Below are positions 1-64,000 of a stretch of 64,000 nucleotides of DNA, piece after piece. Under the pieces are notes generated by a model, which searched no databases, was not told where the DNA came from, and was given only the letters and a program-made list of their open reading frames with translations. How positions within the stretch are numbered: position 1 is the first letter of the stretch; each line of letters starts with the position of its first letter. The stretch is taken from contig MESL01000035.1 in assembly GCA_001770955.1 (NCBI GenBank), forward strand, positions 62,001-126,000. Direction: 5' to 3'. A program made the translations under genes and the position numbers. Source of the DNA: Burkholderiales bacterium RIFCSPLOWO2_12_FULL_65_40 (GTDB lineage: Bacteria; Pseudomonadota; Gammaproteobacteria; Burkholderiales; Burkholderiaceae_C).

Positions 1-61
1 GGGCGCCTGCAGCCCCCTTCCGGTACCGCTAAGGTGGAGGCTTCTCTCCGCGCAGCGCCCC

Positions 62-697
62 ATGACCACCACACCCCCCCTTCGCACCTTCCACAGCTAC
101 GAACCCCGCAGCGGCCACGGCCTGCCGCACGACCCGTTCAACGCCATCGTGGGGCCCCGACCCATCGGCTGGATCTCGACGCAGAATGCCGCGGGCGCGC
201 TGAACCTGGCGCCCTACAGCTTCTTCAACGCCTTCAACTACGTGCCGCCCATCGTGGGCTTTGCCAGCATTGGCACCAAAGACACGCTGCGCAACATCGA
301 GGCCACGGGCGAGTTTGTATGGAACCTGGCCACGCGCTCGCTGGCCGATGCCATGAACCAGAGCTGCGCCGCCGTGCCGCCCGAGGTGAGCGAGTTCGAC
401 CTGACCGGCCTCACGCCCCTGCCCTCCACCCGCGTTCGCCCGCCCCGCGTGGCCGAAAGCCCGGTCACCTTTGAATGTCGCAGCACGCAGATCCTGCAGT
501 TGCAGGGCATCGACGGTGAAGCAGTGCCCACCTGGCTGATACTGGGCGAGGTGGTGGCCGTGCACATCGACCAGGCGCTGCTCAAAGATGGCGTGTACGA
601 CACGGCGGGCGCCGGGCATATCCTGCGCGGTGGAGGACCGGCCGACTATTTCACGGTGGGGCCGGAACAATTGTTCCGCATGCACCGTCCGCGCTGA
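62..697 (+). CDS. Flavin reductase family protein (FMN-binding split barrel, DIM6/NTAB type)
   Basis: ORF 211 aa; NAIVGPRPIGWISTQ...NLAPYSFFNAF motif typical of flavin reductase-like proteins. Confidence 0.85.
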   Translation: MTTTPPLRTFHSYEPRSGHGLPHDPFNAIVGPRPIGWISTQNAAGALNLAPYSFFNAFNYVPPIVGFASIGTKDTLRNIEATGEFVWNLATRSLADAMNQSCAAVPPEVSEFDLTGLTPLPSTRVRPPRVAESPVTFECRSTQILQLQGIDGEAVPTWLILGEVVAVHIDQALLKDGVYDTAGAGHILRGGGPADYFTVGPEQLFRMHRPR

Positions 698-782
698 ACC
701 GGGCCAATTCCCCACACACCACGGCCCTGTTCCAGCGCAGGCACACTGGGTCCATTCGATCTATGAAACGGGTGCTTCCGTG

Positions 783-1865
783 ATGCATTTTTTGATGTTC
801 GCCGCAGGGCTGGCCGCGCTGGTGGTGGGGGCCGACATTCTGGTGCGCGGCGCTTCCCGGCTGGCGCTGTCGTTCGGCATTTCGCCCCTGGTGGTGGGGC
901 TGACCATCGTGGCCTTTGGCACGAGCGCCCCGGAGATGGCGGTGTCGGCCGGGGCGGTGCTCAATGGACAGACGGGTCTGGCCATGGGCAATGTGGTGGG
1001 CAGCAATATCTTCAATGTGCTGTTCATCCTGGGGCTGAGCGCGCTCATTGCCCCACTGGTGGTGCATGTGCAGCTGATCCGGCAGGAGGTGCCCATCCTG
1101 ATTGGCGCTTCCCTGCTGTTGCTGATTCTCTCGCTCGATGGGCGCATCAGCCTGCTCGACGGCGGGCTGTTCTTCGGCCTGCTGCTGGCCTACACGGTGT
1201 TTCTGGTCGTGCAATCGCGCCGTGAGACGCAGGCCGCCCAGGCAGAGTTCGACGCCGAACTTCACGCTCCTCCGGCCGGGGCCTGGGATGCCCGCCTGCC
1301 GGTGCAGATCGCGCTGATCGTGGCCGGGCTCGGGCTGCTGGTGCTGGGGTCGGACTGGCTGGTCACCTCTGCGGTGGCATTTGCCCAGGCGCTGGGGGTG
1401 AGCGATCTGGTGATTGGCCTGACCATCGTGGCCGCGGGCACGTCCATGCCCGAGGTGGCCACGTCGGTGGCCGCCGCCCTCAAGGGCGAGCGCGACATCG
1501 CCGTGGGCAATGTGGTGGGCAGCAGCACCTTCAACATCCTGGGTTGCCTGGGACTCTCGGGGCTGGTGGCAGGCAGCGCAGGCCTGGCCGTGGCGCCTGC
1601 CTTGCTGGCGTTCGACATCTGGGTGATGCTGGCCGTGGCGCTGGCCTGCCTGCCGATCTTCCTGTCGGGCCGCGAGATTGCCCGCTGGGAAGGCTTCGTG
1701 TTCCTGGGCTATTACGTGGCCTATGTGACTTACCTCATTTTGTCCGCCCAGCATCATGCTGCCCTGGAAACCTATTCCACGGTGATGATGAGTTTTGTGA
1801 TTCCGCTGACGGTCATCACGCTGGTGGTGTCGCTGATCCGGCCGGGCAAAAGCCCCACGGGATAG
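783..1865 (+). CDS. Calcium/sodium antiporter (CaCA family, YrbG-like)
   Basis: Start refined to MHFLMFAAG; duplicated GTSAPEMAVS / GTSMPEVATS and GNVVGSNIFN / GNVVGSSTFN repeats. Confidence 0.9.
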   Translation: MHFLMFAAGLAALVVGADILVRGASRLALSFGISPLVVGLTIVAFGTSAPEMAVSAGAVLNGQTGLAMGNVVGSNIFNVLFILGLSALIAPLVVHVQLIRQEVPILIGASLLLLILSLDGRISLLDGGLFFGLLLAYTVFLVVQSRRETQAAQAEFDAELHAPPAGAWDARLPVQIALIVAGLGLLVLGSDWLVTSAVAFAQALGVSDLVIGLTIVAAGTSMPEVATSVAAALKGERDIAVGNVVGSSTFNILGCLGLSGLVAGSAGLAVAPALLAFDIWVMLAVALACLPIFLSGREIARWEGFVFLGYYVAYVTYLILSAQHHAALETYSTVMMSFVIPLTVITLVVSLIRPGKSPTG

Positions 1866-1904
1866 GGAGGGTCAACGCTGCAAGGGCGCGCAAAGCCCAT
1901 CGCC

Positions 1905-1922
1905 GGGCTGGCGCGCCAGCCC
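1905..1922. repeat. Perfect 18-bp palindrome GGGCTGGCGCGCCAGCCC between convergent genes; possible transcription end signal
   Basis: Read directly; no clear T-run follows. Confidence 0.4.
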
Positions 1923-2046
1923 TTCAAGGTCCGTCTGCCACAGGTTTTAGCGCAACGGCTGCGGTGGACCAAGCGCAACGCAGGCTGCAGCCCGAGTGTG
2001 CCAGCATCGACATAGGTTATGCTACGAATCAACCCCTCGGCCTCTT

Positions 2047-2745
2047 TTAGCGCGAGGCTACTAAAGTCGCTGTTGTACCGTCCCATACCACTTGAGTGCT
2101 CAGATCGCGCGTGGCAACGACTTTCCCATTGACATAAACATTGGTCTTGAGTGCGTATTTGCCTTGTGGTGCACCTTGAGGAAGCTTGAGTTCAAAGGCG
2201 TTCTCGAAACGACCCGCAGAATTCGAGGAAAAAGACTTGCTGCCAGTCTTGAATGGAGTGCCGTCAGGGCTAAAAACCACCAACTCTTCTCGAACTTCGC
2301 TAACCTTCTGGCGACTGCCGTTGACCAGTTCCAACGTCGAGTTAACGTTTATCGGCTGCCCACGCTGCACTACTTCCTTTTGCAATCGAGATGAGTAAAC
2401 GGTAACCACCGGCTCCGCCGGCAATGCGCTACTGGTACGAATATAGTCTCGCTCCGCCTGGGCTGCCGTTTTTGTCTGTCTCGACTGCAAGTTAATGGCA
2501 AAGCAAACAGCTGCACCCACGGCAGCGCCCACTACCGCCCCCTTTGCAGCATCTCTACCACGTCCACCAGAGAGAACGGTAATAAGGGCTACCGCAGCCG
2601 CACCAGCTGCAGCACTCTGACCCACACTGCATGGATCACTATCGGCAGCACTTTGCTGACTCCCTACTGGCCCTTGGGTGTTTGCGCAAGCAACCAGCAG
2701 AGCCGTGACCGTCATGTAAATTAAGGTGCGTTGAAAGGTTTTCAT
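2047..2745 (-). CDS. Putative lipoprotein with glycine-zipper segment and C-terminal Ig-like/beta domain
   Basis: Signal MTVTALLVACAN (lipobox LLVAC); GAVVGAAVGAAV glycine zipper; last gene of six-gene minus-strand operon. Confidence 0.65.
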   Translation of the reverse strand: MKTFQRTLIYMTVTALLVACANTQGPVGSQQSAADSDPCSVGQSAAAGAAAVALITVLSGGRGRDAAKGAVVGAAVGAAVCFAINLQSRQTKTAAQAERDYIRTSSALPAEPVVTVYSSRLQKEVVQRGQPINVNSTLELVNGSRQKVSEVREELVVFSPDGTPFKTGSKSFSSNSAGRFENAFELKLPQGAPQGKYALKTNVYVNGKVVATRDLSTQVVWDGTTATLVASR

Positions 2746-2800
2746 TTAGATCATTGGTTTGTTGAGGCTCGAATACTTGAATTTCCGATTCACACTGACG

Positions 2801-4042
2801 TCACTTGATCGAGGTTTCCTCGTTGAGATACTGTAATTCGCGCTCTCTGATGCGGCGTGAGAGTACGTTCGCTTGGGAATTTTTGGGATCGACACGGAGG
2901 GCGCTTTCGACATAGGTCTTGGCGGTGTCAAATTTCATCTGGCGCAGCGCGGCCTCAGCATCGCGCAGGAAACCTTGCGCCATTTCCGACTGGACATTTA
3001 CCGCAGGCGGCGACACCGGTGGTAAAGGTGCCACATGATGAGGTTTTGTGACAGGTGGCACGCTTTGCGATACAGAGGGAGACGATGAAACGACGGTCGG
3101 CTGTGGTGGACGCTCCTGCGTTCTAAGGGCTGTCTGCAGCTCCTGGCGCAGGGCTGTCAGACCCGAAAACTCGCGGTTACTCGCTACGACCTTGTCCAGC
3201 GCCTCTCTCGCTGATTTAAGGTCGCCCATCGCCAAGAAATTCCGTGCCTCCGCGTCAGCGGAAGCAGCGCTAGCCAGGCCGACATTGATTTGACCGCGCA
3301 AGTCACTGCCCACGGCGCCATCGACGCAGGTGCTTCCCAGTTGATCAATGGCATTGCGCGCGCTCGTGAGGCGGCGATCAACAATCATGCTTCCTATCTG
3401 CCGAACACTGCGCTCACAAGCAGCTCGGGCTGCGATCGCCTTGTCTGCAACTGCAAGCATGTGCCGTGCCTTGGTCTGTGCCTCCCCATTGCACGCCGCC
3501 ATGGCCATCATGGTCTGGTTGCGCGCACTGGCGGCGTCACCGCCGGTCATGAAGCTCGCCGCTTTGTTCAGTGCCTGCTCACAAGGATCCGGCTCCCGGC
3601 CGGAATTGTTCTGGATGTACAGCCCACTGCCAGCCACTAGTACGATACCAAGCACCAAGAAAACCCATTTTCCTGTCTTGCTCTTGCCACTGTTTGATAC
3701 TCCCGTTTGAACGCCAAGTTCGGGCGAAGGCAATGGCGCGCGCTCCTTGGGCGTGGCTTTTCCGGATGGCGCGGGCGGAGACGGTTTGGCGGGGTTAGTC
3801 GGCGAATCAGACTTTGGCGCCGAAACGGCTGGCGATACGGGAACGGCGCCGGGCCTTGTATCAACCGGCGGTTGCTCAGCATTGGGCTCGGCCTGATCCG
3901 TCAGAGTCGTGGAAGACTCCAACACTGACTGGTAATCGGCTGCGACAGACGCGGCTATCGCAGCGCAGCCGCAATATGGACAGTATCCGACCGTTTCGTA
4001 TAGGCGCTCGTTACAGCGGTGGCAGTTGAAAGACACTTCCAA
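2801..4042 (-). CDS. Zinc-ribbon / proline-rich linker / single-TM protein with helical-repeat C-terminus
   Basis: N-term CHRC...CPYC; Pro-rich linker; TM WVFLVLGIVLVAGSGLYI; helical Cys-containing C-terminal region. Confidence 0.7.
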   Translation of the reverse strand: MEVSFNCHRCNERLYETVGYCPYCGCAAIAASVAADYQSVLESSTTLTDQAEPNAEQPPVDTRPGAVPVSPAVSAPKSDSPTNPAKPSPPAPSGKATPKERAPLPSPELGVQTGVSNSGKSKTGKWVFLVLGIVLVAGSGLYIQNNSGREPDPCEQALNKAASFMTGGDAASARNQTMMAMAACNGEAQTKARHMLAVADKAIAARAACERSVRQIGSMIVDRRLTSARNAIDQLGSTCVDGAVGSDLRGQINVGLASAASADAEARNFLAMGDLKSAREALDKVVASNREFSGLTALRQELQTALRTQERPPQPTVVSSSPSVSQSVPPVTKPHHVAPLPPVSPPAVNVQSEMAQGFLRDAEAALRQMKFDTAKTYVESALRVDPKNSQANVLSRRIRERELQYLNEETSIK

Positions 4043-4059
4043 GAGTTCTCACTGATTCT

Positions 4060-7000
4060 TCAGGTTAGGGGCGGAGGCATGTGCGAAGGACTCTGTCTCT
4101 GAAGTAGCGGCGTGAGTTCTGCCAACTGACTCAGCTCCATCCACATCGGCAGCCCTTGGCGCCAAACCTTGGTTCCCGCCAGACTGATTTGGCCACCAGC
4201 AAGCATCTGCACCAGTTGCTGCACACCATAAGGGCCGTACTGGACCCCGTTGACGCCGAGATGATACTGGTGATCGACAGGCGGTGGCATCCCACCCAGC
4301 GGCGGAGGCATGATCCCAGACATGGCAGGGGGTACGCCGGGCGCTGTGGCAGGGTAGACCCCAGTGTCAGTCGCGGTGGTCTGCGTCGATAGTCCGACTG
4401 TCGCAGGCTGTACTGTCAGTAGCGCGTCAAGTCCTCCGGGTTTTATCATCTCCGCGTTAATCAGGTACTTCAGCCGTGGTTGACCATCTTCGCCGGGCTC
4501 GCGCACCTCCCAGTCATAGGCATCGGCATCGGAATCACCAATGACCGACGCCCAGGGCCGGAGGTCGTTCAATAGCCGAGTCACGGCCTGCTTCAGCTCC
4601 CTTTCGGAAAGCCCCTTGCGTCTAGCCCGGTCACACAGATCCTGCTTAGCCTCAGCCGCAATTGCGCTGGCGAAACCCTTTCGCACCTGTTCAGCGCCAG
4701 TGGCATCGGACACCAATTTGGCGGTGTAGACCGCCGTTTCGTAATATTCACTAAGTGCGACGAGTGCTGCAAGCTGCAACGTTCCTGCTTCGGCGATGTG
4801 CTCTTGAACGCGATCGACGATAGCTTCGCGATAGGCCATCGGAAGACCGTTCTGACGGATAGCGCGTTCGTTGCCAATACGCCGTACATCACCGCGAGCT
4901 ACAGCGAATTGATATTGCCCCGGCGGCACAGAACGCTGCGTCGAACGTGTCAACACCCCGGTCATTACCGCCATCAGAAAATATTTAAAGTCCTCCGCAA
5001 GGCGGTTGATTTCGTCTGCAGCTGGCGCAATAGGATGGCTGAATTGCGTGGAATCGATATGCGTGTGTGTAGGGCTGCGCTCGGATTCCTTGCGATAGCT
5101 TGTACGCCAGCCTTCCAGCCCACGGAGCACTGTCAGCGGTACGCCAGACAACTCGCAATAGCAGACCGCTCTGCCCGGTACGCCGGTTTCAACGATGGAG
5201 AGCTGGGCGGGGGTAATGCCTGCATGGGTCGGCATACAGGCATTAAGCTCGTGTTCGTACTTGCGCTTGAATTCGTCTGCGCCAGCCACGCCTATAAAGC
5301 ACTTGTACTGATCCGCACGCACAGTAAAGTCACCAGATAAATTAGCGTCTATCCAAGGCATTGCGCAGGCCAGTAGCTTGCGAAACGCATCCTGACGGGC
5401 AACCGGGCTCATTTGCTCCAACGCTTCTGTCAGGGGATCCGCCATGGCTTCAGCAGCAGCATCACTGCCAGCCACAGCCAATTGGCGCTCAGCCATGCGC
5501 TTGACCTTGACCAAAATCTGGCCACGTTCCTCGGCCTCCGCCAGCATCGGGAACATCACCTTGGAGCCACCCAGATCCTTAAAAGCTTCGTCAGCCCACT
5601 CCCGCAACTGGGCAGCGCCGGGCATGGGCACTTTTCGATCCTGCACGGGAATGTTGATAAGCGTTGCGTGATCTTTCTTCAACTCCAACTGGAGGATGGC
5701 ATTTGCCCGCTGTAGCTGCTCAAGCATTGTCATCACCGCTTCGCGGCCCGCTTGCAACTCACCGACCAGCCCGCTCCAAGTCGCACGGCCATGGGCATCA
5801 ACCCCAGTCTTACGCCCCATCCAGGAGGACAATTCGCCCATCAGCGCAGCCGCTTCATCTGCGGCCTTTGCACGCAGATGAAACTTAATACCATTGGCAA
5901 TTTCGGTGCGCAGTTGATCCATGACCATGACGGCTTGCTTTTCCCCGCCGCCAAAGAGACCTCCTTTGGTCTGCTCCAAATTTGTTAAAAGTCGCTCAAC
6001 CTCACGGCTGCGCACAGCCTCCTTGATCTCCCGATAGCGCTCCGCATTGAGCATGAGTGCTGCGATCACTCCACTGCCCGTAGCCTCAAGACGATCCTTG
6101 ATTTGTTCCACCAAGGAAAGCACATACTCAAGCCCGCCAAATTCCTTGTTGTCGAGGTACGTGTAGAGTTGGTCACGCACGGTTCTCTTGATCCTTTCCA
6201 GCACCTCGCGCCGACGCTTGGCTACCCTGTCCTCTGTGGTGTCGGCCGTCGAGTCTTGGTCGCGCACGGCATCGCGCTCCAGTTGCTTGACGGCTTCGCG
6301 CACCTGCACCGACCACTCCTTGCGGTCAAAACCGGTGCGAATCTCATCTACACGGCTATTGACGCGCTGCTCGACACCCGCCAGCAGCAAGCCATTTTTA
6401 TCTTGCAACAGATCGTCAACTACAAAGTAGTCTTGGAACTCGCCTGAGCTTCGCTTGAGTTCAATAGACTTGTCCGAAAACTCGGGAAAATCACTGAAGA
6501 TGGACACACGCAAATTCACATGGCTCGCCATGAACTCATCGCGCTGCTTGTCTGTGGCGCGATTGGCCCCTAAATCAGCCCCTCCCACACCAAAAAACGC
6601 TTTGAGCATCTCGCCTGCCCAACGATGCGACTGCTCATCCCGACGTGCCTCTTGGCGCGTGTCCAGTACCGCTTGGCCCATTGCCGAAAATCGCTTGGAG
6701 TATGACAAGCGCATGTCAGGGAAGCGGTTCTTGGGTACCAGCGCATCGTGCAGAAAATTCTTGTGCTGAGCCTGGTTAACTGCAATTGAACGCTTGCGAC
6801 GCGCAAAATCGCCTGAGGCAAAGTCCTCGAACAATGCATCCGCCACCATGTGGTAGACATCCGTGACGTCTTTGGTATGCTGCTGCGCTAAGTTGCCGGA
6901 GTCGATCAGGTAAACCTCGTTGTACGGCTCGCGCGGCAGCTCGGGCTGGTCATAAGCATCCCACCGGCCCAAATAACCTTTGTTCCCCATCATGGCCGAT

Positions 7001-7806
7001 TCAAGCTCCATCAACGCAGCGTAGCCATTTGCCTCGGTTCGGTCTTTATTGGCGCCAGCAAAACCGGTGGGAAGAAATAGCATTAATTCCACATCGGCGC
7101 TTCCGACCTCCGTCTTGGCCAACCAACGCGCCAGCAGACCCATATCCAGAAAGGCCCCAGATCCCGTGCCACCCGCCACGGAACCAACCACCACGATACG
7201 GAACTTGCTACTTTCCATCTTGAGCCCCAACTGATTAAGTTGGCGTTCGTGGGAAAGGCCTGCTTTCAAATTTTTTAGCTTCAGGCGTATCTTGTCGCGG
7301 ACTTTTACGTATTTGTCGAAAAAATACAGTCGTGAAATGGCGCGTATTTGACCAGCCCCCTTCGCGGGATCAATGCCGAGTTCTCGAATCTTCTTCGGCG
7401 TCAGTGACAGCCAGTCTTTGATGTGCGGATAGCGCTCTAACGCATCATCATCGCGGCTATATTTATCCATGTCGAAGGATTCGACAATTTTGTCCTCATC
7501 GCTGAACTTCACCTGATCAAACTGCAGGTCTTCTGCTTGAGCACGGCCACTGTCAATCACGGCTCCACTGTCCAAATCGAACTGTATAAATTGCGCAATC
7601 GGAAAGTCTGCCAGGCTGTCCACCCGGCTTCGCGTACCGGAGCCACCCCACAGCGTATTCAGGATACGCCTGCGTACGCGCATCAATACTTCCATGCCGG
7701 TACCACCGACGCCAATGAAAAGCGTCGGGCGCAGATCGATACTTGCCTCTTGCTTGGGTACTGAATCAACCCCGTTACCAATTGTCTGATTGAAACTATC
7801 CGCCAT
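4060..7806 (-). CDS. Tubulin/FtsZ-superfamily-like protein (Tubulin_2-like) with C-terminal GYF_2-like domain
   Basis: N-term TLFIGVGGTGMEV (T1-like) and VVGSVAGGTGSGAFLDMG (T4 GGGTGSG-like); Pro-rich segment then YHLGVNGVQYGPYGVQQLVQMLAGGQISLAGTKVWRQGLPMWMEL resembling GYF_2. Confidence 0.8.
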   Translation of the reverse strand: MADSFNQTIGNGVDSVPKQEASIDLRPTLFIGVGGTGMEVLMRVRRRILNTLWGGSGTRSRVDSLADFPIAQFIQFDLDSGAVIDSGRAQAEDLQFDQVKFSDEDKIVESFDMDKYSRDDDALERYPHIKDWLSLTPKKIRELGIDPAKGAGQIRAISRLYFFDKYVKVRDKIRLKLKNLKAGLSHERQLNQLGLKMESSKFRIVVVGSVAGGTGSGAFLDMGLLARWLAKTEVGSADVELMLFLPTGFAGANKDRTEANGYAALMELESAMMGNKGYLGRWDAYDQPELPREPYNEVYLIDSGNLAQQHTKDVTDVYHMVADALFEDFASGDFARRKRSIAVNQAQHKNFLHDALVPKNRFPDMRLSYSKRFSAMGQAVLDTRQEARRDEQSHRWAGEMLKAFFGVGGADLGANRATDKQRDEFMASHVNLRVSIFSDFPEFSDKSIELKRSSGEFQDYFVVDDLLQDKNGLLLAGVEQRVNSRVDEIRTGFDRKEWSVQVREAVKQLERDAVRDQDSTADTTEDRVAKRRREVLERIKRTVRDQLYTYLDNKEFGGLEYVLSLVEQIKDRLEATGSGVIAALMLNAERYREIKEAVRSREVERLLTNLEQTKGGLFGGGEKQAVMVMDQLRTEIANGIKFHLRAKAADEAAALMGELSSWMGRKTGVDAHGRATWSGLVGELQAGREAVMTMLEQLQRANAILQLELKKDHATLINIPVQDRKVPMPGAAQLREWADEAFKDLGGSKVMFPMLAEAEERGQILVKVKRMAERQLAVAGSDAAAEAMADPLTEALEQMSPVARQDAFRKLLACAMPWIDANLSGDFTVRADQYKCFIGVAGADEFKRKYEHELNACMPTHAGITPAQLSIVETGVPGRAVCYCELSGVPLTVLRGLEGWRTSYRKESERSPTHTHIDSTQFSHPIAPAADEINRLAEDFKYFLMAVMTGVLTRSTQRSVPPGQYQFAVARGDVRRIGNERAIRQNGLPMAYREAIVDRVQEHIAEAGTLQLAALVALSEYYETAVYTAKLVSDATGAEQVRKGFASAIAAEAKQDLCDRARRKGLSERELKQAVTRLLNDLRPWASVIGDSDADAYDWEVREPGEDGQPRLKYLINAEMIKPGGLDALLTVQPATVGLSTQTTATDTGVYPATAPGVPPAMSGIMPPPLGGMPPPVDHQYHLGVNGVQYGPYGVQQLVQMLAGGQISLAGTKVWRQGLPMWMELSQLAELTPLLQRQSPSHMPPPLT

Positions 7807-7838
7807 GGCCTGAGCCCCCTTCTTTTTATCTTCGTTGC

Positions 7839-8264
7839 TTACTTACGGCCGGTGCTGAGCATCAAAAAGAGCGAGAGCAAGCTTACAAATCCAACGGGGC
7901 CAAGGAACAGTGGCGTCATGAACTGGGCTGCATTTATCGCCAACAGCACCACACCGGTAGCCGCACTGGCCAAAAAGAAGAATAACCACCACCCCGCAGC
8001 ATTCGCTTTATTGGGGGGCACTCGCTTGCCCACCAGTGTGTTGGCATAAGCGTTCTTGGCGAAGAAAAAAGCCACAAATAACACCAGTAAAATGCCGCCA
8101 CCAATCGCCAAATCTCGGGAGGACGTATCGGACACCACGTTATAGGTGCCCTCGAATTTTTCTCCCGGAGGCAGAAGAACGGTGGCGGTGGTAGTGGAAG
8201 CCGCTGGGACTTCCACTGGTGTAGGCAGTGCGAAGCCTGTGTTGGCCTGAGAGGTTTGTGTCAT
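7839..8264 (-). CDS. Small membrane protein (about 3 TM segments), operon member
   Basis: Hydrophobic stretches IGGGILLVLFVAFFF, WWLFFFLASAATGVVLLA, LFLGPVGFVSLLSLFLML; same strand with short gaps. Confidence 0.6.
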   Translation of the reverse strand: MTQTSQANTGFALPTPVEVPAASTTTATVLLPPGEKFEGTYNVVSDTSSRDLAIGGGILLVLFVAFFFAKNAYANTLVGKRVPPNKANAAGWWLFFFLASAATGVVLLAINAAQFMTPLFLGPVGFVSLLSLFLMLSTGRK

Positions 8265-8305
8265 TTTTAGTGGTCCTATTCACAACATAGTTCTTGTAAA
8301 ACAAT

Positions 8306-9883
8306 TCAACGGCTGATTATGCTAAGGCTACGCCCAACTATCACACTCAATACCTGTGGCCGACCAAATCCACGCTTTATCTCACCGACTGGATTGCCGT
8401 CACTGTCCTTGATACTAATTGTCGTAAATGGCCTGAGAACGTAGTTTCGCTTTACGCCATCCACCATCACCTCGTAGCGTTTATCGGTCCGCAAGACTAC
8501 GAGCATGGCAATGATTCCGACGATCAGAAGTAGAATGCCGCCCAATATGGCAAACACCGGTGTGAGCGGGTACTGAATGCGCAAAAGCAGGGGAACCCGT
8601 GTCTGTGATGCGCGCACGCTCTCCGGTGGCGTGAAAATTTCAGAAATCGGGTCGCCCGGAAAAAGCTCGCGCAACTGGACCGTGAAGGCTTCCGATGGCG
8701 CTAGCTGTTGCCCTGCCAAGCCCATCTGGATTACCAGCGGCAGCTGTACCTGCTTTCCCATCGCTGCAAGAGCCTGAGCAGACCAAGGCGACGGCACCTG
8801 GGCCATCGGCAAAGTGAAACTGACTTCTACAGACTGCTTGGCGCCAGGCCGCAAATCCTGAATAACCGAGGGGGTCACTTTGACGGCTGATCGCCGGTCG
8901 CCGACTAGCAAAGCTGCCTCGACTTCCGCTTTGCTAATCACATAAGGATAAAGAAGATTCTCTATTGATGCCTGTAAGGTCACCGACGGAACCAAGCCAT
9001 CTGCCCCGACGTCCAGAATGAGGGTACGTTGGTCAGTACCCAGACTCACTCGCACATTTGCGCTGTTCTTGACCCCCTCTGGAACCAGGCGCGCTGCATC
9101 CTGGTCGACAGGCTTGAGCCGTGCTGGCTCGTGCGTAAGCACCTTACTCAGACGGCCCTCGGCCATGATGCGATCGAGCGCTGCAGCCGCAGGCTGACCG
9201 TAAGCCAAGGCATAGACCATGAGACCCGTAGCCTTGAAAAGCTTGCCTTGCACTGGCATCTTGAGAGGGAACACCAGAGTCTTGGTGATGGAGGGCTCAA
9301 GGTGCAACAGACGATAGAAATCGCGGTTCCTGTCCGCCGTTTGCGAATCGTTATTGGGGCTGTTCTTGTTGTTCGTGAATATCCAGAGAATGCCCGATTC
9401 CGCGTTGAAAGGCCCGGTGATCGCCTTGGTGACTGCTTCCTTGAAGTCAGTGTCCGCCATCCCCCCCCCCGGGCTCTTGCGAGCAACGGCCAACGAAGCA
9501 ATGGACTTCGCCACATCGGCTCCGCCAAGACTCTTGGATAGCAACATCGGCGATTTGTGGCTGCCGCTGCTTTGACTGAATGCCAGCGTGTACACCGTAT
9601 CCTCGGGAGTAGTGGTCGCACGCGCCACGGCCGCAACCAAGGGCTTGAATTGCGAGATGGGGTCAGTGTAGAAGGGCTCCATCCACCCTGAGTTTTGCAC
9701 CAGAAATGCCTGCTGAATACCAGCAGCATGTACGGCGCCTCCCCAAGAGAGCCCAACCAAAACCACGGAAACCATGTTGAGGCCATGCCGAATGAGTCCA
9801 CGCGATGCGGCGCACGCGAGCGTTTTGTTCAGCCTTGTCTTAAAGCAAGGTAGCTGCATCATCTTCATGCTCGGAGATCCCAT
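8306..9883 (-). CDS. Secreted/membrane-anchored vWA-like protein with degenerate MIDAS and C-terminal TM plus cytosolic tail
   Basis: Signal sequence; LVQNSGWM in place of DxSxS; ILWIFTNN; TM VFAILGGILLLIVGIIAMLVVL; 19-bp overlap with preceding gene. Confidence 0.6.
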   Translation of the reverse strand: MGSPSMKMMQLPCFKTRLNKTLACAASRGLIRHGLNMVSVVLVGLSWGGAVHAAGIQQAFLVQNSGWMEPFYTDPISQFKPLVAAVARATTTPEDTVYTLAFSQSSGSHKSPMLLSKSLGGADVAKSIASLAVARKSPGGGMADTDFKEAVTKAITGPFNAESGILWIFTNNKNSPNNDSQTADRNRDFYRLLHLEPSITKTLVFPLKMPVQGKLFKATGLMVYALAYGQPAAAALDRIMAEGRLSKVLTHEPARLKPVDQDAARLVPEGVKNSANVRVSLGTDQRTLILDVGADGLVPSVTLQASIENLLYPYVISKAEVEAALLVGDRRSAVKVTPSVIQDLRPGAKQSVEVSFTLPMAQVPSPWSAQALAAMGKQVQLPLVIQMGLAGQQLAPSEAFTVQLRELFPGDPISEIFTPPESVRASQTRVPLLLRIQYPLTPVFAILGGILLLIVGIIAMLVVLRTDKRYEVMVDGVKRNYVLRPFTTISIKDSDGNPVGEIKRGFGRPQVLSVIVGRSLSIISR

Positions 9884-11358
9884 CCATCAAGCCTGTTCAG
9901 CAAAGGGTGGTAAAGCCAAAGACGGCCGTCGTGCATGAAGACGCGCACGCGCCGAGGTTCAGTGACGGAAACTGTGTAAAAGACCGTTTGGCTCGTGTCA
10001 TCGTCCAGAACCAATTCGACTCGCATGCGTTCGCTTGACTTGATCACATCGGCCAGACCAACTGTCGTCGCCAGCTTTAAACCCAATACAGCCGAACTGG
10101 TCGTGGATTCAAGCATGGGCAACACCACCTCATCTGTGCCACTGTCATCACCATGCTCGGGATCGTGCCAAGGCGGGCTCTTGTATTTCGCCGCAAATCT
10201 GAAATTAAAACTGCCGGTAGAAAGGCGGGGCACCGTGGCAGCATGGGACTCGGGCTGGTCGACGCCCAGCTGTAGATAGACATACCTTTCCCGCTGCGAA
10301 TCAAAACACAGTTGCCACAGACCACCGTCCCTCTCCAAAAAAGGGCAGCCAAACTCGAATTCCGGATGCACACCTTTTGGCCAAGCAATAAACCTGGCCT
10401 CCAGCGCACCGCTGGCTTGCTTGCGCAAGACCAGTTGCCCCGCATCTCCCGGCCACAGCGCCATGCGTCCATCGGCCAGCGGGGCATGAAATCGGCCCTG
10501 CGCGTCCGTCGGAAGTTCGACAGTGGCACCCAATTCCCCATTCTGGGTGACGCTTATAAACCGGAGCGAGGAATCTTCCGTACGCAACGGCACCCACACC
10601 TGTTCGCCGAACTGCACCGGTGCTCCAATAACCGGCGCCCCTCCGAGGTAATGCACCCGAAAATTCAAACCCATGCCATCGGGTTCAAAGCAGGCCAACC
10701 CCTCTTCAGTAGGCAGGAAAAATATACTGCGGCGATCTTCGCAGGCCACTTCACAACGCCAGTCAGCACGATGAAGGCTGCTCACAGCCAGCATGCCACC
10801 AGTGATATGCTCCAGTGGCTCCCAGCGCTGGGATGCCGGCAGCCATCCGTAAACCATCCCTTTGTCAGGATCCAGGGCCAAAAGCATGGGGGCGCGGGTT
10901 TCTGCCTGGATAGAGAAGAACTCGTAATTGCCGTGCGGCGGCAATGCGAGCACCGCATCCGGATCGCCGTCAGGTCGACGTTGCGAACGGTGGCCCAACA
11001 CCATGGGAATAACGGTCTGTCGCAGGCCACGTGCGAGACGGTTGCCACGTTGGAAAGCAGGCAGAGCACCAAAAGGCGGGATCCATGGGGAGGTAAATGG
11101 CAGGGATTTCTGTCGTAATAGAAGGGTCCCGGAAATTGTGCAAAACTTGAACTCTGGGGGAAAAAGTTTTTGGGGCGCAGCATCCTCTACCCCCGCCTCC
11201 AGCAGCCATGCAACGTCAGCTGGATTGAGCGCTTTAGAGACGGGGCGACCGAAGGCACTCAGCACCAGTGCAAACCCTGGAACCTCACCGCTCTGCATCC
11301 AGGTTCCTGATGCTAGCGGCCAAGATTTCAGTAACTCCCCCGTTTCTTTTTGGCTCAT
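9865..11358 (-). CDS. Uncharacterised protein, possibly beta-propeller-like; first gene of the operon
   Basis: ORF 497 aa, repeated beta-rich segments, no signal peptide seen; strand and spacing consistent with operon. Confidence 0.5.
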   Translation of the reverse strand: MSQKETGELLKSWPLASGTWMQSGEVPGFALVLSAFGRPVSKALNPADVAWLLEAGVEDAAPQKLFPPEFKFCTISGTLLLRQKSLPFTSPWIPPFGALPAFQRGNRLARGLRQTVIPMVLGHRSQRRPDGDPDAVLALPPHGNYEFFSIQAETRAPMLLALDPDKGMVYGWLPASQRWEPLEHITGGMLAVSSLHRADWRCEVACEDRRSIFFLPTEEGLACFEPDGMGLNFRVHYLGGAPVIGAPVQFGEQVWVPLRTEDSSLRFISVTQNGELGATVELPTDAQGRFHAPLADGRMALWPGDAGQLVLRKQASGALEARFIAWPKGVHPEFEFGCPFLERDGGLWQLCFDSQRERYVYLQLGVDQPESHAATVPRLSTGSFNFRFAAKYKSPPWHDPEHGDDSGTDEVVLPMLESTTSSAVLGLKLATTVGLADVIKSSERMRVELVLDDDTSQTVFYTVSVTEPRRVRVFMHDGRLWLYHPLLNRLDGWDLRA

Positions 11359-11554
11359 TTTTTTACGTCGATTTACAGTTGCGAATCACGATAGCACAAA
11401 TGATTCTAAATCAGCAGCCGAACTTTTTGCGATCTGTACGCTAAGCGGAATTTCGCACGATTTCATTCCATGATGGTTTCGCCGTGATTCAAAAGCCGAG
11501 TGCAAATGCAGTAAATGCAACATTTTTTGACATTAATCAATCCAGTGCTCAACC

Positions 11555-12310
11555 TCATTCCCCGTCCAGCGTTTTGGCGCTTAGGGGCATGCGGTAAATC
11601 CACACCACACGCTCACCGGGCAGACGCAGTTGCGCTTGCGGCAGGGCGCCGGGCACGGCAAATTCCAGGCTGACCAGCCAGGTGCCCGGTGCCATTTCAG
11701 CCTGCGCCTTGGCAGCGGCGCGCTCCATGCTTTCGGGCCGCTGAAACAGATAGACAAGTTGGTAGCCACTCCAGTCGGTGCGCCACATGTCGCCCCGGCG
11801 CACATGCGCCCAGGGGCAACGCAGCGCGCACAGCAGGCGCAGCGGCCAGCTCCACTCGACCCCCTCGATGCGTGCGCCGGGGTAGGCGCGGCGCAGCGCC
11901 AGCAGGCCATCGCCCAGGCCGCAACCCGCATCGAGCACGCGCGCGCCCTGCGCCAGTGGAAGCTGGGCGGCCAGACCTTGCAAAGCGTCGTGGGGCGTCG
12001 GAAACAGCGGCGCATCGCGCCAGGCGTTGAGCGGATAGACCGCCAGCAACAGCAGCAGCGGAACCAGCCAGGCCCAGGCTGGCACGGCTGCCAGGCCCGT
12101 GAAGGCCAGCGCCAGCGGAAACCCGGCGGCAATCAACCCACGCCGCCACCAGGTGCTGCCCAGCACACTGGCAGCAACCGCCACCATGCTCGCCAGCAGC
12201 AAGGCCAGTACCGGGGTGGTGACGCGCTGCAGCGCGAAAAACAGCAGCCACGCACCCCCCCACGCCAGCAGCGCGGGCAGGGGCCAAGGGGGGCGCAACA
12301 GCCAGGCCAT
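11555..12310 (-). CDS. Class I SAM-dependent methyltransferase with N-terminal TM segments
   Basis: VLDAGCGLGDGLLALRRAYPGARIEGVE motif I. Confidence 0.75.
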   Translation of the reverse strand: MAWLLRPPWPLPALLAWGGAWLLFFALQRVTTPVLALLLASMVAVAASVLGSTWWRRGLIAAGFPLALAFTGLAAVPAWAWLVPLLLLLAVYPLNAWRDAPLFPTPHDALQGLAAQLPLAQGARVLDAGCGLGDGLLALRRAYPGARIEGVEWSWPLRLLCALRCPWAHVRRGDMWRTDWSGYQLVYLFQRPESMERAAAKAQAEMAPGTWLVSLEFAVPGALPQAQLRLPGERVVWIYRMPLSAKTLDGE

Positions 12311-12591
12311 GGAGTCAGTGCCTCAGGTGGCGCTGCGGCACAGTGGAATGGGTGAGGGCACGGGTGACGGTCACGGGGATCTCCAGTACGAACGGACGCC
12401 CGGACACGGGTACAGCACGCCGCAGTGCCGCTTGCGCGGCCCCGGTGGGTGTCCCTGCGGGCGATTGGCAAAAACGCAGTGTAGGTCCGTCGATAGGCTT
12501 CGCACGCTGCAGCGCCCCACGCCGTGGCCTGCGGCGTGCGCAATGTCACGCGCTGCCGACTTTGGGCGTGGCCGGTGCGCCACGGAAAGCC

Positions 12592-13512
12592 TCAGTGCCC
12601 GCGCAGGCGATCGATCAGGCCGTTGAGCGCATCCAGTGATCCGAACTGGATGGCCAGCTCGCCCATGTCCTCCACACGCCCGGCGCGCTTGACGCGCTTC
12701 TTCACGCGCACTTCCACCTCGGCCATGAGCAGGTCGGACAGTTCTTCTTCCACCCGCTTGATGTCGCGCGACTTTTCCTTCTGGGGCTTTTGCGGCACCA
12801 GGCTGAACTCGGCGCCGATGCGCTTGACCAACGCCTCGGCCTCGCGCACCGAGAGCTTCTTGGCCGCGATCTGGTTGCCCGCAGTGATCTGCGCGGCGCG
12901 GTCGAGCGAGAGCAGCGCGCGCGCGTGGCCCATGTCGATGTCGCCGGCCATGAGCATGGTCTGCACCGGCTCGGCCAGGTTCAAGAGGCGCAGCAGGTTG
13001 CTGGCCGCACTGCGCGAGCGGCCCACGGCCTGCGCGGCCAGTTCGTGCGTGAGGCCGAACTCGCGGATCAGGCGCTGCAGGCCCTGCGCCTCTTCGAGCG
13101 GATTCAGGTCTTCGCGCTGGATGTTCTCGATCAGCGCCATGGCGGCCGCAGCCTCGTTGGGCACGTCGCGCACCAGCACGGGCACGCTTTCCAGCCCCGC
13201 CAGCCGCGCCGCACGGAAGCGCCGCTCGCCCGCGATGATTTCGTATCGGCCCGCGTTCTCGCCCTCGGCCAGGCGGCGCACCAGGATCGGCTGCATGATG
13301 CCCTGGGCCTTGATGGATTCGGCCAGCTCGTACAGTGCGCCCTCGTCCATGCGCGTGCGCGGCTGGTACATGCCGGGCACCATCTCGTCGAGGCGCAACT
13401 GGCTGGGCAGGCCCGTCTCGGCCGCCTGGGCCTGCTCCACCACCTCGGCCACCTTGGGGCCCAGCAATGCTTCGAGTCCGCGGCCGAGGCCCTTGGGTTT
13501 CTTGGTGACCAT
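12592..13512 (-). CDS. parB: Chromosome partitioning protein ParB
   Basis: MVTKKPKGLGRGLEALLG N-terminus; YEIIAGERRFRAARLAGLESVPV ParB signature; start refined. Confidence 0.97.
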   Translation of the reverse strand: MVTKKPKGLGRGLEALLGPKVAEVVEQAQAAETGLPSQLRLDEMVPGMYQPRTRMDEGALYELAESIKAQGIMQPILVRRLAEGENAGRYEIIAGERRFRAARLAGLESVPVLVRDVPNEAAAAMALIENIQREDLNPLEEAQGLQRLIREFGLTHELAAQAVGRSRSAASNLLRLLNLAEPVQTMLMAGDIDMGHARALLSLDRAAQITAGNQIAAKKLSVREAEALVKRIGAEFSLVPQKPQKEKSRDIKRVEEELSDLLMAEVEVRVKKRVKRAGRVEDMGELAIQFGSLDALNGLIDRLRGH

Positions 13513-13517
13513 GTTCT

Positions 13518-14057
13518 TCAATCTTTCACGAGGGTTTGCAGCAGGGCCCGACCCTCGGGCCAGTCGCCCAGGCCGGATTCGGCATTGATGTGGCCGCGTG
13601 CGCCCAGGTCGACGAAGCGTGCGCCCCAGGCATCGGCCAGGGCCTGGGCGCGTTCGAAGCGGCAGTACGGGTCGTCGCGGCTGCCCACGAGCACGGCGGG
13701 AAATGGCAGGCGCTGGCGTGCGACGGGTGCCCAGCCGGGCAGGTAGCCGGCCACGTCGGGCTGCTCCACATCGCCCGGCGCCACCAGCAGGGCGCCGCGC
13801 ACCCTGGTGGTGTTCTGCGAGTGCGCGGCCCACCACGCGGTAAGGATGCAGCCCAGGCTGTGCGCCACCAGCACCACGGGGCCGTCGGCATCGACCACGA
13901 CCTCTTCGAGCCGCGCCGTCCAATCACCGCGCAGCGGGCGCATCCAGTCGTGCTGCTCCACGCGCTGGTAGCCCTGGCTCTGCTCCCAGCGGCTTTGCCA
14001 GTGCTCCGGACCGGAGTTCTGCCAGCCGGGCAGCAGCAGGATGTTGGAGGACTTCAT
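13518..14057 (-). CDS. RBBP9/YdeN family alpha/beta hydrolase
   Basis: LLLPGWQNSGPEHWQSRWE; VLVAHSLGC nucleophile elbow. Confidence 0.85.
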   Translation of the reverse strand: MKSSNILLLPGWQNSGPEHWQSRWEQSQGYQRVEQHDWMRPLRGDWTARLEEVVVDADGPVVLVAHSLGCILTAWWAAHSQNTTRVRGALLVAPGDVEQPDVAGYLPGWAPVARQRLPFPAVLVGSRDDPYCRFERAQALADAWGARFVDLGARGHINAESGLGDWPEGRALLQTLVKD

Positions 14058-14116
14058 TTGCTATTATTTATATAGCTATTTGCGCTTATCCATCAAGCGC
14101 TAGAGGCCAATTTGGC
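14056..14116. repeat. Interspersed imperfect-palindromic repeat, family A; overlaps the 3' end of parA
   Basis: TTGCTATTATTTATATAGCTATTTGCGCTTATCCATCAAGCGCTAGAGGCCAATTTGG; similar copies at 38519, 41119, 53151, 56517. Confidence 0.7.
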
Positions 14117-14905
14117 TTCAGATTTCGCGGTCGTGGGCATGCGCTGCGCGCGGACCACCATCTCCTGGGCGAATTCCACGAAAGCCTGGCTGCCCTTGGC
14201 CGACGGATCAAACACCACGCCGGGCAGACCGTAGCTCGGTGCCTCGGCCAGGCGCACGTTGCGCGGGATCATCGTGTGGAACACCTTGTCGCCAAAATGG
14301 TCCTTGAGCTGGTCGCTCACCTGCTGCTGCAGCGTGATGCGCGGGTCGAACATCACGCGCAACAGGCCGATGATCTGCAGATCGGCATTGAGGTTGGCAT
14401 GCACCTGCTTGATCGTGTTGACGAGATCCGTGAGCCCTTCGAGCGCGAAGTATTCGCACTGCATCGGCACGATCACGCCATGGGCGGCGCAGAGGCCGTT
14501 GAGGGTGAGCATGTTCAGCGACGGCGGGCAGTCGATGAGCACGAAATCGAAGTCGCCCTCGGCCTGCAGCAGCGCGGCCTTGAGGCGCTTTTCGCGGTGT
14601 TCCAGCGTCACCAGCTCGACCTCGGCACCGGCCAGCTCGCGGTTGGCACCGAGCACCCAGTAGCCGCATTTGTCGGAGAGCACGGCAGCCTCTTTGATGG
14701 AAGCCTCTTCGAGCAGCACGTCGTACACCGACAACGCCAACTGGCGCTTGTCCACCCCCGAGCCCATGGTGGCATTGCCCTGCGGGTCCAGGTCCACCAT
14801 CAGCACGCGCTGGCCGATCCTGGCCAGACCTGCGGCGAGGTTGACGGCGGTGGTGGTCTTACCAACACCGCCCTTCTGGTTGGCAACGCAAAAAATCTTG
14901 GCCAT
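14093..14905 (-). CDS. parA: Chromosome partitioning ATPase ParA
   Basis: MAKIFCVANQKGGVGKTTTAVNLAAGLA deviant Walker A; VLMVDLDPQGNAT; start refined. Confidence 0.97.
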   Translation of the reverse strand: MAKIFCVANQKGGVGKTTTAVNLAAGLARIGQRVLMVDLDPQGNATMGSGVDKRQLALSVYDVLLEEASIKEAAVLSDKCGYWVLGANRELAGAEVELVTLEHREKRLKAALLQAEGDFDFVLIDCPPSLNMLTLNGLCAAHGVIVPMQCEYFALEGLTDLVNTIKQVHANLNADLQIIGLLRVMFDPRITLQQQVSDQLKDHFGDKVFHTMIPRNVRLAEAPSYGLPGVVFDPSAKGSQAFVEFAQEMVVRAQRMPTTAKSEAKLASSA

Positions 14906-15035
14906 CAGAATGTTGCCCCCACGGTCGTGCACTGCGTGTCACTCCCTGCCCCCCGAGGGGGCCGCGTTTTGCCTTGGGGCGGCCTGGCGGCAAAACCAGT
15001 CTGATCGTTCGCGTGCATGGTTGTCATTGGATGGT

Positions 15036-15650
15036 TCATTTAGAGACCGCCAGCTTGATGCCGAAGCCGATGAGGAACACGCCCGCCACTTTTTCCAGCA
15101 CGCGGGCGATGAGGGGATTGGCACGCATGCGCTCGGCCAGGCGGTGCGTGAGCATGACGACGATGAAGCCGTAGGCAAAGGTGAGCAGCGCAATGGTCGC
15201 GGCCATCACGCCGAAGGTGAGCAGTCCCTGGTGGCGCGCCGGATCGACAAACAATGGGAAGAACGCCATGTAGAACACGATGGCCTTGGGGTTGAGCAGG
15301 GTGATGAGCCCCGCCTGTTTGAAATAGTGGCGCGGCTCGATGTGCAGCACGGGCTTGGCTCCGGGCTTGGCAGTCAGCATCTTGAAGCCCAGCCAGGCGA
15401 GGTAGGCCGCACCCAGCCACTGCACGGCATTGAACGCGGCCGGGTGCGTGGCCAGCAAAGCCGCCACACCCGCCACCGCGGCCCACATCAGCACCTGATC
15501 CCCCGCGATCACACCGAAGGTGGCCGCCAGTCCGCCGCGCACGCCACCCTTGCTGGTGGAGGTGATGAGCGCCAGATTCCCCGGACCGGGGATGGCCAGG
15601 AACAACACGATGGCGGCCACGAAGGCGCCGTAGTCTGCAATGCCGAACAT
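15036..15650 (-). CDS. LysE family translocator
   Basis: AIPGPGNLALITSTSKGGVRGGLAATFGVIAGDQVLM. Confidence 0.88.
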   Translation of the reverse strand: MFGIADYGAFVAAIVLFLAIPGPGNLALITSTSKGGVRGGLAATFGVIAGDQVLMWAAVAGVAALLATHPAAFNAVQWLGAAYLAWLGFKMLTAKPGAKPVLHIEPRHYFKQAGLITLLNPKAIVFYMAFFPLFVDPARHQGLLTFGVMAATIALLTFAYGFIVVMLTHRLAERMRANPLIARVLEKVAGVFLIGFGIKLAVSK

Positions 15651-15707
15651 GTGGATTCCCCTGGAGACTGGATGGACCGCAATTCTGCTGCGACCCGGAG
15701 CCCGAGT

Positions 15708-16397
15708 TTACGCGACCGATCCGCCCTGCCCTGCGCCGGTCTGTCTGGAAGGCCGCATCCAGACGATGCAACGCTCGGCCTCCAGCCCCGGCACCTGGAG
15801 CTGTTCCACGTGAAACACATCGATTTCGGGGGGTAGAACAGCCAGTTCGTCTTCCGGGTGCTTGCCCTTCATCGCCAGCCAGGCACCGTGCGGCGCCAGC
15901 GCGCTGCGCGACCAGTGGGTGAAATCCACCAGCGAGGCAAAGGCGCGGCAGCTCACCACATCGAACGGCGTGGTCAAGGTTTCCACGCGCGCATGCACGC
16001 CGTGCAGATTGGGGAGCTTCAGCGCCACCGCTGCCTGCTGGATGAAGGCGGCCTTCTTGCCCACGGTATCCACGCAGCTCACATCCACCTCGGGACAGCA
16101 GATGGCAAACACCACGCCGGGCAGGCCTCCGCCTGAACCTACGTCGAGCAGGCGCACGGGCGCGGGCAGCCCGGCCTGCGCCACATGGCGGCGCAGCGGC
16201 GCCACGGCGGCCAGGCTGTCGAGCAGGTGGTGTGTGAGCATCTCCTCGGGGTCGCGCACGGCCGTGAGGTTGTAGACCTTGTTCCACTTCTGCAGCAGCG
16301 CCAAGAATTCCATCAGGCGGGCAAGCTGCGCGTCGCCCAGCCCCAGTGCCAGCGCCTCGGCCCCTGCACGCAGGCGCTCCATCAGCACATCGCTCAT
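15708..16397 (-). CDS. rsmG: 16S rRNA (guanine527-N7)-methyltransferase RsmG
   Basis: [43 protein letters not shown]; 4-bp overlap with mnmG. Confidence 0.96.
15802..15817. promoter_or_regulatory. parS-like site TGTTCCACGTGAAACA
   Basis: 1 mismatch to TGTTTCACGTGAAACA; inside rsmG. Confidence 0.85.
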
Positions 16398-18358
16398 GCG
16401 GCCACCCCGTCATCGGCTCGGGCAAAGCCCTTGAAACCACCCTTCTTCAGGTGAACCATCAGCAGCGAGATCGCTGCCGGGGTGACGCCCGAAATGCGCG
16501 AGGCCTGGCCCAGCGTTTCAGGCCGGTGCTTCTGCAGCTTCTGCCGCACCTCGATCGACAGCGCAGTGACCTGTAGGTAGTCCAGCTCGTCAGGCAGGCG
16601 CAGTTTCTCGAAATGCGCGGCGCGTTCCACCTCGCCCTTCTGCCGGTCGATGTAGCCGGAATACTTGGCCGCGATCTCCACCTGCTCGACCACCGGCGCG
16701 CTCAGCTCGCCCAGCGTTTCACGTGAAACATCGGGCGACGCATACTTGCCACCATCCAGGGTCATCAGGCTGGCATAACCCACATCCGGGCGGCGCAGCA
16801 GCTCGAACAGGTTGTACTCGTGCTCGATGCTCTTGCCCAGCACCCGCTCGGACTCTGCCGCAGGCAGGTTGCGCGGGTTCACCCAGGTCGCTTTCAGGCG
16901 CTCTGTTTCACGTGAAACCGCATCGCGCTTGCGGCTGAAAGACTCCCAGCGCGCATCGTCCACCAAACCCATGCGGCGCCCGGCTTCCGTCAGGCGCATG
17001 TCGGCGTTGTCTTCGCGCAGCTGCAGGCGGAATTCGGCCCGGCTGGTGAACATGCGGTAGGGCTCGGTCACGCCCTTGGTGATGAGGTCGTCCACCAGCA
17101 CGCCCAGGTAAGCCTCGTCGCGGCCCGGGAGCCAAGGGGCGTCGCCCCGGCACTGCAGCGCGGCGTTCAGGCCGGCGAACAGGCCCTGCGCTGCCGCCTC
17201 TTCATAGCCCGTGGTGCCATTGATCTGCCCGGCGAAGAACAGACCCTGGATCTGGCGGGTCTCGAAGCTGCTCTTGAGCGAGCGCGGGTCGAAGTAGTCG
17301 TATTCGATGGCGTAGCCCGGGCGCAGGATGTGCGCGTTCTCCAGCCCCGGCATGCTGCGCACCAGGTCGTACTGGATGTCGAACGGCAGGCTGGTGGAGA
17401 TGCCGTTGGGGTAGAACTCGTGCGTGGTCAGGCCCTCGGGCTCAAGGAAGATCTGGTGGCTGTCCTTGTCGGCGAAGCGGTTGATCTTGTCTTCCACGCT
17501 CGGGCAGTACCGCGGGCCCACGCCCTCAATCTTGCCGGTGAACATGGGGCTGCGGTCGAAGCCGCTGCGGATGATCTCGTGCGTGCGCTCGTTGGTGTGC
17601 GTGATCCAGCACGGCACCTGGCGCGGGTGCATGGCGGCGTTGCCCATGAAGCTGAACACGGGTACCTGGCCCTCGTTCACGCCACCCGGCATGCCGTCGC
17701 CGGGCTGCTCCTCGCATTTGAAAAAGTCGATGCTGCGCCCGTCGATGCGCGGCGGCGTGCCGGTCTTGAGGCGACCCTGCGGCAGCTTCAGTTCCTTGAG
17801 CCGGGCCGACAGCGACACGGCCGGCGGATCGCCTGCCCGGCCGGCCGCGTAGTTGTTCAGGCCCACATGGATCTTGCCGTCCAGAAAGGTGCCGGCCGTC
17901 AGCACGACAGTGCGGCTGCGAAAGCGGATGCCCACCTGCGTGACGGCGCCCACCACGCGGTCGCCCTCCACCATCAGATCGTCCACCGCCTGCTGAAACA
18001 GCCACAAGTTGGGCTGGTTCTCCAGCATGCGGCGGATCGCGGCCTTGTACAGGATGCGGTCGGCCTGCGCCCGCGTGGCGCGCACCGCAGGGCCCTTGGA
18101 GCTGTTGAGAATGCGGAACTGGATGCCGCCCTCGTCCGTGGCCAGCGCCATGGCACCGCCCAGCGCGTCCACCTCTTTGACCAGGTGGCCCTTGCCGATG
18201 CCGCCGATGCTGGGGTTGCAGCTCATCTGCCCTAGCGTCTCGATGTTGTGCGTGAGCAGCAGCGTGCGGCTGCCCATGCGCGCTGCGGCCAGCGCCGCCT
18301 CGGTGCCGGCATGGCCGCCACCGACAACGATGACATCGAATTCCTGGGGGTACAACAT
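16394..18358 (-). CDS. mnmG: tRNA uridine-5-carboxymethylaminomethyl modification enzyme MnmG (GidA)
   Basis: [61 protein letters not shown]. Confidence 0.98.
16715..16730. promoter_or_regulatory. parS-like site CGTTTCACGTGAAACA
   Basis: 1 mismatch to consensus; inside mnmG. Confidence 0.85.
16904..16919. promoter_or_regulatory. parS-like site TGTTTCACGTGAAACC
   Basis: 1 mismatch to consensus; inside mnmG. Confidence 0.85.
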
Positions 18359-18524
18359 GAAAGGCTCCGGGCCCGCACGGGCCGATGGTCAAAAACAGCG
18401 GCGAGGATCGCCCGCCCCGCTGCGGCGCACCGAACCGGCGCCCGTGGAGGCAAGGGGGTGATTTTCCCACCTTTGCGGCACGGACGCCGGGGGCGGCCCT
18501 TCCCGCCATGCGGCCAACCCGGCC

Positions 18525-18540
18525 TGTTTCACGTGGAACA
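18525..18540. promoter_or_regulatory. parS-like site TGTTTCACGTGGAACA
   Basis: 1 mismatch to consensus; intergenic upstream of mnmG. Confidence 0.85.
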
Positions 18541-18607
18541 CCGCCCACAGCCAGGGTTTTGCTGCAGCCGCAGGAATCCTGCAGCAGGCCTGTGCTCCAA
18601 TCTCCGC

Positions 18608-19189
18608 ATGTCCAAACTCCTCGTCTTCGCGGGCAGCACCCGCCAGCATTCCTTCAACCGCCGCCTGGCCCATGCCGCCGCCGGCATGGCCCGCGATGCC
18701 GGTGCCGAGGTCACGCTGCTGGAGCTGTCCGACTTCGATATCCCGCTCTACAACGCCGACCTCGAAGCACGCGGCACTCCGGCCGATGTCCTGCGCCTCA
18801 AGCAGGTGCTGTTCGACCACCCGGCCTGGATCATCTGCTCGCCCGAGTACAACGGCAGCTACACCGCGCTGCTCAAGAACACCATCGACTGGGCATCGAG
18901 CCCCGTCAAGGGCGACCCGGTCTGGCAGGATGGCACGCGCTCTTTTCGCAGCAAGGTGGTGGGCATGCTCAGCGCTTCGCCCGGCGCGCTGGGCGGCCTG
19001 CGCTCGCAAAGCCACCTGGCACCGCTGCTCATCAACCTTGAATGCTGGCTCGCGCCCAAGGCCTTCGCCCTGGGCCAGGCGGGCAGCGCCTTCGACGACA
19101 ACGGCGCCCTGGTGCAGGACGCCCACCGCGAGCGCGTGCACGGCGTGATCGAACAGGTGCTGTGGGCCTCCGGGCGCCTGCAGGGCTGA
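18608..19189 (+). CDS. NADPH-dependent FMN reductase
   Basis: FAGSTRQHSFNRRLA; SPEYNGSYTALLKNTIDWAS. Confidence 0.92.
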   Translation: MSKLLVFAGSTRQHSFNRRLAHAAAGMARDAGAEVTLLELSDFDIPLYNADLEARGTPADVLRLKQVLFDHPAWIICSPEYNGSYTALLKNTIDWASSPVKGDPVWQDGTRSFRSKVVGMLSASPGALGGLRSQSHLAPLLINLECWLAPKAFALGQAGSAFDDNGALVQDAHRERVHGVIEQVLWASGRLQG

Positions 19190-19257
19190 TGATTTTGAAT
19201 GAAATCAGCATCCAGCGCATATGCAGCATGCGCCTCCAGCTATTAACTCAATAGCAT

Positions 19258-19518
19258 ATGGACTGCCGCCCTGACTGCGGAGCCTGCTGCACCGCGCCCT
19301 CCATCAGCTCCCCCATCCCCGGCATGCCGCAGGGCAAGCCGGCCGGAGTGCGCTGCGTGCAGCTGGGCGACGATGAACGCTGCCGCATTTTCGGCCACCC
19401 CGATCGCCCCGCCGTCTGCGCGCAGCTCCAGCCCTCGGCCGAGATGTGCGGCGCCTCGCGCGACCATGCCCTGCACTACCTCGACCAGCTCGAACGCCTG
19501 ACCCGGCCCGGGCCCTGA
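19258..19518 (+). CDS. YkgJ family cysteine cluster protein
   Basis: [15 protein letters not shown]...[25 protein letters not shown]. Confidence 0.85.
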
Positions 19519-19595
19519 ACCCCTGCACGGGCAGAGCCATTGCAGGCGGCATACGATAGCGGGCAAGACATTTCTCCAACCCCTGAATGGTCACC

Positions 19596-20201
19596 ATGAA
19601 GCTCTACTACTCCCCCGGCGCCTGCTCGCTCTCGCCCCACATCGTGCTGCACGAAACCGGCCTGCCCTTCACCGCCGTGCTGGCCAGCACCAAGACCAAG
19701 AAGCTGCAGGACGGCACCGACTTCTACACCATCAACGAACTGGGCTACGTGCCCGTGCTGGAGCTGGACAACGGCGAGCGCCTGCGCGAAGGCCCGGCCA
19801 TCGTGCAGTACCTGGCCGACCAGGTGCCCGGCAAGAACCTGGCCCCCGCCAACGGCACCATGGAGCGCTACCGCCTGCAGGAGTGGCTGACCTTCATCGG
19901 CACCGAACTGCACAAAGGCCACGGCCCGCTGTTCGCGCCCGGCACGCCCGAGGACTACAAGCCCCAGGTGCGCGAGCAACTGGCCAAGCGCTTTGCCTGG
20001 GTGGACCGGCAGCTCGCGGGCAAGGACTATCTGCTGGGCTCCTTCAGCGTGGCCGACGCCTACCTCTACACCGTATCGCGCTGGGGCCAGTATGTGGGGG
20101 TGGACCTCTCGGGCCTGGCAAACATCGTCGCTTTCCAGCAGCGCATGGAGCAACGCCCCGCCGTGCAGGCCGCGCTGCGCGCCGAAGGCCTGCTCAAGTA
20201 A
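19596..20201 (+). CDS. Glutathione S-transferase
   Basis: MKLYYSPGACSLSPHIVLHETGLPF; INELGYVPVLELDNGERLREGPAIVQYLAD. Confidence 0.93.
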   Translation: MKLYYSPGACSLSPHIVLHETGLPFTAVLASTKTKKLQDGTDFYTINELGYVPVLELDNGERLREGPAIVQYLADQVPGKNLAPANGTMERYRLQEWLTFIGTELHKGHGPLFAPGTPEDYKPQVREQLAKRFAWVDRQLAGKDYLLGSFSVADAYLYTVSRWGQYVGVDLSGLANIVAFQQRMEQRPAVQAALRAEGLLK

Positions 20202-20220
20202 ACCCGGGGCGCGCCCACAA

Positions 20221-20249
20221 AAAAAGCCGCTGTGATCCAGCGGCTTTTT
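20221..20249 (+). terminator. Rho-independent terminator
   Basis: AAAAAGCCGCTG-TGATC-CAGCGGCTTTTT perfect 12-bp stem just after the GST gene. Confidence 0.92.
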
Positions 20250-20281
20250 GGATGGATAAGACCTGCTTATACGGGTTTGCA

Positions 20282-20360
20282 TTCCATCGGATAACTAGGC
20301 GGGGAGCCGCAGACAGTGCTGTAGCACGGCAAGGCGACTCAACGACGTTATCCGATGGAA
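20282..20360. repeat. Palindromic element, family B: conserved core with self-complementary outer arms
   Basis: Arms TTCCATCGGATAAC / GTTATCCGATGGAA; core GCCGCAGACAGTGCTGTAGCACGGCAAGGC identical (inverted) to 37226-37255. Confidence 0.85.
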
Positions 20361-20372
20361 GACCGCACCGTA

Positions 20373-20843
20373 TCAGTATTTGAGCTTCAGCTTGTCCAGC
20401 TGCTCTTTGGTGATGGCCGGCACGTCGCCCCGCGCACTCCAGCGGTTCAGGTTCCATCCACCCTCGCCCACCCAGGCCTTGATGCGCTGAAGGTTGGCCG
20501 CGCGCTCGGCGTCGTTCGAGCCCAGCTCCTTGTACATGTTGCCGGGCTTCTTGTCGGCGGTGCTGCTGCCGTCGTCGAGGCGGCGCATGAAGGCGCCGGT
20601 GTCGGGCCAGCCGATCAGTTGCAGCAGGTCGGCATAGCTGTCCAGGCGCGGGCCGAGCTTGTCCTTCTTGTACTTTTCCTGGTCCAGCAGGAATTCCGCC
20701 AGGGTCGGGGAATCGCTGCCGTGGCATTCGCTGCACTGCGCCTTGATCAGCGGCTGGATGTCTTTGCGGTAGGTGACATCGTTGGCCAGTGCCGGCAGGG
20801 CAAAAGTCGCACAGGCCAGGGTCATCAGCAGTCGGGATTTCAT
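20373..20843 (-). CDS. Periplasmic c-type cytochrome
   Basis: Signal peptide; single CSECH motif. Confidence 0.85.
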   Translation of the reverse strand: MKSRLLMTLACATFALPALANDVTYRKDIQPLIKAQCSECHGSDSPTLAEFLLDQEKYKKDKLGPRLDSYADLLQLIGWPDTGAFMRRLDDGSSTADKKPGNMYKELGSNDAERAANLQRIKAWVGEGGWNLNRWSARGDVPAITKEQLDKLKLKY

Positions 20844-20904
20844 GGAAGGTCCTTTCTCGGCGGGCAATGGAAATCGGGGTAGGGGCGCATGCCCACGGAA
20901 AAAC

Positions 20905-21261
20905 TCAGTGCGACAGGATGAAGCGCACCAGATTGAGAATCTGTGCCTCGTCCTCGGATCGGACGGTCTTGTGCGTCTCTTCCTCGTCGTCGATCATGAT
21001 CCTGGGCCCCGTGGTGATGTGCTTGACCAGCACCGCCACGGCATCGTCCCGGCCCCGGTACTTCTCGGCAATGGTTTTCAGGGAGGGGCCGGTGCGCTCC
21101 CTGGCCGGGGCATGGCATTTGGTGCAATGGCTCTTGCGGGCCAGGTGTTCGGCGGCCTCGGCATCCACCGTCTGGGCTTGCGCGAACGGGGCCAGCATCG
21201 GCAGCAGCAGCGCAGCCGACCGCAGCCAGAAAACAAAGGAAAAGCGATTCATGGTCTGCAT
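20905..21261 (-). CDS. c-type cytochrome (class I)
   Basis: Signal peptide; CTKCH haem motif; GPSLKTIAEKY. Confidence 0.85.
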   Translation of the reverse strand: MQTMNRFSFVFWLRSAALLLPMLAPFAQAQTVDAEAAEHLARKSHCTKCHAPARERTGPSLKTIAEKYRGRDDAVAVLVKHITTGPRIMIDDEEETHKTVRSEDEAQILNLVRFILSH

Positions 21262-21396
21262 CTCGCAGGAACGGACCCCCGCAAGGGCCCAGGAACACGG
21301 CGCAAGCCCAGCGGTACCCAGCGTCGAACGGTCAATTGCAACAAATGTAACGCAAAACCCCTGTTCGGCCAGTGGGTTTTCCCGGATTGCCGGAGC

Positions 21397-22638
21397 CTAC
21401 GGCAACGGCCGCTGCCGCCACGCCAGCAGTGCGCCCAGCCACAGCGCACAGGCGGAAAACACCAGGCCCCGCGGCAGACCGCCCGCGCCGTCGGCAATCA
21501 GTCCCACCACTGTGGGCCCGACGATCTGCCCGGCAGCAAACACCACGGTGAACGCACTGATGCCTGCCGCCCATTGCGATGGCGGCAGGTTGTGCCGCAC
21601 CAGCGCGGTGGTGGACGCCACCACCGACAGAAAGACACCGCCAAACAGCAGACCCGAGAGCAGCGCCACCGGCCACGCTGTCGTCAGCGCGGGCAGCACC
21701 GTGGCCACACCCAGCAGGGCATTGAGCCGGGCCAGCGCCCCGCCGCCCCGGCTGCGGTCCAGCAAACCGGCCCAGATGCGCGAGGACAGCACCACGGCCA
21801 GCCCCAGCAGCGCATAGAACAGCGTCACCGCACCGCCCCCCACGCCCTGCGCGCGCAGCAGCGCCACCACGAAGGTCATGTAGCCGATGTAACCCACGCC
21901 AAACATGGCGTAGCCCGCCAGTGCGGGTGCGAAGTCCCGGGCACGGAAGACCCGACCGGCCCGCGCATCGGCCGGTGGCGCACCCGGGGCCGTGGCGGGC
22001 AGGGGTGCTGCGGCAGCAGCATCGAGACGGCGCAGCACCCGCACGGGCCAGACCATTACCGCCGTGGCCACGGCGCACGCCAGTGCCAGCGCCCACCAGG
22101 CCCAGGTCCAGGCGTGGGGCCCCGGCGCGGCAGCCAGCACGGCGGGCACGAGCAGCGCCGAGAGGCTGATGCCCCAGCCCGTGCCCCCGTAATACAGCCC
22201 CAGCAGCAGGCCGCTGCGCGGCGCATCCAGCGCGCCCAGGCGCGCCGCCATGAGGCCACCCGCAATGAAGATCAGCGCGCTGGCCACACCGGCCAGCAGG
22301 CGCTGCAACAGCAGCGAGGGCGCATCGAGAAAGAATCCGCACAACCCCATGAACAGCGTGGCCAGCACCGCGCCCCCCAAGAGCAGTGTGCCCGGGGCCT
22401 GGCGGCGCAGCAGCAGGGGCGTTGCCAGGGCGCCCAGCAGATAGCCCAGCGCATTGATGGTGTTCATGCCACCGGCCAGCGTGTACGACCAGCCCAGGTC
22501 TTCGCGCATGGGCGGCAGCAGCAGGGCATAGGCAAAGCGCGTGATGCCCAGCGACACCGCCGCCCCCATGGACAACGCCAGCGCCAGCCACAGCGCCTGC
22601 GTGCGCGCCAACGGCTCCGGAGAAAGACGGTTGTGCAT
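21397..22638 (-). CDS. YbfB/YjiJ family MFS transporter
   Basis: LGITRFAYALLLPPMREDLGWSYTLAGGMNTINALGYLLGALATP. Confidence 0.88.
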   Translation of the reverse strand: MHNRLSPEPLARTQALWLALALSMGAAVSLGITRFAYALLLPPMREDLGWSYTLAGGMNTINALGYLLGALATPLLLRRQAPGTLLLGGAVLATLFMGLCGFFLDAPSLLLQRLLAGVASALIFIAGGLMAARLGALDAPRSGLLLGLYYGGTGWGISLSALLVPAVLAAAPGPHAWTWAWWALALACAVATAVMVWPVRVLRRLDAAAAAPLPATAPGAPPADARAGRVFRARDFAPALAGYAMFGVGYIGYMTFVVALLRAQGVGGGAVTLFYALLGLAVVLSSRIWAGLLDRSRGGGALARLNALLGVATVLPALTTAWPVALLSGLLFGGVFLSVVASTTALVRHNLPPSQWAAGISAFTVVFAAGQIVGPTVVGLIADGAGGLPRGLVFSACALWLGALLAWRQRPLP

Positions 22639-22876
22639 GGTCGGTCATTGTGCCGCACCCCCTTCCATGACCCGGCGATGGCGGGCTCTCCGCCCCACTG
22701 TGTCGGCGACTTTTTTTGCTAGCAGATGCCGCGCACCAGGACTGGGAAAAACGGCCATTCCATGCAGATTTCGGCGCGCTCCCCCGCCCGGACGGGCCCG
22801 CCATGCATTGCCACGGGGGTCGTCCCGGCAGTACCCTGCAGGCATCGCGTCCGCGCACACCGCCTGAAAGCCCGCC

Positions 22877-23980
22877 ATGACGTCCCTGTTCGAACCCACC
22901 CAAGCGGGCGCGCTGGCCCTGGCCAACCGCATCGCCATGGCGCCGCTCACACGCAACCGCGCCCCGGGCGCGCTTCCCAACGCCCTGATGGTCGAGTACT
23001 ACCGCCAGCGCGCCAGCGCGGGCCTGCTCATCACCGAGGCCACGGCCATCAGCCCGCAAGGCCAGGGCTACGCCGACGTGCCCGGCCTCTACAGCACCGA
23101 GCAGCTCGACGGCTGGAAGAAGGTGACGGCCGCCGTGCACCAGGCGGGCGGAAAAATCGTGACCCAGCTGTGGCACGTGGGCCGCATCTCGCACATCGCG
23201 CTGCAGCCCGGCAATGCCCCGCCGGTGGCCCCCTCGGCCCTGCGGGCGCACGCCAAAACGGTGCTCATCAAGGACGGCGTGCCCACCTTTACCCCCACGT
23301 CCGAGCCGCGCGCCCTGGACGTGGGCGAGCTGCCCGGCATCGTGCAGGACTACCGCCACGCGGCCCGCAATGCCATTGCCAGCGGTTTTGACGGGGTCGA
23401 GATCCACGCGGCCAACGGCTACCTGCTCGACCAGTTCCTCAAGACCGGCGCCAACCAGCGCCAGGACGATTACGGCGGCAGCGTGCGCAACCGCGCCCGG
23501 CTGCTGCTCGAAGTGGTGCGCGCCATCGTGGACGAAATCGGCGGCGGGCGCACGGGCATCCGGCTATCGCCCGTGACACCGTCCAACGACATCGTGGATG
23601 ACAACCCGCAGCAGCTGTTTGACTACCTGCTGCACCACCTGGCCCCGCTGGGGCTGGCCTACATCCACGTCATCGAAGGCGCCACCGGCGGCGAGCGTGA
23701 ACTGCCAGACCGCCCCTTCGACTACGCCGCGCTCAAGGCCATCTACCGCAAGGGCGGCGGCCAGGGCGCCTGGATGGTGAACAACGGCTACGACAAGGCG
23801 CGCGCCGAAGCGGCCGTGGCAGCGGGCGCCGACATCGTTGCGTTCGGGCGCCCGTTCATCGCCAACCCCGATCTGGTCGAGCGCCTGCGGCGCGATGCGC
23901 CGCTCAACACGCCCGACCGCGACACCTTCTACGGTGGTGGTGCCCAGGGCTACACCGACTACCCCACGTTGACGGGCTGA
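22877..23980 (+). CDS. Alkene reductase (Old Yellow Enzyme family)
   Basis: NRIAMAPLTRNRAPGALPNALMVEYYRQRASAGLLITEAT; GFDGVEIHAANGYLLDQFL. Confidence 0.94.
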   Translation: MTSLFEPTQAGALALANRIAMAPLTRNRAPGALPNALMVEYYRQRASAGLLITEATAISPQGQGYADVPGLYSTEQLDGWKKVTAAVHQAGGKIVTQLWHVGRISHIALQPGNAPPVAPSALRAHAKTVLIKDGVPTFTPTSEPRALDVGELPGIVQDYRHAARNAIASGFDGVEIHAANGYLLDQFLKTGANQRQDDYGGSVRNRARLLLEVVRAIVDEIGGGRTGIRLSPVTPSNDIVDDNPQQLFDYLLHHLAPLGLAYIHVIEGATGGERELPDRPFDYAALKAIYRKGGGQGAWMVNNGYDKARAEAAVAAGADIVAFGRPFIANPDLVERLRRDAPLNTPDRDTFYGGGAQGYTDYPTLTG

Positions 23981-23982
23981 AT

Positions 23983-24029
23983 CAGGGTCAGGACAACAGG
24001 CGCGGGTTGCCCGCGCCCGGCTGACCCTG
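23983..24029. terminator. Bidirectional terminator-like hairpin at convergent gene ends
   Basis: Outer CAGGGTCAG / CTGACCCTG plus inner GGCGCGGG-TTG-CCCGCGCC; overlaps 3' end of the MCP gene. Confidence 0.55.
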
Positions 24030-25598
24030 CACCCCATCGGCCAGGCGGAACTGCTGCACCACCTGCGACAGCCGCTGCGCCTGCTCGCGCAGCGACTCGG
24101 CAGCGGCGGCAGACTCTTCCACCAGGGCTGCGTTCTGCTGCGTCATGCGGTCTATCTCGCCCACCGACTGGTTCACCTGGCCAATGCCGGCCGACTGCTC
24201 GGTCGCGGCCGCCTTGATCTCGCCAATGATGTCGCCCACGCGCTGCACGCCATCGACGATTTCCTTCATGGCCGCGCCCGCATCCTCCACATGGCGCACG
24301 CCGCCATCGACGGCGGCCACACTGGTGTTGATCAGGCCCTTGATCTCGCTGGCCGCCGCCGCCGAGCGCTGCGCGAGGCTGCGCACCTCGCTGGCCACCA
24401 CGGCAAAGCCCCGGCCCTGCTCGCCCGCGCGCGCGGCCTCCACGGCGGCGTTCAGCGCCAGGATGTTGGTCTGGAAGGCAATCGAGTCGATCAGGCCGAT
24501 GATGTCGCCGATCTTGCGGCTCGACGCCGAAATCTCGTGCATGCTGGCCACCGCCTGCTGCACCACCGCGCCACCGCGCGAGGCCACGCCCGAAGCCGAG
24601 GCCGACAACTGGTTGGCCGTCTGCGACGACGCCGCCGTCTGCTGCACCGTGGCCGTGAGCTCCTCCAGCGAACTCACCGTGGACTGCACGTTGCTGGCCG
24701 TCTGTTCGGTGCGCTGCGACAGGTCCTGGTTGCCGCTGGCGATCTCGTGGCTGGCCGTGGCAATGTTGCCGCTGGCGTCGCGCACCTGCGCCACCAGCGC
24801 ACCCAGGCCGCGCTGCATTTCGGCCAGGGCGCGCTGCAGGTCGGCGGCCTCGTCCTTTCCGCTGGTGTGGATGGTCTGCGACAGGTCGCCACCGGCAATC
24901 GCCAGCGCCATGCGCTGCGCCTCGGCCAGGGGTTTGCAGATGGCAATCATGTTGAGCCAGGTCAGTGGCGCCACCACCAGGATGGTGACCAGCACCGCCA
25001 GCGCAAACAGCCATTTGGTCTGGGTGCCGGCCTGCGCCTGCTCCTTGCCCGAGGCTTCCACTTCGGCATGCAAGAGGGCATCGAGCTGCTGCACCAGTTT
25101 TTCAGCGGCCTCGAACTCGGCAACGGCCTTGCCGCTCATGCGGTTGGCAATGGTGGCCGAGTCGTAGCCATTGGCCTCCAGCTGCCGGGCCACATGCTCG
25201 AATTGCGCGCGGTAGCTGTCGAGCCGCTGCACCAAGCCGCGCGCAATGGCGTTGTCCTCGTCCTCTGCGCCTTCCAGAAAACGGTTGGCCACCTTCTTGG
25301 CATCCTCCAGGCTGGCCAGCCACTGGGTATGCGCCTGCTTCACCGCCTCGGGCTTCTCGTACTGGATGATCATGTCCTTCTCATGCTGGCGGATCGCGCC
25401 CAGCACGGCGCGCAGGTCGCCCATGGTGCCCACTTCCTTGAATTCATGGGCCATGAAATCTGCCGTCATCGTCTGGATGCGCAGCATGCCCCACATCCCG
25501 GCACCCCCCAGCATCCCGAGCAGACACAGCACCACCGCGATGGCCCCCAGCATGCGAAAACGAATGGTGAACATCCGCATGAGTGAAAAAAGCGACAT
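23988..25598 (-). CDS. Methyl-accepting chemotaxis protein
   Basis: HAMP region; signalling tip [48 protein letters not shown]. Confidence 0.96.
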
Positions 25599-25720
25599 GG
25601 CGTGTCTTCCTCCCTGGATCTGCTGAAATCATTGGCGCTGCACCCTCGCGCCCGCAGGCCGGCATGTGCAACAAGACGTTGCAGTTTGCCAGACCCGCGC
25701 GGCAGCTCGCTACGTATTTG

Positions 25721-27955
25721 TCACATCCGCCAGCGTTTGAGCAACAAGGCATTGGTCATCACGCTGACCGAACTCAGCGCCATCGCCGCCCCTGCCACCA
25801 CCGGGTTCAGGTAACCCAGCGCCGCCAGCGGAATGCCGGCCACGTTGTAGGCAAAGGCCCAGAACAGGTTCTGCCGGATCTTGGCCACGGTGCGGTGCGA
25901 GATGTCGAGCGCCGCCGCCACCAGCTTCGGGTCCCCACGCATCAGCGTGATGCCGGCCGCATGCATGGCCACATCGGTGCCGTTGCCCATGGCCATGCCC
26001 ACGTCGGCAGCAGCCAGCGCGGGCGCATCGTTCACGCCGTCGCCCACCATGGCGACCGTTCGGTGCACGCCGCCATCGCCCTGCTGCAACGCCACCACCT
26101 GCGCGGCCTTGTCGCCCGGCAGCACCTCGGCGCGCACGTCGGCAGCGTCCAGCCCCAGGCGCTGCGCCATGGCCAGGGCGGCGCCCCGGTTGTCGCCCGA
26201 GATCATCACGGTGCGGATGCCGCGCGCCTTCAGTGCCACCAATGCCTCGCGCGCGCCAGGCTTGGGCTCGTCGCCAAAGGCCATCAGCGCCTGCAGTGCC
26301 AGCCCCTGCCCGGTGCGCTGCACCAGGGCCGAGACCGTGGCGCCCCCGTCCTGCAGCGCGCGCGCGCGCTCGGCCAGCGGGCCTAGTGGCACGCCCAGTT
26401 CCTCCATCCAGCGCAGGCTGCCCAGCAGGTAGCTGCGGCCCTGCACCTCGCCGTCGCTGCCCCGGCCCGGCACGGCGCGCACGGCGTCGGGCGCGGGCAG
26501 CTCCAGGGCCCGGTCGCGCGCGGCCTGCACCACGGCGCGCGCCAGCGGGTGCTCGCTGCCGCTCTGCAGGCTGGCGGCGTCGCGCAGCACGGCGGCGTCG
26601 TCGAGCCCCGGCACCACCACCAGCGCGGCAAGCCGGGGCTGGCCCACGGTCAGCGTGCCGGTCTTGTCGAAGGCCACGGTGTCCACCTGGTGCGCCAGCT
26701 CCAGCGCCTGCGCGTCCTTGATGAGGATGCCGTGCTTCGCCGCCACCCCCGTGCCCGCCATGATGGCCGCGGGTGTGGCCAGCCCCAGCGCGCAGGGGCA
26801 GGCAATCACCAGCACCGCCACGGCGCGGATCAGCGCCGTCTCCATGCCCACGCCCGCCCACAGCCAGCCCAGCAGCGTCAGCAAGGCAATCACCAGCACC
26901 ACGGGCACGAATACGCTGGAGACCTGGTCCACCAGGCGCTGGATCGGCGCCTTGGCGGCCTGCGCGTCCTCCACCAGGCGGATGATGCGCGAGAGCACCG
27001 TCTCAGCCCCCACGGCGCGCACCTCCAGCACGATGCGGCCCTCGCCATTGATCGAGCCCCCCGTCACCAGCCCACCCGGCTCCTTGGCCACGGGCAGCGG
27101 CTCGCCGGTGAGCATGGATTCGTCCACCTGCGTCTGGCCCTCCAGCAGCACGCCATCGACCGGCAGGCGCTCGCCCGGGCGCACCACCAGGCGGTCGCCC
27201 ACCATCACCTCGGCGATAGGCACATCCACTTCGCCGCCCTTGCCCAGCAGGTGCGCCACATCCGGCCGCAGGCCATGCAGTGCGCGGATGGCTGCCGTGG
27301 TCTGGCGCTTGGCGCGGGCTTCGAGCCACTTGCCCAGCAGCACCAGCGTGACCACCACGGCCGAGGCCTCGAAATACAGGTGCGGCGTGTGCCCCGCGTG
27401 CGCCGTGAGCCACAGCCACACCGACAGCCCCCAGCCCGCGCTGGTGCCAATGGCCACCAGCAAATCCATGTTGCCGCTCAGCGCCCTGGCCGCGTGCCAA
27501 CCCGCCTTGTAGAAGCGCGCGCCCAAGATGAACTGCACCGGCGTGGCCAGCGCGAACTGCAGCCAGGCCGGCAGCATCCAGTGCGCGCCAAACAGGTCGC
27601 CCAGCATGGGCAGCACCAGCGGCGCCGAGAGCAGCAGGCCGATGGCCACCGGCGCAAAGCCCGCCCAGGGCGAGGCATCTTCCTCACGCGCCGCGCTGTC
27701 GGCCGGCGTGAGCGGCTCGTAGCCCGCGTTGCGCACCGCCCGGCGCAAGAGCGCGTCCATGGCCGCGTCGCCGCCCTCGGGCGTGGCGAACTGGATGCGC
27801 GCCGACTCGGTGGCCAGGTTCACGGTGGCGTCCTGCACGCCAGGCACCTTGCGCAGCGCGCGCTCGACGCGGCCCACGCAACTGGCACAGGTCATGCCGC
27901 CGATGGACAGGTCCAGCGCGTGCGGCTCGGAGGGGGTGGGGAGGGAGGTGTTCAT
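25721..27955 (-). CDS. copA: Cu+-exporting P-type ATPase
   Basis: [19 protein letters not shown] in [24 protein letters not shown]; start refined to MNTSLPTP. Confidence 0.95.
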
Positions 27956-27962
27956 GGGCTCT

Positions 27963-27993
27963 ACCGTAATCCTTGACATCATGGCAAGGTCAA
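27963..27993 (-). promoter_or_regulatory. CueR-type promoter/operator for copA
   Basis: Minus strand TTGACC-(19)-TACGGT spanning CCTTGCCATGATGTCAAGG. Confidence 0.7.
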
Positions 27994-28045
27994 GCGCCGC
28001 AGGTATTCCACCCTGGCGCCAACAGGGCGATGATGCGGCATCGGC

Positions 28046-28076
28046 TTGACCCTGCCACGGCGTCAAGGTTCATCAT
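28046..28076 (+). promoter_or_regulatory. CueR-type promoter/operator for copZ-cueR
   Basis: TTGACC-(19)-CATCAT with CCTGCCACGGCGTCAAGG dyad. Confidence 0.6.
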
Positions 28077-28113
28077 CGCATCCGTCATCCACTTTTCATC
28101 CGGAGAACATTCC

Positions 28114-28311
28114 ATGCAATACCAGTTCAACGTCCAGGGCATGACCTGCGGCCACTGCGAGCGCGCCGTCACCAGCGCCATCCAGCAACTCGACCCCCAG
28201 GCCCAGGTGCGCATCGACCGCTCGCAAAACCGCGTGGACGTGGACAGCAGCCAGCCGCGCGAAGCCCTGGCCGCCGCCATCGCCGAAGAAGGCTACGCGG
28301 TCGCGCCATGA
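28114..28311 (+). CDS. copZ: Heavy-metal-associated domain copper chaperone
   Basis: MQYQFNVQGMTCGHCERAVTSAIQQLDP. Confidence 0.9.
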   Translation: MQYQFNVQGMTCGHCERAVTSAIQQLDPQAQVRIDRSQNRVDVDSSQPREALAAAIAEEGYAVAP

Positions 28312-28739
28312 GCACCGCGCAGGGCTGGCCGGTGGTCATCGGCGAGGCCGCGCGCCGCGCCGGTGTGTCGGCGCGCATGGTGCGCCACTACGAATCGCTA
28401 GGCCTGCTGCCCCCCGTGGGCCGCACCGACAGCGGCTACCGCCAGTACACCGAGGCCGACGTGCACGCGCTACGCTTCATCCGCCGCGCCCGCGACCTGG
28501 GTTTTGCCATGCACGAAATCACCGAACTGCTCGGCCTGTGGCAAGACAAGCAGCGTGCCAGCAGCCAGGTCAAACGCATCGCCCAGACCCACATCGACGA
28601 CCTGGCCACCCGCATCGCCGCCATGCAGGCCATGCAACGCAGCCTGCAGTCGCTGGTGCAATGCTGCCATGGCGACCAGCGGCCCGACTGTCCCATTCTG
28701 GACGACCTGGCGAGCACGGTCGTTGCCTCAAAAAAGTGA
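28308..28739 (+). CDS. cueR: Cu(I)-responsive MerR-family regulator
   Basis: GEAARRAGVSARMVRHYESLGLLPPVGRTDSGYRQY; C-terminal CCHGDQRPDCPIL. Confidence 0.93.
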   Translation: MSTAQGWPVVIGEAARRAGVSARMVRHYESLGLLPPVGRTDSGYRQYTEADVHALRFIRRARDLGFAMHEITELLGLWQDKQRASSQVKRIAQTHIDDLATRIAAMQAMQRSLQSLVQCCHGDQRPDCPILDDLASTVVASKK

Positions 28740-28807
28740 GCGCCCAGCGCTCATGAAATAAGCACTTCAGGCAAAAAACAACCTGAAATCGGCGAAAATC
28801 ATACGGC

Positions 28808-29515
28808 TCACGCTCCTATTCTGGAAGCTGTCTTGCGCGGCCTCCGGGGTGCGGGCGCCTCCACCCGCCGCAGAACCCCGCCACACAGCGTGGCAATGCA
28901 CTGCTGCGCGATCTGCTCGGGGGTGTATTCGCCGCCCGGCTGATACCAGCGGCCGATCCAGCTGAGGGCACCTGCGATCACGAAGGCGGTCATCTTCGGG
29001 TCGCACGGCTGCAGCGATCCTTCCTGCACGCCCTGAGCCACCAGGCGCCGGAAAGCGTGGTCGATCTCGGACTTCATGCGGCGCAGCTCCGTGCGGCTGG
29101 GCTCGGGAACCTCTTCGTCACCGACGCGAATCAGGCACATGCCAAAAGGCTGCATGACGATGTCGGTATACGCCTGCATGCAGGCACGCAACTGGTCCAC
29201 CGCATTGCCTCCCGCCTGGCGCGAGGCCTCGATACCTTCAAGCGTCATCTCCAGCCCCTGGCGCACGCACTGCAGCAGGATCTCGTCCTTGTTCTTCACG
29301 TAGTAGTACAGCGTGGGCTTGCTCACGTTGAGCCGTGCCGCGATGTCATCGAGCGAGGTGGCGTGAAAGCCCCGCTCGTTGAACAGCTCCGCCGCCGCCT
29401 GCAGCACGGCCTGGCGCTTGGCCTCACGCTGCTGCTCGCGGTCGGGCGCTGCGGCCCAGGGCGACGCGGCAGCAGACGGGGTTCGGGTCTTTCTGGCGGC
29501 GGTTGTCTTGGTCAT
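28808..29515 (-). CDS. TetR/AcrR family transcriptional regulator
   Basis: AAAELFNERGFHATSLDDIAARLNVSKPTLYYYVKNKDEIL. Confidence 0.93.
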   Translation of the reverse strand: MTKTTAARKTRTPSAAASPWAAAPDREQQREAKRQAVLQAAAELFNERGFHATSLDDIAARLNVSKPTLYYYVKNKDEILLQCVRQGLEMTLEGIEASRQAGGNAVDQLRACMQAYTDIVMQPFGMCLIRVGDEEVPEPSRTELRRMKSEIDHAFRRLVAQGVQEGSLQPCDPKMTAFVIAGALSWIGRWYQPGGEYTPEQIAQQCIATLCGGVLRRVEAPAPRRPRKTASRIGA

Positions 29516-29583
29516 GGGGCGTTATTAGAAAGTCTTTTACCGGGAAAACACCAATGCGAGGATAGGGAGTGGCGCCCAGAATC

Positions 29584-29617
29584 TACTCATGAGTAAACAG
29601 TCTACGTAAAAGTAGAC
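29584..29617. promoter_or_regulatory. Candidate TetR operator: palindrome TACTCATGAGTA and inverted repeat GTCTAC-N6-GTAGAC
   Basis: Located between divergent tetR and liv operon. Confidence 0.5.
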
Positions 29618-29649
29618 ATTTTTCGGTTCGCACAAACCCGTAGAGAGCG

Positions 29650-30507
29650 ATGGCGACACACAACCCCGGCGGCACCCCCGCCGCTCCCCTGCTGCAGGTC
29701 GATGGCCTGACGCTTGCCTTTGGCGGCGTGAAGGCGCTGTCCGGCGTGGGCTTTGGCGTGCAGCCGGGCTCCATCACCGCCGTGATCGGGCCCAACGGCG
29801 CCGGCAAGACCTCGCTGTTCAACACCATCTCGGGCTTCTACCGGCCCGCACAGGGCAGCATCCGGTTCAAGGGCCAGGACATCACGCGCATCCCCGCGCC
29901 GCAGCGCGCCCGCATGGGCCTGGGCCGGAGCTTTCAGAACATTGCGCTGTTTCGCGGCATGACGGTGCTCGACAACATCAAGCTCGGCCGCCACGCCCAC
30001 CTCAAGGCCAATGTGTTCGATGCGCTGTTCTACCTGGGCCGCGCCCGCAAGGAAGAAGCCGAACTGCGCCGCGACATCGAGGAACGCATCATCGACTTCC
30101 TGGAAATCGACCACATCCGCCACGCCAGTGTCGCGGCCCTGCCCTACGGCCTGCAAAAGCGCGTGGAGATGGCGCGCGCCCTGGCCATGCAACCCGAAAT
30201 TTTGATGCTCGACGAGCCCGTGGCCGGCATGAACCGCGAGGAGACCGAAGACATGGCGCGCTTCATCCTCGACGTGCGCGCCGAATGGGGCGTGACGGTG
30301 CTGATGGTGGAGCACGACATGGGCATGGTGATGGACTTGTCCGACCATGTGGTGGTGCTGAACTTCGGCCAGGTCATCGCGCAGGGCACGCCCGCAGTGG
30401 TGCAGGCAGACCCTGAAGTCAACCGCGCCTACCTCGGCTCGGGCGACGTGGGAGATCTGCGCCGCAAGCTACAGGCCGGGGCCACCAGCGCACAGGGAGC
30501 CGCATGA
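29650..30507 (+). CDS. ABC transporter ATP-binding protein (LivG-like)
   Basis: VIGPNGAGKTSLFNTISGFYRP; LALAMQPEILMLDEPVAGMN. Confidence 0.94.
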   Translation: MATHNPGGTPAAPLLQVDGLTLAFGGVKALSGVGFGVQPGSITAVIGPNGAGKTSLFNTISGFYRPAQGSIRFKGQDITRIPAPQRARMGLGRSFQNIALFRGMTVLDNIKLGRHAHLKANVFDALFYLGRARKEEAELRRDIEERIIDFLEIDHIRHASVAALPYGLQKRVEMARALAMQPEILMLDEPVAGMNREETEDMARFILDVRAEWGVTVLMVEHDMGMVMDLSDHVVVLNFGQVIAQGTPAVVQADPEVNRAYLGSGDVGDLRRKLQAGATSAQGAA

Positions 30508-31385
30508 TGGATTGGGCCTATCTGTTTGAAATCAGCCTCACGGGCATTGCCAGCGGCGGCCTCTACGCCCTGGCGGCACTGGCCTTCGTGATGGTCTACA
30601 AGGCCACCCGCGTGGTGAACATCGCCATTGGCGAAATGCTCATGGTCGGCGCCTACCTGTTCTTCACCTTTTCCTCGATGATGGCGCTGCCGCTGTGGAT
30701 GGCCATCCCGGCTGCCGTGCTCGGCACCGGCCTCCTGGGAGCAGTGATCGAGCGCACCATGATCCGCCCGCTGCTGGGCGAGCCACCCATCTCGGTGTTC
30801 ATGGTCACCGTGGGCCTGGCCTCGGTGCTGGTGGGTCTGGTCGAGATGATCTGGAGCGCCGACCAGCGCCGCCTGCCCGACTTCATGCCCACGCAGCCCA
30901 TCATGGTGGGCGACGCCTTTCTGGCGCCCAAGGTGTTCTGGGGCGCGGTGATCGCGGTGGTGTTCATCGCCGCCGTGCTGCTGGTGTTCCGCTTCTGGCG
31001 CGGCGGCGTGGCGCTGCGTGCCACGGCCAGCGACCAGGCCGCCGCGTATTCGGTCGGCATCAACGTGCCGCGCGTGTTTTCGCTGTCCTGGGTGGCCTCC
31101 GCCATGCTGGCGGCCATCTCCGGGATCATCGTCGGCTCAATCGGCGGCATCTCGTCCAGCATGGGCGTGTTCGGCCTGTCGGTGCTGGTGGTGGTGATCG
31201 TCGGCGGGCTCGACAGCGTGCTCGGCGCACTCATCGGCGGCTTGTGCATCGGCCTGGTCGAAGCCCTGGCCGGCGCCTACCTGGGTGGCGAATACAAGCT
31301 GCTCGCCACCTTCATCGTGCTGGTCGGCATCCTCATGGTGCGCCCCTACGGCCTGTTCGGCACGCACGAAATCGAAAGACTCTGA
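30504..31385 (+). CDS. Branched-chain amino acid-type ABC permease (LivH-like)
   Basis: Multi-TM; GIASGGLYALAALAFVMVYKATRVVNIAIGEM. Confidence 0.93.
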   Translation: MMDWAYLFEISLTGIASGGLYALAALAFVMVYKATRVVNIAIGEMLMVGAYLFFTFSSMMALPLWMAIPAAVLGTGLLGAVIERTMIRPLLGEPPISVFMVTVGLASVLVGLVEMIWSADQRRLPDFMPTQPIMVGDAFLAPKVFWGAVIAVVFIAAVLLVFRFWRGGVALRATASDQAAAYSVGINVPRVFSLSWVASAMLAAISGIIVGSIGGISSSMGVFGLSVLVVVIVGGLDSVLGALIGGLCIGLVEALAGAYLGGEYKLLATFIVLVGILMVRPYGLFGTHEIERL

Positions 31386-32422
31386 TGCGCATCGGAACCC
31401 TCAAGGAAACCTACATCGCCGACGCGGCGCTGTTCGACTCGCGCACGCAAAAGGCGTGGCTGGCCGTGGCCGCCGCGCTGCTCGTGCTGTTCCCCTTCAT
31501 GGCCAGCGACTACTGGCTCTACCTCGCCTGCCTGGTCAGCATCAATGTGGCGAGCAGCGCGGGGCTCAACATCCTCACGGGCTACACCGGGCTGGTCAGC
31601 CTGGGGCAGGCCGCCTTCATGGGCCTGGGCGCCTACACCGTGGCCATCCTGCAGGCCAAGGTGGGCACGCCCTTCCTGCTCAACATCCTGGCGGGCGGCG
31701 TGGTGGCCATGCTCGGCGGCATCGTCGTGGGCGTGCCCTCGCTGCGCGTCAAGGGGCTGTACCTGGCGATTGCCACCATCGCGGCCTCGTTCATCGCGCA
31801 CTTCCTGTTTGCCAACCTGCAGTTCACCGGCGGCACGGGGGGCCTGAGCGTGCCGCCGGCCAGCCTGTTCGGCGTGCCGCTCGACACCTCGTTTCGCCTC
31901 TACTGGCTGATCGTGCCCGTCACCATTCTCATGCTGCTGGGCGCGGCCAACCTGTTCCGCACGCGCATCGGCCGGGCCTTCATCGCCATCCGCGACCGCG
32001 ACATCTCGGCCGAGGTGCTGGGCATTCCGCTGCTGCGCTACAAGCTGCTGTCGTTCGGCCTGTCGTCGTTCTATGCCGGCGTGGCCGGGGGCCTGTGGGC
32101 CTACTTCTTCCGCGTGGTCACGCCCGAGAGCTTTCCGCTGCTCATGTCCATCTTCTTCCTCGCGGCCATCATCGTCGGCGGCATGGGCAGCATCCTCGGC
32201 GGCATCCTCGGCGCCGTCTTCATGACCATGGTGCCCGAGCTGCTCAAGCTGGTGTTCGACCTGCTGCCCAACAGCACCGAATACACGGTGTTCCTGTCAC
32301 CTGTGCGCACCATCATCTTCGGCCTCTTGATCATCGGCTTTCTGGTGTTCGAGCCACATGGCCTGGCCGAAGTGTGGCGGCGCATCCGCCGCTTCTTCCA
32401 CCTGTGGCCCTTCCGCAACTAA
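31385..32422 (+). CDS. Branched-chain amino acid-type ABC permease (LivM-like)
   Basis: GLNILTGYTGLVSLGQAAFMGLGAYT; RAFIAIRDRDISAEVLGI. Confidence 0.93.
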   Translation: MRIGTLKETYIADAALFDSRTQKAWLAVAAALLVLFPFMASDYWLYLACLVSINVASSAGLNILTGYTGLVSLGQAAFMGLGAYTVAILQAKVGTPFLLNILAGGVVAMLGGIVVGVPSLRVKGLYLAIATIAASFIAHFLFANLQFTGGTGGLSVPPASLFGVPLDTSFRLYWLIVPVTILMLLGAANLFRTRIGRAFIAIRDRDISAEVLGIPLLRYKLLSFGLSSFYAGVAGGLWAYFFRVVTPESFPLLMSIFFLAAIIVGGMGSILGGILGAVFMTMVPELLKLVFDLLPNSTEYTVFLSPVRTIIFGLLIIGFLVFEPHGLAEVWRRIRRFFHLWPFRN

Positions 32423-32484
32423 GAACCTGTTCTCAGCCACACCCCGCTTTCCTGCCACCACACCAACCACCGAAGGAGACACGC

Positions 32485-33672
32485 ATGGACCAGCAACGCA
32501 TTTTCACCCGACGCCGCAACCTGATGCTGGGCGCCGCCGCCGCGGGCGCCGCCGCGCTCACGCACCCGCTGTCGGTGCTCGCACAGGGCGCCGAAGACAT
32601 CGTCATCGGCGGTTCCATCCCCATGACGGGCGTGTTCGCCTTCGCGGGCGTAGGCATCAACGCCGGCATCCAGGACTACGTGAAGATCGTCAACGACGCG
32701 GGCGGCATCAAGGGCCGCAAGGTCAAGTACGTGCCCGAAGACACAGGCTACAAGGTTGATGTGTCGGTGGCCGCGTTCAAGAAGATCACCAGCCAGAACA
32801 AGGTCAACGTCTACTACGGCGACTCCACGGGCTTCGCCAAGACCATCAACCCCGAGCTGGACCGCAACGGCAACATCCTGATGGCAGGCGCCTCGTTCGC
32901 CACCGAGCTGAACAACCCGCAGAAATACCCCAACCAGTTCCTGGTGGGCCCCGACTACACCGAGATGTTCGGCATCCTGCTCAAGCACATCGCCAAGGAA
33001 AAGCCCGGTGCCAAGGTGGCCTTCGTGTATTCCGACTCCGAGTTCGGCCGCGACCCCATCGACGAGAGCGAGGCCGAGGCCAAGAAGCTCGGCCTGAACG
33101 TGGTCGTGAAGATCATGACGCCCCCAGGCAGCGTGGACGTCTCGGGCGAGGTCATCAAACTGCGCCGCGCCGCGCCCGACTACACGATCTTCCACGGCTA
33201 CATCCTCGCGCCCATCCCCGAGTTCATCACCCAGGGCAAGCAGCAGGGCATGACCAGCAAATGGATGGGCACCTTCTGGACCATGGACAGCTCCACTGTC
33301 ATGAAGATGGGCCCGGACGGTGACGGCTTCATGGGCGTGATGCCCTTCCGCTACTACTACGACACCGAAAAAGCGCCCATGCTGGAAAAAATCCGCGCCA
33401 TGCGCCCGGAATACCAGAGCACGGCCTACATCCAGGGCTTCGTCGCCACCATGCTGTTCCTCGAATCGGCCAAGCGCTGCCTCGACGCCAACAAGCCGAT
33501 GACGGGCGCCAACCTCAAGGCTGCGCTCAACTCCATCAAGGACTTCGACACCGGCGGCCTGATCGGCGTGCCAATCACCATCCGGGGCAATTCCATCCCC
33601 GTGGGCCGCGTCTACAAGGCCGATATGAAAGCCCAAAAAATGGTGGCCGCCTCCGACTGGATCAAGCTCTGA
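32485..33672 (+). CDS. ABC transporter substrate-binding protein, Tat-like signal
   Basis: TRRRNLMLGAAAAG signal; IVIGGSIPMTGVFAFAG. Confidence 0.92.
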   Translation: MDQQRIFTRRRNLMLGAAAAGAAALTHPLSVLAQGAEDIVIGGSIPMTGVFAFAGVGINAGIQDYVKIVNDAGGIKGRKVKYVPEDTGYKVDVSVAAFKKITSQNKVNVYYGDSTGFAKTINPELDRNGNILMAGASFATELNNPQKYPNQFLVGPDYTEMFGILLKHIAKEKPGAKVAFVYSDSEFGRDPIDESEAEAKKLGLNVVVKIMTPPGSVDVSGEVIKLRRAAPDYTIFHGYILAPIPEFITQGKQQGMTSKWMGTFWTMDSSTVMKMGPDGDGFMGVMPFRYYYDTEKAPMLEKIRAMRPEYQSTAYIQGFVATMLFLESAKRCLDANKPMTGANLKAALNSIKDFDTGGLIGVPITIRGNSIPVGRVYKADMKAQKMVAASDWIKL

Positions 33673-33685
33673 TACTGCTGTTGCC

Positions 33686-34507
33686 ATGACCCAGAAAGCC
33701 ACGGACCACGTCCTCGAAGTCAACAACATCGAGGTCATCTACAACAAGGTCGTGCAGGCCCTGCGAGGCCTGTCGCTGGCCGTGCCGCGCGGCCAGATCG
33801 TGGCGCTGCTGGGCAGCAACGGTGCGGGCAAGTCCACCACGCTCAAGGCGGTATCGGGCCTGCTCGCGCTGGAGGATGGACAGCTCGAGAGCGGCAGCAT
33901 CCTCTTCAACGGGCAGAGCACCGCCGCGCTGGCACCGCAGCAACTGGTGCGCAGCGGGCTCTCGCATGTGATGGAAGGGCGCCGGGTTTTTGAAGACCTG
34001 ACGGTCGAGGAAAACCTGGTCGCCGCCACCTACGCGCTCACGGGCCGCAAAGAGGCGCCCAAGCCCGACTTCGACATCGTCTATAGCTATTTCCCCCGCC
34101 TGCACGAGCGCCGCAAAGGCCTGGCGGGCTATCTGTCGGGCGGCGAACAGCAGATGCTGGCCATCGGCCGCGCGCTCATCGCCCAGCCGCAGCTCATCCT
34201 GCTCGACGAACCCTCGCTGGGCCTCTCTCCCAAGCTGGTCGAAGACATCTTCACCATCATCGCGCGCATCAACGCCGAGCGTGGTACCAGCATGTTGCTG
34301 GTGGAGCAGAACGCCACTGTGGCCCTGGCCGTGGCGCACAGCGGCTACATCATGGAGAACGGCAAGATCGTCATCGACGGAACGGCCGAACGCCTGGCCA
34401 ACGACCCCGACGTGCGCGAGTTCTATCTCGGCATGGGCGGCGGCGGCGAAGCCAAGAGCTTCAAAGACATCAAGCACTACAAGCGTAGAAAGCGCTGGTT
34501 GTCGTAA
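33686..34507 (+). CDS. ABC transporter ATP-binding protein (LivF-like)
   Basis: LLGSNGAGKSTTLKAVSGLLALEDG; YLSGGEQQMLAIGRALIAQPQLILLDEPSLGLSPKLV. Confidence 0.94.
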   Translation: MTQKATDHVLEVNNIEVIYNKVVQALRGLSLAVPRGQIVALLGSNGAGKSTTLKAVSGLLALEDGQLESGSILFNGQSTAALAPQQLVRSGLSHVMEGRRVFEDLTVEENLVAATYALTGRKEAPKPDFDIVYSYFPRLHERRKGLAGYLSGGEQQMLAIGRALIAQPQLILLDEPSLGLSPKLVEDIFTIIARINAERGTSMLLVEQNATVALAVAHSGYIMENGKIVIDGTAERLANDPDVREFYLGMGGGGEAKSFKDIKHYKRRKRWLS

Positions 34508-36333
34508 TGAACATGCAAGCCCTTCCCGAACTCACCCTGCCCCAGATGCTGCGCGAACGCGCACGCCAGGATGCGCAGCGTGTCGCCATCCGGCAAAAAG
34601 ACTTCGGCATCTGGAAGCCCTTCACCTGGGCGCAGTATTTCGAGCGTGCCTGCCACTTCGGCCTGGGCCTGCGCGCCCTGGGCCTGCCCGATGGCGGCCA
34701 TGTCGGCGTGATTTCCGAGAACCGCATCGAGTGGGTACTCACGCAGATGGGTGCGGGCCTGGTGGGCGCCGTCACCGTCGGCGTGTATCCCACCAGCCCC
34801 TCTTCGGAAGTGGCCTACGTGGTGGGCCATGCCGACATCGAAATCATCGTCTGCGAGGACCAGGAACAGACCGACAAGGTGCTCGAAGCCCTGGACGATC
34901 TGCCGCGCCTGAAGAAGATCGTGGTCATGGAAACCAAGGGCCTGCGCAGTTTCGCGCCCGAGGTGCGCGGCCTCATCGTCCCCTTCGACGAGGTGGAGCA
35001 ACTGGGCGCGCAAAGCGGCAAGCTGCAGGACGTGGAGGCCGCGCTGGCCCGCCAGCAGCTGGACGACATCGGGCTGATGATCTACACCTCGGGGTCGACG
35101 GGCAAACCCAAGGGCGCGATGGTGTCCTACCGCAACATCCGTGGCGTGGTGCCCGGCATCGTGGACCGGCTCCAGCTCTCGCAGGACACCACCCACCTGT
35201 CCTACCTGCCGCTGTGCCACGTGGCCGAGCAGATGCTCACCACCTTCGTGCCGGTCTACGTCGGCTCGCAGGTCAACTTCGGCGAATCCATCCGCACCGT
35301 GCAGGAGGATCTGCGCGAGGTGGCACCCACCATGTTCCTGGGCGTGCCGCGCATCTGGGAGAAGATGCACGCCGCCATCAGCATCAAGCTGCAGGAAACC
35401 GGCGGCCTGCGCCGCGCGCTGTTCCGCAAGGCCTACGCCGCCTGCCAGCCGCTGGCCGAAAAGCCCCGTGCGCAATGGAGCATCGGCGACATGTTCACCT
35501 TCACCGCCAGCTACTGGCTGGTGTTCCGCGCGCTGCAGAACTTCATCGGCCTGCGCGAGGCGAAAGTGGCGCTCACGGGCGCGGCGCCCATTCCGCCGGA
35601 CGTGGTGCGCTTCTTCCGCGTGCTCGGCGTGCCGCTGGTCGAGGTCTATGGCCTGACCGAATCGACGGGCATGGTCACAGGCCACCCGCTCGACCATGTG
35701 GTGGTGGGCACCGTGGGCGTGCCCACGCGCGGCGTGGAGTGGCGCATTGCCAAGGGCAGTGACGACGACCTGGGCGGCGAGTTCCAGATCAAGGGCGAGA
35801 TGGTGTTCGCGGGCTACTACAAGAACCCCGAGGCCACGGCGCAAAGCATTGTCAACGGCTGGCTGCACACCGGCGACGTGGTGCGCCTGCAAGACGGCCA
35901 GATCAAGATCGTGGACCGCCTCAAGGACATCATGATCACCGCCGGCGGCAAGAACCTCACGCCGTCCGAGATCGAGAACACGATGAAGGCCAGCCCCTAC
36001 ATCAAGGAGTGCGTCATCGTCGCCGAGGGACGCAAGTTCGTCGGCGCGCTGGTCATGCTCGACTACGAGACCGTGGGCAAATGGGCCGAGGCCCAGCGCA
36101 TCCCGTTCACGCATTTCCGCTCGCTGGTCGAAACGCCGCAGGTGCGCCAGCTCATCGACGCCGAAATTGCCACCGGCAACGCCAAGCTGGCGCAGGTGGC
36201 GCAGATCCGCAAGTTCCATATGCTCACCAAGGAGCTGGACCACGACGACGGCGAAGTCACCGCCACCATGAAGGTGCGGCGCTCCAGCATCTACAAGACC
36301 TACGCGGCCGAGATCGAGGCGCTGTACCGCTGA
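34507..36333 (+). CDS. Long-chain-type AMP-dependent acyl-CoA synthetase
   Basis: MIYTSGSTGKPKGAMVSYRNI; EVYGLTESTGMVT; DIMITAGGKNLTPSEIE. Confidence 0.94.
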   Translation: MNMQALPELTLPQMLRERARQDAQRVAIRQKDFGIWKPFTWAQYFERACHFGLGLRALGLPDGGHVGVISENRIEWVLTQMGAGLVGAVTVGVYPTSPSSEVAYVVGHADIEIIVCEDQEQTDKVLEALDDLPRLKKIVVMETKGLRSFAPEVRGLIVPFDEVEQLGAQSGKLQDVEAALARQQLDDIGLMIYTSGSTGKPKGAMVSYRNIRGVVPGIVDRLQLSQDTTHLSYLPLCHVAEQMLTTFVPVYVGSQVNFGESIRTVQEDLREVAPTMFLGVPRIWEKMHAAISIKLQETGGLRRALFRKAYAACQPLAEKPRAQWSIGDMFTFTASYWLVFRALQNFIGLREAKVALTGAAPIPPDVVRFFRVLGVPLVEVYGLTESTGMVTGHPLDHVVVGTVGVPTRGVEWRIAKGSDDDLGGEFQIKGEMVFAGYYKNPEATAQSIVNGWLHTGDVVRLQDGQIKIVDRLKDIMITAGGKNLTPSEIENTMKASPYIKECVIVAEGRKFVGALVMLDYETVGKWAEAQRIPFTHFRSLVETPQVRQLIDAEIATGNAKLAQVAQIRKFHMLTKELDHDDGEVTATMKVRRSSIYKTYAAEIEALYR

Positions 36334-36401
36334 ATTTGAAGGTTTTCAGGGCTCCAGCGCTTTACCAGCAAGCGCTGGCCGCTCTTGTTTCAGGAGCAAA
36401 T

Positions 36402-37190
36402 ATGACCGCCACCACGCCACCGCCCCTGCTGCTGGAGCGCCACGGCGCCATCGCCACGCTGCGTTTCAACCGCCCCGGCGCGCTCAACGCCATCGACGTG
36501 CCCATGGCCACCGCCTTGCGGGCCGCCGTGCGCTCCTTGGCCCAGGACGACAGCGTGCGCTGCGTGGTGCTGTGCGGCGCGGGCAAGGGCTTCATGGCCG
36601 GGGGCGACCTGGCCACCCTGCGTGCCGACCCCGTGCAGGGCGCGCGCGACCTGCTGGAACCGCTCAACGAAACCGTGGCGCTGCTGGCGCAACTGAACGC
36701 CCCCGTCATCGCCCAGGTGCACGGCGTGGCCGCCGGCGCGGGCCTCTCGCTCATGCTGCAGGCCGACTTCGTGCTGGCCGCCGAGGGCACGCGCTTCAAC
36801 CTGGCCTACATCAACCTCGGCACCAGTTGCGATGTGGGCGCCTCGTGGGCCCTGCCGCGCCTGGTGGGCCTGCGCCGCGCGCTGGAGATTGCAATGCTCG
36901 GCGACACCTACAGCGCCAGCGAAGCCGAACGCCTGGGCCTGGTCAACCGCGTCGTGCCCGCCGCCGAGCTTGACGCCGCCGTGCAGGAACTCGCCCAGCG
37001 CCTGGCCGGCGGCCCCACCCTGGCTTATGGCCACATGCGCCGCCTGATGCGCAACGCTTTCGACCACGACCTGCCTGCGCAACTGGCCGCCGAGGCCGAG
37101 GCCTTCGTAGCCTGTGCGCGCAGCGCCGACCTACCCGAAGGCATAGCAGCCTTTCACGCCAAGCGCCCTGCCGCTTTCCAGGGCCGCTAA
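36402..37190 (+). CDS. Enoyl-CoA hydratase/isomerase family protein
   Basis: LRFNRPGALNAIDVPM; GAGKGFMAGGDL; GVAAGAGLSLMLQADFVLAA. Confidence 0.94.
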   Translation: MTATTPPPLLLERHGAIATLRFNRPGALNAIDVPMATALRAAVRSLAQDDSVRCVVLCGAGKGFMAGGDLATLRADPVQGARDLLEPLNETVALLAQLNAPVIAQVHGVAAGAGLSLMLQADFVLAAEGTRFNLAYINLGTSCDVGASWALPRLVGLRRALEIAMLGDTYSASEAERLGLVNRVVPAAELDAAVQELAQRLAGGPTLAYGHMRRLMRNAFDHDLPAQLAAEAEAFVACARSADLPEGIAAFHAKRPAAFQGR

Positions 37191-37195
37191 TTTCA

Positions 37196-37284
37196 TTTCT
37201 AAACCATCCGTGTCGTTGTTGCTTCGCCTTGCCGTGCTACAGCACTGTCTGCGGCTTCGCGCCTAGACACGAATGATTTAGAAA
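37196..37284. repeat. Palindromic element, family B, inverted copy
   Basis: Arms TTTCTAAACCATCCGTGTC / GACACGAATGATTTAGAAA (17/19 complementary); core 37226-37255 identical to inverse of 20306-20335. Confidence 0.85.
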
Positions 37285-37328
37285 CGGAATAACCTCTTTC
37301 CTTGTTTCATCTTTCCGGAGCCTTCCCC

Positions 37329-38516
37329 ATGACCCACCGTGACGTCTTCGTCGTCAGCACCGCCCGCACCGCCATCGGCACCTTCGGCGGCACGCTGAAA
37401 GACATTCCCAACACCCAGCTCGCCACCACCGCCGTCAAGGCCGCCATTACCCGCTCGGGTCTGGCACCCGACGCCGTGGGCCATGTGGTCATGGGCAACG
37501 TGATCCCCACCGACACCAAGGACGCGTACCTGAGCCGCGTGGCCGCCATCGACGCCGGCTGCCCCATCGAGACGCCCGCCTTCAACGTCAACCGCCTGTG
37601 CGGCTCGGGCCTGCAGGCCATCATTTCGGCCGCGCAGGCCATTGGCTATGGCGACTGCGACGTGGCCGTGGGCGGCGGTTCCGAGTCCATGAGCCGCGGC
37701 CCCTACTTCGATACCGCCGCGCGCTACGGCGCGCGCATGGGTGACGCCAAGAGCATCGACTACATGCTCGGCATCCTGCACGACCCCTGGCAGAAGATGC
37801 ACATGGGCATCACTGCCGAGAACGTGGCCGAGCGCTACAAAATCTCGCGCGAGATGCAGGACCAGCTCGCCCTGGCCAGCCAGCAGCGCGCCGCCGCCGC
37901 CATCGCCGCCGGCTACTTCAAGGAGCAGATCGTCCCCGTCGAAATCGCCACCCGCAAGGGCACCGTGCTGTTCCAGGAAGACGAGCATGTGCGCGCCGCC
38001 ACCACGCTCGACGTGCTGGCCGGCATGAAGCCCGCGTTCAAGAAGGACGGCGGCACGGTGACGGCTGGCAACGCCTCGGGCATCAACGACGGCGCCAGCG
38101 CCGTGGTGCTGGTGGCGGGCGACCGCGTGCAGGCCCTGGGCGTGAAGCCCCTGGCCCGCCTGGTGGGCTACGCGCACGCCGGCGTGGACCCGGCCTACAT
38201 GGGCATCGGCCCGGTGCCCGCCACGCAGAAGGTGCTGCAGCGCACCGGCCTGAAGGTGCAAGACATGGACGTCATCGAAGCCAACGAAGCCTTCGCCGCT
38301 CAGGCCTGCGCCGTGGTGCAGGAGCTGGGCCTGGACCCGGCCAAGGTCAACCCGAACGGCTCTGGCATTTCGCTCGGCCACCCGGTAGGCGCCACCGGTG
38401 CCATCATCACCACCAAGGCGATTGCCGAGCTGCACCGCACGGGCGGGCGCTACGCGCTGGTCACCATGTGCATCGGCGGCGGCCAGGGCATTGCGGCCAT
38501 TTTTGAACGGGTTTGA
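37329..38516 (+). CDS. Acetyl-CoA acetyltransferase (thiolase)
   Basis: NRLCGSGLQAIISAAQ; GHPVGATGAIITTKA; MCIGGGQGIA. Confidence 0.96.
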   Translation: MTHRDVFVVSTARTAIGTFGGTLKDIPNTQLATTAVKAAITRSGLAPDAVGHVVMGNVIPTDTKDAYLSRVAAIDAGCPIETPAFNVNRLCGSGLQAIISAAQAIGYGDCDVAVGGGSESMSRGPYFDTAARYGARMGDAKSIDYMLGILHDPWQKMHMGITAENVAERYKISREMQDQLALASQQRAAAAIAAGYFKEQIVPVEIATRKGTVLFQEDEHVRAATTLDVLAGMKPAFKKDGGTVTAGNASGINDGASAVVLVAGDRVQALGVKPLARLVGYAHAGVDPAYMGIGPVPATQKVLQRTGLKVQDMDVIEANEAFAAQACAVVQELGLDPAKVNPNGSGISLGHPVGATGAIITTKAIAELHRTGGRYALVTMCIGGGQGIAAIFERV

Positions 38517-38518
38517 GT

Positions 38519-38580
38519 CATTTTGGCCTCCAGCGCATATCTAGAAAGCGCTGGCAGCTCTATTTTCAATAGCAAACAAT
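38519..38580. repeat. Interspersed repeat family A copy
   Basis: TTTTGGCCTCCAGCGCATATCTAGAAAGCGCTGGCAGCTCTATTTTCAATAGCAAA. Confidence 0.6.
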
Positions 38581-38588
38581 TCACTGCC

Positions 38589-39755
38589 ATGCTTCCCAAC
38601 CCTTTCCTCAGCGCCGACGAGCAGGCCGAACTGCAGCTCTTCACCGAGTCGCTGGAGCGCTTCTGCGACGCCGAGATCGAACCCCACTACCGCGCCTGGG
38701 AAAAGGCCGGCCGCGTGCCGCGCGAACTGCTGCGCAAGATGGGCGAGAACGGCTACCTCTGCGCCGATGTGCCCGACACCTACGGCGGCCCGGGCGCCAG
38801 CGTGCATTTCTCGTTCGCCGTGGTCGAGGTGCTCTCTCGCCGGGGTTACGGCGGCTTTGTCGGCGGACTGCAGGTGCACAACGACATCATCCCGCCCTAC
38901 CTGCTGCACTGCGGCACCGAGGCGCAGCGCCAGTACTGGCTGCCGCGCATGGCCAGCGGCGAGGCCATCGCCGCCATCGGCATGACCGAGCCCGGCGCGG
39001 GCAGCGACCTCAAGGCCATCCGCACCACCGCCAAACGCGACGGCGACCACTACGTCATCAACGGCAGCAAGATCTTCATCAGCAACGGCCAGAACTGCTA
39101 CCTGCTGGTGCTCGCCGCCAAGACCGACCCGGCCCTGGGCGCCAAGGGCGTGAGCCTGTTCCTGGTGGACGCGGCCACGCCCGGCTTCACGCGCGGCCAG
39201 AACCTTGAAAAAATCGGCCAGCACGCGGGCGACACCTCCGAGCTGTTCTTCAACGACATGCGCGTGCCGGCAGACGCCCTGCTCGGCGGCGTGGAAGGCC
39301 AGGGCTTCGTGCAGATGATGCGCGAGCTGCCGCGCGAGCGCCTCATCATCGGCGTGCAGGCGGTGCACGGCGCCAAGGGGGCTTTGGACGCCACGCTCAA
39401 ATACGTGCAGGAGCGCCAGGCCTTCGGCCAGCCCATCGGCCAGTTCCAAAACACGCGCTTCACGCTGGCCCAATGCGCCAGCGACATCGCCGCCGCCGAG
39501 GCCTTCCTGAACGCCAGCGTGGCCGCCTACCAGCAGGGCCAGCTCACGCCAGAGGCCGTGAGCGCGCTCAAGCTGCACACCACCGAGCTGTTCAGCCGCG
39601 TGGCCGACGCCTGCCTGCAGCTTTTTGGCGGCTACGGTTACATGGCCGAGTACCCGATCTCGCGCTTCTGGACAGACGCGCGCGTGCTGCGCATCTACGG
39701 CGGCACGTCGGAGATCATGAAGGAACTCGTCGCCCGTTCCTTGCTGGGACGCTGA
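38589..39755 (+). CDS. Acyl-CoA dehydrogenase
   Basis: IAAIGMTEPGAGSDLKAIRTTA; YPISRFWTDARVLRIYGGTSEIMKEL. Confidence 0.95.
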   Translation: MLPNPFLSADEQAELQLFTESLERFCDAEIEPHYRAWEKAGRVPRELLRKMGENGYLCADVPDTYGGPGASVHFSFAVVEVLSRRGYGGFVGGLQVHNDIIPPYLLHCGTEAQRQYWLPRMASGEAIAAIGMTEPGAGSDLKAIRTTAKRDGDHYVINGSKIFISNGQNCYLLVLAAKTDPALGAKGVSLFLVDAATPGFTRGQNLEKIGQHAGDTSELFFNDMRVPADALLGGVEGQGFVQMMRELPRERLIIGVQAVHGAKGALDATLKYVQERQAFGQPIGQFQNTRFTLAQCASDIAAAEAFLNASVAAYQQGQLTPEAVSALKLHTTELFSRVADACLQLFGGYGYMAEYPISRFWTDARVLRIYGGTSEIMKELVARSLLGR

Positions 39756-40016
39756 CTAGCGGTAGAAGACTTCCACCGCGCCCTTGAGCGTGATCATCAG
39801 CGGCTTGCCCTTGCGGTCCACCGTCTTGGGCGAGGGCACTTTCACCCAGCCTTCGCTGACGCAGTATTCCTCGACATCGGTGCGTTCCTTGCCGTTGATG
39901 CGGATGCCGATGTCGTGGTCGAACACGGCGCGGACATGGTGGGGACTGCGCGGGTCCACCGAGAGGCGGTCGGGCAATGCGGGACGTTCGGTGGCGGGGG
40001 TCGTGGCTTCGGTCAC
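39756..40016 (-). CDS. DUF3297 family protein
   Basis: PDRLSVDPRSPHHVRAVFDHDIGIRINGKERTDVEEYCVSEGWVKV; proposed GTG start. Confidence 0.8.
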   Translation of the reverse strand: MTEATTPATERPALPDRLSVDPRSPHHVRAVFDHDIGIRINGKERTDVEEYCVSEGWVKVPSPKTVDRKGKPLMITLKGAVEVFYR

Positions 40017-40041
40017 GGAAATTTTCCTGTCGGTCAACGGT

Positions 40042-41040
40042 TTAGAACGGGGCTGAATCGGGGTCGGTGTCCACCGGCGCCGTGGCCGGTCCGGTGACCA
40101 CACCGCCCGAGGCGCTCGCAGCCACCGCAGCGGCGGCGCTGGCAATGCCGCTCTCGGCCTCGCCGCCCAGCGCCTCGATGAGGTCGGGGATGAGCTTGCT
40201 CAATTCGCCCGTGGCAATGGCCACGTCGGTGTCAAAACCGCCGTCGTCTGCGGCCTTGTCCTCGAACACCGTGTCCAGAAAAGACACCTTCTTGAGCTGC
40301 AGCCCCTCGGTGAGCATGAACGACACGCGGTCATCCCAGGTCAGTGCCAGCTTGGTGGGCAGCTTGCCCGCCGCAATGTGCGCCTGCACTTCCTCGATGT
40401 CGAGCGGGTGGCGCGCATAGCGCACCACGGCCTTTTCCTCGTCGGCGGCCTTGAGCTCGCATTCGCGGTCCACCGTGAAACCCACGGGCGGCTCCTGCTC
40501 CTTGAGCCAGTGCGACATGGCGGCCTGCGGCGAGGTCTGGGTGCTGAGCAGCGCCACTGCAAAGCCGGGCGGCAGCAGCTCGACCAGCGTGCTCACCACC
40601 TCGTCGGCGCGCGCCTGGCTGCTGGTGTCGAGCACCAGCGTGCGCGCCTGCGGATCCATCCACACCCAGGTCGAGCCCTGCTTGGTGAAGGCCATGGGCA
40701 GCAGGTCGAGCTTGGCCTCGTCCTTGAGGTCGCGCTTTTCCTTCTTGCCGGGCTTGCGACCGGTTTCCTGCTCGATGCGTTCGGCTTTTTCATTCACACG
40801 GCGCGCCAGCACCGAGCCAGGCAGCACCTTGGCCTCGACCATGAAGCGCAGAATCCACTGCCCGCCCACGGACTCGGCCAGCGGGCCATGCGCCTCGCCG
40901 CGCGGCGGCACGAAACCGAAAGATCGCTCCTGCGTCGCACCGCACTCCATGAATGGCGCCTTGTTCAGGGCCTCTTCCACCTGCTCCAGACCCACCTGCC
41001 ACTGCGGCGCGATGCGGTACACGATCATGTTCTTGAACAA
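40042..41040 (-). CDS. rdgC: Recombination-associated protein RdgC
   Basis: MFKNMIVYRI...FGFVPPRGEAHGPLAESVGGQWILRFMVEAKVLPGSVLARRVNEK. Confidence 0.95.
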   Translation of the reverse strand: MFKNMIVYRIAPQWQVGLEQVEEALNKAPFMECGATQERSFGFVPPRGEAHGPLAESVGGQWILRFMVEAKVLPGSVLARRVNEKAERIEQETGRKPGKKEKRDLKDEAKLDLLPMAFTKQGSTWVWMDPQARTLVLDTSSQARADEVVSTLVELLPPGFAVALLSTQTSPQAAMSHWLKEQEPPVGFTVDRECELKAADEEKAVVRYARHPLDIEEVQAHIAAGKLPTKLALTWDDRVSFMLTEGLQLKKVSFLDTVFEDKAADDGGFDTDVAIATGELSKLIPDLIEALGGEAESGIASAAAAVAASASGGVVTGPATAPVDTDPDSAPF

Positions 41041-41118
41041 CGGACACCCTTTACGTAAAACCCGCCGAAACGGCCTTGGACCGCCATTGTCGGTCAGCCC
41101 TGCACGGCTTCTTCGGGG

Positions 41119-41175
41119 ATTGCTATATTATTTATAGCTTAAAGCGCTTATTTTAAAAGCGCAAAAGCCTATTTT
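41119..41175. repeat. Interspersed repeat family A copy
   Basis: ATTGCTATATTATTTATAGCTTAAAGCGCTTATTTTAAAAGCGCAAAAGCC. Confidence 0.6.
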
Positions 41176-41186
41176 CGTGCATAAAA

Positions 41187-41211
41187 ACGGGCCCCGAAAA
41201 GGCCCTGCTTT
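41187..41211 (+). terminator. Possible hairpin terminator/attenuator
   Basis: GGGCC-CCGAAAA-GGCCC followed by TGCTTTTT; no clear upstream plus-strand gene. Confidence 0.35.
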
Positions 41212-41332
41212 TTGTCGCAACTTTACACAGTCTCACCCAACAGGCATGGCGGCGATACAGTGCCAGAGCACACTGAAACCCTGCCGCCTGAACACTGTAC
41301 CGGCGGATTCACTGCAACGAAAGGACACCTCC

Positions 41333-41902
41333 ATGGCATTCATTCCCCGCCGCCTGGCCACCGCCGCCTTCATCGCCGCCCTGGCCCTGCCCGTCCTGGC
41401 GCAAAACGCGTCCACGGTTCCCGCTGGCGAAAACAGCGCCACCACCTCCGCCGCGCCCCAAGCACGCCAGGCCCGTGATCCCGCCCGCATGCAGGAACGC
41501 CGAGAGATGCGCATGCAGAAGCGCATGACGCAGCATCTGGCCGACCTCAAGACCCGTCTGCAGATCACACCCGCCCAGGAAGGCGTGTGGACCGAATTCG
41601 CCAACACGGTGCAATCGCACAAGCGGGCCCCGGGTATGAACCGCCAGGACATGGCCCAGCTGACCACGCCCGAGCGCATCGACCGCATGCGGGCCCTGCG
41701 TGCCGAACGCGCCGCCGAAGCCGACCGCCACGGCGATGCCACCAAGGCGCTGTATGCCGCCCTGACCCCGGCGCAGCAAAAAACCATGGACGAGCAAACC
41801 CTGCGCCACCACCGCAAGGGCAACCGAATGGGTGAGGGCAGGCACATGGGCCGGGGTGACCATGGCGGCATGCACCACCACGGCATGCACCGCATGCCGT
41901 GA
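41333..41902 (+). CDS. Spy/CpxP-like LTXXQ periplasmic protein
   Basis: Signal peptide; basic helical body with LTPAQQKTMDE; His-rich C-terminus. Confidence 0.7.
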   Translation: MAFIPRRLATAAFIAALALPVLAQNASTVPAGENSATTSAAPQARQARDPARMQERREMRMQKRMTQHLADLKTRLQITPAQEGVWTEFANTVQSHKRAPGMNRQDMAQLTTPERIDRMRALRAERAAEADRHGDATKALYAALTPAQQKTMDEQTLRHHRKGNRMGEGRHMGRGDHGGMHHHGMHRMP

Positions 41903-41998
41903 AACACGGCTGCAGGCGTCCACGCGCCTGCAGCCAACCGGTGCTCCAGGGTCTACACTGGAAGGCAAAGTGACTTTGCCCCCAGGGAAGCCCGAACC

Positions 41999-42583
41999 AT
42001 GCCATTGACGCCCTCCACAGCCCTTGCGCACCGCGCCCTCGCAGCCTGTCTGCTGATGCTCGCCGCCCAGACTCCTGTGCAGGCACAACCAGCCGCGTTG
42101 GCGCAAGACGAAAGCTCCAGCCTGTACCTGCAGGCCGGGGCCGCCCGGGAGGACACCCAGGCCCTGACCATCGGCGCCACCCTGCCCTGGAATGGCTGGC
42201 AGAAGGAATGGTGGGGTGGTCAGGTGCGTGGCCACTGGGACTTTTACGCCAGCCAGTGGAGCGCCGACGGCGCGGCGGGCCGTATGCACAGCACGGTGCT
42301 GGGTGTCAGTCCCACCCTGCGCTGGAGACCCAACACCGGCCACAGCGCCTGGTTTCTCGAAGGGGGCCTGGGAGCCAACTACGGAAAGCCCCGTTTCGTG
42401 ACATTGCACAAGGCCTTCAGCACCCGCTTCAACTTTGCCAGCCATGTGGCCGTGGGCTACAGCCATGGTGCACAGCGCGAGCATGAATGGCAACTGCGGA
42501 TCCAGCACAGCTCCAACGGCGGTTTCAAGAAACCCAACCCGGGTCAGAACTTCCTGCAATTGCGCTACGCGCGGCATTTCTGA
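41999..42583 (+). CDS. Lipid A 3-O-deacylase (PagL family)
   Basis: Signal peptide; C-terminal RIQHSSNGGFKKPNPGQNFLQLRY (HxSNGG catalytic region). Confidence 0.85.
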   Translation: MPLTPSTALAHRALAACLLMLAAQTPVQAQPAALAQDESSSLYLQAGAAREDTQALTIGATLPWNGWQKEWWGGQVRGHWDFYASQWSADGAAGRMHSTVLGVSPTLRWRPNTGHSAWFLEGGLGANYGKPRFVTLHKAFSTRFNFASHVAVGYSHGAQREHEWQLRIQHSSNGGFKKPNPGQNFLQLRYARHF

Positions 42584-42701
42584 CCCCCGGGGCACGCCGC
42601 ACGCACCGGCGCCCCGATCCATCTCCTGCCACCCCATAACCACACCCGCCAGCACGGGGTGGTACTGCTGCGCGGCCCATTTTCATGCACCACCCGCACC
42701 C

Positions 42702-43395
42702 TGTGGATAAACCTGTGTGAATTTCTGGAACAAATTGGCAGTTATCCACAGATTAATTCCGTCGCGCCAGGTTGTTCATTCGAGGGCGCCACAGAAAAAC
42801 CCATCCACCCACACCCTTTGGCGGAACGCAAGCGACTGTCACCATGGAATAAAACCGCCTTATCCACAAAAAAGGGCCTGCTCTACTACTACTGCTATTG
42901 AAATATAGAGACCTTAGAGAACAACCCAAGGCCCTCTGGCGCCCGATGGCAAGGCCGCTTTTTCCGGCCGCCTGCAATGGCACGCGCCGCAAAGGTCCCT
43001 CGGACTTCAAGGTGCCTGCAAACCCGTTGGCAGAGGCATCCAGGCCCGGTGACAGGCGCGGGGTGATGGGGAGGGGTGCCACAGGGGTCGCGATGGCCTT
43101 GCTGGGCCTCTGGCGGCATTGACTGCCTTCACACGAGCGGGCTGCGTGCGTTCAACGTACCCCAAGGGGGCAGGACAAAGCTGTGGATGGTGCTGGCATA
43201 ACCTGCGACTTATCCACAAGACAGGAGATTCCTGTGGTTTTATCCCTGCAGGCGGATCTTTCCAGTACCGCGGTTGCGCACAGCATGTGCCGGGTGCCAA
43301 GTCCTTGCCAGGCAAGCCAAAAAACGGCTTGTCCACAGCAGCCCCCGGTGCTTACTACTACTACTATGGATATATAAGAGAAAAGAGAAGACAGT
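42702..43395. other. Candidate replication origin region: DnaA-box cluster with two DnaA-trio-like tracts
   Basis: Perfect TTATCCACA at 42702-42710(-), 42742-42750, 42860-42868, 43210-43218; variants TTGTCCACA 43329-43337 and TGTGGATGG 43182-43190; trio-like tracts 42883-42900 and 43352-43366, each 14 nt from its preceding box. Confidence 0.75.
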
Positions 43396-43448
43396 CAGGT
43401 GCTGCGGCTGGGAGCGTTACCGCATGGGGTGCGGCCGCAAGGCGGCGC

Positions 43449-46400
43449 TCACTCCCGAGGCTGGCGCAACAGGCGCTCCAGGGTGCCCGCAGGCATGGGC
43501 TTGCCGAACAGGTAGCCCTGGAAGGCGGTGCAGCCTGCCTTGAGCAGCAGGGCGTGCTGCTCTGCGGTTTCCACGCCCTCGGCAATCACATCCAGTTTCA
43601 GGGTGCGGCTGAGGGCAATGATGGTGTCCACGATGGCGGCGTCGTTTGGATCGGTCAGCAGGTCGCGCACGAAGCTCTGGTCGATCTTGAGCTGGCTCAG
43701 CGGCATGCGCTTGAGGTAACTCAGAGACGAGTACCCCGTGCCGAAATCGTCCAGCGCAAAGCCCACTCCCAGCTGGCGCAGTGCGGTCATGGTGGCGATG
43801 GCCTCGTCCATGTCCTCCACCAGCAGGCTTTCGGTCAGTTCCAGCTTGAGCCGGTGGGCGGGGGCCTCGTTGAACGCCAGGGCATGGGCGACGTCATCCA
43901 CAAAGCTGTTGTTGCGGAACTGGCGTGAACTGACATTCACGGCCATGGTCAGGCCGCGCAGATGGGGGTCGGTTTTCCATTGCGCCAGCGTCTTGCAGGC
44001 CATGTGCAATACCCAGCGCCCCAGAGTCAGGATGAGGCCGGTCTCTTCGGCCAGCGGGATGAACTGAACGGGCGATACCAGACCGCGCTCGGGGTGCTGC
44101 CAGCGCACCAGGGCTTCGACCCCCACGTACTGGTTGGATGCATTCACCTGGGGCTGGAAATGCAGCAGGAAATGCTGCTCCGACAACGCGGTGCGCAGGT
44201 CGGATTCCAGTGCAGCCCGTGCCGACACCACGGCCTGCATGTGGGGGTCGTAAAAACGCAGGGTGCTGCGCCCGGCGGTCTTGGCCTGGTACATCGCCAG
44301 GTCGGCCTGTTTGAGCAAGTCCAGCACGCGCGTCTGGTTTCCCAGGAAGGGGGCCACGCCGATGCTGGGTGTGCTGCGGTAGTGGAAGCCCGCCAGGTCG
44401 TAAGGCACCGACAGCGCCGCAAGCACCTTCTCGCCCACGCTGCGGGCCTCGATGGCCAGCATGTCGGGGTCGGGGCTCAGGGCTTCGAGCATCACCACGA
44501 ATTCATCGCCCCCCAGGCGCGCCACCGTGTCCACGGTGCGCACGCAGCCATTGAGGCGCTGGGCCACCTGTTGCAACAGCAGATCGCCCTTGTCGTGGCC
44601 CAGGGTGTCGTTCAGCTGCTTGAAATTGTCCAGGTCGATGAACAGCAGCGCGCCCCCCTGGTGCTGGCGCTCGGCGTTGCCCAGGGCCTGGTGCATGCGG
44701 TCGAGCAGCAGCATGCGGTTGGGCAGGCCGGTGAGGGTGTCGAAGAACGCCAGACGCTGGATCTCACGGTCGGTGGCCTTGCGCTGGCGGATGTCGGTGT
44801 TGATCTCCAGAACCGATTCGGGTTGCCCGTGCTCGTCCTGCACCAGGGTCCAGTGCCCTTCCATGTCGATCGCATGGCCCTCGCGATGGTGCTGCACGAT
44901 TTCGCCAGCCCATTCACCATGCGCCAGCACCGCCTCGGTGGCACGCTGGAAGGCGGCCGTGTCGGGGTAGATCAACGCATTGATGGGCTGGCCAAGTGCC
45001 TGCTGCTGGGACCATCCATACACCCGTTCGGCGCTTTGGTTCCAGTAGGTGACGCGCTGTTGCAGGTCGCGCACCACGATGGCGTCCTGCGCCTTGTCCA
45101 GCAGCGATGCCTGGCGGCGGATGCGTGCGTCCGTGGCCTGGCGCTCGATTTCCCCCGAGGCACGTGCGGCGAAAATCTGCAGTGTCGTCGAGACGAAATC
45201 GGCATTGGCCAGCGGCTGGCGGAACAGCACGAAGATCAGCCCCGTGGGTTCGCCCGCGTTGCTGCACAGCTGTTGTCCGGCAAATCCCTGGGCCTGCAGG
45301 CGCGAGACGATGGGAGACCGGGGGTAGCGCAGCGCCAGACCGTGCGTGACGACGAACTGGCGCTGCGTCAGCAGGTGCTCGCTGGGTGTGCCATCCAGTT
45401 CGTATTCGACATTGGGCACCAGCTCGCCATTGATGACCAGGGCCAGCGAAACCGCCCGGGGTTTTCCGCCGGGCTGTGCAGGCAGCAGGCGGCCCACGGC
45501 CCCCACCTGGGCGCCCAGGGCTTCGGACATGTTGCGCGCCAGCTGGATAAAAAATTCGGTCCCGGTGGCGGCCGATACGGCGGCCGCCATCTTCAGCACC
45601 GAGGCCTGCAGCTGTTGCTGTTCCTTGCGTGCACGCAGGCTCATGATGCCGAAGGCCAGGTCGTTGGCCAGTTCCTGCAGCAGCTCGCTTTCTTCCGGGC
45701 CGATGTGCAGCACCTCGGGGGCGTACAGGTACAGCAGGCCGAAGGTGTGGTGGGCCGCGCGCAGCGGCAGGCTGATCACGCCATGAAAGCCTTGGCGGCG
45801 CATGCGCTCGGACAGGTTGGCAAATGACGGATCGGTCTGCACATCGCGCACGATGGTCGGCTGGCCCGAACGGATGGTGGCGCCTGCAGGCCCCTGGCCC
45901 TCGGGGTCGGTTCCGGACCAGGACACGCGCAGGGTGTCGAGATGATCGCCGTGGTCGCCGGCATGGGCCACGATTTCGATGGTTTTTTTCGCATCGTCGT
46001 GGGCAAATCCCACCCAGCCCAGCCGGTACCCGCCAATGTCCACCACGATGCGGCAGACCGCCTGCAGCAAAGCGGCTTCGGAGGTGGCGCGCACCAGGGT
46101 TTCGTTGCAGCTGCTGAGCATGTGGCGTGCGCGGGCCATGCGCGCCAGTTCGCGCTGCGTGCGCAGCCGCTCGGTGACGTCGGTGGCCATCACCTGGCGC
46201 GCCTGCAGACCGTTGAACAGGATGCCGCGCGAGGACATCTCGATGTCCATCTCCGAGCCATCCTTGCGCAGATGCCTCCCCATGATGTTGTCGCGCCGCT
46301 TCTCGCGTGCAATGGCCCGGATCTCGTGGTGCAGCTGGGTGCGCTGGTCCGGTAGCCACAGGTCGTGCACGCTCATGTGCAGCAGTTCCTGGGCGCTGTA

Positions 46401-47969
46401 ACCATACAGTGCCTGCATGGCCTGGTTGACGGCCAGGAAGCGCAGGCTTTCGTCCTGCGCATACACCCACATGGGCTGTGGGTGGGCATCGAACAGCAGC
46501 TTGTATTGCTGCTCGGATGCCTGGAGACGCGTGGCCACCTGGCGCAGCTGCACCACGGCGCCCAGCGATTCCGCCAGGATCTGCAGGTGGGCCAGGTCGC
46601 GCTGGCTGAAATATCCGGCCTGGCTGGAGGTGACCTTGAGGGCACCCACCACCGTGCCATCCACGCGCAGCGGCACGGCCAGGGCAGCGCGCACCCCCTG
46701 GCGCTGGTAGGCCTCGCCCATGGTCCAGCCCTCGCCTTGCGTGTCGTTGCACAGCACGGCGCGGCCTTCCTTCAGGTCGGACCACAGCAGGCTGTCCTGC
46801 AGCGGCAGCGCTGCACCCTGCGGGCGCACCATCAGTCCGACCGAAGCCTGTGACACCAGGCGGTCCCCTTCGAGCATTTCCACCATGGCGCCGCTGGCGC
46901 CGGTGGCTTGCAAGGCCGTCTGGGCCACCAGCTCCAGCACGGCGGGCAGCGTGACCGACAGCGATGAAATCTGCTGCTGCACGCGCACCAGTTCGGCATG
47001 GGTGCGGGCTTCATGCCGGGCCGCCAGCTCGGCCTGCTTGCGATCGCTGATGTCGGACATGCCGCCCACCATGCGCAGTGCCTGGCCCGTGTCATCGCGG
47101 ATGACGAAACCGCGGTCGTGGATCCAGATGTAGCGGCCATCGTCACGCCGCATGCGGTACTCGGATTGCCAGGTGCTTTCCTGGCCCCGGGTGGCGGCCA
47201 GCATGGACTGGATGACCCGCTTGCGGTCGTCGGGGTGCAGGCGCTCGGCAAAGGCTTCCGGGGTCGGGATACTGGCCTGCGGGGGCATGTGAAGCAGCTC
47301 CCGGAAGGTGCCGCCCCACCACAGGGCGTTGGTTTGCACGTCCCAGTCCCACACGGTATCGGTGGTGGCACGAGAGATCTGCTCGAAGCGCTCCTCGCTG
47401 CGGCGCAGGGTGGCGGCCTGGTCCTGCAGCCGCGCCTGGATGCTTTCGCGCTCCCGGGCCAGATGGGCCAGCTGCTGCCGCTGGTGGCGCTGTTCGATCT
47501 GGTCCAGCGTCTGGCGGGCCAGTGCCTGCAGGGCCTGCAACTGTTCGGGCCCGGGCGTGCGCGGCTGCGTGTCCATCACCGCCAGCGTGCCCAGGGCCAG
47601 GCCTTCGGCAGTGACCAGTGGGGCGCAGGCGTAAAAACGGATGTGGGGCGGCCCCAGCACCAGCGGATGGGTGGCAAACAGAGGGTGCTGCGTGGTGTCG
47701 GGCACCACCACCGGGCTGCGCCGCCCGTCGAGCCAGTGGGTGCAGAACGACACGGAACGCTCTGTTTCGCGCAGGGGCAGGCCCACCACGGCCTTGAACC
47801 ACTGGCGCTGCTGGTCCACCAGGTTGACGATGGCGATGGGCACATCAAAGATATGTGCCGCCAGCTGGGCGAGCTGGTCGAAGGCCTCTTCGGGCGGGGT
47901 GTCGAGAATGGCGTAGGACTGCAGTGCCTGGAGCCGCGCGGCCTCTTGGGATGCGTGGGCAGGCAGCAT
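43449..47969 (-). CDS. Multi-sensor (GAF/PAS) diguanylate cyclase/phosphodiesterase
   Basis: RLGGDEFVVML (GGDEF), YVGVEALVRWQHP (EAL), multiple PAS/GAF-like segments; start refined to MLPAHASQ. Confidence 0.95.
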   Translation of the reverse strand: MLPAHASQEAARLQALQSYAILDTPPEEAFDQLAQLAAHIFDVPIAIVNLVDQQRQWFKAVVGLPLRETERSVSFCTHWLDGRRSPVVVPDTTQHPLFATHPLVLGPPHIRFYACAPLVTAEGLALGTLAVMDTQPRTPGPEQLQALQALARQTLDQIEQRHQRQQLAHLARERESIQARLQDQAATLRRSEERFEQISRATTDTVWDWDVQTNALWWGGTFRELLHMPPQASIPTPEAFAERLHPDDRKRVIQSMLAATRGQESTWQSEYRMRRDDGRYIWIHDRGFVIRDDTGQALRMVGGMSDISDRKQAELAARHEARTHAELVRVQQQISSLSVTLPAVLELVAQTALQATGASGAMVEMLEGDRLVSQASVGLMVRPQGAALPLQDSLLWSDLKEGRAVLCNDTQGEGWTMGEAYQRQGVRAALAVPLRVDGTVVGALKVTSSQAGYFSQRDLAHLQILAESLGAVVQLRQVATRLQASEQQYKLLFDAHPQPMWVYAQDESLRFLAVNQAMQALYGYSAQELLHMSVHDLWLPDQRTQLHHEIRAIAREKRRDNIMGRHLRKDGSEMDIEMSSRGILFNGLQARQVMATDVTERLRTQRELARMARARHMLSSCNETLVRATSEAALLQAVCRIVVDIGGYRLGWVGFAHDDAKKTIEIVAHAGDHGDHLDTLRVSWSGTDPEGQGPAGATIRSGQPTIVRDVQTDPSFANLSERMRRQGFHGVISLPLRAAHHTFGLLYLYAPEVLHIGPEESELLQELANDLAFGIMSLRARKEQQQLQASVLKMAAAVSAATGTEFFIQLARNMSEALGAQVGAVGRLLPAQPGGKPRAVSLALVINGELVPNVEYELDGTPSEHLLTQRQFVVTHGLALRYPRSPIVSRLQAQGFAGQQLCSNAGEPTGLIFVLFRQPLANADFVSTTLQIFAARASGEIERQATDARIRRQASLLDKAQDAIVVRDLQQRVTYWNQSAERVYGWSQQQALGQPINALIYPDTAAFQRATEAVLAHGEWAGEIVQHHREGHAIDMEGHWTLVQDEHGQPESVLEINTDIRQRKATDREIQRLAFFDTLTGLPNRMLLLDRMHQALGNAERQHQGGALLFIDLDNFKQLNDTLGHDKGDLLLQQVAQRLNGCVRTVDTVARLGGDEFVVMLEALSPDPDMLAIEARSVGEKVLAALSVPYDLAGFHYRSTPSIGVAPFLGNQTRVLDLLKQADLAMYQAKTAGRSTLRFYDPHMQAVVSARAALESDLRTALSEQHFLLHFQPQVNASNQYVGVEALVRWQHPERGLVSPVQFIPLAEETGLILTLGRWVLHMACKTLAQWKTDPHLRGLTMAVNVSSRQFRNNSFVDDVAHALAFNEAPAHRLKLELTESLLVEDMDEAIATMTALRQLGVGFALDDFGTGYSSLSYLKRMPLSQLKIDQSFVRDLLTDPNDAAIVDTIIALSRTLKLDVIAEGVETAEQHALLLKAGCTAFQGYLFGKPMPAGTLERLLRQPRE

Positions 47970-48233
47970 GGTCACGCCCCGTCCTGGCCTGTGGGCATGA
48001 TGCAGCCAACCTTCCGTCGCCTGGCGGCCTGCGGAGCGTTGCAGAAGGGCTTGGGCTGTATCAACACAGGGTGTGGTCGGTAAAGCGGCACATGTCGAAC
48101 GGCCCGGCACCGGCGCAAGGGCGCAGGCGACGGGTGACAACTTGTAAAGCAGCAATGCTACACCGCGTGGGGCCGCCTGCCAGAGTCACCCATGCAACCT
48201 TCGTGCAGCACCAGGCTTGCTAGCCTGTGTGCC

Positions 48234-48677
48234 ATGCAGATCTCTGAACTTGCCCGCCAGGCGTCCGTGTCCGTCCACGCCCTGCGCCACTACGAGCGCC
48301 TGGGGCTGATTCGCCCGCACCGCCGGACCAACGGATACCGGGACTATCCCGCCAGCATCAAGCGCGAGGTGGTGTTCATCGCCATGTCGCGCCAGTTGGG
48401 CTTTGCACTGCCACAGATTGCCCGGCGGCTTGATGACTACCGTGCCGGCACGCTGGGCATTGACGACATGGTGTGGGCCCTGCAGGAGCGCGTGGCCGCG
48501 CTGGACCAGCAGATCAGCCAGCTGCAGGCCCAAAAGCAGGTGGTGCTTGAACACCAGGCGTGGCTCAAGAAGCAACAGCCGCGCCAGCGCAAGCCACCCG
48601 GCACCTGGCCGCGTGTGCGGCCCAGGACATCCGCCAAGTCCCCCTCCCCAACCCCACCCCCCAGGAAAACGCCATGA
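48234..48677 (+). CDS. MerR family transcriptional regulator
   Basis: MQISELARQASVSVHALRHYERLGLIRPHRRTNGYRDY. Confidence 0.9.
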   Translation: MQISELARQASVSVHALRHYERLGLIRPHRRTNGYRDYPASIKREVVFIAMSRQLGFALPQIARRLDDYRAGTLGIDDMVWALQERVAALDQQISQLQAQKQVVLEHQAWLKKQQPRQRKPPGTWPRVRPRTSAKSPSPTPPPRKTP

Positions 48678-49132
48678 CTTCGCCTTCGCCATCCCCCTTG
48701 CCCGCTGCCTCCATCGCCGCATTGCAGGCCTTTGTGCGGGCCATGCCCATGGCCCGCACGCTCGGGCTGCGCTTTGTCCATGCCGAGCCTGGCCGGGTCG
48801 AGATGGAAATCCCGGTGAGTGAGGCCTTCAGTTTTCGCCCCGGCCAGCTGCAGGCCACGGCCGTGTTTGCAGTGGCCGACTTTGCGGCGGTGGCGGCAGC
48901 GGGCAGCGTGTTGCCGCCAGGCTGGACCAATGCGACGGTGGACGCGACCGTGAAACTTGTGGCGCCTGCTCGGGGCGTTTGCCTGCGTGCACGCGGGCGT
49001 GTGGTGGATGCGGGGCGGTTGCTCACCGTCTGTGCGGCTGACGTTTTTGCGGTGGACGGGAACGGCCAGGAAACCCTGTGTGCCACGCTCCTGGCCACGG
49101 CGCGCAATAATGAACCCGCCGCACTGCGGTAG
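48674..49132 (+). CDS. PaaI-like hotdog thioesterase family protein
   Basis: Hotdog pattern FRPGQLQATAVFAVADFAAVAAA; 4-bp ATGA overlap with merR gene. Confidence 0.75.
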   Translation: MTSPSPSPLPAASIAALQAFVRAMPMARTLGLRFVHAEPGRVEMEIPVSEAFSFRPGQLQATAVFAVADFAAVAAAGSVLPPGWTNATVDATVKLVAPARGVCLRARGRVVDAGRLLTVCAADVFAVDGNGQETLCATLLATARNNEPAALR

Positions 49133-49150
49133 TCAGCCACCGCGCGGTCG

Positions 49151-50251
49151 TCAGCCCCGTGTGCGCCGCGCCCGCACGGCAGCCGCCAGATCTTCCAGCA
49201 CCGGCACGGTTTGCGCCAGGCTGATGCAGGCGTCCGTCACCGACACCCCATGCTGTAGCGGCTGGCCGGGCACGATGTCCTGGCGGCCTTCCTGCAGGTG
49301 GCTTTCGATCATCAGGCCGGTGATGCGCGCATCTCCGGCCGCGATCTGCTGGGCCACTTCGCCCGCCACGGTGATCTGGCGCTGGTGCTGCTTGCTGCTG
49401 TTGGCGTGGCTTACGTCGATCATCACCTGCTCGCGCAAGCCTGCCGCCTTGAGGATGGCGCAGGCCGCATCCACATCGGCCTTTTGATAGTTGGGCTGCT
49501 TGCCGCCGCGCAGGATGACATGGCAGTCCTGGTTGCCACGCGTCTCGAAGATCGCGGCCTGGCCCATCTTGGTCATGCCCATGAAGGCGTGCGAGGCCTG
49601 CGCGGCCTGGATGGCGTCGGAAGCCACCTTCACGCCGCCGTCGGTGCCGTTCTTGAAGCCCACCGGGCAGCTGAGCCCGCTGGCGAGCTGGCGGTGGCTC
49701 TGGCTCTCGGTGGTGCGTGCGCCAATCGCGCCCCAGCTCACCAGGTCGCTGATGAACTGCGGCGAGAGCAGGTCGAGAAACTCGGTGCCCACGGGCAGGC
49801 CCAGCGCCAGCACGTCGAGCAGCAGCTCGCGCGCCATCTCCAGTCCTTCGTTGATGGCGAAGCTGCCGTCGAGGTGCGGGTCGTTGATGTAGCCCTTCCA
49901 GCCGACGGTGGTGCGCGGTTTTTCAAAATACACACGCATCACGATGAGCAGGTCGTTTTGCAGTGCGTCGGCGTGCGTCTGGAGCTGGCGCGCGTATTCC
50001 ATGGCCTGGCCGTGGTCGTGGATGGAGCACGGCCCCACCACCACGATGAGCCGGTCGTCCTGGCCCTGCAGCACGCGCGAGATGGCGGCGCGGCTGCTCT
50101 CCACCAGCGCCTGGGCGGCGGCCGGGGCAGGTTGCCATTCCTGCAGCAATGCGGGGGTGATCAGGGGACGCACGGCCTTGATGCGGGTGTCGTCGATGCG
50201 GGTGGTGTCCAGCGTGGACAGCGGTGTGGCGGGGCGGTGGGCATGGGTCAT
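49151..50251 (-). CDS. 3-deoxy-7-phosphoheptulonate synthase (DAHP synthase, class I)
   Basis: LIVVVGPCSIHDHGQAMEYARQL; MRVYFEKPRTTVGWKGYINDPHLDGSF. Confidence 0.96.
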   Translation of the reverse strand: MTHAHRPATPLSTLDTTRIDDTRIKAVRPLITPALLQEWQPAPAAAQALVESSRAAISRVLQGQDDRLIVVVGPCSIHDHGQAMEYARQLQTHADALQNDLLIVMRVYFEKPRTTVGWKGYINDPHLDGSFAINEGLEMARELLLDVLALGLPVGTEFLDLLSPQFISDLVSWGAIGARTTESQSHRQLASGLSCPVGFKNGTDGGVKVASDAIQAAQASHAFMGMTKMGQAAIFETRGNQDCHVILRGGKQPNYQKADVDAACAILKAAGLREQVMIDVSHANSSKQHQRQITVAGEVAQQIAAGDARITGLMIESHLQEGRQDIVPGQPLQHGVSVTDACISLAQTVPVLEDLAAAVRARRTRG

Positions 50252-50285
50252 GCCCCCGATTGTCGCGCGGACGCGCTGCCACCCG

Positions 50286-50822
50286 TCAAGGCCTGCGGAA
50301 GGCCGGGTTCTGGCGCGACCAGTGGCGCGACTGCAGGTGGTCCATGCGCACATCGCCACCCGACGAGGGGGCATGCACGAAGCGCCCTTCCCCGACGTAA
50401 ATACCGGCATGGGTGGGCTTGCGGCCCGGGCCGAACACCACCAGGTCTCCGGTGCGCAGCTCGCGGGCGTCCACCGGCCGGCCCCAACCGCTCAACTGCG
50501 CCACCGTGCGCGGTGGCGCGGTGCCTACGCGGTGGCGGTAGACGTAGCCAATCAGGCCGCTGCAGTCAAAACCGCTCTCGGGCGTGTTGCCACCATAGCG
50601 GTAGGGTGTGCCCACCAGGCCCAGTGCATGGATGGCAATGTCATGCGCCTGCTCGTCCGTCAGATACGACGCCAGCGGACGCGCCGGTGCGGGTGCGGGC
50701 ACCGGGGTGGTGCTGCAGGCGCCCAGCAACAGCGCGGCCGCCAGGCCCAGGCCATACCAGGGCGTCCTCGTCAGCGGTGCGGGCCGATCAGACGGGCTCA
50801 TCCCGGACTTGAAATTGGGCAT
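50286..50822 (-). CDS. C40 (NlpC/P60) peptidase, lipoprotein-like
   Basis: LLLGACS lipobox; YRYGGNTPESGFDCSGLIGYVYR; HAGIYVGEGRFVHAPSSGG. Confidence 0.93.
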   Translation of the reverse strand: MPNFKSGMSPSDRPAPLTRTPWYGLGLAAALLLGACSTTPVPAPAPARPLASYLTDEQAHDIAIHALGLVGTPYRYGGNTPESGFDCSGLIGYVYRHRVGTAPPRTVAQLSGWGRPVDARELRTGDLVVFGPGRKPTHAGIYVGEGRFVHAPSSGGDVRMDHLQSRHWSRQNPAFRRP

Positions 50823-50893
50823 AAAAATAGCGTTCTTCGCAGGTTGGATATGCGCCAATAGCTACTGAATCAACAGCAAAAGTGACGTTCCAG

Positions 50894-51067
50894 CTATTTC
50901 TTGATGCGCTCGGGCGTCAGGAACAGGCCCACCCCCACCACGATCAGGATCAGCGGCCACCAGGTGCGCAGCAACTCGCGCAGGCTGATGTCGATCACGC
51001 CCAGATTCGTCAGCAGCATGAAGCTGCCCGCCAGGATCAGCACGATGGCTGCCACATTGCCTCGCAT
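50894..51067 (-). CDS. Small (57 aa) two-TM protein, LiaI/LiaF-TM-like
   Basis: Translated by hand: MRGNVAAIVLILAGSFMLLTNLGVIDISLRELLRTWWPLILIVVGVGLFLTPERIKK*; absent from ORF track. Confidence 0.75.
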   Translation of the reverse strand: MRGNVAAIVLILAGSFMLLTNLGVIDISLRELLRTWWPLILIVVGVGLFLTPERIKK

Positions 51068-51085
51068 GGGAACCTCCTTCGAAAA

Positions 51086-51667
51086 TCAACGGCCCATGGG
51101 CGAGATGCCGATCAGCATCGCGTGCGCCCAGAAGGCAAACACGGCCCAGGCCACCAGGCCCAGCACCACGGCAATGCCCGTGCCTGCCAGCGTGCCGCTG
51201 GCGTAGCTGGTGCCCTGGGCGCGGTCGCGCTGGCGTGCGGCCCGAAAGTCGAACACCGCCCACAGCAAAAAGCTGCCAAACAGCAGCACATCGGCCAGAT
51301 TGCCGTTGGAGATCAGGTGCGCCAGCGCCCAGGTCTTCACAGCCAGCACCATGGGGTGGTGCAGCTTGGCCTTGAGCGCATTGCGCGGCACGTAGGCGGC
51401 GGCCAGCAGGATGAAGGCCACCAGAGTGAACAGAGAGGCCGCATGGCGCATGGCCACGGGCGGGTTCCACAGCACCACGGGCTGCTGGCGTGCCAGGCCG
51501 TAGCCCCAGACCACCAACACCAGGCCGACGAGCGAAAGGACCGAATACACGCCCTTCCACATGCCCTCGCCCAGCCGGGCCCGGGTTTGCGTGCGCCAGC
51601 CATCGGCCACGATGCGCACCGAGTGCACGCCCAGGAAAAGAACAAGTCCGAGGATCAGGATCGACAT
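51086..51667 (-). CDS. NnrU family protein
   Basis: Multi-TM; MSILILGLVLFLGVHSVRIVADGWR; HPMVLAVKTWALAHLISNGNLADVLLFG. Confidence 0.88.
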   Translation of the reverse strand: MSILILGLVLFLGVHSVRIVADGWRTQTRARLGEGMWKGVYSVLSLVGLVLVVWGYGLARQQPVVLWNPPVAMRHAASLFTLVAFILLAAAYVPRNALKAKLHHPMVLAVKTWALAHLISNGNLADVLLFGSFLLWAVFDFRAARQRDRAQGTSYASGTLAGTGIAVVLGLVAWAVFAFWAHAMLIGISPMGR

Positions 51668-51811
51668 GGGAAAAAAGCCTATGGGGTAGTTGTGGCTGCC
51701 CATTATCGGCAGATGGCGGGAATTTGCAGAAGGCCCTGCGCGCCCGGCGCATAATGGCCGCCCGACCCGCACCCCTTCCGAAGCCCCTCAAGCAGGCTTC
51801 GCCCCCCGACG

Positions 51812-52513
51812 ATGCCCGGCTATGAAACCAAGCAAGAGCGCATCGCCGTGGCCGGTGTGGAGCACCTGCACATCCGTTCGCTGCTCGACCGCCAGCAGTT
51901 TGCCGACCCTCTGGGCCTGGCGCTGCGCCTGGGCATCTCGTCGGCCACCTGGCCGCTGTTCGGTCTGCTCTGGCCCTCGGGCGCGCAGCTGGCTGCGCGC
52001 ATGGCCCAGCGGCCCGTGCGCGCGGGCGAGCGGGTGCTGGAGATCGGCTGTGGCCTGGCCCTGCCCAGCCTGGTGGGGCACCGCCGGGGCATGGACATCA
52101 CGGCCAGCGACTGCCATCCGCTGGCCGCACGCTTTCTGCGCAACAACCTGCGCCTGAACCACCTGGCCCCGATGAAATACCGGCACGGCGCCTGGGATGC
52201 CCCACAGCCCGCTGCGACGACGGCCGCCACCGCGCATTCCACCACGGTGCGGGAGCGCTACGACCTGCTCATCGGCAGCGACCTGTTGTATGACCGCGAT
52301 GCCAGCGTGGCGCTGGCCGAGTTCATCGGCTGGCACGCGGAACCTGCTGCCGAGGTGTGGATCGTGGACCCCGACCGGGGCAACCGCCCCGTCTTTTCCC
52401 GGCTGATGGCCGACAACGGCTTTGGCCTGACCCAGCAGCGGCTCGATACCGCCGCCACAGCCACCGCCCCGGTGTACAAGGGGCGCCTGCTGGTGTATCA
52501 GCGCGCGGCGTAG
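51812..52513 (+). CDS. Class I SAM-dependent methyltransferase (METTL21-like)
   Basis: LFGLLWPSGAQLA; RVLEIGCGLALPSLVG; LLIGSDLLYD. Confidence 0.85.
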   Translation: MPGYETKQERIAVAGVEHLHIRSLLDRQQFADPLGLALRLGISSATWPLFGLLWPSGAQLAARMAQRPVRAGERVLEIGCGLALPSLVGHRRGMDITASDCHPLAARFLRNNLRLNHLAPMKYRHGAWDAPQPAATTAATAHSTTVRERYDLLIGSDLLYDRDASVALAEFIGWHAEPAAEVWIVDPDRGNRPVFSRLMADNGFGLTQQRLDTAATATAPVYKGRLLVYQRAA

Positions 52514-53145
52514 CGGGTGGGCTGCGGCCATGCAGCCGCCCCGTGCTTATGCAAAAAGGTGGGCAACTGGGTCTTGGCACAGGCCTGCAGCGCCATCAGA
52601 AAATCGTGCCCGGCGTCGGCCACGCCCCAGCGTTCCGCCAGATCCTGCTGGATGCGCAGCAGCAGCGCCGCCGTCACCTGCGCATCGGCCAGCGCCCGGT
52701 GCGCACGGCCCGCGCTGGGCAATTGGTGAAAGCGTGCCAGCGTGCCCAGCTGGTGGTTGGGCGCCTCGGGGTACAGGCGGCGCGCCAGCCGCACCGTGCA
52801 GGCAAATGGGTGCGGTGCATCGCACCCGGCGCGCGCCAGCTCGGCCTGCCAGAAGCCCCGGTCGAACGGCGCGTTGTGGGCCACCAGGGGCGTATCGCCG
52901 ACGAAGCGGTGGGCCTGCGCCATCACCTCGGCGGCCGGTGGTGCATCGGCCACCATGGCGTTGGTGATGCCGGTGAGCTGCGTGATGAAGGGCGGAATGT
53001 GCACCCCGGCGTTCATCAAACTCTGGAAATGTCCCACCACCTGCCCGCCTTCCACCAGAACGATGGCCACCTCGGTGGCGCGCGCGCCCTGGCCGGGTGA
53101 ACTGCCGGTGGTCTCGAAGTCGATGACGGCGATGGGCAAGTGCAT
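52498..53145 (-). CDS. 3'-5' exonuclease (DnaQ/DEDD family)
   Basis: IAVIDFETTGSSP; LVAHNAPFDRGFW; HRALADAQVTAALL. Confidence 0.92.
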   Translation of the reverse strand: MHLPIAVIDFETTGSSPGQGARATEVAIVLVEGGQVVGHFQSLMNAGVHIPPFITQLTGITNAMVADAPPAAEVMAQAHRFVGDTPLVAHNAPFDRGFWQAELARAGCDAPHPFACTVRLARRLYPEAPNHQLGTLARFHQLPSAGRAHRALADAQVTAALLLRIQQDLAERWGVADAGHDFLMALQACAKTQLPTFLHKHGAAAWPQPTRYAAR

Positions 53146-53150
53146 GAAGA

Positions 53151-53207
53151 AAAATGGCTCAAGCGCTTATGGAGTAAGCGTTAAAAGCTATATAAAAAGT
53201 AGCAGTC
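53151..53207. repeat. Interspersed repeat family A copy
   Basis: AAAATGGCTCAAGCGCTTATGGAGTAAGCGTTAAAAGCTATATAAAAAGTAGCA. Confidence 0.6.
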
Positions 53208-53562
53208 AATGCCTGCGATCACCCTGTTCCGAGATTCTCAGGGTTTCTGCAATCGCAATTTCAAGTGCAGGCAGATCGTCGGTGATCGTCTTGAACAGGA
53301 TTTCATGCGCCACCTGTTCGTAGCCATGGGCCAGAATGTTGCGCAGGCCGATGACGCGCCGCCACGGAATGCCGGGCCACTGACTGGCGGATTCGCTGCC
53401 CATCCGAAAAGCCGCCTCCCCCAGGTTGATGAACAGCTTTTCCACGGCCAGGCAAAGAACCCGGTTACCTGTGAAGGTTTCCAGGGTCTGCCCTGTGGCA
53501 AGGGAGCGCAGTTCCTGGGTAAACCGCAGCATGTCAGCCAAATGCGCGGGCGTGCGGTTCAT
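53206..53562 (-). CDS. hepT: HepT-like ribonuclease toxin (DUF86)
   Basis: RNILAHGYEQV matches Rx4HxY motif; directly follows MntA-like gene. Confidence 0.9.
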   Translation of the reverse strand: MNRTPAHLADMLRFTQELRSLATGQTLETFTGNRVLCLAVEKLFINLGEAAFRMGSESASQWPGIPWRRVIGLRNILAHGYEQVAHEILFKTITDDLPALEIAIAETLRISEQGDRRH

Positions 53563-53564
53563 GG

Positions 53565-53864
53565 TCACTGGAACAAGGGGCGCAACTGAGGCTCGATGGC
53601 GCGGCGGCGATAGGGGTTGTCCAGCACCGATGGAAATGCCAGATCGATCTTGCGGCCATCGAATGCGGCGGACAGTTCGTCCTGCATGTCCACCAGCGCG
53701 AAGCCGCTGGGGGCCTCGCCGGGGACGAATTCCACCAGCAGATCCACGTCGCTGTCCGGCCGCTCCTGCCCCAGTGCTGCAGAGCCAAACATCTGCAAAC
53801 GGCGCACATGGTAGCGCTGGCAGATGTCTGCGATGCGTGATTGTTGGGACGGAGCGATGTGCAT
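53565..53864 (-). CDS. mntA: MntA-like minimal nucleotidyltransferase antitoxin
   Basis: FGSAALGQERPDSDVDLLVEF (GSx10DxD). Confidence 0.9.
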   Translation of the reverse strand: MHIAPSQQSRIADICQRYHVRRLQMFGSAALGQERPDSDVDLLVEFVPGEAPSGFALVDMQDELSAAFDGRKIDLAFPSVLDNPYRRRAIEPQLRPLFQ

Positions 53865-53900
53865 GGCGCAATGATACGGGCACCCCCCGGATTCTGGCTA

Positions 53901-54254
53901 TCAGGCCTTCTTGAGAAACTCCGACTTGAGCAGCATGCTGCCCAGGTCGGTCTTGCAGTCCACGTTGTGGCCGTCTGCACCGTCCACCAGGCGGATGCTC
54001 TTGATCTTGGTGCCCTTTTTCAGCGTGGACGAAGAGCCCTTGACCTTGAGGTCCTTTACCAGGATCACGGCGTCGCCGTCCTGCAGCGGGTTGCCGTTGG
54101 CGTCGCGCACCACGCCGTCGCTGGCGCTGTCATCCTCTGCCGGGGCGGCGGACTGCGGCCATTCGTGCCCGCAGTCGGGGCAGATGTAGTTTTCGCCGTC
54201 GGGGTAGGTGTTCTCTTGGCCGCATTGCGGGCAGGCGGGCACGGTGTGGGGCAT
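53901..54254 (-). CDS. PhnA/YjdM-type zinc-ribbon protein
   Basis: [57 protein letters not shown]. Confidence 0.93.
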
Positions 54255-54293
54255 GGGGGATTTCCTCCGCTGTGTTGTGGTGGTGTCAGGCTG

Positions 54294-56468
54294 CTATTGT
54301 CCGCGCGCGCCGCGCCGCTCCAGCGTGAACGGCGGCAGGCCCTTGAGCAGGCGCTGGCCGTAGCTGGTGCGCGTCAGGCGCTTGTCGTAGCAATACACAT
54401 GCGCCTGGTCTTCCTCGGTGCGGATGGCGCGGCCCGCCCATTGCGCCAGACGGATGGCGGTCGCCGGCACCACCAGCTCGCTGAACGGGTCGCGCCCCAC
54501 GGCGCGCAGCCATTCGGCGCGGGTCTCGCCTACGGGGTCGTCCGGCGGGGCGAAGGGCAGCTTGGTGATGAACACCGACTCGCACAGCCGCCCGGGCAGG
54601 TCCAGCCCTTCGCCGAAGGACTGCATGCCGAAGATGATGGAGGGCTCGCCCGCTGCCACGCGCTCGCGGTGGCGTGCCAGCAGCTGCGTGCGCGGCAGCT
54701 GGTTCTGCACCAGCACCAGCGGCCGCATCACGGTGGCCAGCGCGTCCACTGCCTGGCGCATCTGCTCGCGCGACGTGAACAGCACCAGCGCGCCGTATTG
54801 CACGCGCGCCAGGTCGTTGAGCAGCGCATCGACCATTTCGGTGGTGAACTGCGCGGCGTTCTTCGGATCGGCGTGGGTTTCGGCGGCAATCAGGGTGCCC
54901 TGCGCGGCATAGTTGAAGGGGCTGGGCACTTCGAGTGTGGTGGCGGCCTCATCCCCGTGCAGGCCCGATTCACGCAAAAAGAAGTCGAACTGCCCGCAGC
55001 TCGTGAACGTGGCCGATGTCAGCACCGCGCCGCGCACGCTGCTCCACAGGTGGCTGCGCAGCGTGCTGCCCGGCAGGATGGGGCTGGCGTGCGCTTTCAC
55101 CACGATGAAGTCGCCGTCCATCTCCAGCGTGAACCATTTGGCGTTGGGCACGAAGCCCGTGGCCTCGCCCTCGGGCGCCTCCTGCAGCAGCAGTTGCGCC
55201 GTGGCGTGCACCTCTTCGAGCCGGGGCGCCAGCGTGCCGATTTGTGCATACAGCTGCGACAGGCGGCGCGACTCGTCGGGCTTGTCGCGCATCTCGGCGC
55301 GTAGCGCCTTGGAAATGGCGCGCAGGCATTCCAGAAAGCCCGCCGCGTGGTGCGCGAGCTGGCCCAGGGGCTCGTGCAGCGCCTCGGGCAGAACGCCGCG
55401 CGGCACGCGCATGCGCGCCGGACCCCAGGCGCTGTTCTGGCCCTTGAGGGCCTCGCCGTACAGGTCCATCACCAGCCGGGCCAGGTCTTGCAGGTGCTGG
55501 CGCAACTGGCTGGCGTGGCGCGGAATGTCGGCCACCTCGGTCACCTCCACCAGCGTGCCGATGCGCAGCGCGCGGCTCGATAGCCGGTCGATCCAGCCCA
55601 GGCGGCTCAGGTCGGCGCTGCAGGCGAACTGGTCGAGCGCCGTGGCGGGCAGGTGGTGGGCCTCGTCGAGCACCAGCAGGCAGTTGTCCAGCTCGGGCAG
55701 CACGCGCGCGCCCAAGGACGACAGCAGCAGATCGTGGTTGGCCACGATCACCTGCGCACCCACCAGCGCCTTGCGCTGGTCGTAGTACACGCACTGGCCA
55801 AAGGCCGGGCAGTGCCGCCCGGTGCACGAGCTGCCTTCGGCCGCCACGGGGCTCCAGGCCTCGGGTTCGGGCGGGGTGTCGAGGCTGTCGCGGTCGCCGT
55901 CCCAGGCACCCTGTGCCAGGGTTTGCGCCATGCTGGCGTAGAACTGCATGCGCGCCTCGGTCTCCTGGTGCGAGCGCCTCGGGCGTGCGGCGGCGGCCTC
56001 TTCGGGGAACAGGTCGTCATCGTCCTCACCGTACGCCTCGCCGGTGCCTGCCAGGCGCTCGAGCTTGAGCTTGCACACATAGCGCCCGCGCCCCTTGGCC
56101 AGCACGAACTTGAAGGGCTGCTCCATCTGCGCCGCGAGCGCGGGCAAATCCTTGTTCACCAGCTGCTCCTGCAGCGCCACGGTGGCGGTGGAAATGAGCA
56201 CGCGCGTGCCGCGCGCCAGCGCGATGGCAATGGCCGGTGCGCAATAGGCCAGCGACTTGCCCACGCCCGTGCCCGCCTGGATGACGGCAATAGCGCGCGT
56301 GGGTTCGCCGTCTTCTTCATCGACCTTGCCCAGTTGCGCCTGGCTGAAGGTGCGCGCCACCTGCTCGGCCATGCCCCGCTGCCCCGCGCGGCTGCGGAAA
56401 CCCTCGGTGGACCGCACCACCGCATCAAACGCCTGCAGGCCCGCCTGGGCCCATTCTGTGGAAGACAT
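54294..56468 (-). CDS. dinG: ATP-dependent DNA helicase DinG family
   Basis: RPGQRGMAEQVA-like start, QAGTGVGKSLAYCAPAI Walker A, LVLDEAHHLP, FGMQSFGEGLDLPG. Confidence 0.92.
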   Translation of the reverse strand: MSSTEWAQAGLQAFDAVVRSTEGFRSRAGQRGMAEQVARTFSQAQLGKVDEEDGEPTRAIAVIQAGTGVGKSLAYCAPAIAIALARGTRVLISTATVALQEQLVNKDLPALAAQMEQPFKFVLAKGRGRYVCKLKLERLAGTGEAYGEDDDDLFPEEAAAARPRRSHQETEARMQFYASMAQTLAQGAWDGDRDSLDTPPEPEAWSPVAAEGSSCTGRHCPAFGQCVYYDQRKALVGAQVIVANHDLLLSSLGARVLPELDNCLLVLDEAHHLPATALDQFACSADLSRLGWIDRLSSRALRIGTLVEVTEVADIPRHASQLRQHLQDLARLVMDLYGEALKGQNSAWGPARMRVPRGVLPEALHEPLGQLAHHAAGFLECLRAISKALRAEMRDKPDESRRLSQLYAQIGTLAPRLEEVHATAQLLLQEAPEGEATGFVPNAKWFTLEMDGDFIVVKAHASPILPGSTLRSHLWSSVRGAVLTSATFTSCGQFDFFLRESGLHGDEAATTLEVPSPFNYAAQGTLIAAETHADPKNAAQFTTEMVDALLNDLARVQYGALVLFTSREQMRQAVDALATVMRPLVLVQNQLPRTQLLARHRERVAAGEPSIIFGMQSFGEGLDLPGRLCESVFITKLPFAPPDDPVGETRAEWLRAVGRDPFSELVVPATAIRLAQWAGRAIRTEEDQAHVYCYDKRLTRTSYGQRLLKGLPPFTLERRGARGQ

Positions 56469-56516
56469 AGGGGCGGGAGTGTGGCATGGACGCGCAGGGC
56501 GGTCCTGGTATGGGTT

Positions 56517-56578
56517 TAATAACTATCAATTTGATAGCTAACGGCGCTTTATGGATAAGCGTTTTAGCCAAATTTATC
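56517..56578. repeat. Interspersed repeat family A copy
   Basis: TAATAACTATCAATTTGATAGCTAACGGCGCTTTATGGATAAGCGTTTTAGCCAAATT. Confidence 0.6.
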
Positions 56579-56761
56579 TTGAATATGCATGCCCATGGCA
56601 TGCGGCAAAGTGCGCCAAAGTCCAGCGGGTCGTCGCGGCCCAGCTTGTGCCACAGCGGGTGCGCGCCCTCGCATGGGCGTGCCCCGGTGACGAGGCACAG
56701 CCCGGCGTCCAGCCCCTTGTAATGTTCGTCATACGTGGAGTGAGGCGCCCGGATCGGCCTG

Positions 56762-58123
56762 TCAGCCCTCCAGCAGCTCCACGCGCCACTGCACGCAGGG
56801 GCCTGCCACCTCCGGCAGGGCCTGCAGCATATGCAGGGCGAGGTCGATAGCACCCTGGGGCGCTTCTCCGGTCAGCACCAGCACCTGATGCGCTTCGTCG
56901 GGGTGGTCTGCCATCCATTCCAGGCGCTCCACCGGCACGGCCTGGCGCGCCAGAAGTGCACCCACCGCCACCATGTCCTGGCGCGAGTGCACGGGCACGC
57001 GCAGGTGGTGCCGCGTGCACACGGCCGCGTGCTGCAGCACCGGCAGGGGGTGCAGGGCATGGGCCTGGAAGCCCAGGTGCGGCACGCGCTGCGCTGCGTG
57101 CGTGCCATCGAGCCGGGCCACGTCCACCAGGTCGGCGATCACGGCCGAGGCCGTCTGCTCTGCGCCCGCTCCGGCGCCGTAGTACATCGTCACGCCCGAT
57201 GCGTCGCCTTGCACCAGGATGCCGTTCATCGAGCCGTTCACCTGCGCCATCAGGTGGGTGGCGGGCAGCAGCGCGGGCTGCACGCGCAGCTCGATGCCGC
57301 CTTCGCGCCGCCGCGCCACGGCCAGCAGCTTGATGCGGTAGCCCAGCTGCTCGGCGCAGGCCACGTCCAGCTGCCGCAGGGTGGTGATGCCTTGAACCTG
57401 CACATCGGCAAAGTTCACCGGCATGCCGAAGGCGTTGGCCGCCAGCAGCGCGAGCTTGTGCGCTGCGTCGATGCCTTCGATGTCGAAGGCCGGGTTGGCT
57501 TCGGCATAGCCCAGCGCCTGGGCTTGCGCCAGTGCCTGAGCAAAGTCCAGCCCCGCATCACGCATCTGGCTCAGGATGAAGTTGGTGGTGCCGTTGATGA
57601 TGCCCGCCACCCACTCGATGCGGTTGGCCGTGAGCCCCTCGCGCAGCGCCTTGATGATGGGGATGCTCACCGCCACCGCGCCCTCGTAGGCCACGGCCAC
57701 ACCGTGCTGGCGCGCGGCGGCGAAAATTGCGCCGCCGTGCTCGGCCAGCAGCGCCTTGTTGGCCGTCACCACATGCTTGCCGGCGGCAATGGCGGCCAGC
57801 ACCCAGCCGCGCGCCGGGCCGGTGCCACCGGCCACCTCGACCAGCACGTCCACTTCGGGGTGCGTGGCGACCTGCATCGGGTCGTCAATGAGGGCCACGT
57901 CAGGCCCCACCACGGTCCGGGCACGCGCGAGGTTGCGCGCTGCCACCACTACCACCTCAATGCCGCGCCCCGCGCGCGCGGCGATCAGGGCCTGGTTGCG
58001 CGCCAGCACGCGGAAGGTACCCGCGCCCACGGTGCCAATGCCGATCATGCCCACGCGCAGCGGGCGCAGGGCCACGGGGTGGCCGCCAAGGGAGTCAAAA
58101 CGAGGATCAGGATCGCGGTACAT
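56762..58123 (-). CDS. hom: Homoserine dehydrogenase
   Basis: VGMIGIGTVGAGTFRVLARN; VVTANKALLAEHG; GIINGTTNFILSQM; EANPAFDIEGIDAAHKLALLA. Confidence 0.95.
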   Translation of the reverse strand: MYRDPDPRFDSLGGHPVALRPLRVGMIGIGTVGAGTFRVLARNQALIAARAGRGIEVVVVAARNLARARTVVGPDVALIDDPMQVATHPEVDVLVEVAGGTGPARGWVLAAIAAGKHVVTANKALLAEHGGAIFAAARQHGVAVAYEGAVAVSIPIIKALREGLTANRIEWVAGIINGTTNFILSQMRDAGLDFAQALAQAQALGYAEANPAFDIEGIDAAHKLALLAANAFGMPVNFADVQVQGITTLRQLDVACAEQLGYRIKLLAVARRREGGIELRVQPALLPATHLMAQVNGSMNGILVQGDASGVTMYYGAGAGAEQTASAVIADLVDVARLDGTHAAQRVPHLGFQAHALHPLPVLQHAAVCTRHHLRVPVHSRQDMVAVGALLARQAVPVERLEWMADHPDEAHQVLVLTGEAPQGAIDLALHMLQALPEVAGPCVQWRVELLEG

Positions 58124-58138
58124 GGACTTCTCCGAACG

Positions 58139-58172
58139 AAAAAAGGCAAACCCGGCTGCCAAGGCTGGGTTT
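58139..58172 (-). terminator. Terminator-like hairpin with U6 tract directly upstream of the hom RBS (attenuator candidate)
   Basis: Minus strand AAACCCAGC-CTTGGCA-GCCGGGTTT-GCC-TTTTTT, one mismatch in stem. Confidence 0.7.
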
Positions 58173-58202
58173 CGTTTCGTTCGGGGAGAAGAGAGAAGAC
58201 AC

Positions 58203-58245
58203 CAGGTGGCCGCCGGGACGGCCACCTGCGCGTGCTCAGGTGGCC
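58203..58245 (-). promoter_or_regulatory. Mutually exclusive hairpin segments of the hom attenuator
   Basis: Minus strand: GGCCACCTG (58245-58237), CAGGTGGCC (58228-58220), GGCCACCTG (58211-58203); segment 2 can pair with 1 or 3. Confidence 0.75.
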
Positions 58246-58277
58246 GCGGTGGTAATGGTGGTAATGGTGGTAATCAT
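58236..58277 (-). CDS. Thr/Ile-rich leader peptide MITTITTITTAAT (or MGARMITTITTITTAAT from 58289)
   Basis: 7 Thr and 3 Ile codons directly upstream of hairpins and hom; resembles E. coli ThrL composition. Confidence 0.8.
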   Translation of the reverse strand: MITTITTITTAAT

Positions 58278-58390
58278 TCGTGCCCCCATCGCCCGCGCGC
58301 TGGCGGGCAGCATCATGCAACCCATGGGGGCGGCAACGGATGCAGTGTGGAACGGGAGGTACGGCATGAAGCGTCCAGTGTAGCGCAGGC

Positions 58391-58747
58391 TCACAGCGCG
58401 TCGATCTTGTGGTTGTGGCCCACCGGGTACTTCTGCGCGTTGAGGGCCATCTTGGTGCGTGCCGCGTCCATCAGGTCGATGCCGAGCACCGTGGAGAGCT
58501 GCACCAGGTACAGCAGCACGTCGGCCATCTCGTGGGCCACGGCCTGCTTCTGTTCGGGCGTGAGCTGGCGGCTCTGGTCTCCGGTGAGCCACTGGAAATG
58601 CTCGAGCAGCTCGCCGGCCTCGACGATCAGCGCCGAGGCCAGGTTCTTGGGCGAATGGAACGGGCCCCAGTCGCGTGCATCGGCGAACTGCTGCAACTGG
58701 CGGGCCAGGGCCTGCAAGGCGGTATCGGGTTCGGGGGTGGAGGTCAT
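58391..58747 (-). CDS. MazG-like nucleotide pyrophosphohydrolase
   Basis: NLASALIVEAGELLEHFQWLT...EMADVLLYLVQLSTVLGIDL. Confidence 0.9.
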   Translation of the reverse strand: MTSTPEPDTALQALARQLQQFADARDWGPFHSPKNLASALIVEAGELLEHFQWLTGDQSRQLTPEQKQAVAHEMADVLLYLVQLSTVLGIDLMDAARTKMALNAQKYPVGHNHKIDAL

Positions 58748-59682
58748 GGGGGCGACTGTAGCGGGGGGCGATCGCCCGGCGCAACGCCAGCGCCGTTGCT
58801 CGCCTCGGCGAGCAGGTGCTCGCGGAAGACCTGCGCAATCGGCGATAGCTGCTTGGCACGCGGGTGCACCACATGCCACTGCGACGGGATGGGCATGCCC
58901 TGTACCGGCAGTACGCACAGGTCGGTCTCCAGCTCGCTGCTGCGCAGGGCATGCTTCGAGAGCACGGCGATGCCCAAGCGGCCCGCCACGGCCTCCTTGA
59001 TGGCCTCGTTGCTACCCAGCTCCAGCCGGGTCGGGGCCTCGAAACCCTGGGCTGCAAAGAACCGGTCGGTGGCCAGCCGCGTGCCCGATCCGCGCTCGCG
59101 CAGCACAAAGCGCTCGTTGCGCAGGTCCGCCAGCGCAATGCGGCGGCGCTTGGCCAGCGGGTGGCCCTGCCAGGCGATGAGCACCAGCGGGTTGGACAGA
59201 AAAACGTGGTCTTCCAGGTCCATGTCGGGCGGGGGCAAAGACATCACGTACAGATCGTCCATGTTGTCGCGCAGACGCTGTACCACGCCATCGCGGTTGA
59301 GCACTTCGAGCGCGATCTCGATGTCCGGGTAGCGCGCGCAAAAACGGCCCAGCAAGCGCGGCACGAAATACTTGGCTGTGCTGACCACGGCCACCCGCAG
59401 GCGCCCGCGCGTCAGGCCGTGCATGGCGTTGATGCGCTGCCCGAAGGCTTCCCAGGTATCCACGATGCCGCGCGCCGTGGCGGCCAGTTCGCGCCCGGCA
59501 TCGGTAAGGTGCACGCGGCGCCCGATCACCTCGTACAGCGGCAGGCCCACGGCCTCGGTCACTTCGCGCAGCTGCATCGACGCCGTGGGCTGCGTCACAT
59601 GCATGGCGCGTGCTGCGCCGCTGACGCTGCCCGTCTCGGCCAGCGCCAGAAACAGTCGCAGCTGTCGGAAGGTGATGTTCAT
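58744..59682 (-). CDS. LysR family regulator (CbbR-like)
   Basis: FRQLRLFLALAETGSVSGAARAMHVTQPTASMQLREVTEAVGLPLYE; divergent from SbtA-like gene. Confidence 0.92.
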   Translation of the reverse strand: MNITFRQLRLFLALAETGSVSGAARAMHVTQPTASMQLREVTEAVGLPLYEVIGRRVHLTDAGRELAATARGIVDTWEAFGQRINAMHGLTRGRLRVAVVSTAKYFVPRLLGRFCARYPDIEIALEVLNRDGVVQRLRDNMDDLYVMSLPPPDMDLEDHVFLSNPLVLIAWQGHPLAKRRRIALADLRNERFVLRERGSGTRLATDRFFAAQGFEAPTRLELGSNEAIKEAVAGRLGIAVLSKHALRSSELETDLCVLPVQGMPIPSQWHVVHPRAKQLSPIAQVFREHLLAEASNGAGVAPGDRPPLQSPP

Positions 59683-59722
59683 AGATAAATATCTATAGTT
59701 ATCTAACTGATTATCGATTTTA
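59681..59722. promoter_or_regulatory. Candidate LysR operator region (AT-rich inverted repeats)
   Basis: ATAGAT-AAAT-ATCTAT inverted repeat plus AT-rich stretch in the divergent intergenic region. Confidence 0.45.
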
Positions 59723-59772
59723 TTTTATTCATTTGGGCGCCTACATTCGCGGCACAACGATCCCTTCGTGCC

Positions 59773-60780
59773 ATGCAAACCCTCACTGATCCTGCCATCC
59801 TGTTCTTCGTGTTCGGCGTCTTTGCCGGGCTGGTCAAATCCAATCTGGAAATTCCGGCGCCCATCGCGCGCTTTCTGTCGCTGTACCTGCTGATGGCGCT
59901 GGGCCTCAAAGGCGGGTTTGCGCTGGCGCAGTCGGGGCTGACGGTGCAGGTGGCCACCGGGCTGGGGCTGGCGATCGGGCTGGCGGTGGCTGTGCCCATC
60001 GTTGGCTATCTGCTGCTGAGCCGCTTCATCCCGCGCTTTGACGCGGCGGCCGTGGCCGCCACCTACGGCTCGGTCAGCGCCGTCACCTTCATCACCGCCA
60101 CCGCCCATCTGGACAATCAGGGCATTGCCTACGGCGGCCACATGGCCGCTGCCATGGCCCTGATGGAATCGCCTGCCATCATTCTGGCGGTGCTGATGGC
60201 CAACGCGCTGCGCCGCAGCCAGGCCGCCCCCGTGCGGGTGGGGCCAGCGGGCGCCGCCTTGCTGGCCCTGCACGGGGGTGGTCAGGGGTTCTCTCTGCCC
60301 AAAGTGCTGCACGAGTCGTTCACCGATGGTGCCCAGCTCCTGCTGCTGGGCGCCATGGCCGTGGGGCTGCTCACGGGCGAAGCCGGCCAGCAGGCTATGC
60401 AACCCTTTTCCGGCGACCTGTTCAAGGGCATGCTGGCCTTTTTCCTGCTCGACATGGGCCTGAGCGCCGCGCGCAACCTGCCCGGCCTGCGCAGCCAGCC
60501 CCCGTTGCTCATCGCCTACGGCCTGCTGGCGCCGCCCGTGCACGCGGGCGCGGCACTGCTGCTGGCAGCCGGGGTGGGTCTGCCCCTGGGCGACACCGTG
60601 CTGCTGATGGTGCTGGCCGCCAGTGCCTCGTATATCGCTGTGCCTGCCGTGGTGCGCTACGCCATCCCCGAAGCCAACCCTTCGCTCTACGTGGGCCTCT
60701 CGCTCGGGCTGACGTTTCCGCTCAACATCCTGCTGGGCATCAGTGGCTATACCCAGGTGGCGGTGTGGGCCGCGGGCTGA
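59773..60780 (+). CDS. Sodium-dependent bicarbonate transporter family permease (SbtA-like)
   Basis: MQTLTDPAILFFVFGVFAGLVKSNLEIPAPIARFLSLYLLMALGLKGG; AATYGSVSAVTFITA. Confidence 0.88.
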   Translation: MQTLTDPAILFFVFGVFAGLVKSNLEIPAPIARFLSLYLLMALGLKGGFALAQSGLTVQVATGLGLAIGLAVAVPIVGYLLLSRFIPRFDAAAVAATYGSVSAVTFITATAHLDNQGIAYGGHMAAAMALMESPAIILAVLMANALRRSQAAPVRVGPAGAALLALHGGGQGFSLPKVLHESFTDGAQLLLLGAMAVGLLTGEAGQQAMQPFSGDLFKGMLAFFLLDMGLSAARNLPGLRSQPPLLIAYGLLAPPVHAGAALLLAAGVGLPLGDTVLLMVLAASASYIAVPAVVRYAIPEANPSLYVGLSLGLTFPLNILLGISGYTQVAVWAAG

Positions 60781-61236
60781 CGCCGAGCACCCGAGGGGCG
60801 TCGTGGCCGCTGGTGGTGCGAAGTCGAAGGTGGGTGGTAGTGCGCCGCCTACACATCGGCTGGCGCCTGTAACGCATGGTCTAGACGTGCATTGAGCCTC
60901 GGTGGCGTCCTGGGACGGCCACCGACTCTGCGCCATGTCAGTCCCGCCAATGGCTTTCCGGTGCTGCATGCGCATCGTCCCGGAAGCCCCACGCTGCGTC
61001 GCACGCTGTCGCAGGAAATCCCTCTTTGGCAGCACTCGCACAGCCGCGTAGCAGGGTTTCTGGCGCCTGGGCCGCATCTTGTACACGACCCGAAAACACC
61101 CTTGTGCAAGGGTCTACTCCATTTGGACTAGTTACGGCAAAAGACCAGTTTTTTTCTTGACTTCAATTAACGTTTGTATAGATTTGCAACGTTTTGTGAT
61201 CTTTGTGCGCGCCATTTTTCAATGTTTGAGGGACCC

Positions 61237-62100
61237 ATGCGATCAATTTTTTCCATCCAGCCGACTCGGCGTGAGCGCAGTTGCGCCGGGTGCCGCGGCG
61301 CTCAAGGGGGTTTCACTTTGGTGGAACTGGCGGTGGTTCTTGCCGTCATCGGTCTCATCATCGGTGCGGTGGCCATCGGCAAGGATGTGCAGCGCAACGC
61401 CGAGTACGCCAAGATCAAGAACAAGTTCATCGACCAGTGGGAGCAGGCCTACAACCAGTACTACCAGCGCACCGGCGTGGTGGTGGGGGACAGCCAGATT
61501 GCGCCGCGCATCATGGTCAACGGGGCGGCCTATGTGGCGACCGGAACGAATCCGGTTTCGGGCGGCGATATGGGTGCAACGATTGCGGCCGGCAACGAGC
61601 CGACACCAGTGTGCGCACACGCGCCGGAGAATGACGCTGCGGTACGTAGTTCGGCCACTGCGTTCGTGGCCAACACGAACGACCTGCGTCTGTATATGAC
61701 ACGCGCAGGTATTCGCATGCCGCCTGGTCGTGCCGAAGGGCAGGAAGACCTGTACGTTTACACCGACACCAACGGCTCGCCGCAGGAAATCCAGGTGTGC
61801 TTTCAGTGGAACCGCCCCGGCACTCCCGAAGGTGCCGGCAACGTGATGGTGATCGCCGGGCTGACGCCCGACCTGGCGCGCATGCTCGACCAGATGATTG
61901 ACGGCAAACCCGACGCCCAGGAGGGGCGCTTGCGTCTGCGAAACATCGTCAACGGAACGCCCAATGGCCCGGGGGTGGAGTGGTCCGCCAACAACAGCTT
62001 TGGCCGTGGAGCGGCTGCTCCCACAGCCACGGGCGCGGGCCAGACGCGGGACGAAGAACAGGTGATCACCCTGACCGCCATTTACAAAATGAACCAGTGA
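61237..62100 (+). CDS. Type IV prepilin-like protein, paralog 1
   Basis: GGFTLVELAVVLAVIGLIIGAVAIGKDVQRNAEYAKIKNKF; RBS-like GAGGGA before chosen start. Confidence 0.85.
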   Translation: MRSIFSIQPTRRERSCAGCRGAQGGFTLVELAVVLAVIGLIIGAVAIGKDVQRNAEYAKIKNKFIDQWEQAYNQYYQRTGVVVGDSQIAPRIMVNGAAYVATGTNPVSGGDMGATIAAGNEPTPVCAHAPENDAAVRSSATAFVANTNDLRLYMTRAGIRMPPGRAEGQEDLYVYTDTNGSPQEIQVCFQWNRPGTPEGAGNVMVIAGLTPDLARMLDQMIDGKPDAQEGRLRLRNIVNGTPNGPGVEWSANNSFGRGAAAPTATGAGQTRDEEQVITLTAIYKMNQ

Positions 62101-62123
62101 AGCAGGGCGAGGGAATCCACATC

Positions 62124-62954
62124 ATGAAGCAAGCATTCAAGTACCCCACCCGCCGTCCACTTTCGCCGCGCCAGCAGGGTTTCACGTTGGTGGAACTGGC
62201 GGTGGTGCTGGCCGTCATCGGTCTCATCATCGGCGCCGTGGCCATCGGCAAGGACGTGCAGCGCAACGCCGAATACACCAAGATCAAGAACAAGTTCATC
62301 GACCAGTGGGAGCAGGCCTACAACCAGTATTACCAACGCACCGGCGTGGTGCTTGGTGACAGCCAGACCGCTCCGCAGAACATGGTCAACGGAGAGCGGT
62401 ATCTTGCCGCCGGAGTGCGCTCCGGTCGAAACATGACCGGTGTGACAGCGCCCAACGCGATCTGCCGGGATGCGCGTGGTCAGGGGATGACGCGGGGCTT
62501 CACGGCAGGCACCGATCCCAACCTGCGCGAATTGATGACCCGCGCTGGTATCCGCATGCCACCGGGTCGCGCCGAAGGCCTGGAAGATCGTTATGTCTAC
62601 CTCGATAGCAACGGAAACCCGCAGGAAGTCCAGGTCTGCTTCCAGTGGAATGTGCCGCTGGCCGATGCGTCGGCGGCCAACGCTGTGGGTGAAGGTGCCG
62701 GCAACGTGATGGTCATCACGGGCCTCACGCCCGACCTGGCGCGCTCGCTCGACCAGATGATCGACGGCAAGCCCGATGAACGCGAAGGGCGGTTTCGCCG
62801 TCAGGGCGTGGCGAACAACGCAGGCGGGGCCATCAACGCGCCAGGTCAGGAATGGCAGGCCACCAACCGCGACCTGATCGGCACCAACAACAACCGCAGT
62901 TTCGACGAAGACCAGGTGGCCATCGTGACCGCCATCTACAAGATGAACCAGTAA
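62124..62954 (+). CDS. Type IV prepilin-like protein, paralog 2
   Basis: QGFTLVELAVVLAVIGLIIGAVAIGKDVQRNAEYTKIKNKF; near-identical N-terminus to paralog 1. Confidence 0.85.
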   Translation: MKQAFKYPTRRPLSPRQQGFTLVELAVVLAVIGLIIGAVAIGKDVQRNAEYTKIKNKFIDQWEQAYNQYYQRTGVVLGDSQTAPQNMVNGERYLAAGVRSGRNMTGVTAPNAICRDARGQGMTRGFTAGTDPNLRELMTRAGIRMPPGRAEGLEDRYVYLDSNGNPQEVQVCFQWNVPLADASAANAVGEGAGNVMVITGLTPDLARSLDQMIDGKPDEREGRFRRQGVANNAGGAINAPGQEWQATNRDLIGTNNNRSFDEDQVAIVTAIYKMNQ

Positions 62955-63017
62955 GGGTTCGCCGTTTCGTTCCCGTTCGCACCGTATCTGTATCGCCACA
63001 TTGCCGGAGATTTTTGA

Positions 63018-63944
63018 ATGTCTAGAACCCAATCATTCCGCAGGCTGGGCCGCAAGGTCCAGCAAGGTTTCACGCTGGTCGAGCTGGCCATCGTGCTGGC
63101 CGTCATCGGTCTCATCATCGGTGCCGTGGCCATCGCCAAGGACGTGCAACGCAACGCCGAATACCAGAAGGCCGTCAACAAGTTTGCCTACCAGTGGAAG
63201 ATGTCTTACGACCAGTACTACCAGCGCACCGGCGTGGTGCTGGGCGACTGCCAGCAGGCGCCGACCTACATGGTCAACGGCTCTGAAACCGAGATTCCGG
63301 CGGGCACCAATGCCTGCACCCGCGCGGGCTCCATGGCGGTGGCCGGCATTCCCGAGAATTTTGCCAACCGCGGCTTGAAGATCTGCAGCGGCCAGGGCTA
63401 CACGGCCGGTCAGGTGGGCCCGGGTGATGCGGCCCTGGCGACGCAAAACCTGCGCACCCTCATGACGCGCGCGGGCGTGCGCATGCCGCCCGGCCGGGGC
63501 GAAGGGCATGAAGACCGCTTCCTGTACATCGACTCCAATGGCAATGCCGTTGAAATGCAGGTCTGCTTTCAATGGAACACCTCGGGCACCGCCAGCGGGG
63601 CCGGCAATGTGATGGTGATCCGGGGCCTGACGCCCGATCTGGCGCGTTTCATGGACCAGGTGATCGATGGCAAGCCCGACTCGCGCGAAGGGCGCTTCCG
63701 TATGCAGAGCCGTCCTGCACACACCGCAGCGGGCGAAGCCAATGCCCCGGGTACGCAGTGGGAAGCCAACAATACCGAGGGCAACAACATTGCCAACACC
63801 GCAGCCAACAGCGCGATGACCAACAGCGATGCGCGCCAGACGGTGACCAACACCAGCGGCAACGCGGGCGGCACCGCCACGGGGCGCACCTTTGACGAAG
63901 ACCGCGTCATTCTGGTGACGGCCCACTGGACGATGGAGCAGTAA
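63018..63944 (+). CDS. Type IV prepilin-like protein, paralog 3
   Basis: QGFTLVELAIVLAVIGLIIGAVAIAKDVQRNAEYQKAVNKF; Asn/Thr-rich C-terminal region. Confidence 0.85.
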   Translation: MSRTQSFRRLGRKVQQGFTLVELAIVLAVIGLIIGAVAIAKDVQRNAEYQKAVNKFAYQWKMSYDQYYQRTGVVLGDCQQAPTYMVNGSETEIPAGTNACTRAGSMAVAGIPENFANRGLKICSGQGYTAGQVGPGDAALATQNLRTLMTRAGVRMPPGRGEGHEDRFLYIDSNGNAVEMQVCFQWNTSGTASGAGNVMVIRGLTPDLARFMDQVIDGKPDSREGRFRMQSRPAHTAAGEANAPGTQWEANNTEGNNIANTAANSAMTNSDARQTVTNTSGNAGGTATGRTFDEDRVILVTAHWTMEQ

Positions 63945-64000
63945 TTGAACGGCGCCCGTACGCTCAAGCTTGTCTCCCTGGCACTGGCCACGGCCCTGCT
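63945..64000 (+). CDS. Possible start of a secreted protein truncated by window end
   Basis: TTG start candidate then NGARTLKLVSLALATALL signal-like sequence. Confidence 0.3.
   Translation, partial: MNGARTLKLVSLALATAL

Follow-up and report, generated by a model that had tools for sequence, protein, structure and literature searches.

A tubulin-family protein in a conserved operon core of fixed composition: a candidate envelope-spanning complex in Proteobacteria

The locus described here raises the question of what a protein of the tubulin/FtsZ superfamily might do if it is encoded together with membrane and envelope proteins, and whether such genes form one unit. The window, a stretch of 64,000 nucleotides from Burkholderiales bacterium RIFCSPLOWO2_12_FULL_65_40, contains an operon (11358-2047) of six minus-strand genes, here called A to F (Table 1), which are separated by gaps of 17-55 bases and show a single overlap between A and B. 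An earlier note, made from the sequence alone, had listed these six ORFs, and all of them are present. They are coding and did not arise by chance, since their relatives are arranged alike at more than 80 independent loci. The TTG start of E is supported by the conserved zinc-ribbon cysteines, which begin at most 10 residues into the protein. Promoter and terminator scans yielded signals at chance level only.

Table 1. Genes of the operon and the accompanying low-GC stretch in the window.
Feature	Position	Strand	Length	Remarks
Gene A	11358-9865	minus	497 aa	
Gene B	9883-8306	minus	525 aa	overlaps A by 19 bases
Gene C	8264-7839	minus	141 aa	
Gene D	7806-4060	minus	1248 aa	Tubulin_2 + GYF_2; layout: Tubulin_2 GTPase domain, then a long helical stretch, a mixed domain toward the C-terminus, a Pro-rich linker and GYF_2
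Gene E	4042-2801	minus	413 aa	TTG start
Gene F	2745-2047	minus	232 aa	lipoprotein, optional member
Low-GC stretch	1501-12000			coincides with the operon

A Pfam search assigned residues ~29-349 of D to Tubulin_2 (PF13809, E 1.6e-55, 189.3 bits against a cut-off of 27) and residues 1181-1231 at the C-terminus to GYF_2. The AlphaFold model of residues 1-1195 (pLDDT 84.7, pTM 0.73) contains helices at 474-710 followed by a mixed, largely helical part at 730-1120, and the central coiled coil and helical C-terminal part expected of the FtsZl1 family are thus present in the model. In a Foldseek comparison the best 50 PDB matches were all tubulins or FtsZs, with TM-scores of 0.31-0.51 when normalized by target length, as the GTPase half alone is common to both. 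In an alignment of 44 members, the T1 loop (GGTGM) and a T3-like DxD are invariant or near-invariant, and the T4 loop (G-box) reads AGGTG[SA]G in every one. By hand reading we tentatively assigned the conserved N305 to the T6 position, where it matches the guanine-binding asparagine of FtsZ, and S-x-[DE]333-F-A to the place after the long helix where FtsZ carries NxDxxD. The second acidic T7 residue is not kept, position 336 being mostly N or R in the 44 members. As the T7 loop is only partly conserved, it is uncertain whether D hydrolyzes GTP on assembly, and polymer-coupled hydrolysis should not be assumed. D matches neither PF00091 nor the FtsZ C-terminal domain in Pfam, its match within this superfamily being to PF13809 only, and Pfam detected no assembly half of the FtsZ_C or Tubulin_C type. 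Judged by Pfam, model and Foldseek matches, the tubulin fold is confirmed and D is a full Tubulin_2/FtsZ-like protein. It is not the division protein, because the host genome encodes a separate ordinary FtsZ (G000:C34). The GYF domain of D matches that of Myxococcus AgmX/GltJ (PDB 7z3c, E 3.7e-10).

The model of B (AlphaFold, pLDDT 88.8) shows a signal peptide, an alpha/beta domain (57-245) and beta-sandwich domains, followed by a TM segment at 446-464 and, in the cytosol, a small beta domain. The topology of the alpha/beta domain in the model is compatible with a Rossmann-like vWA fold, but the canonical MIDAS motif DxSxS is missing: its place is occupied by FLVQNSGWM, and FTNNKNSPNND follows after a later strand. 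All 48 aligned members carry QxSGW instead of DxSxS, with Q63, S65, G66, W67 and M68 invariant, so that QxSGWM is the metal-site motif of this group. The Pfam VWA family matched 2-3 of the 48 members, each below threshold; therefore the term vWA-like rests on motif and topology. A Foldseek search with the full model did not confirm a vWA domain, as Ig-like and other beta domains dominated the matches. That the metal site is replaced uniformly points to an altered function and not to decay. We predict B to be secreted and anchored in the membrane; the metal site of its vWA-like domain is invariant and departs from the canonical one.

The remaining proteins complete the predicted inventory, with topologies taken from hydropathy. 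A has neither signal peptide nor TM segment and is predicted to be cytosolic; its N-terminal CPxCG zinc-ribbon motif is kept in relatives of the Massilia group and degenerate in the window copy (FCTISG). C has three TM segments and a conserved GFxLP motif in its N-terminal tail. E combines a cytosolic zinc ribbon (CxxC...CPxCG, the CPxCG being invariant), a Pro-rich linker, one TM segment (126-144) and a periplasmic TPR-like part. On average over 29 members, proline makes up 23.5% of the linker versus 4.9% of the periplasmic part, and the PPG motif of eukaryotic GYF ligands is absent from most of the linkers. In one of the 29 E proteins, that of Stenotrophomonas, the periplasmic part is a TonB_C domain (E 2.6e-18). 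F carries the lipobox LLVAC, read directly, and weak matches to a glycine zipper; its domain is probably a beta-sandwich. The earlier note had described the products as a tubulin-like GTPase with GYF_2 fusion, a membrane-anchored, degenerate vWA-like protein, a 3-TM protein, a zinc-ribbon/TM protein and a glycine-zipper lipoprotein, distributed over cytosol, inner membrane and envelope, and the data above agree with this, the locations being predicted, with a TPR part of E in addition. Its propeller-like assignment of A is plausible but weakly supported, as Reg_prop was found in 1 of 52 members and the PDB matches were below threshold and to BamB only; A is thus a possible beta-propeller.

The composition of the module was read from 84 loci, found via D in Alpha-, Beta- and Gammaproteobacteria. 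Besides the window, they comprise four loci of whole genomes or plasmids and 79 of named genomes. A profile search of their six-frame translations recovered 84 ORFs for A, 81 for B, 84 for C, 87 for D, 74 for E and 25 for F. The order A-B-C-D is essentially invariant: no readable locus departs from it, if one disregards sorting artefacts caused by overlapping stop-to-stop frames, and among complete loci it occurs in all but two, across three bacterial classes. E comes next after D in most loci that are not ended by a contig edge, and the loci without E mostly end just past D or are alphaproteobacterial. The fixed core is therefore A-B-C-D, usually followed by E, with F as an optional member. 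Co-occurrence of all six genes, which the earlier note named as a supporting result, holds for A-B-C-D and usually for E, but F is present in only ~25 of the 84 loci. The outcomes that the note named as refutation, lack of a tubulin fold or homologs without the partner genes, were not observed for A-D of the present subfamily, whereas broader Tubulin_2 genes stand beside caspase, DUF4384 and OmpA genes elsewhere in the bacterial family. Two Azospirillum loci have an A-C-D set in which B was not detected, and both have caspase/DUF4384/OmpA neighbors. In the Aureimonas locus a trypsin-like gene follows the module. Clustering of the flanking ORFs for further conserved partners returned only lineage-specific chromosomal neighbors and reverse-frame artefacts.

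Since the locus set had been collected via D, B was also searched by itself. Among 300 genomes of the order, B was found in five, identical to the five with full-length D, and among 369 genomes of the class in the window's own genome only. In a Massilia-like genus B is present in 59 and D in 58 of 62 genomes, and three genomes have neither; the mismatch stems from one assembly that is fragmented, 84% complete and contains only part of B. The matching distributions indicate that B and D behave as one unit and are kept or lost together. The module is near-core in this genus, unlike the copy in the window, which looks horizontally acquired. This follows from the GC content of 0.53-0.60 across the operon versus 0.64-0.70 in the flanks, from the absence of Tubulin_2 from both sampled genomes of the same genus, and from the broken synteny, as the methyltransferase-ParB neighborhood of these relatives matches the window no further than 11586 and holds other genes beyond this point. 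In a tree the window copy groups with Rhodoferax antarcticus and Variovorax. An origin from a phage or virus was considered and rejected, as no relative of D was found in IMG/VR and the only phage match was to the GYF domain. The module is also present in culturable Janthinobacterium and Pseudomonas.

We tentatively favor, at a level somewhat short of even confidence, the interpretation that the operon encodes one envelope-spanning complex, which is run by a tubulin-family GTPase and acts as a switchable scaffold for envelope structures. D would bind GTP via the standard tubulin/FtsZ loops and, at the inner membrane on its cytosolic side, oligomerize or switch. The GYF domain of D may dock onto the Pro-rich cytosolic linker of E, which is the most concrete testable contact, and the zinc ribbon of E could provide a second one. 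A might serve as cytosolic adaptor, whereas B, C and E would form the inner-membrane part. B would relay the cytosolic state to its periplasmic vWA-like domain, which may have given up ordinary metal-dependent ligand binding. E, by its TPR or TonB-like part, and, if present, the lipoprotein F would reach toward the cell wall and the outer membrane. Such a complex could position or remodel envelope structures and might have a housekeeping function in the lineages that retain the module. Gene set, gene order, co-inheritance, the tubulin fold and the conserved GTP loops are established and favor this interpretation, as do the pairing of a GYF domain on D with a Pro-rich linker on E, TonB_C in one E and the separate FtsZ, whereas topology, contacts, switching and role are predicted. 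The scarcity of PPG in the E linkers, the partly conserved T7 loop and the two Azospirillum loci in which B was not detected speak against it. In a more specific version, which we consider rather doubtful, the GTPase would be the cytosolic switch of a dedicated trans-envelope machine. It would use a GYF/Pro-rich contact to dock on a TonB/Glt-like transducer and would thereby act on a periplasmic vWA domain that is free of metal, changing its state. If this were true, a tubulin would signal or transmit force across the envelope instead of building cytosolic filaments.

Other explanations have to be weighed against the proposed scaffold. D could polymerize and bend or tubulate the inner membrane as a remodeling or vesicle-forming filament system, with the other proteins as anchors. 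The tubulin fold and the long helical region of D as well as the proposal made for FtsZl1 with vWA and membrane partners (PMC2875224) are in line with this, but Pfam does not recognize the FtsZ_C/Tubulin_C assembly half, the second catalytic T7 residue is not conserved and filament formation is only predicted, and we regard this explanation as unlikely. It is also conceivable that the products resemble a force-transducing surface machine, in which a cytosolic GTPase acts via a zinc-ribbon/GYF/TonB-like membrane protein on the outer membrane, like the gliding complex of Myxococcus. The Glt/Agl machinery uses the small GTPase MglA and likewise connects a cytosolic GTPase with the envelope, and GltJ carries a cytosolic zinc ribbon and a TonB part. 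The homologous GYF domain, the zinc ribbon-TM-TonB_C layout of one E and the TPR parts fit such a machine, whereas the operon shows no proton-driven motor (AglRQS/TolQR-like), GYF and zinc ribbon are located on separate proteins and TonB_C occurs in only 1 of 29 E proteins, which leaves this idea improbable.

The acquired appearance of the window copy is the kind of evidence that would suit an anti-phage or conflict system, in which D would activate an effector as a threshold switch, comparable to the GTPase/tubulin systems that Kaur et al. (2020) described. The caspase/DUF4384/OmpA neighbors of Tubulin_2 at L032 and L033, two other loci from this bacterial family, and at both Azospirillum loci point in the same direction, as does the trypsin-like gene of Aureimonas. 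However, the operon itself contains no effector, and D relatives were not found in viral contigs. The near-core presence in the Massilia-like genus (58-59 of 62 genomes), unlike the patchy distribution of defense islands, argues against a defense role in that genus. Together with the absence of any PADLOC match among the six proteins, this distribution is the reason why we see little chance for this explanation.

How far the module is new can be judged by comparison with described systems. The description of the FtsZl1/D family goes back to Makarova and Koonin (2010; PMC2875224), whose main text predicts a role in membrane remodeling with vWA partners, and thus, as anticipated by the earlier note, the class is partly described. 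The present D belongs with this family by its N-terminal FtsZ-like domain, coiled coil, helical C-terminus and vWA-like and membrane-protein neighbors. According to that text, T6-H7 elements were not identifiable in FtsZl1, the vWA neighbors usually have an intact MIDAS, and OmpA, P-loop GTPase and kinase genes are frequent but not obligatory neighbors. The present module differs by its non-canonical vWA site, its fixed composition and the lack of these partners, none of which was found by Pfam among the six operon proteins. A kinase gene lies upstream of the module in the Endozoicomonas locus L054 only. For the Polaromonas locus, the reviewer text of the 2010 paper names a TRAP-type neighbor, unlike the present operon. 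The GYF domain, the zinc-ribbon partner and the propeller are not named in the main text, to which the comparison was confined.

Kaur et al. (2020; PMC7159879) assigned gene sets that combine tubulin and vWA proteins with GAP1 GTPases to the conflict systems. The GAP1-N2 systems described there share with the present operon a tubulin-domain protein with coiled coil and a TM-anchored vWA protein, but the operon lacks a GAP1 GTPase, an FNIII-repeat component and a recognizable effector; Pfam identified a GTPase of this kind neither in the operon nor in the adjoining methyltransferase gene. These systems are reported from Firmicutes and Actinobacteria, whereas the present module occurs in other phyla. 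The A-B-C-D-E module and its GYF and zinc-ribbon parts are not named in the searched text of either paper (main text for 2010), and together with the fixed composition these parts set it apart as the distinct variant suggested in the earlier note. Loci L032 and L033, of the caspase-DUF4384-OmpA-Tubulin_2 type, also encode a PF13809 protein, and L032 a glycine-zipper gene distantly related to F, but they contain caspase-like proteins and no relatives of A, B, C or E. In the literature searched, we found no experimental study of FtsZl1/Tubulin_2 proteins.

The Myxococcus Glt/Agl complex resembles the module by the GYF domain, which is homologous by sequence between GltJ/AgmX (7z3c) and D, and by the zinc ribbon-TM-TonB_C parallel in one E. 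It differs in that the Myxococcus machine has an AglRQS motor (PMC3169522) and no tubulin-like protein, and the relation of D to Glt via GYF is one of analogy, not membership. The module offers a tubulin relative whose GYF domain is akin to the one in the Myxococcus gliding complex, beside a zinc-ribbon membrane partner. Most described operons are variable, whereas the present subfamily has a fixed core of four to five genes, and this composition in combination with culturable hosts turns a 15-year-old prediction of a membrane machine into a clean genetic test. The broad class of FtsZl1 with vWA is known as a prediction of 2010, and the new element is a well-defined variant of fixed composition.

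At two Tubulin_2 loci from the window's family (L032 and L033), the tubulin gene is accompanied by caspase-domain, DUF4384 and OmpA genes together with glycine-zipper or TPR genes, and no relatives of A (possible propeller), B (membrane-anchored vWA-like), C (3-TM) or E (zinc ribbon/Pro-rich/TM/TPR) were found at either locus. A plasmid locus of Azospirillum contains relatives of A, C and D, the Tubulin_2 protein with a C-terminal GYF_2 domain, as well as three caspase-family genes and DUF4384 and OmpA genes, and B is undetectable there. This locus is an intermediate between loci of the window's operon type and the caspase/DUF4384/OmpA-type Tubulin_2 loci. Additional neighbors are a Ser/Thr kinase gene ahead of A in Endozoicomonas and a trypsin-like protease gene downstream of D in Aureimonas.

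In Pseudomonas sp. MF4836, a second, shorter Tubulin_2 + GYF_2 gene (810 aa) lies immediately downstream of the operon, an arrangement that suggests a tandem partner tubulin. Among the 62 genomes of the Massilia-like genus, one carries the system twice (G855:C13), and four (G815, G816, G844 and G845) encode a higher-scoring D variant, which may be a window-like subtype.

Coordinates of the features discussed
Feature	Locus	Position	Strand
Caspase-type locus	L032	5531-13420	
Caspase-type locus	L033	4333-12310	
Azospirillum locus	L006	7439-23057	
Kinase gene	L054	5180-6061	
Protease gene	L101	13898-14989	
Second tubulin gene	L083	15383-17815	
Lipoprotein genes	L126	2212-5955	
104-aa ORF	window	1772-2086	-
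AT-skewed bin	window	21001-22500	
Stenotrophomonas E	L088	13703-14944	
Sel1-repeat protein	L057	14944-16887	

The chromosomal site of the operon, adjoining parAB, may be a variable spot, because a same-genus relative has apparent lipoprotein genes at the matching position instead of the tubulin operon. A 104-aa ORF that overlaps the terminal part of F (glycine-zipper lipoprotein) has no Pfam match and is probably not a gene. Outside the operon, a single 1.5-kb bin shows an unusually strong AT skew (0.318).

At one locus, E is followed by a second protein combining a zinc-ribbon-like N-terminal start with 12 Sel1 repeats. The E protein of Stenotrophomonas ends in TonB_C in place of TPR, and its resulting zinc ribbon-Pro-TM-TonB_C order resembles the layout of GltJ (AgmX), a protein of the Myxococcus gliding complex.
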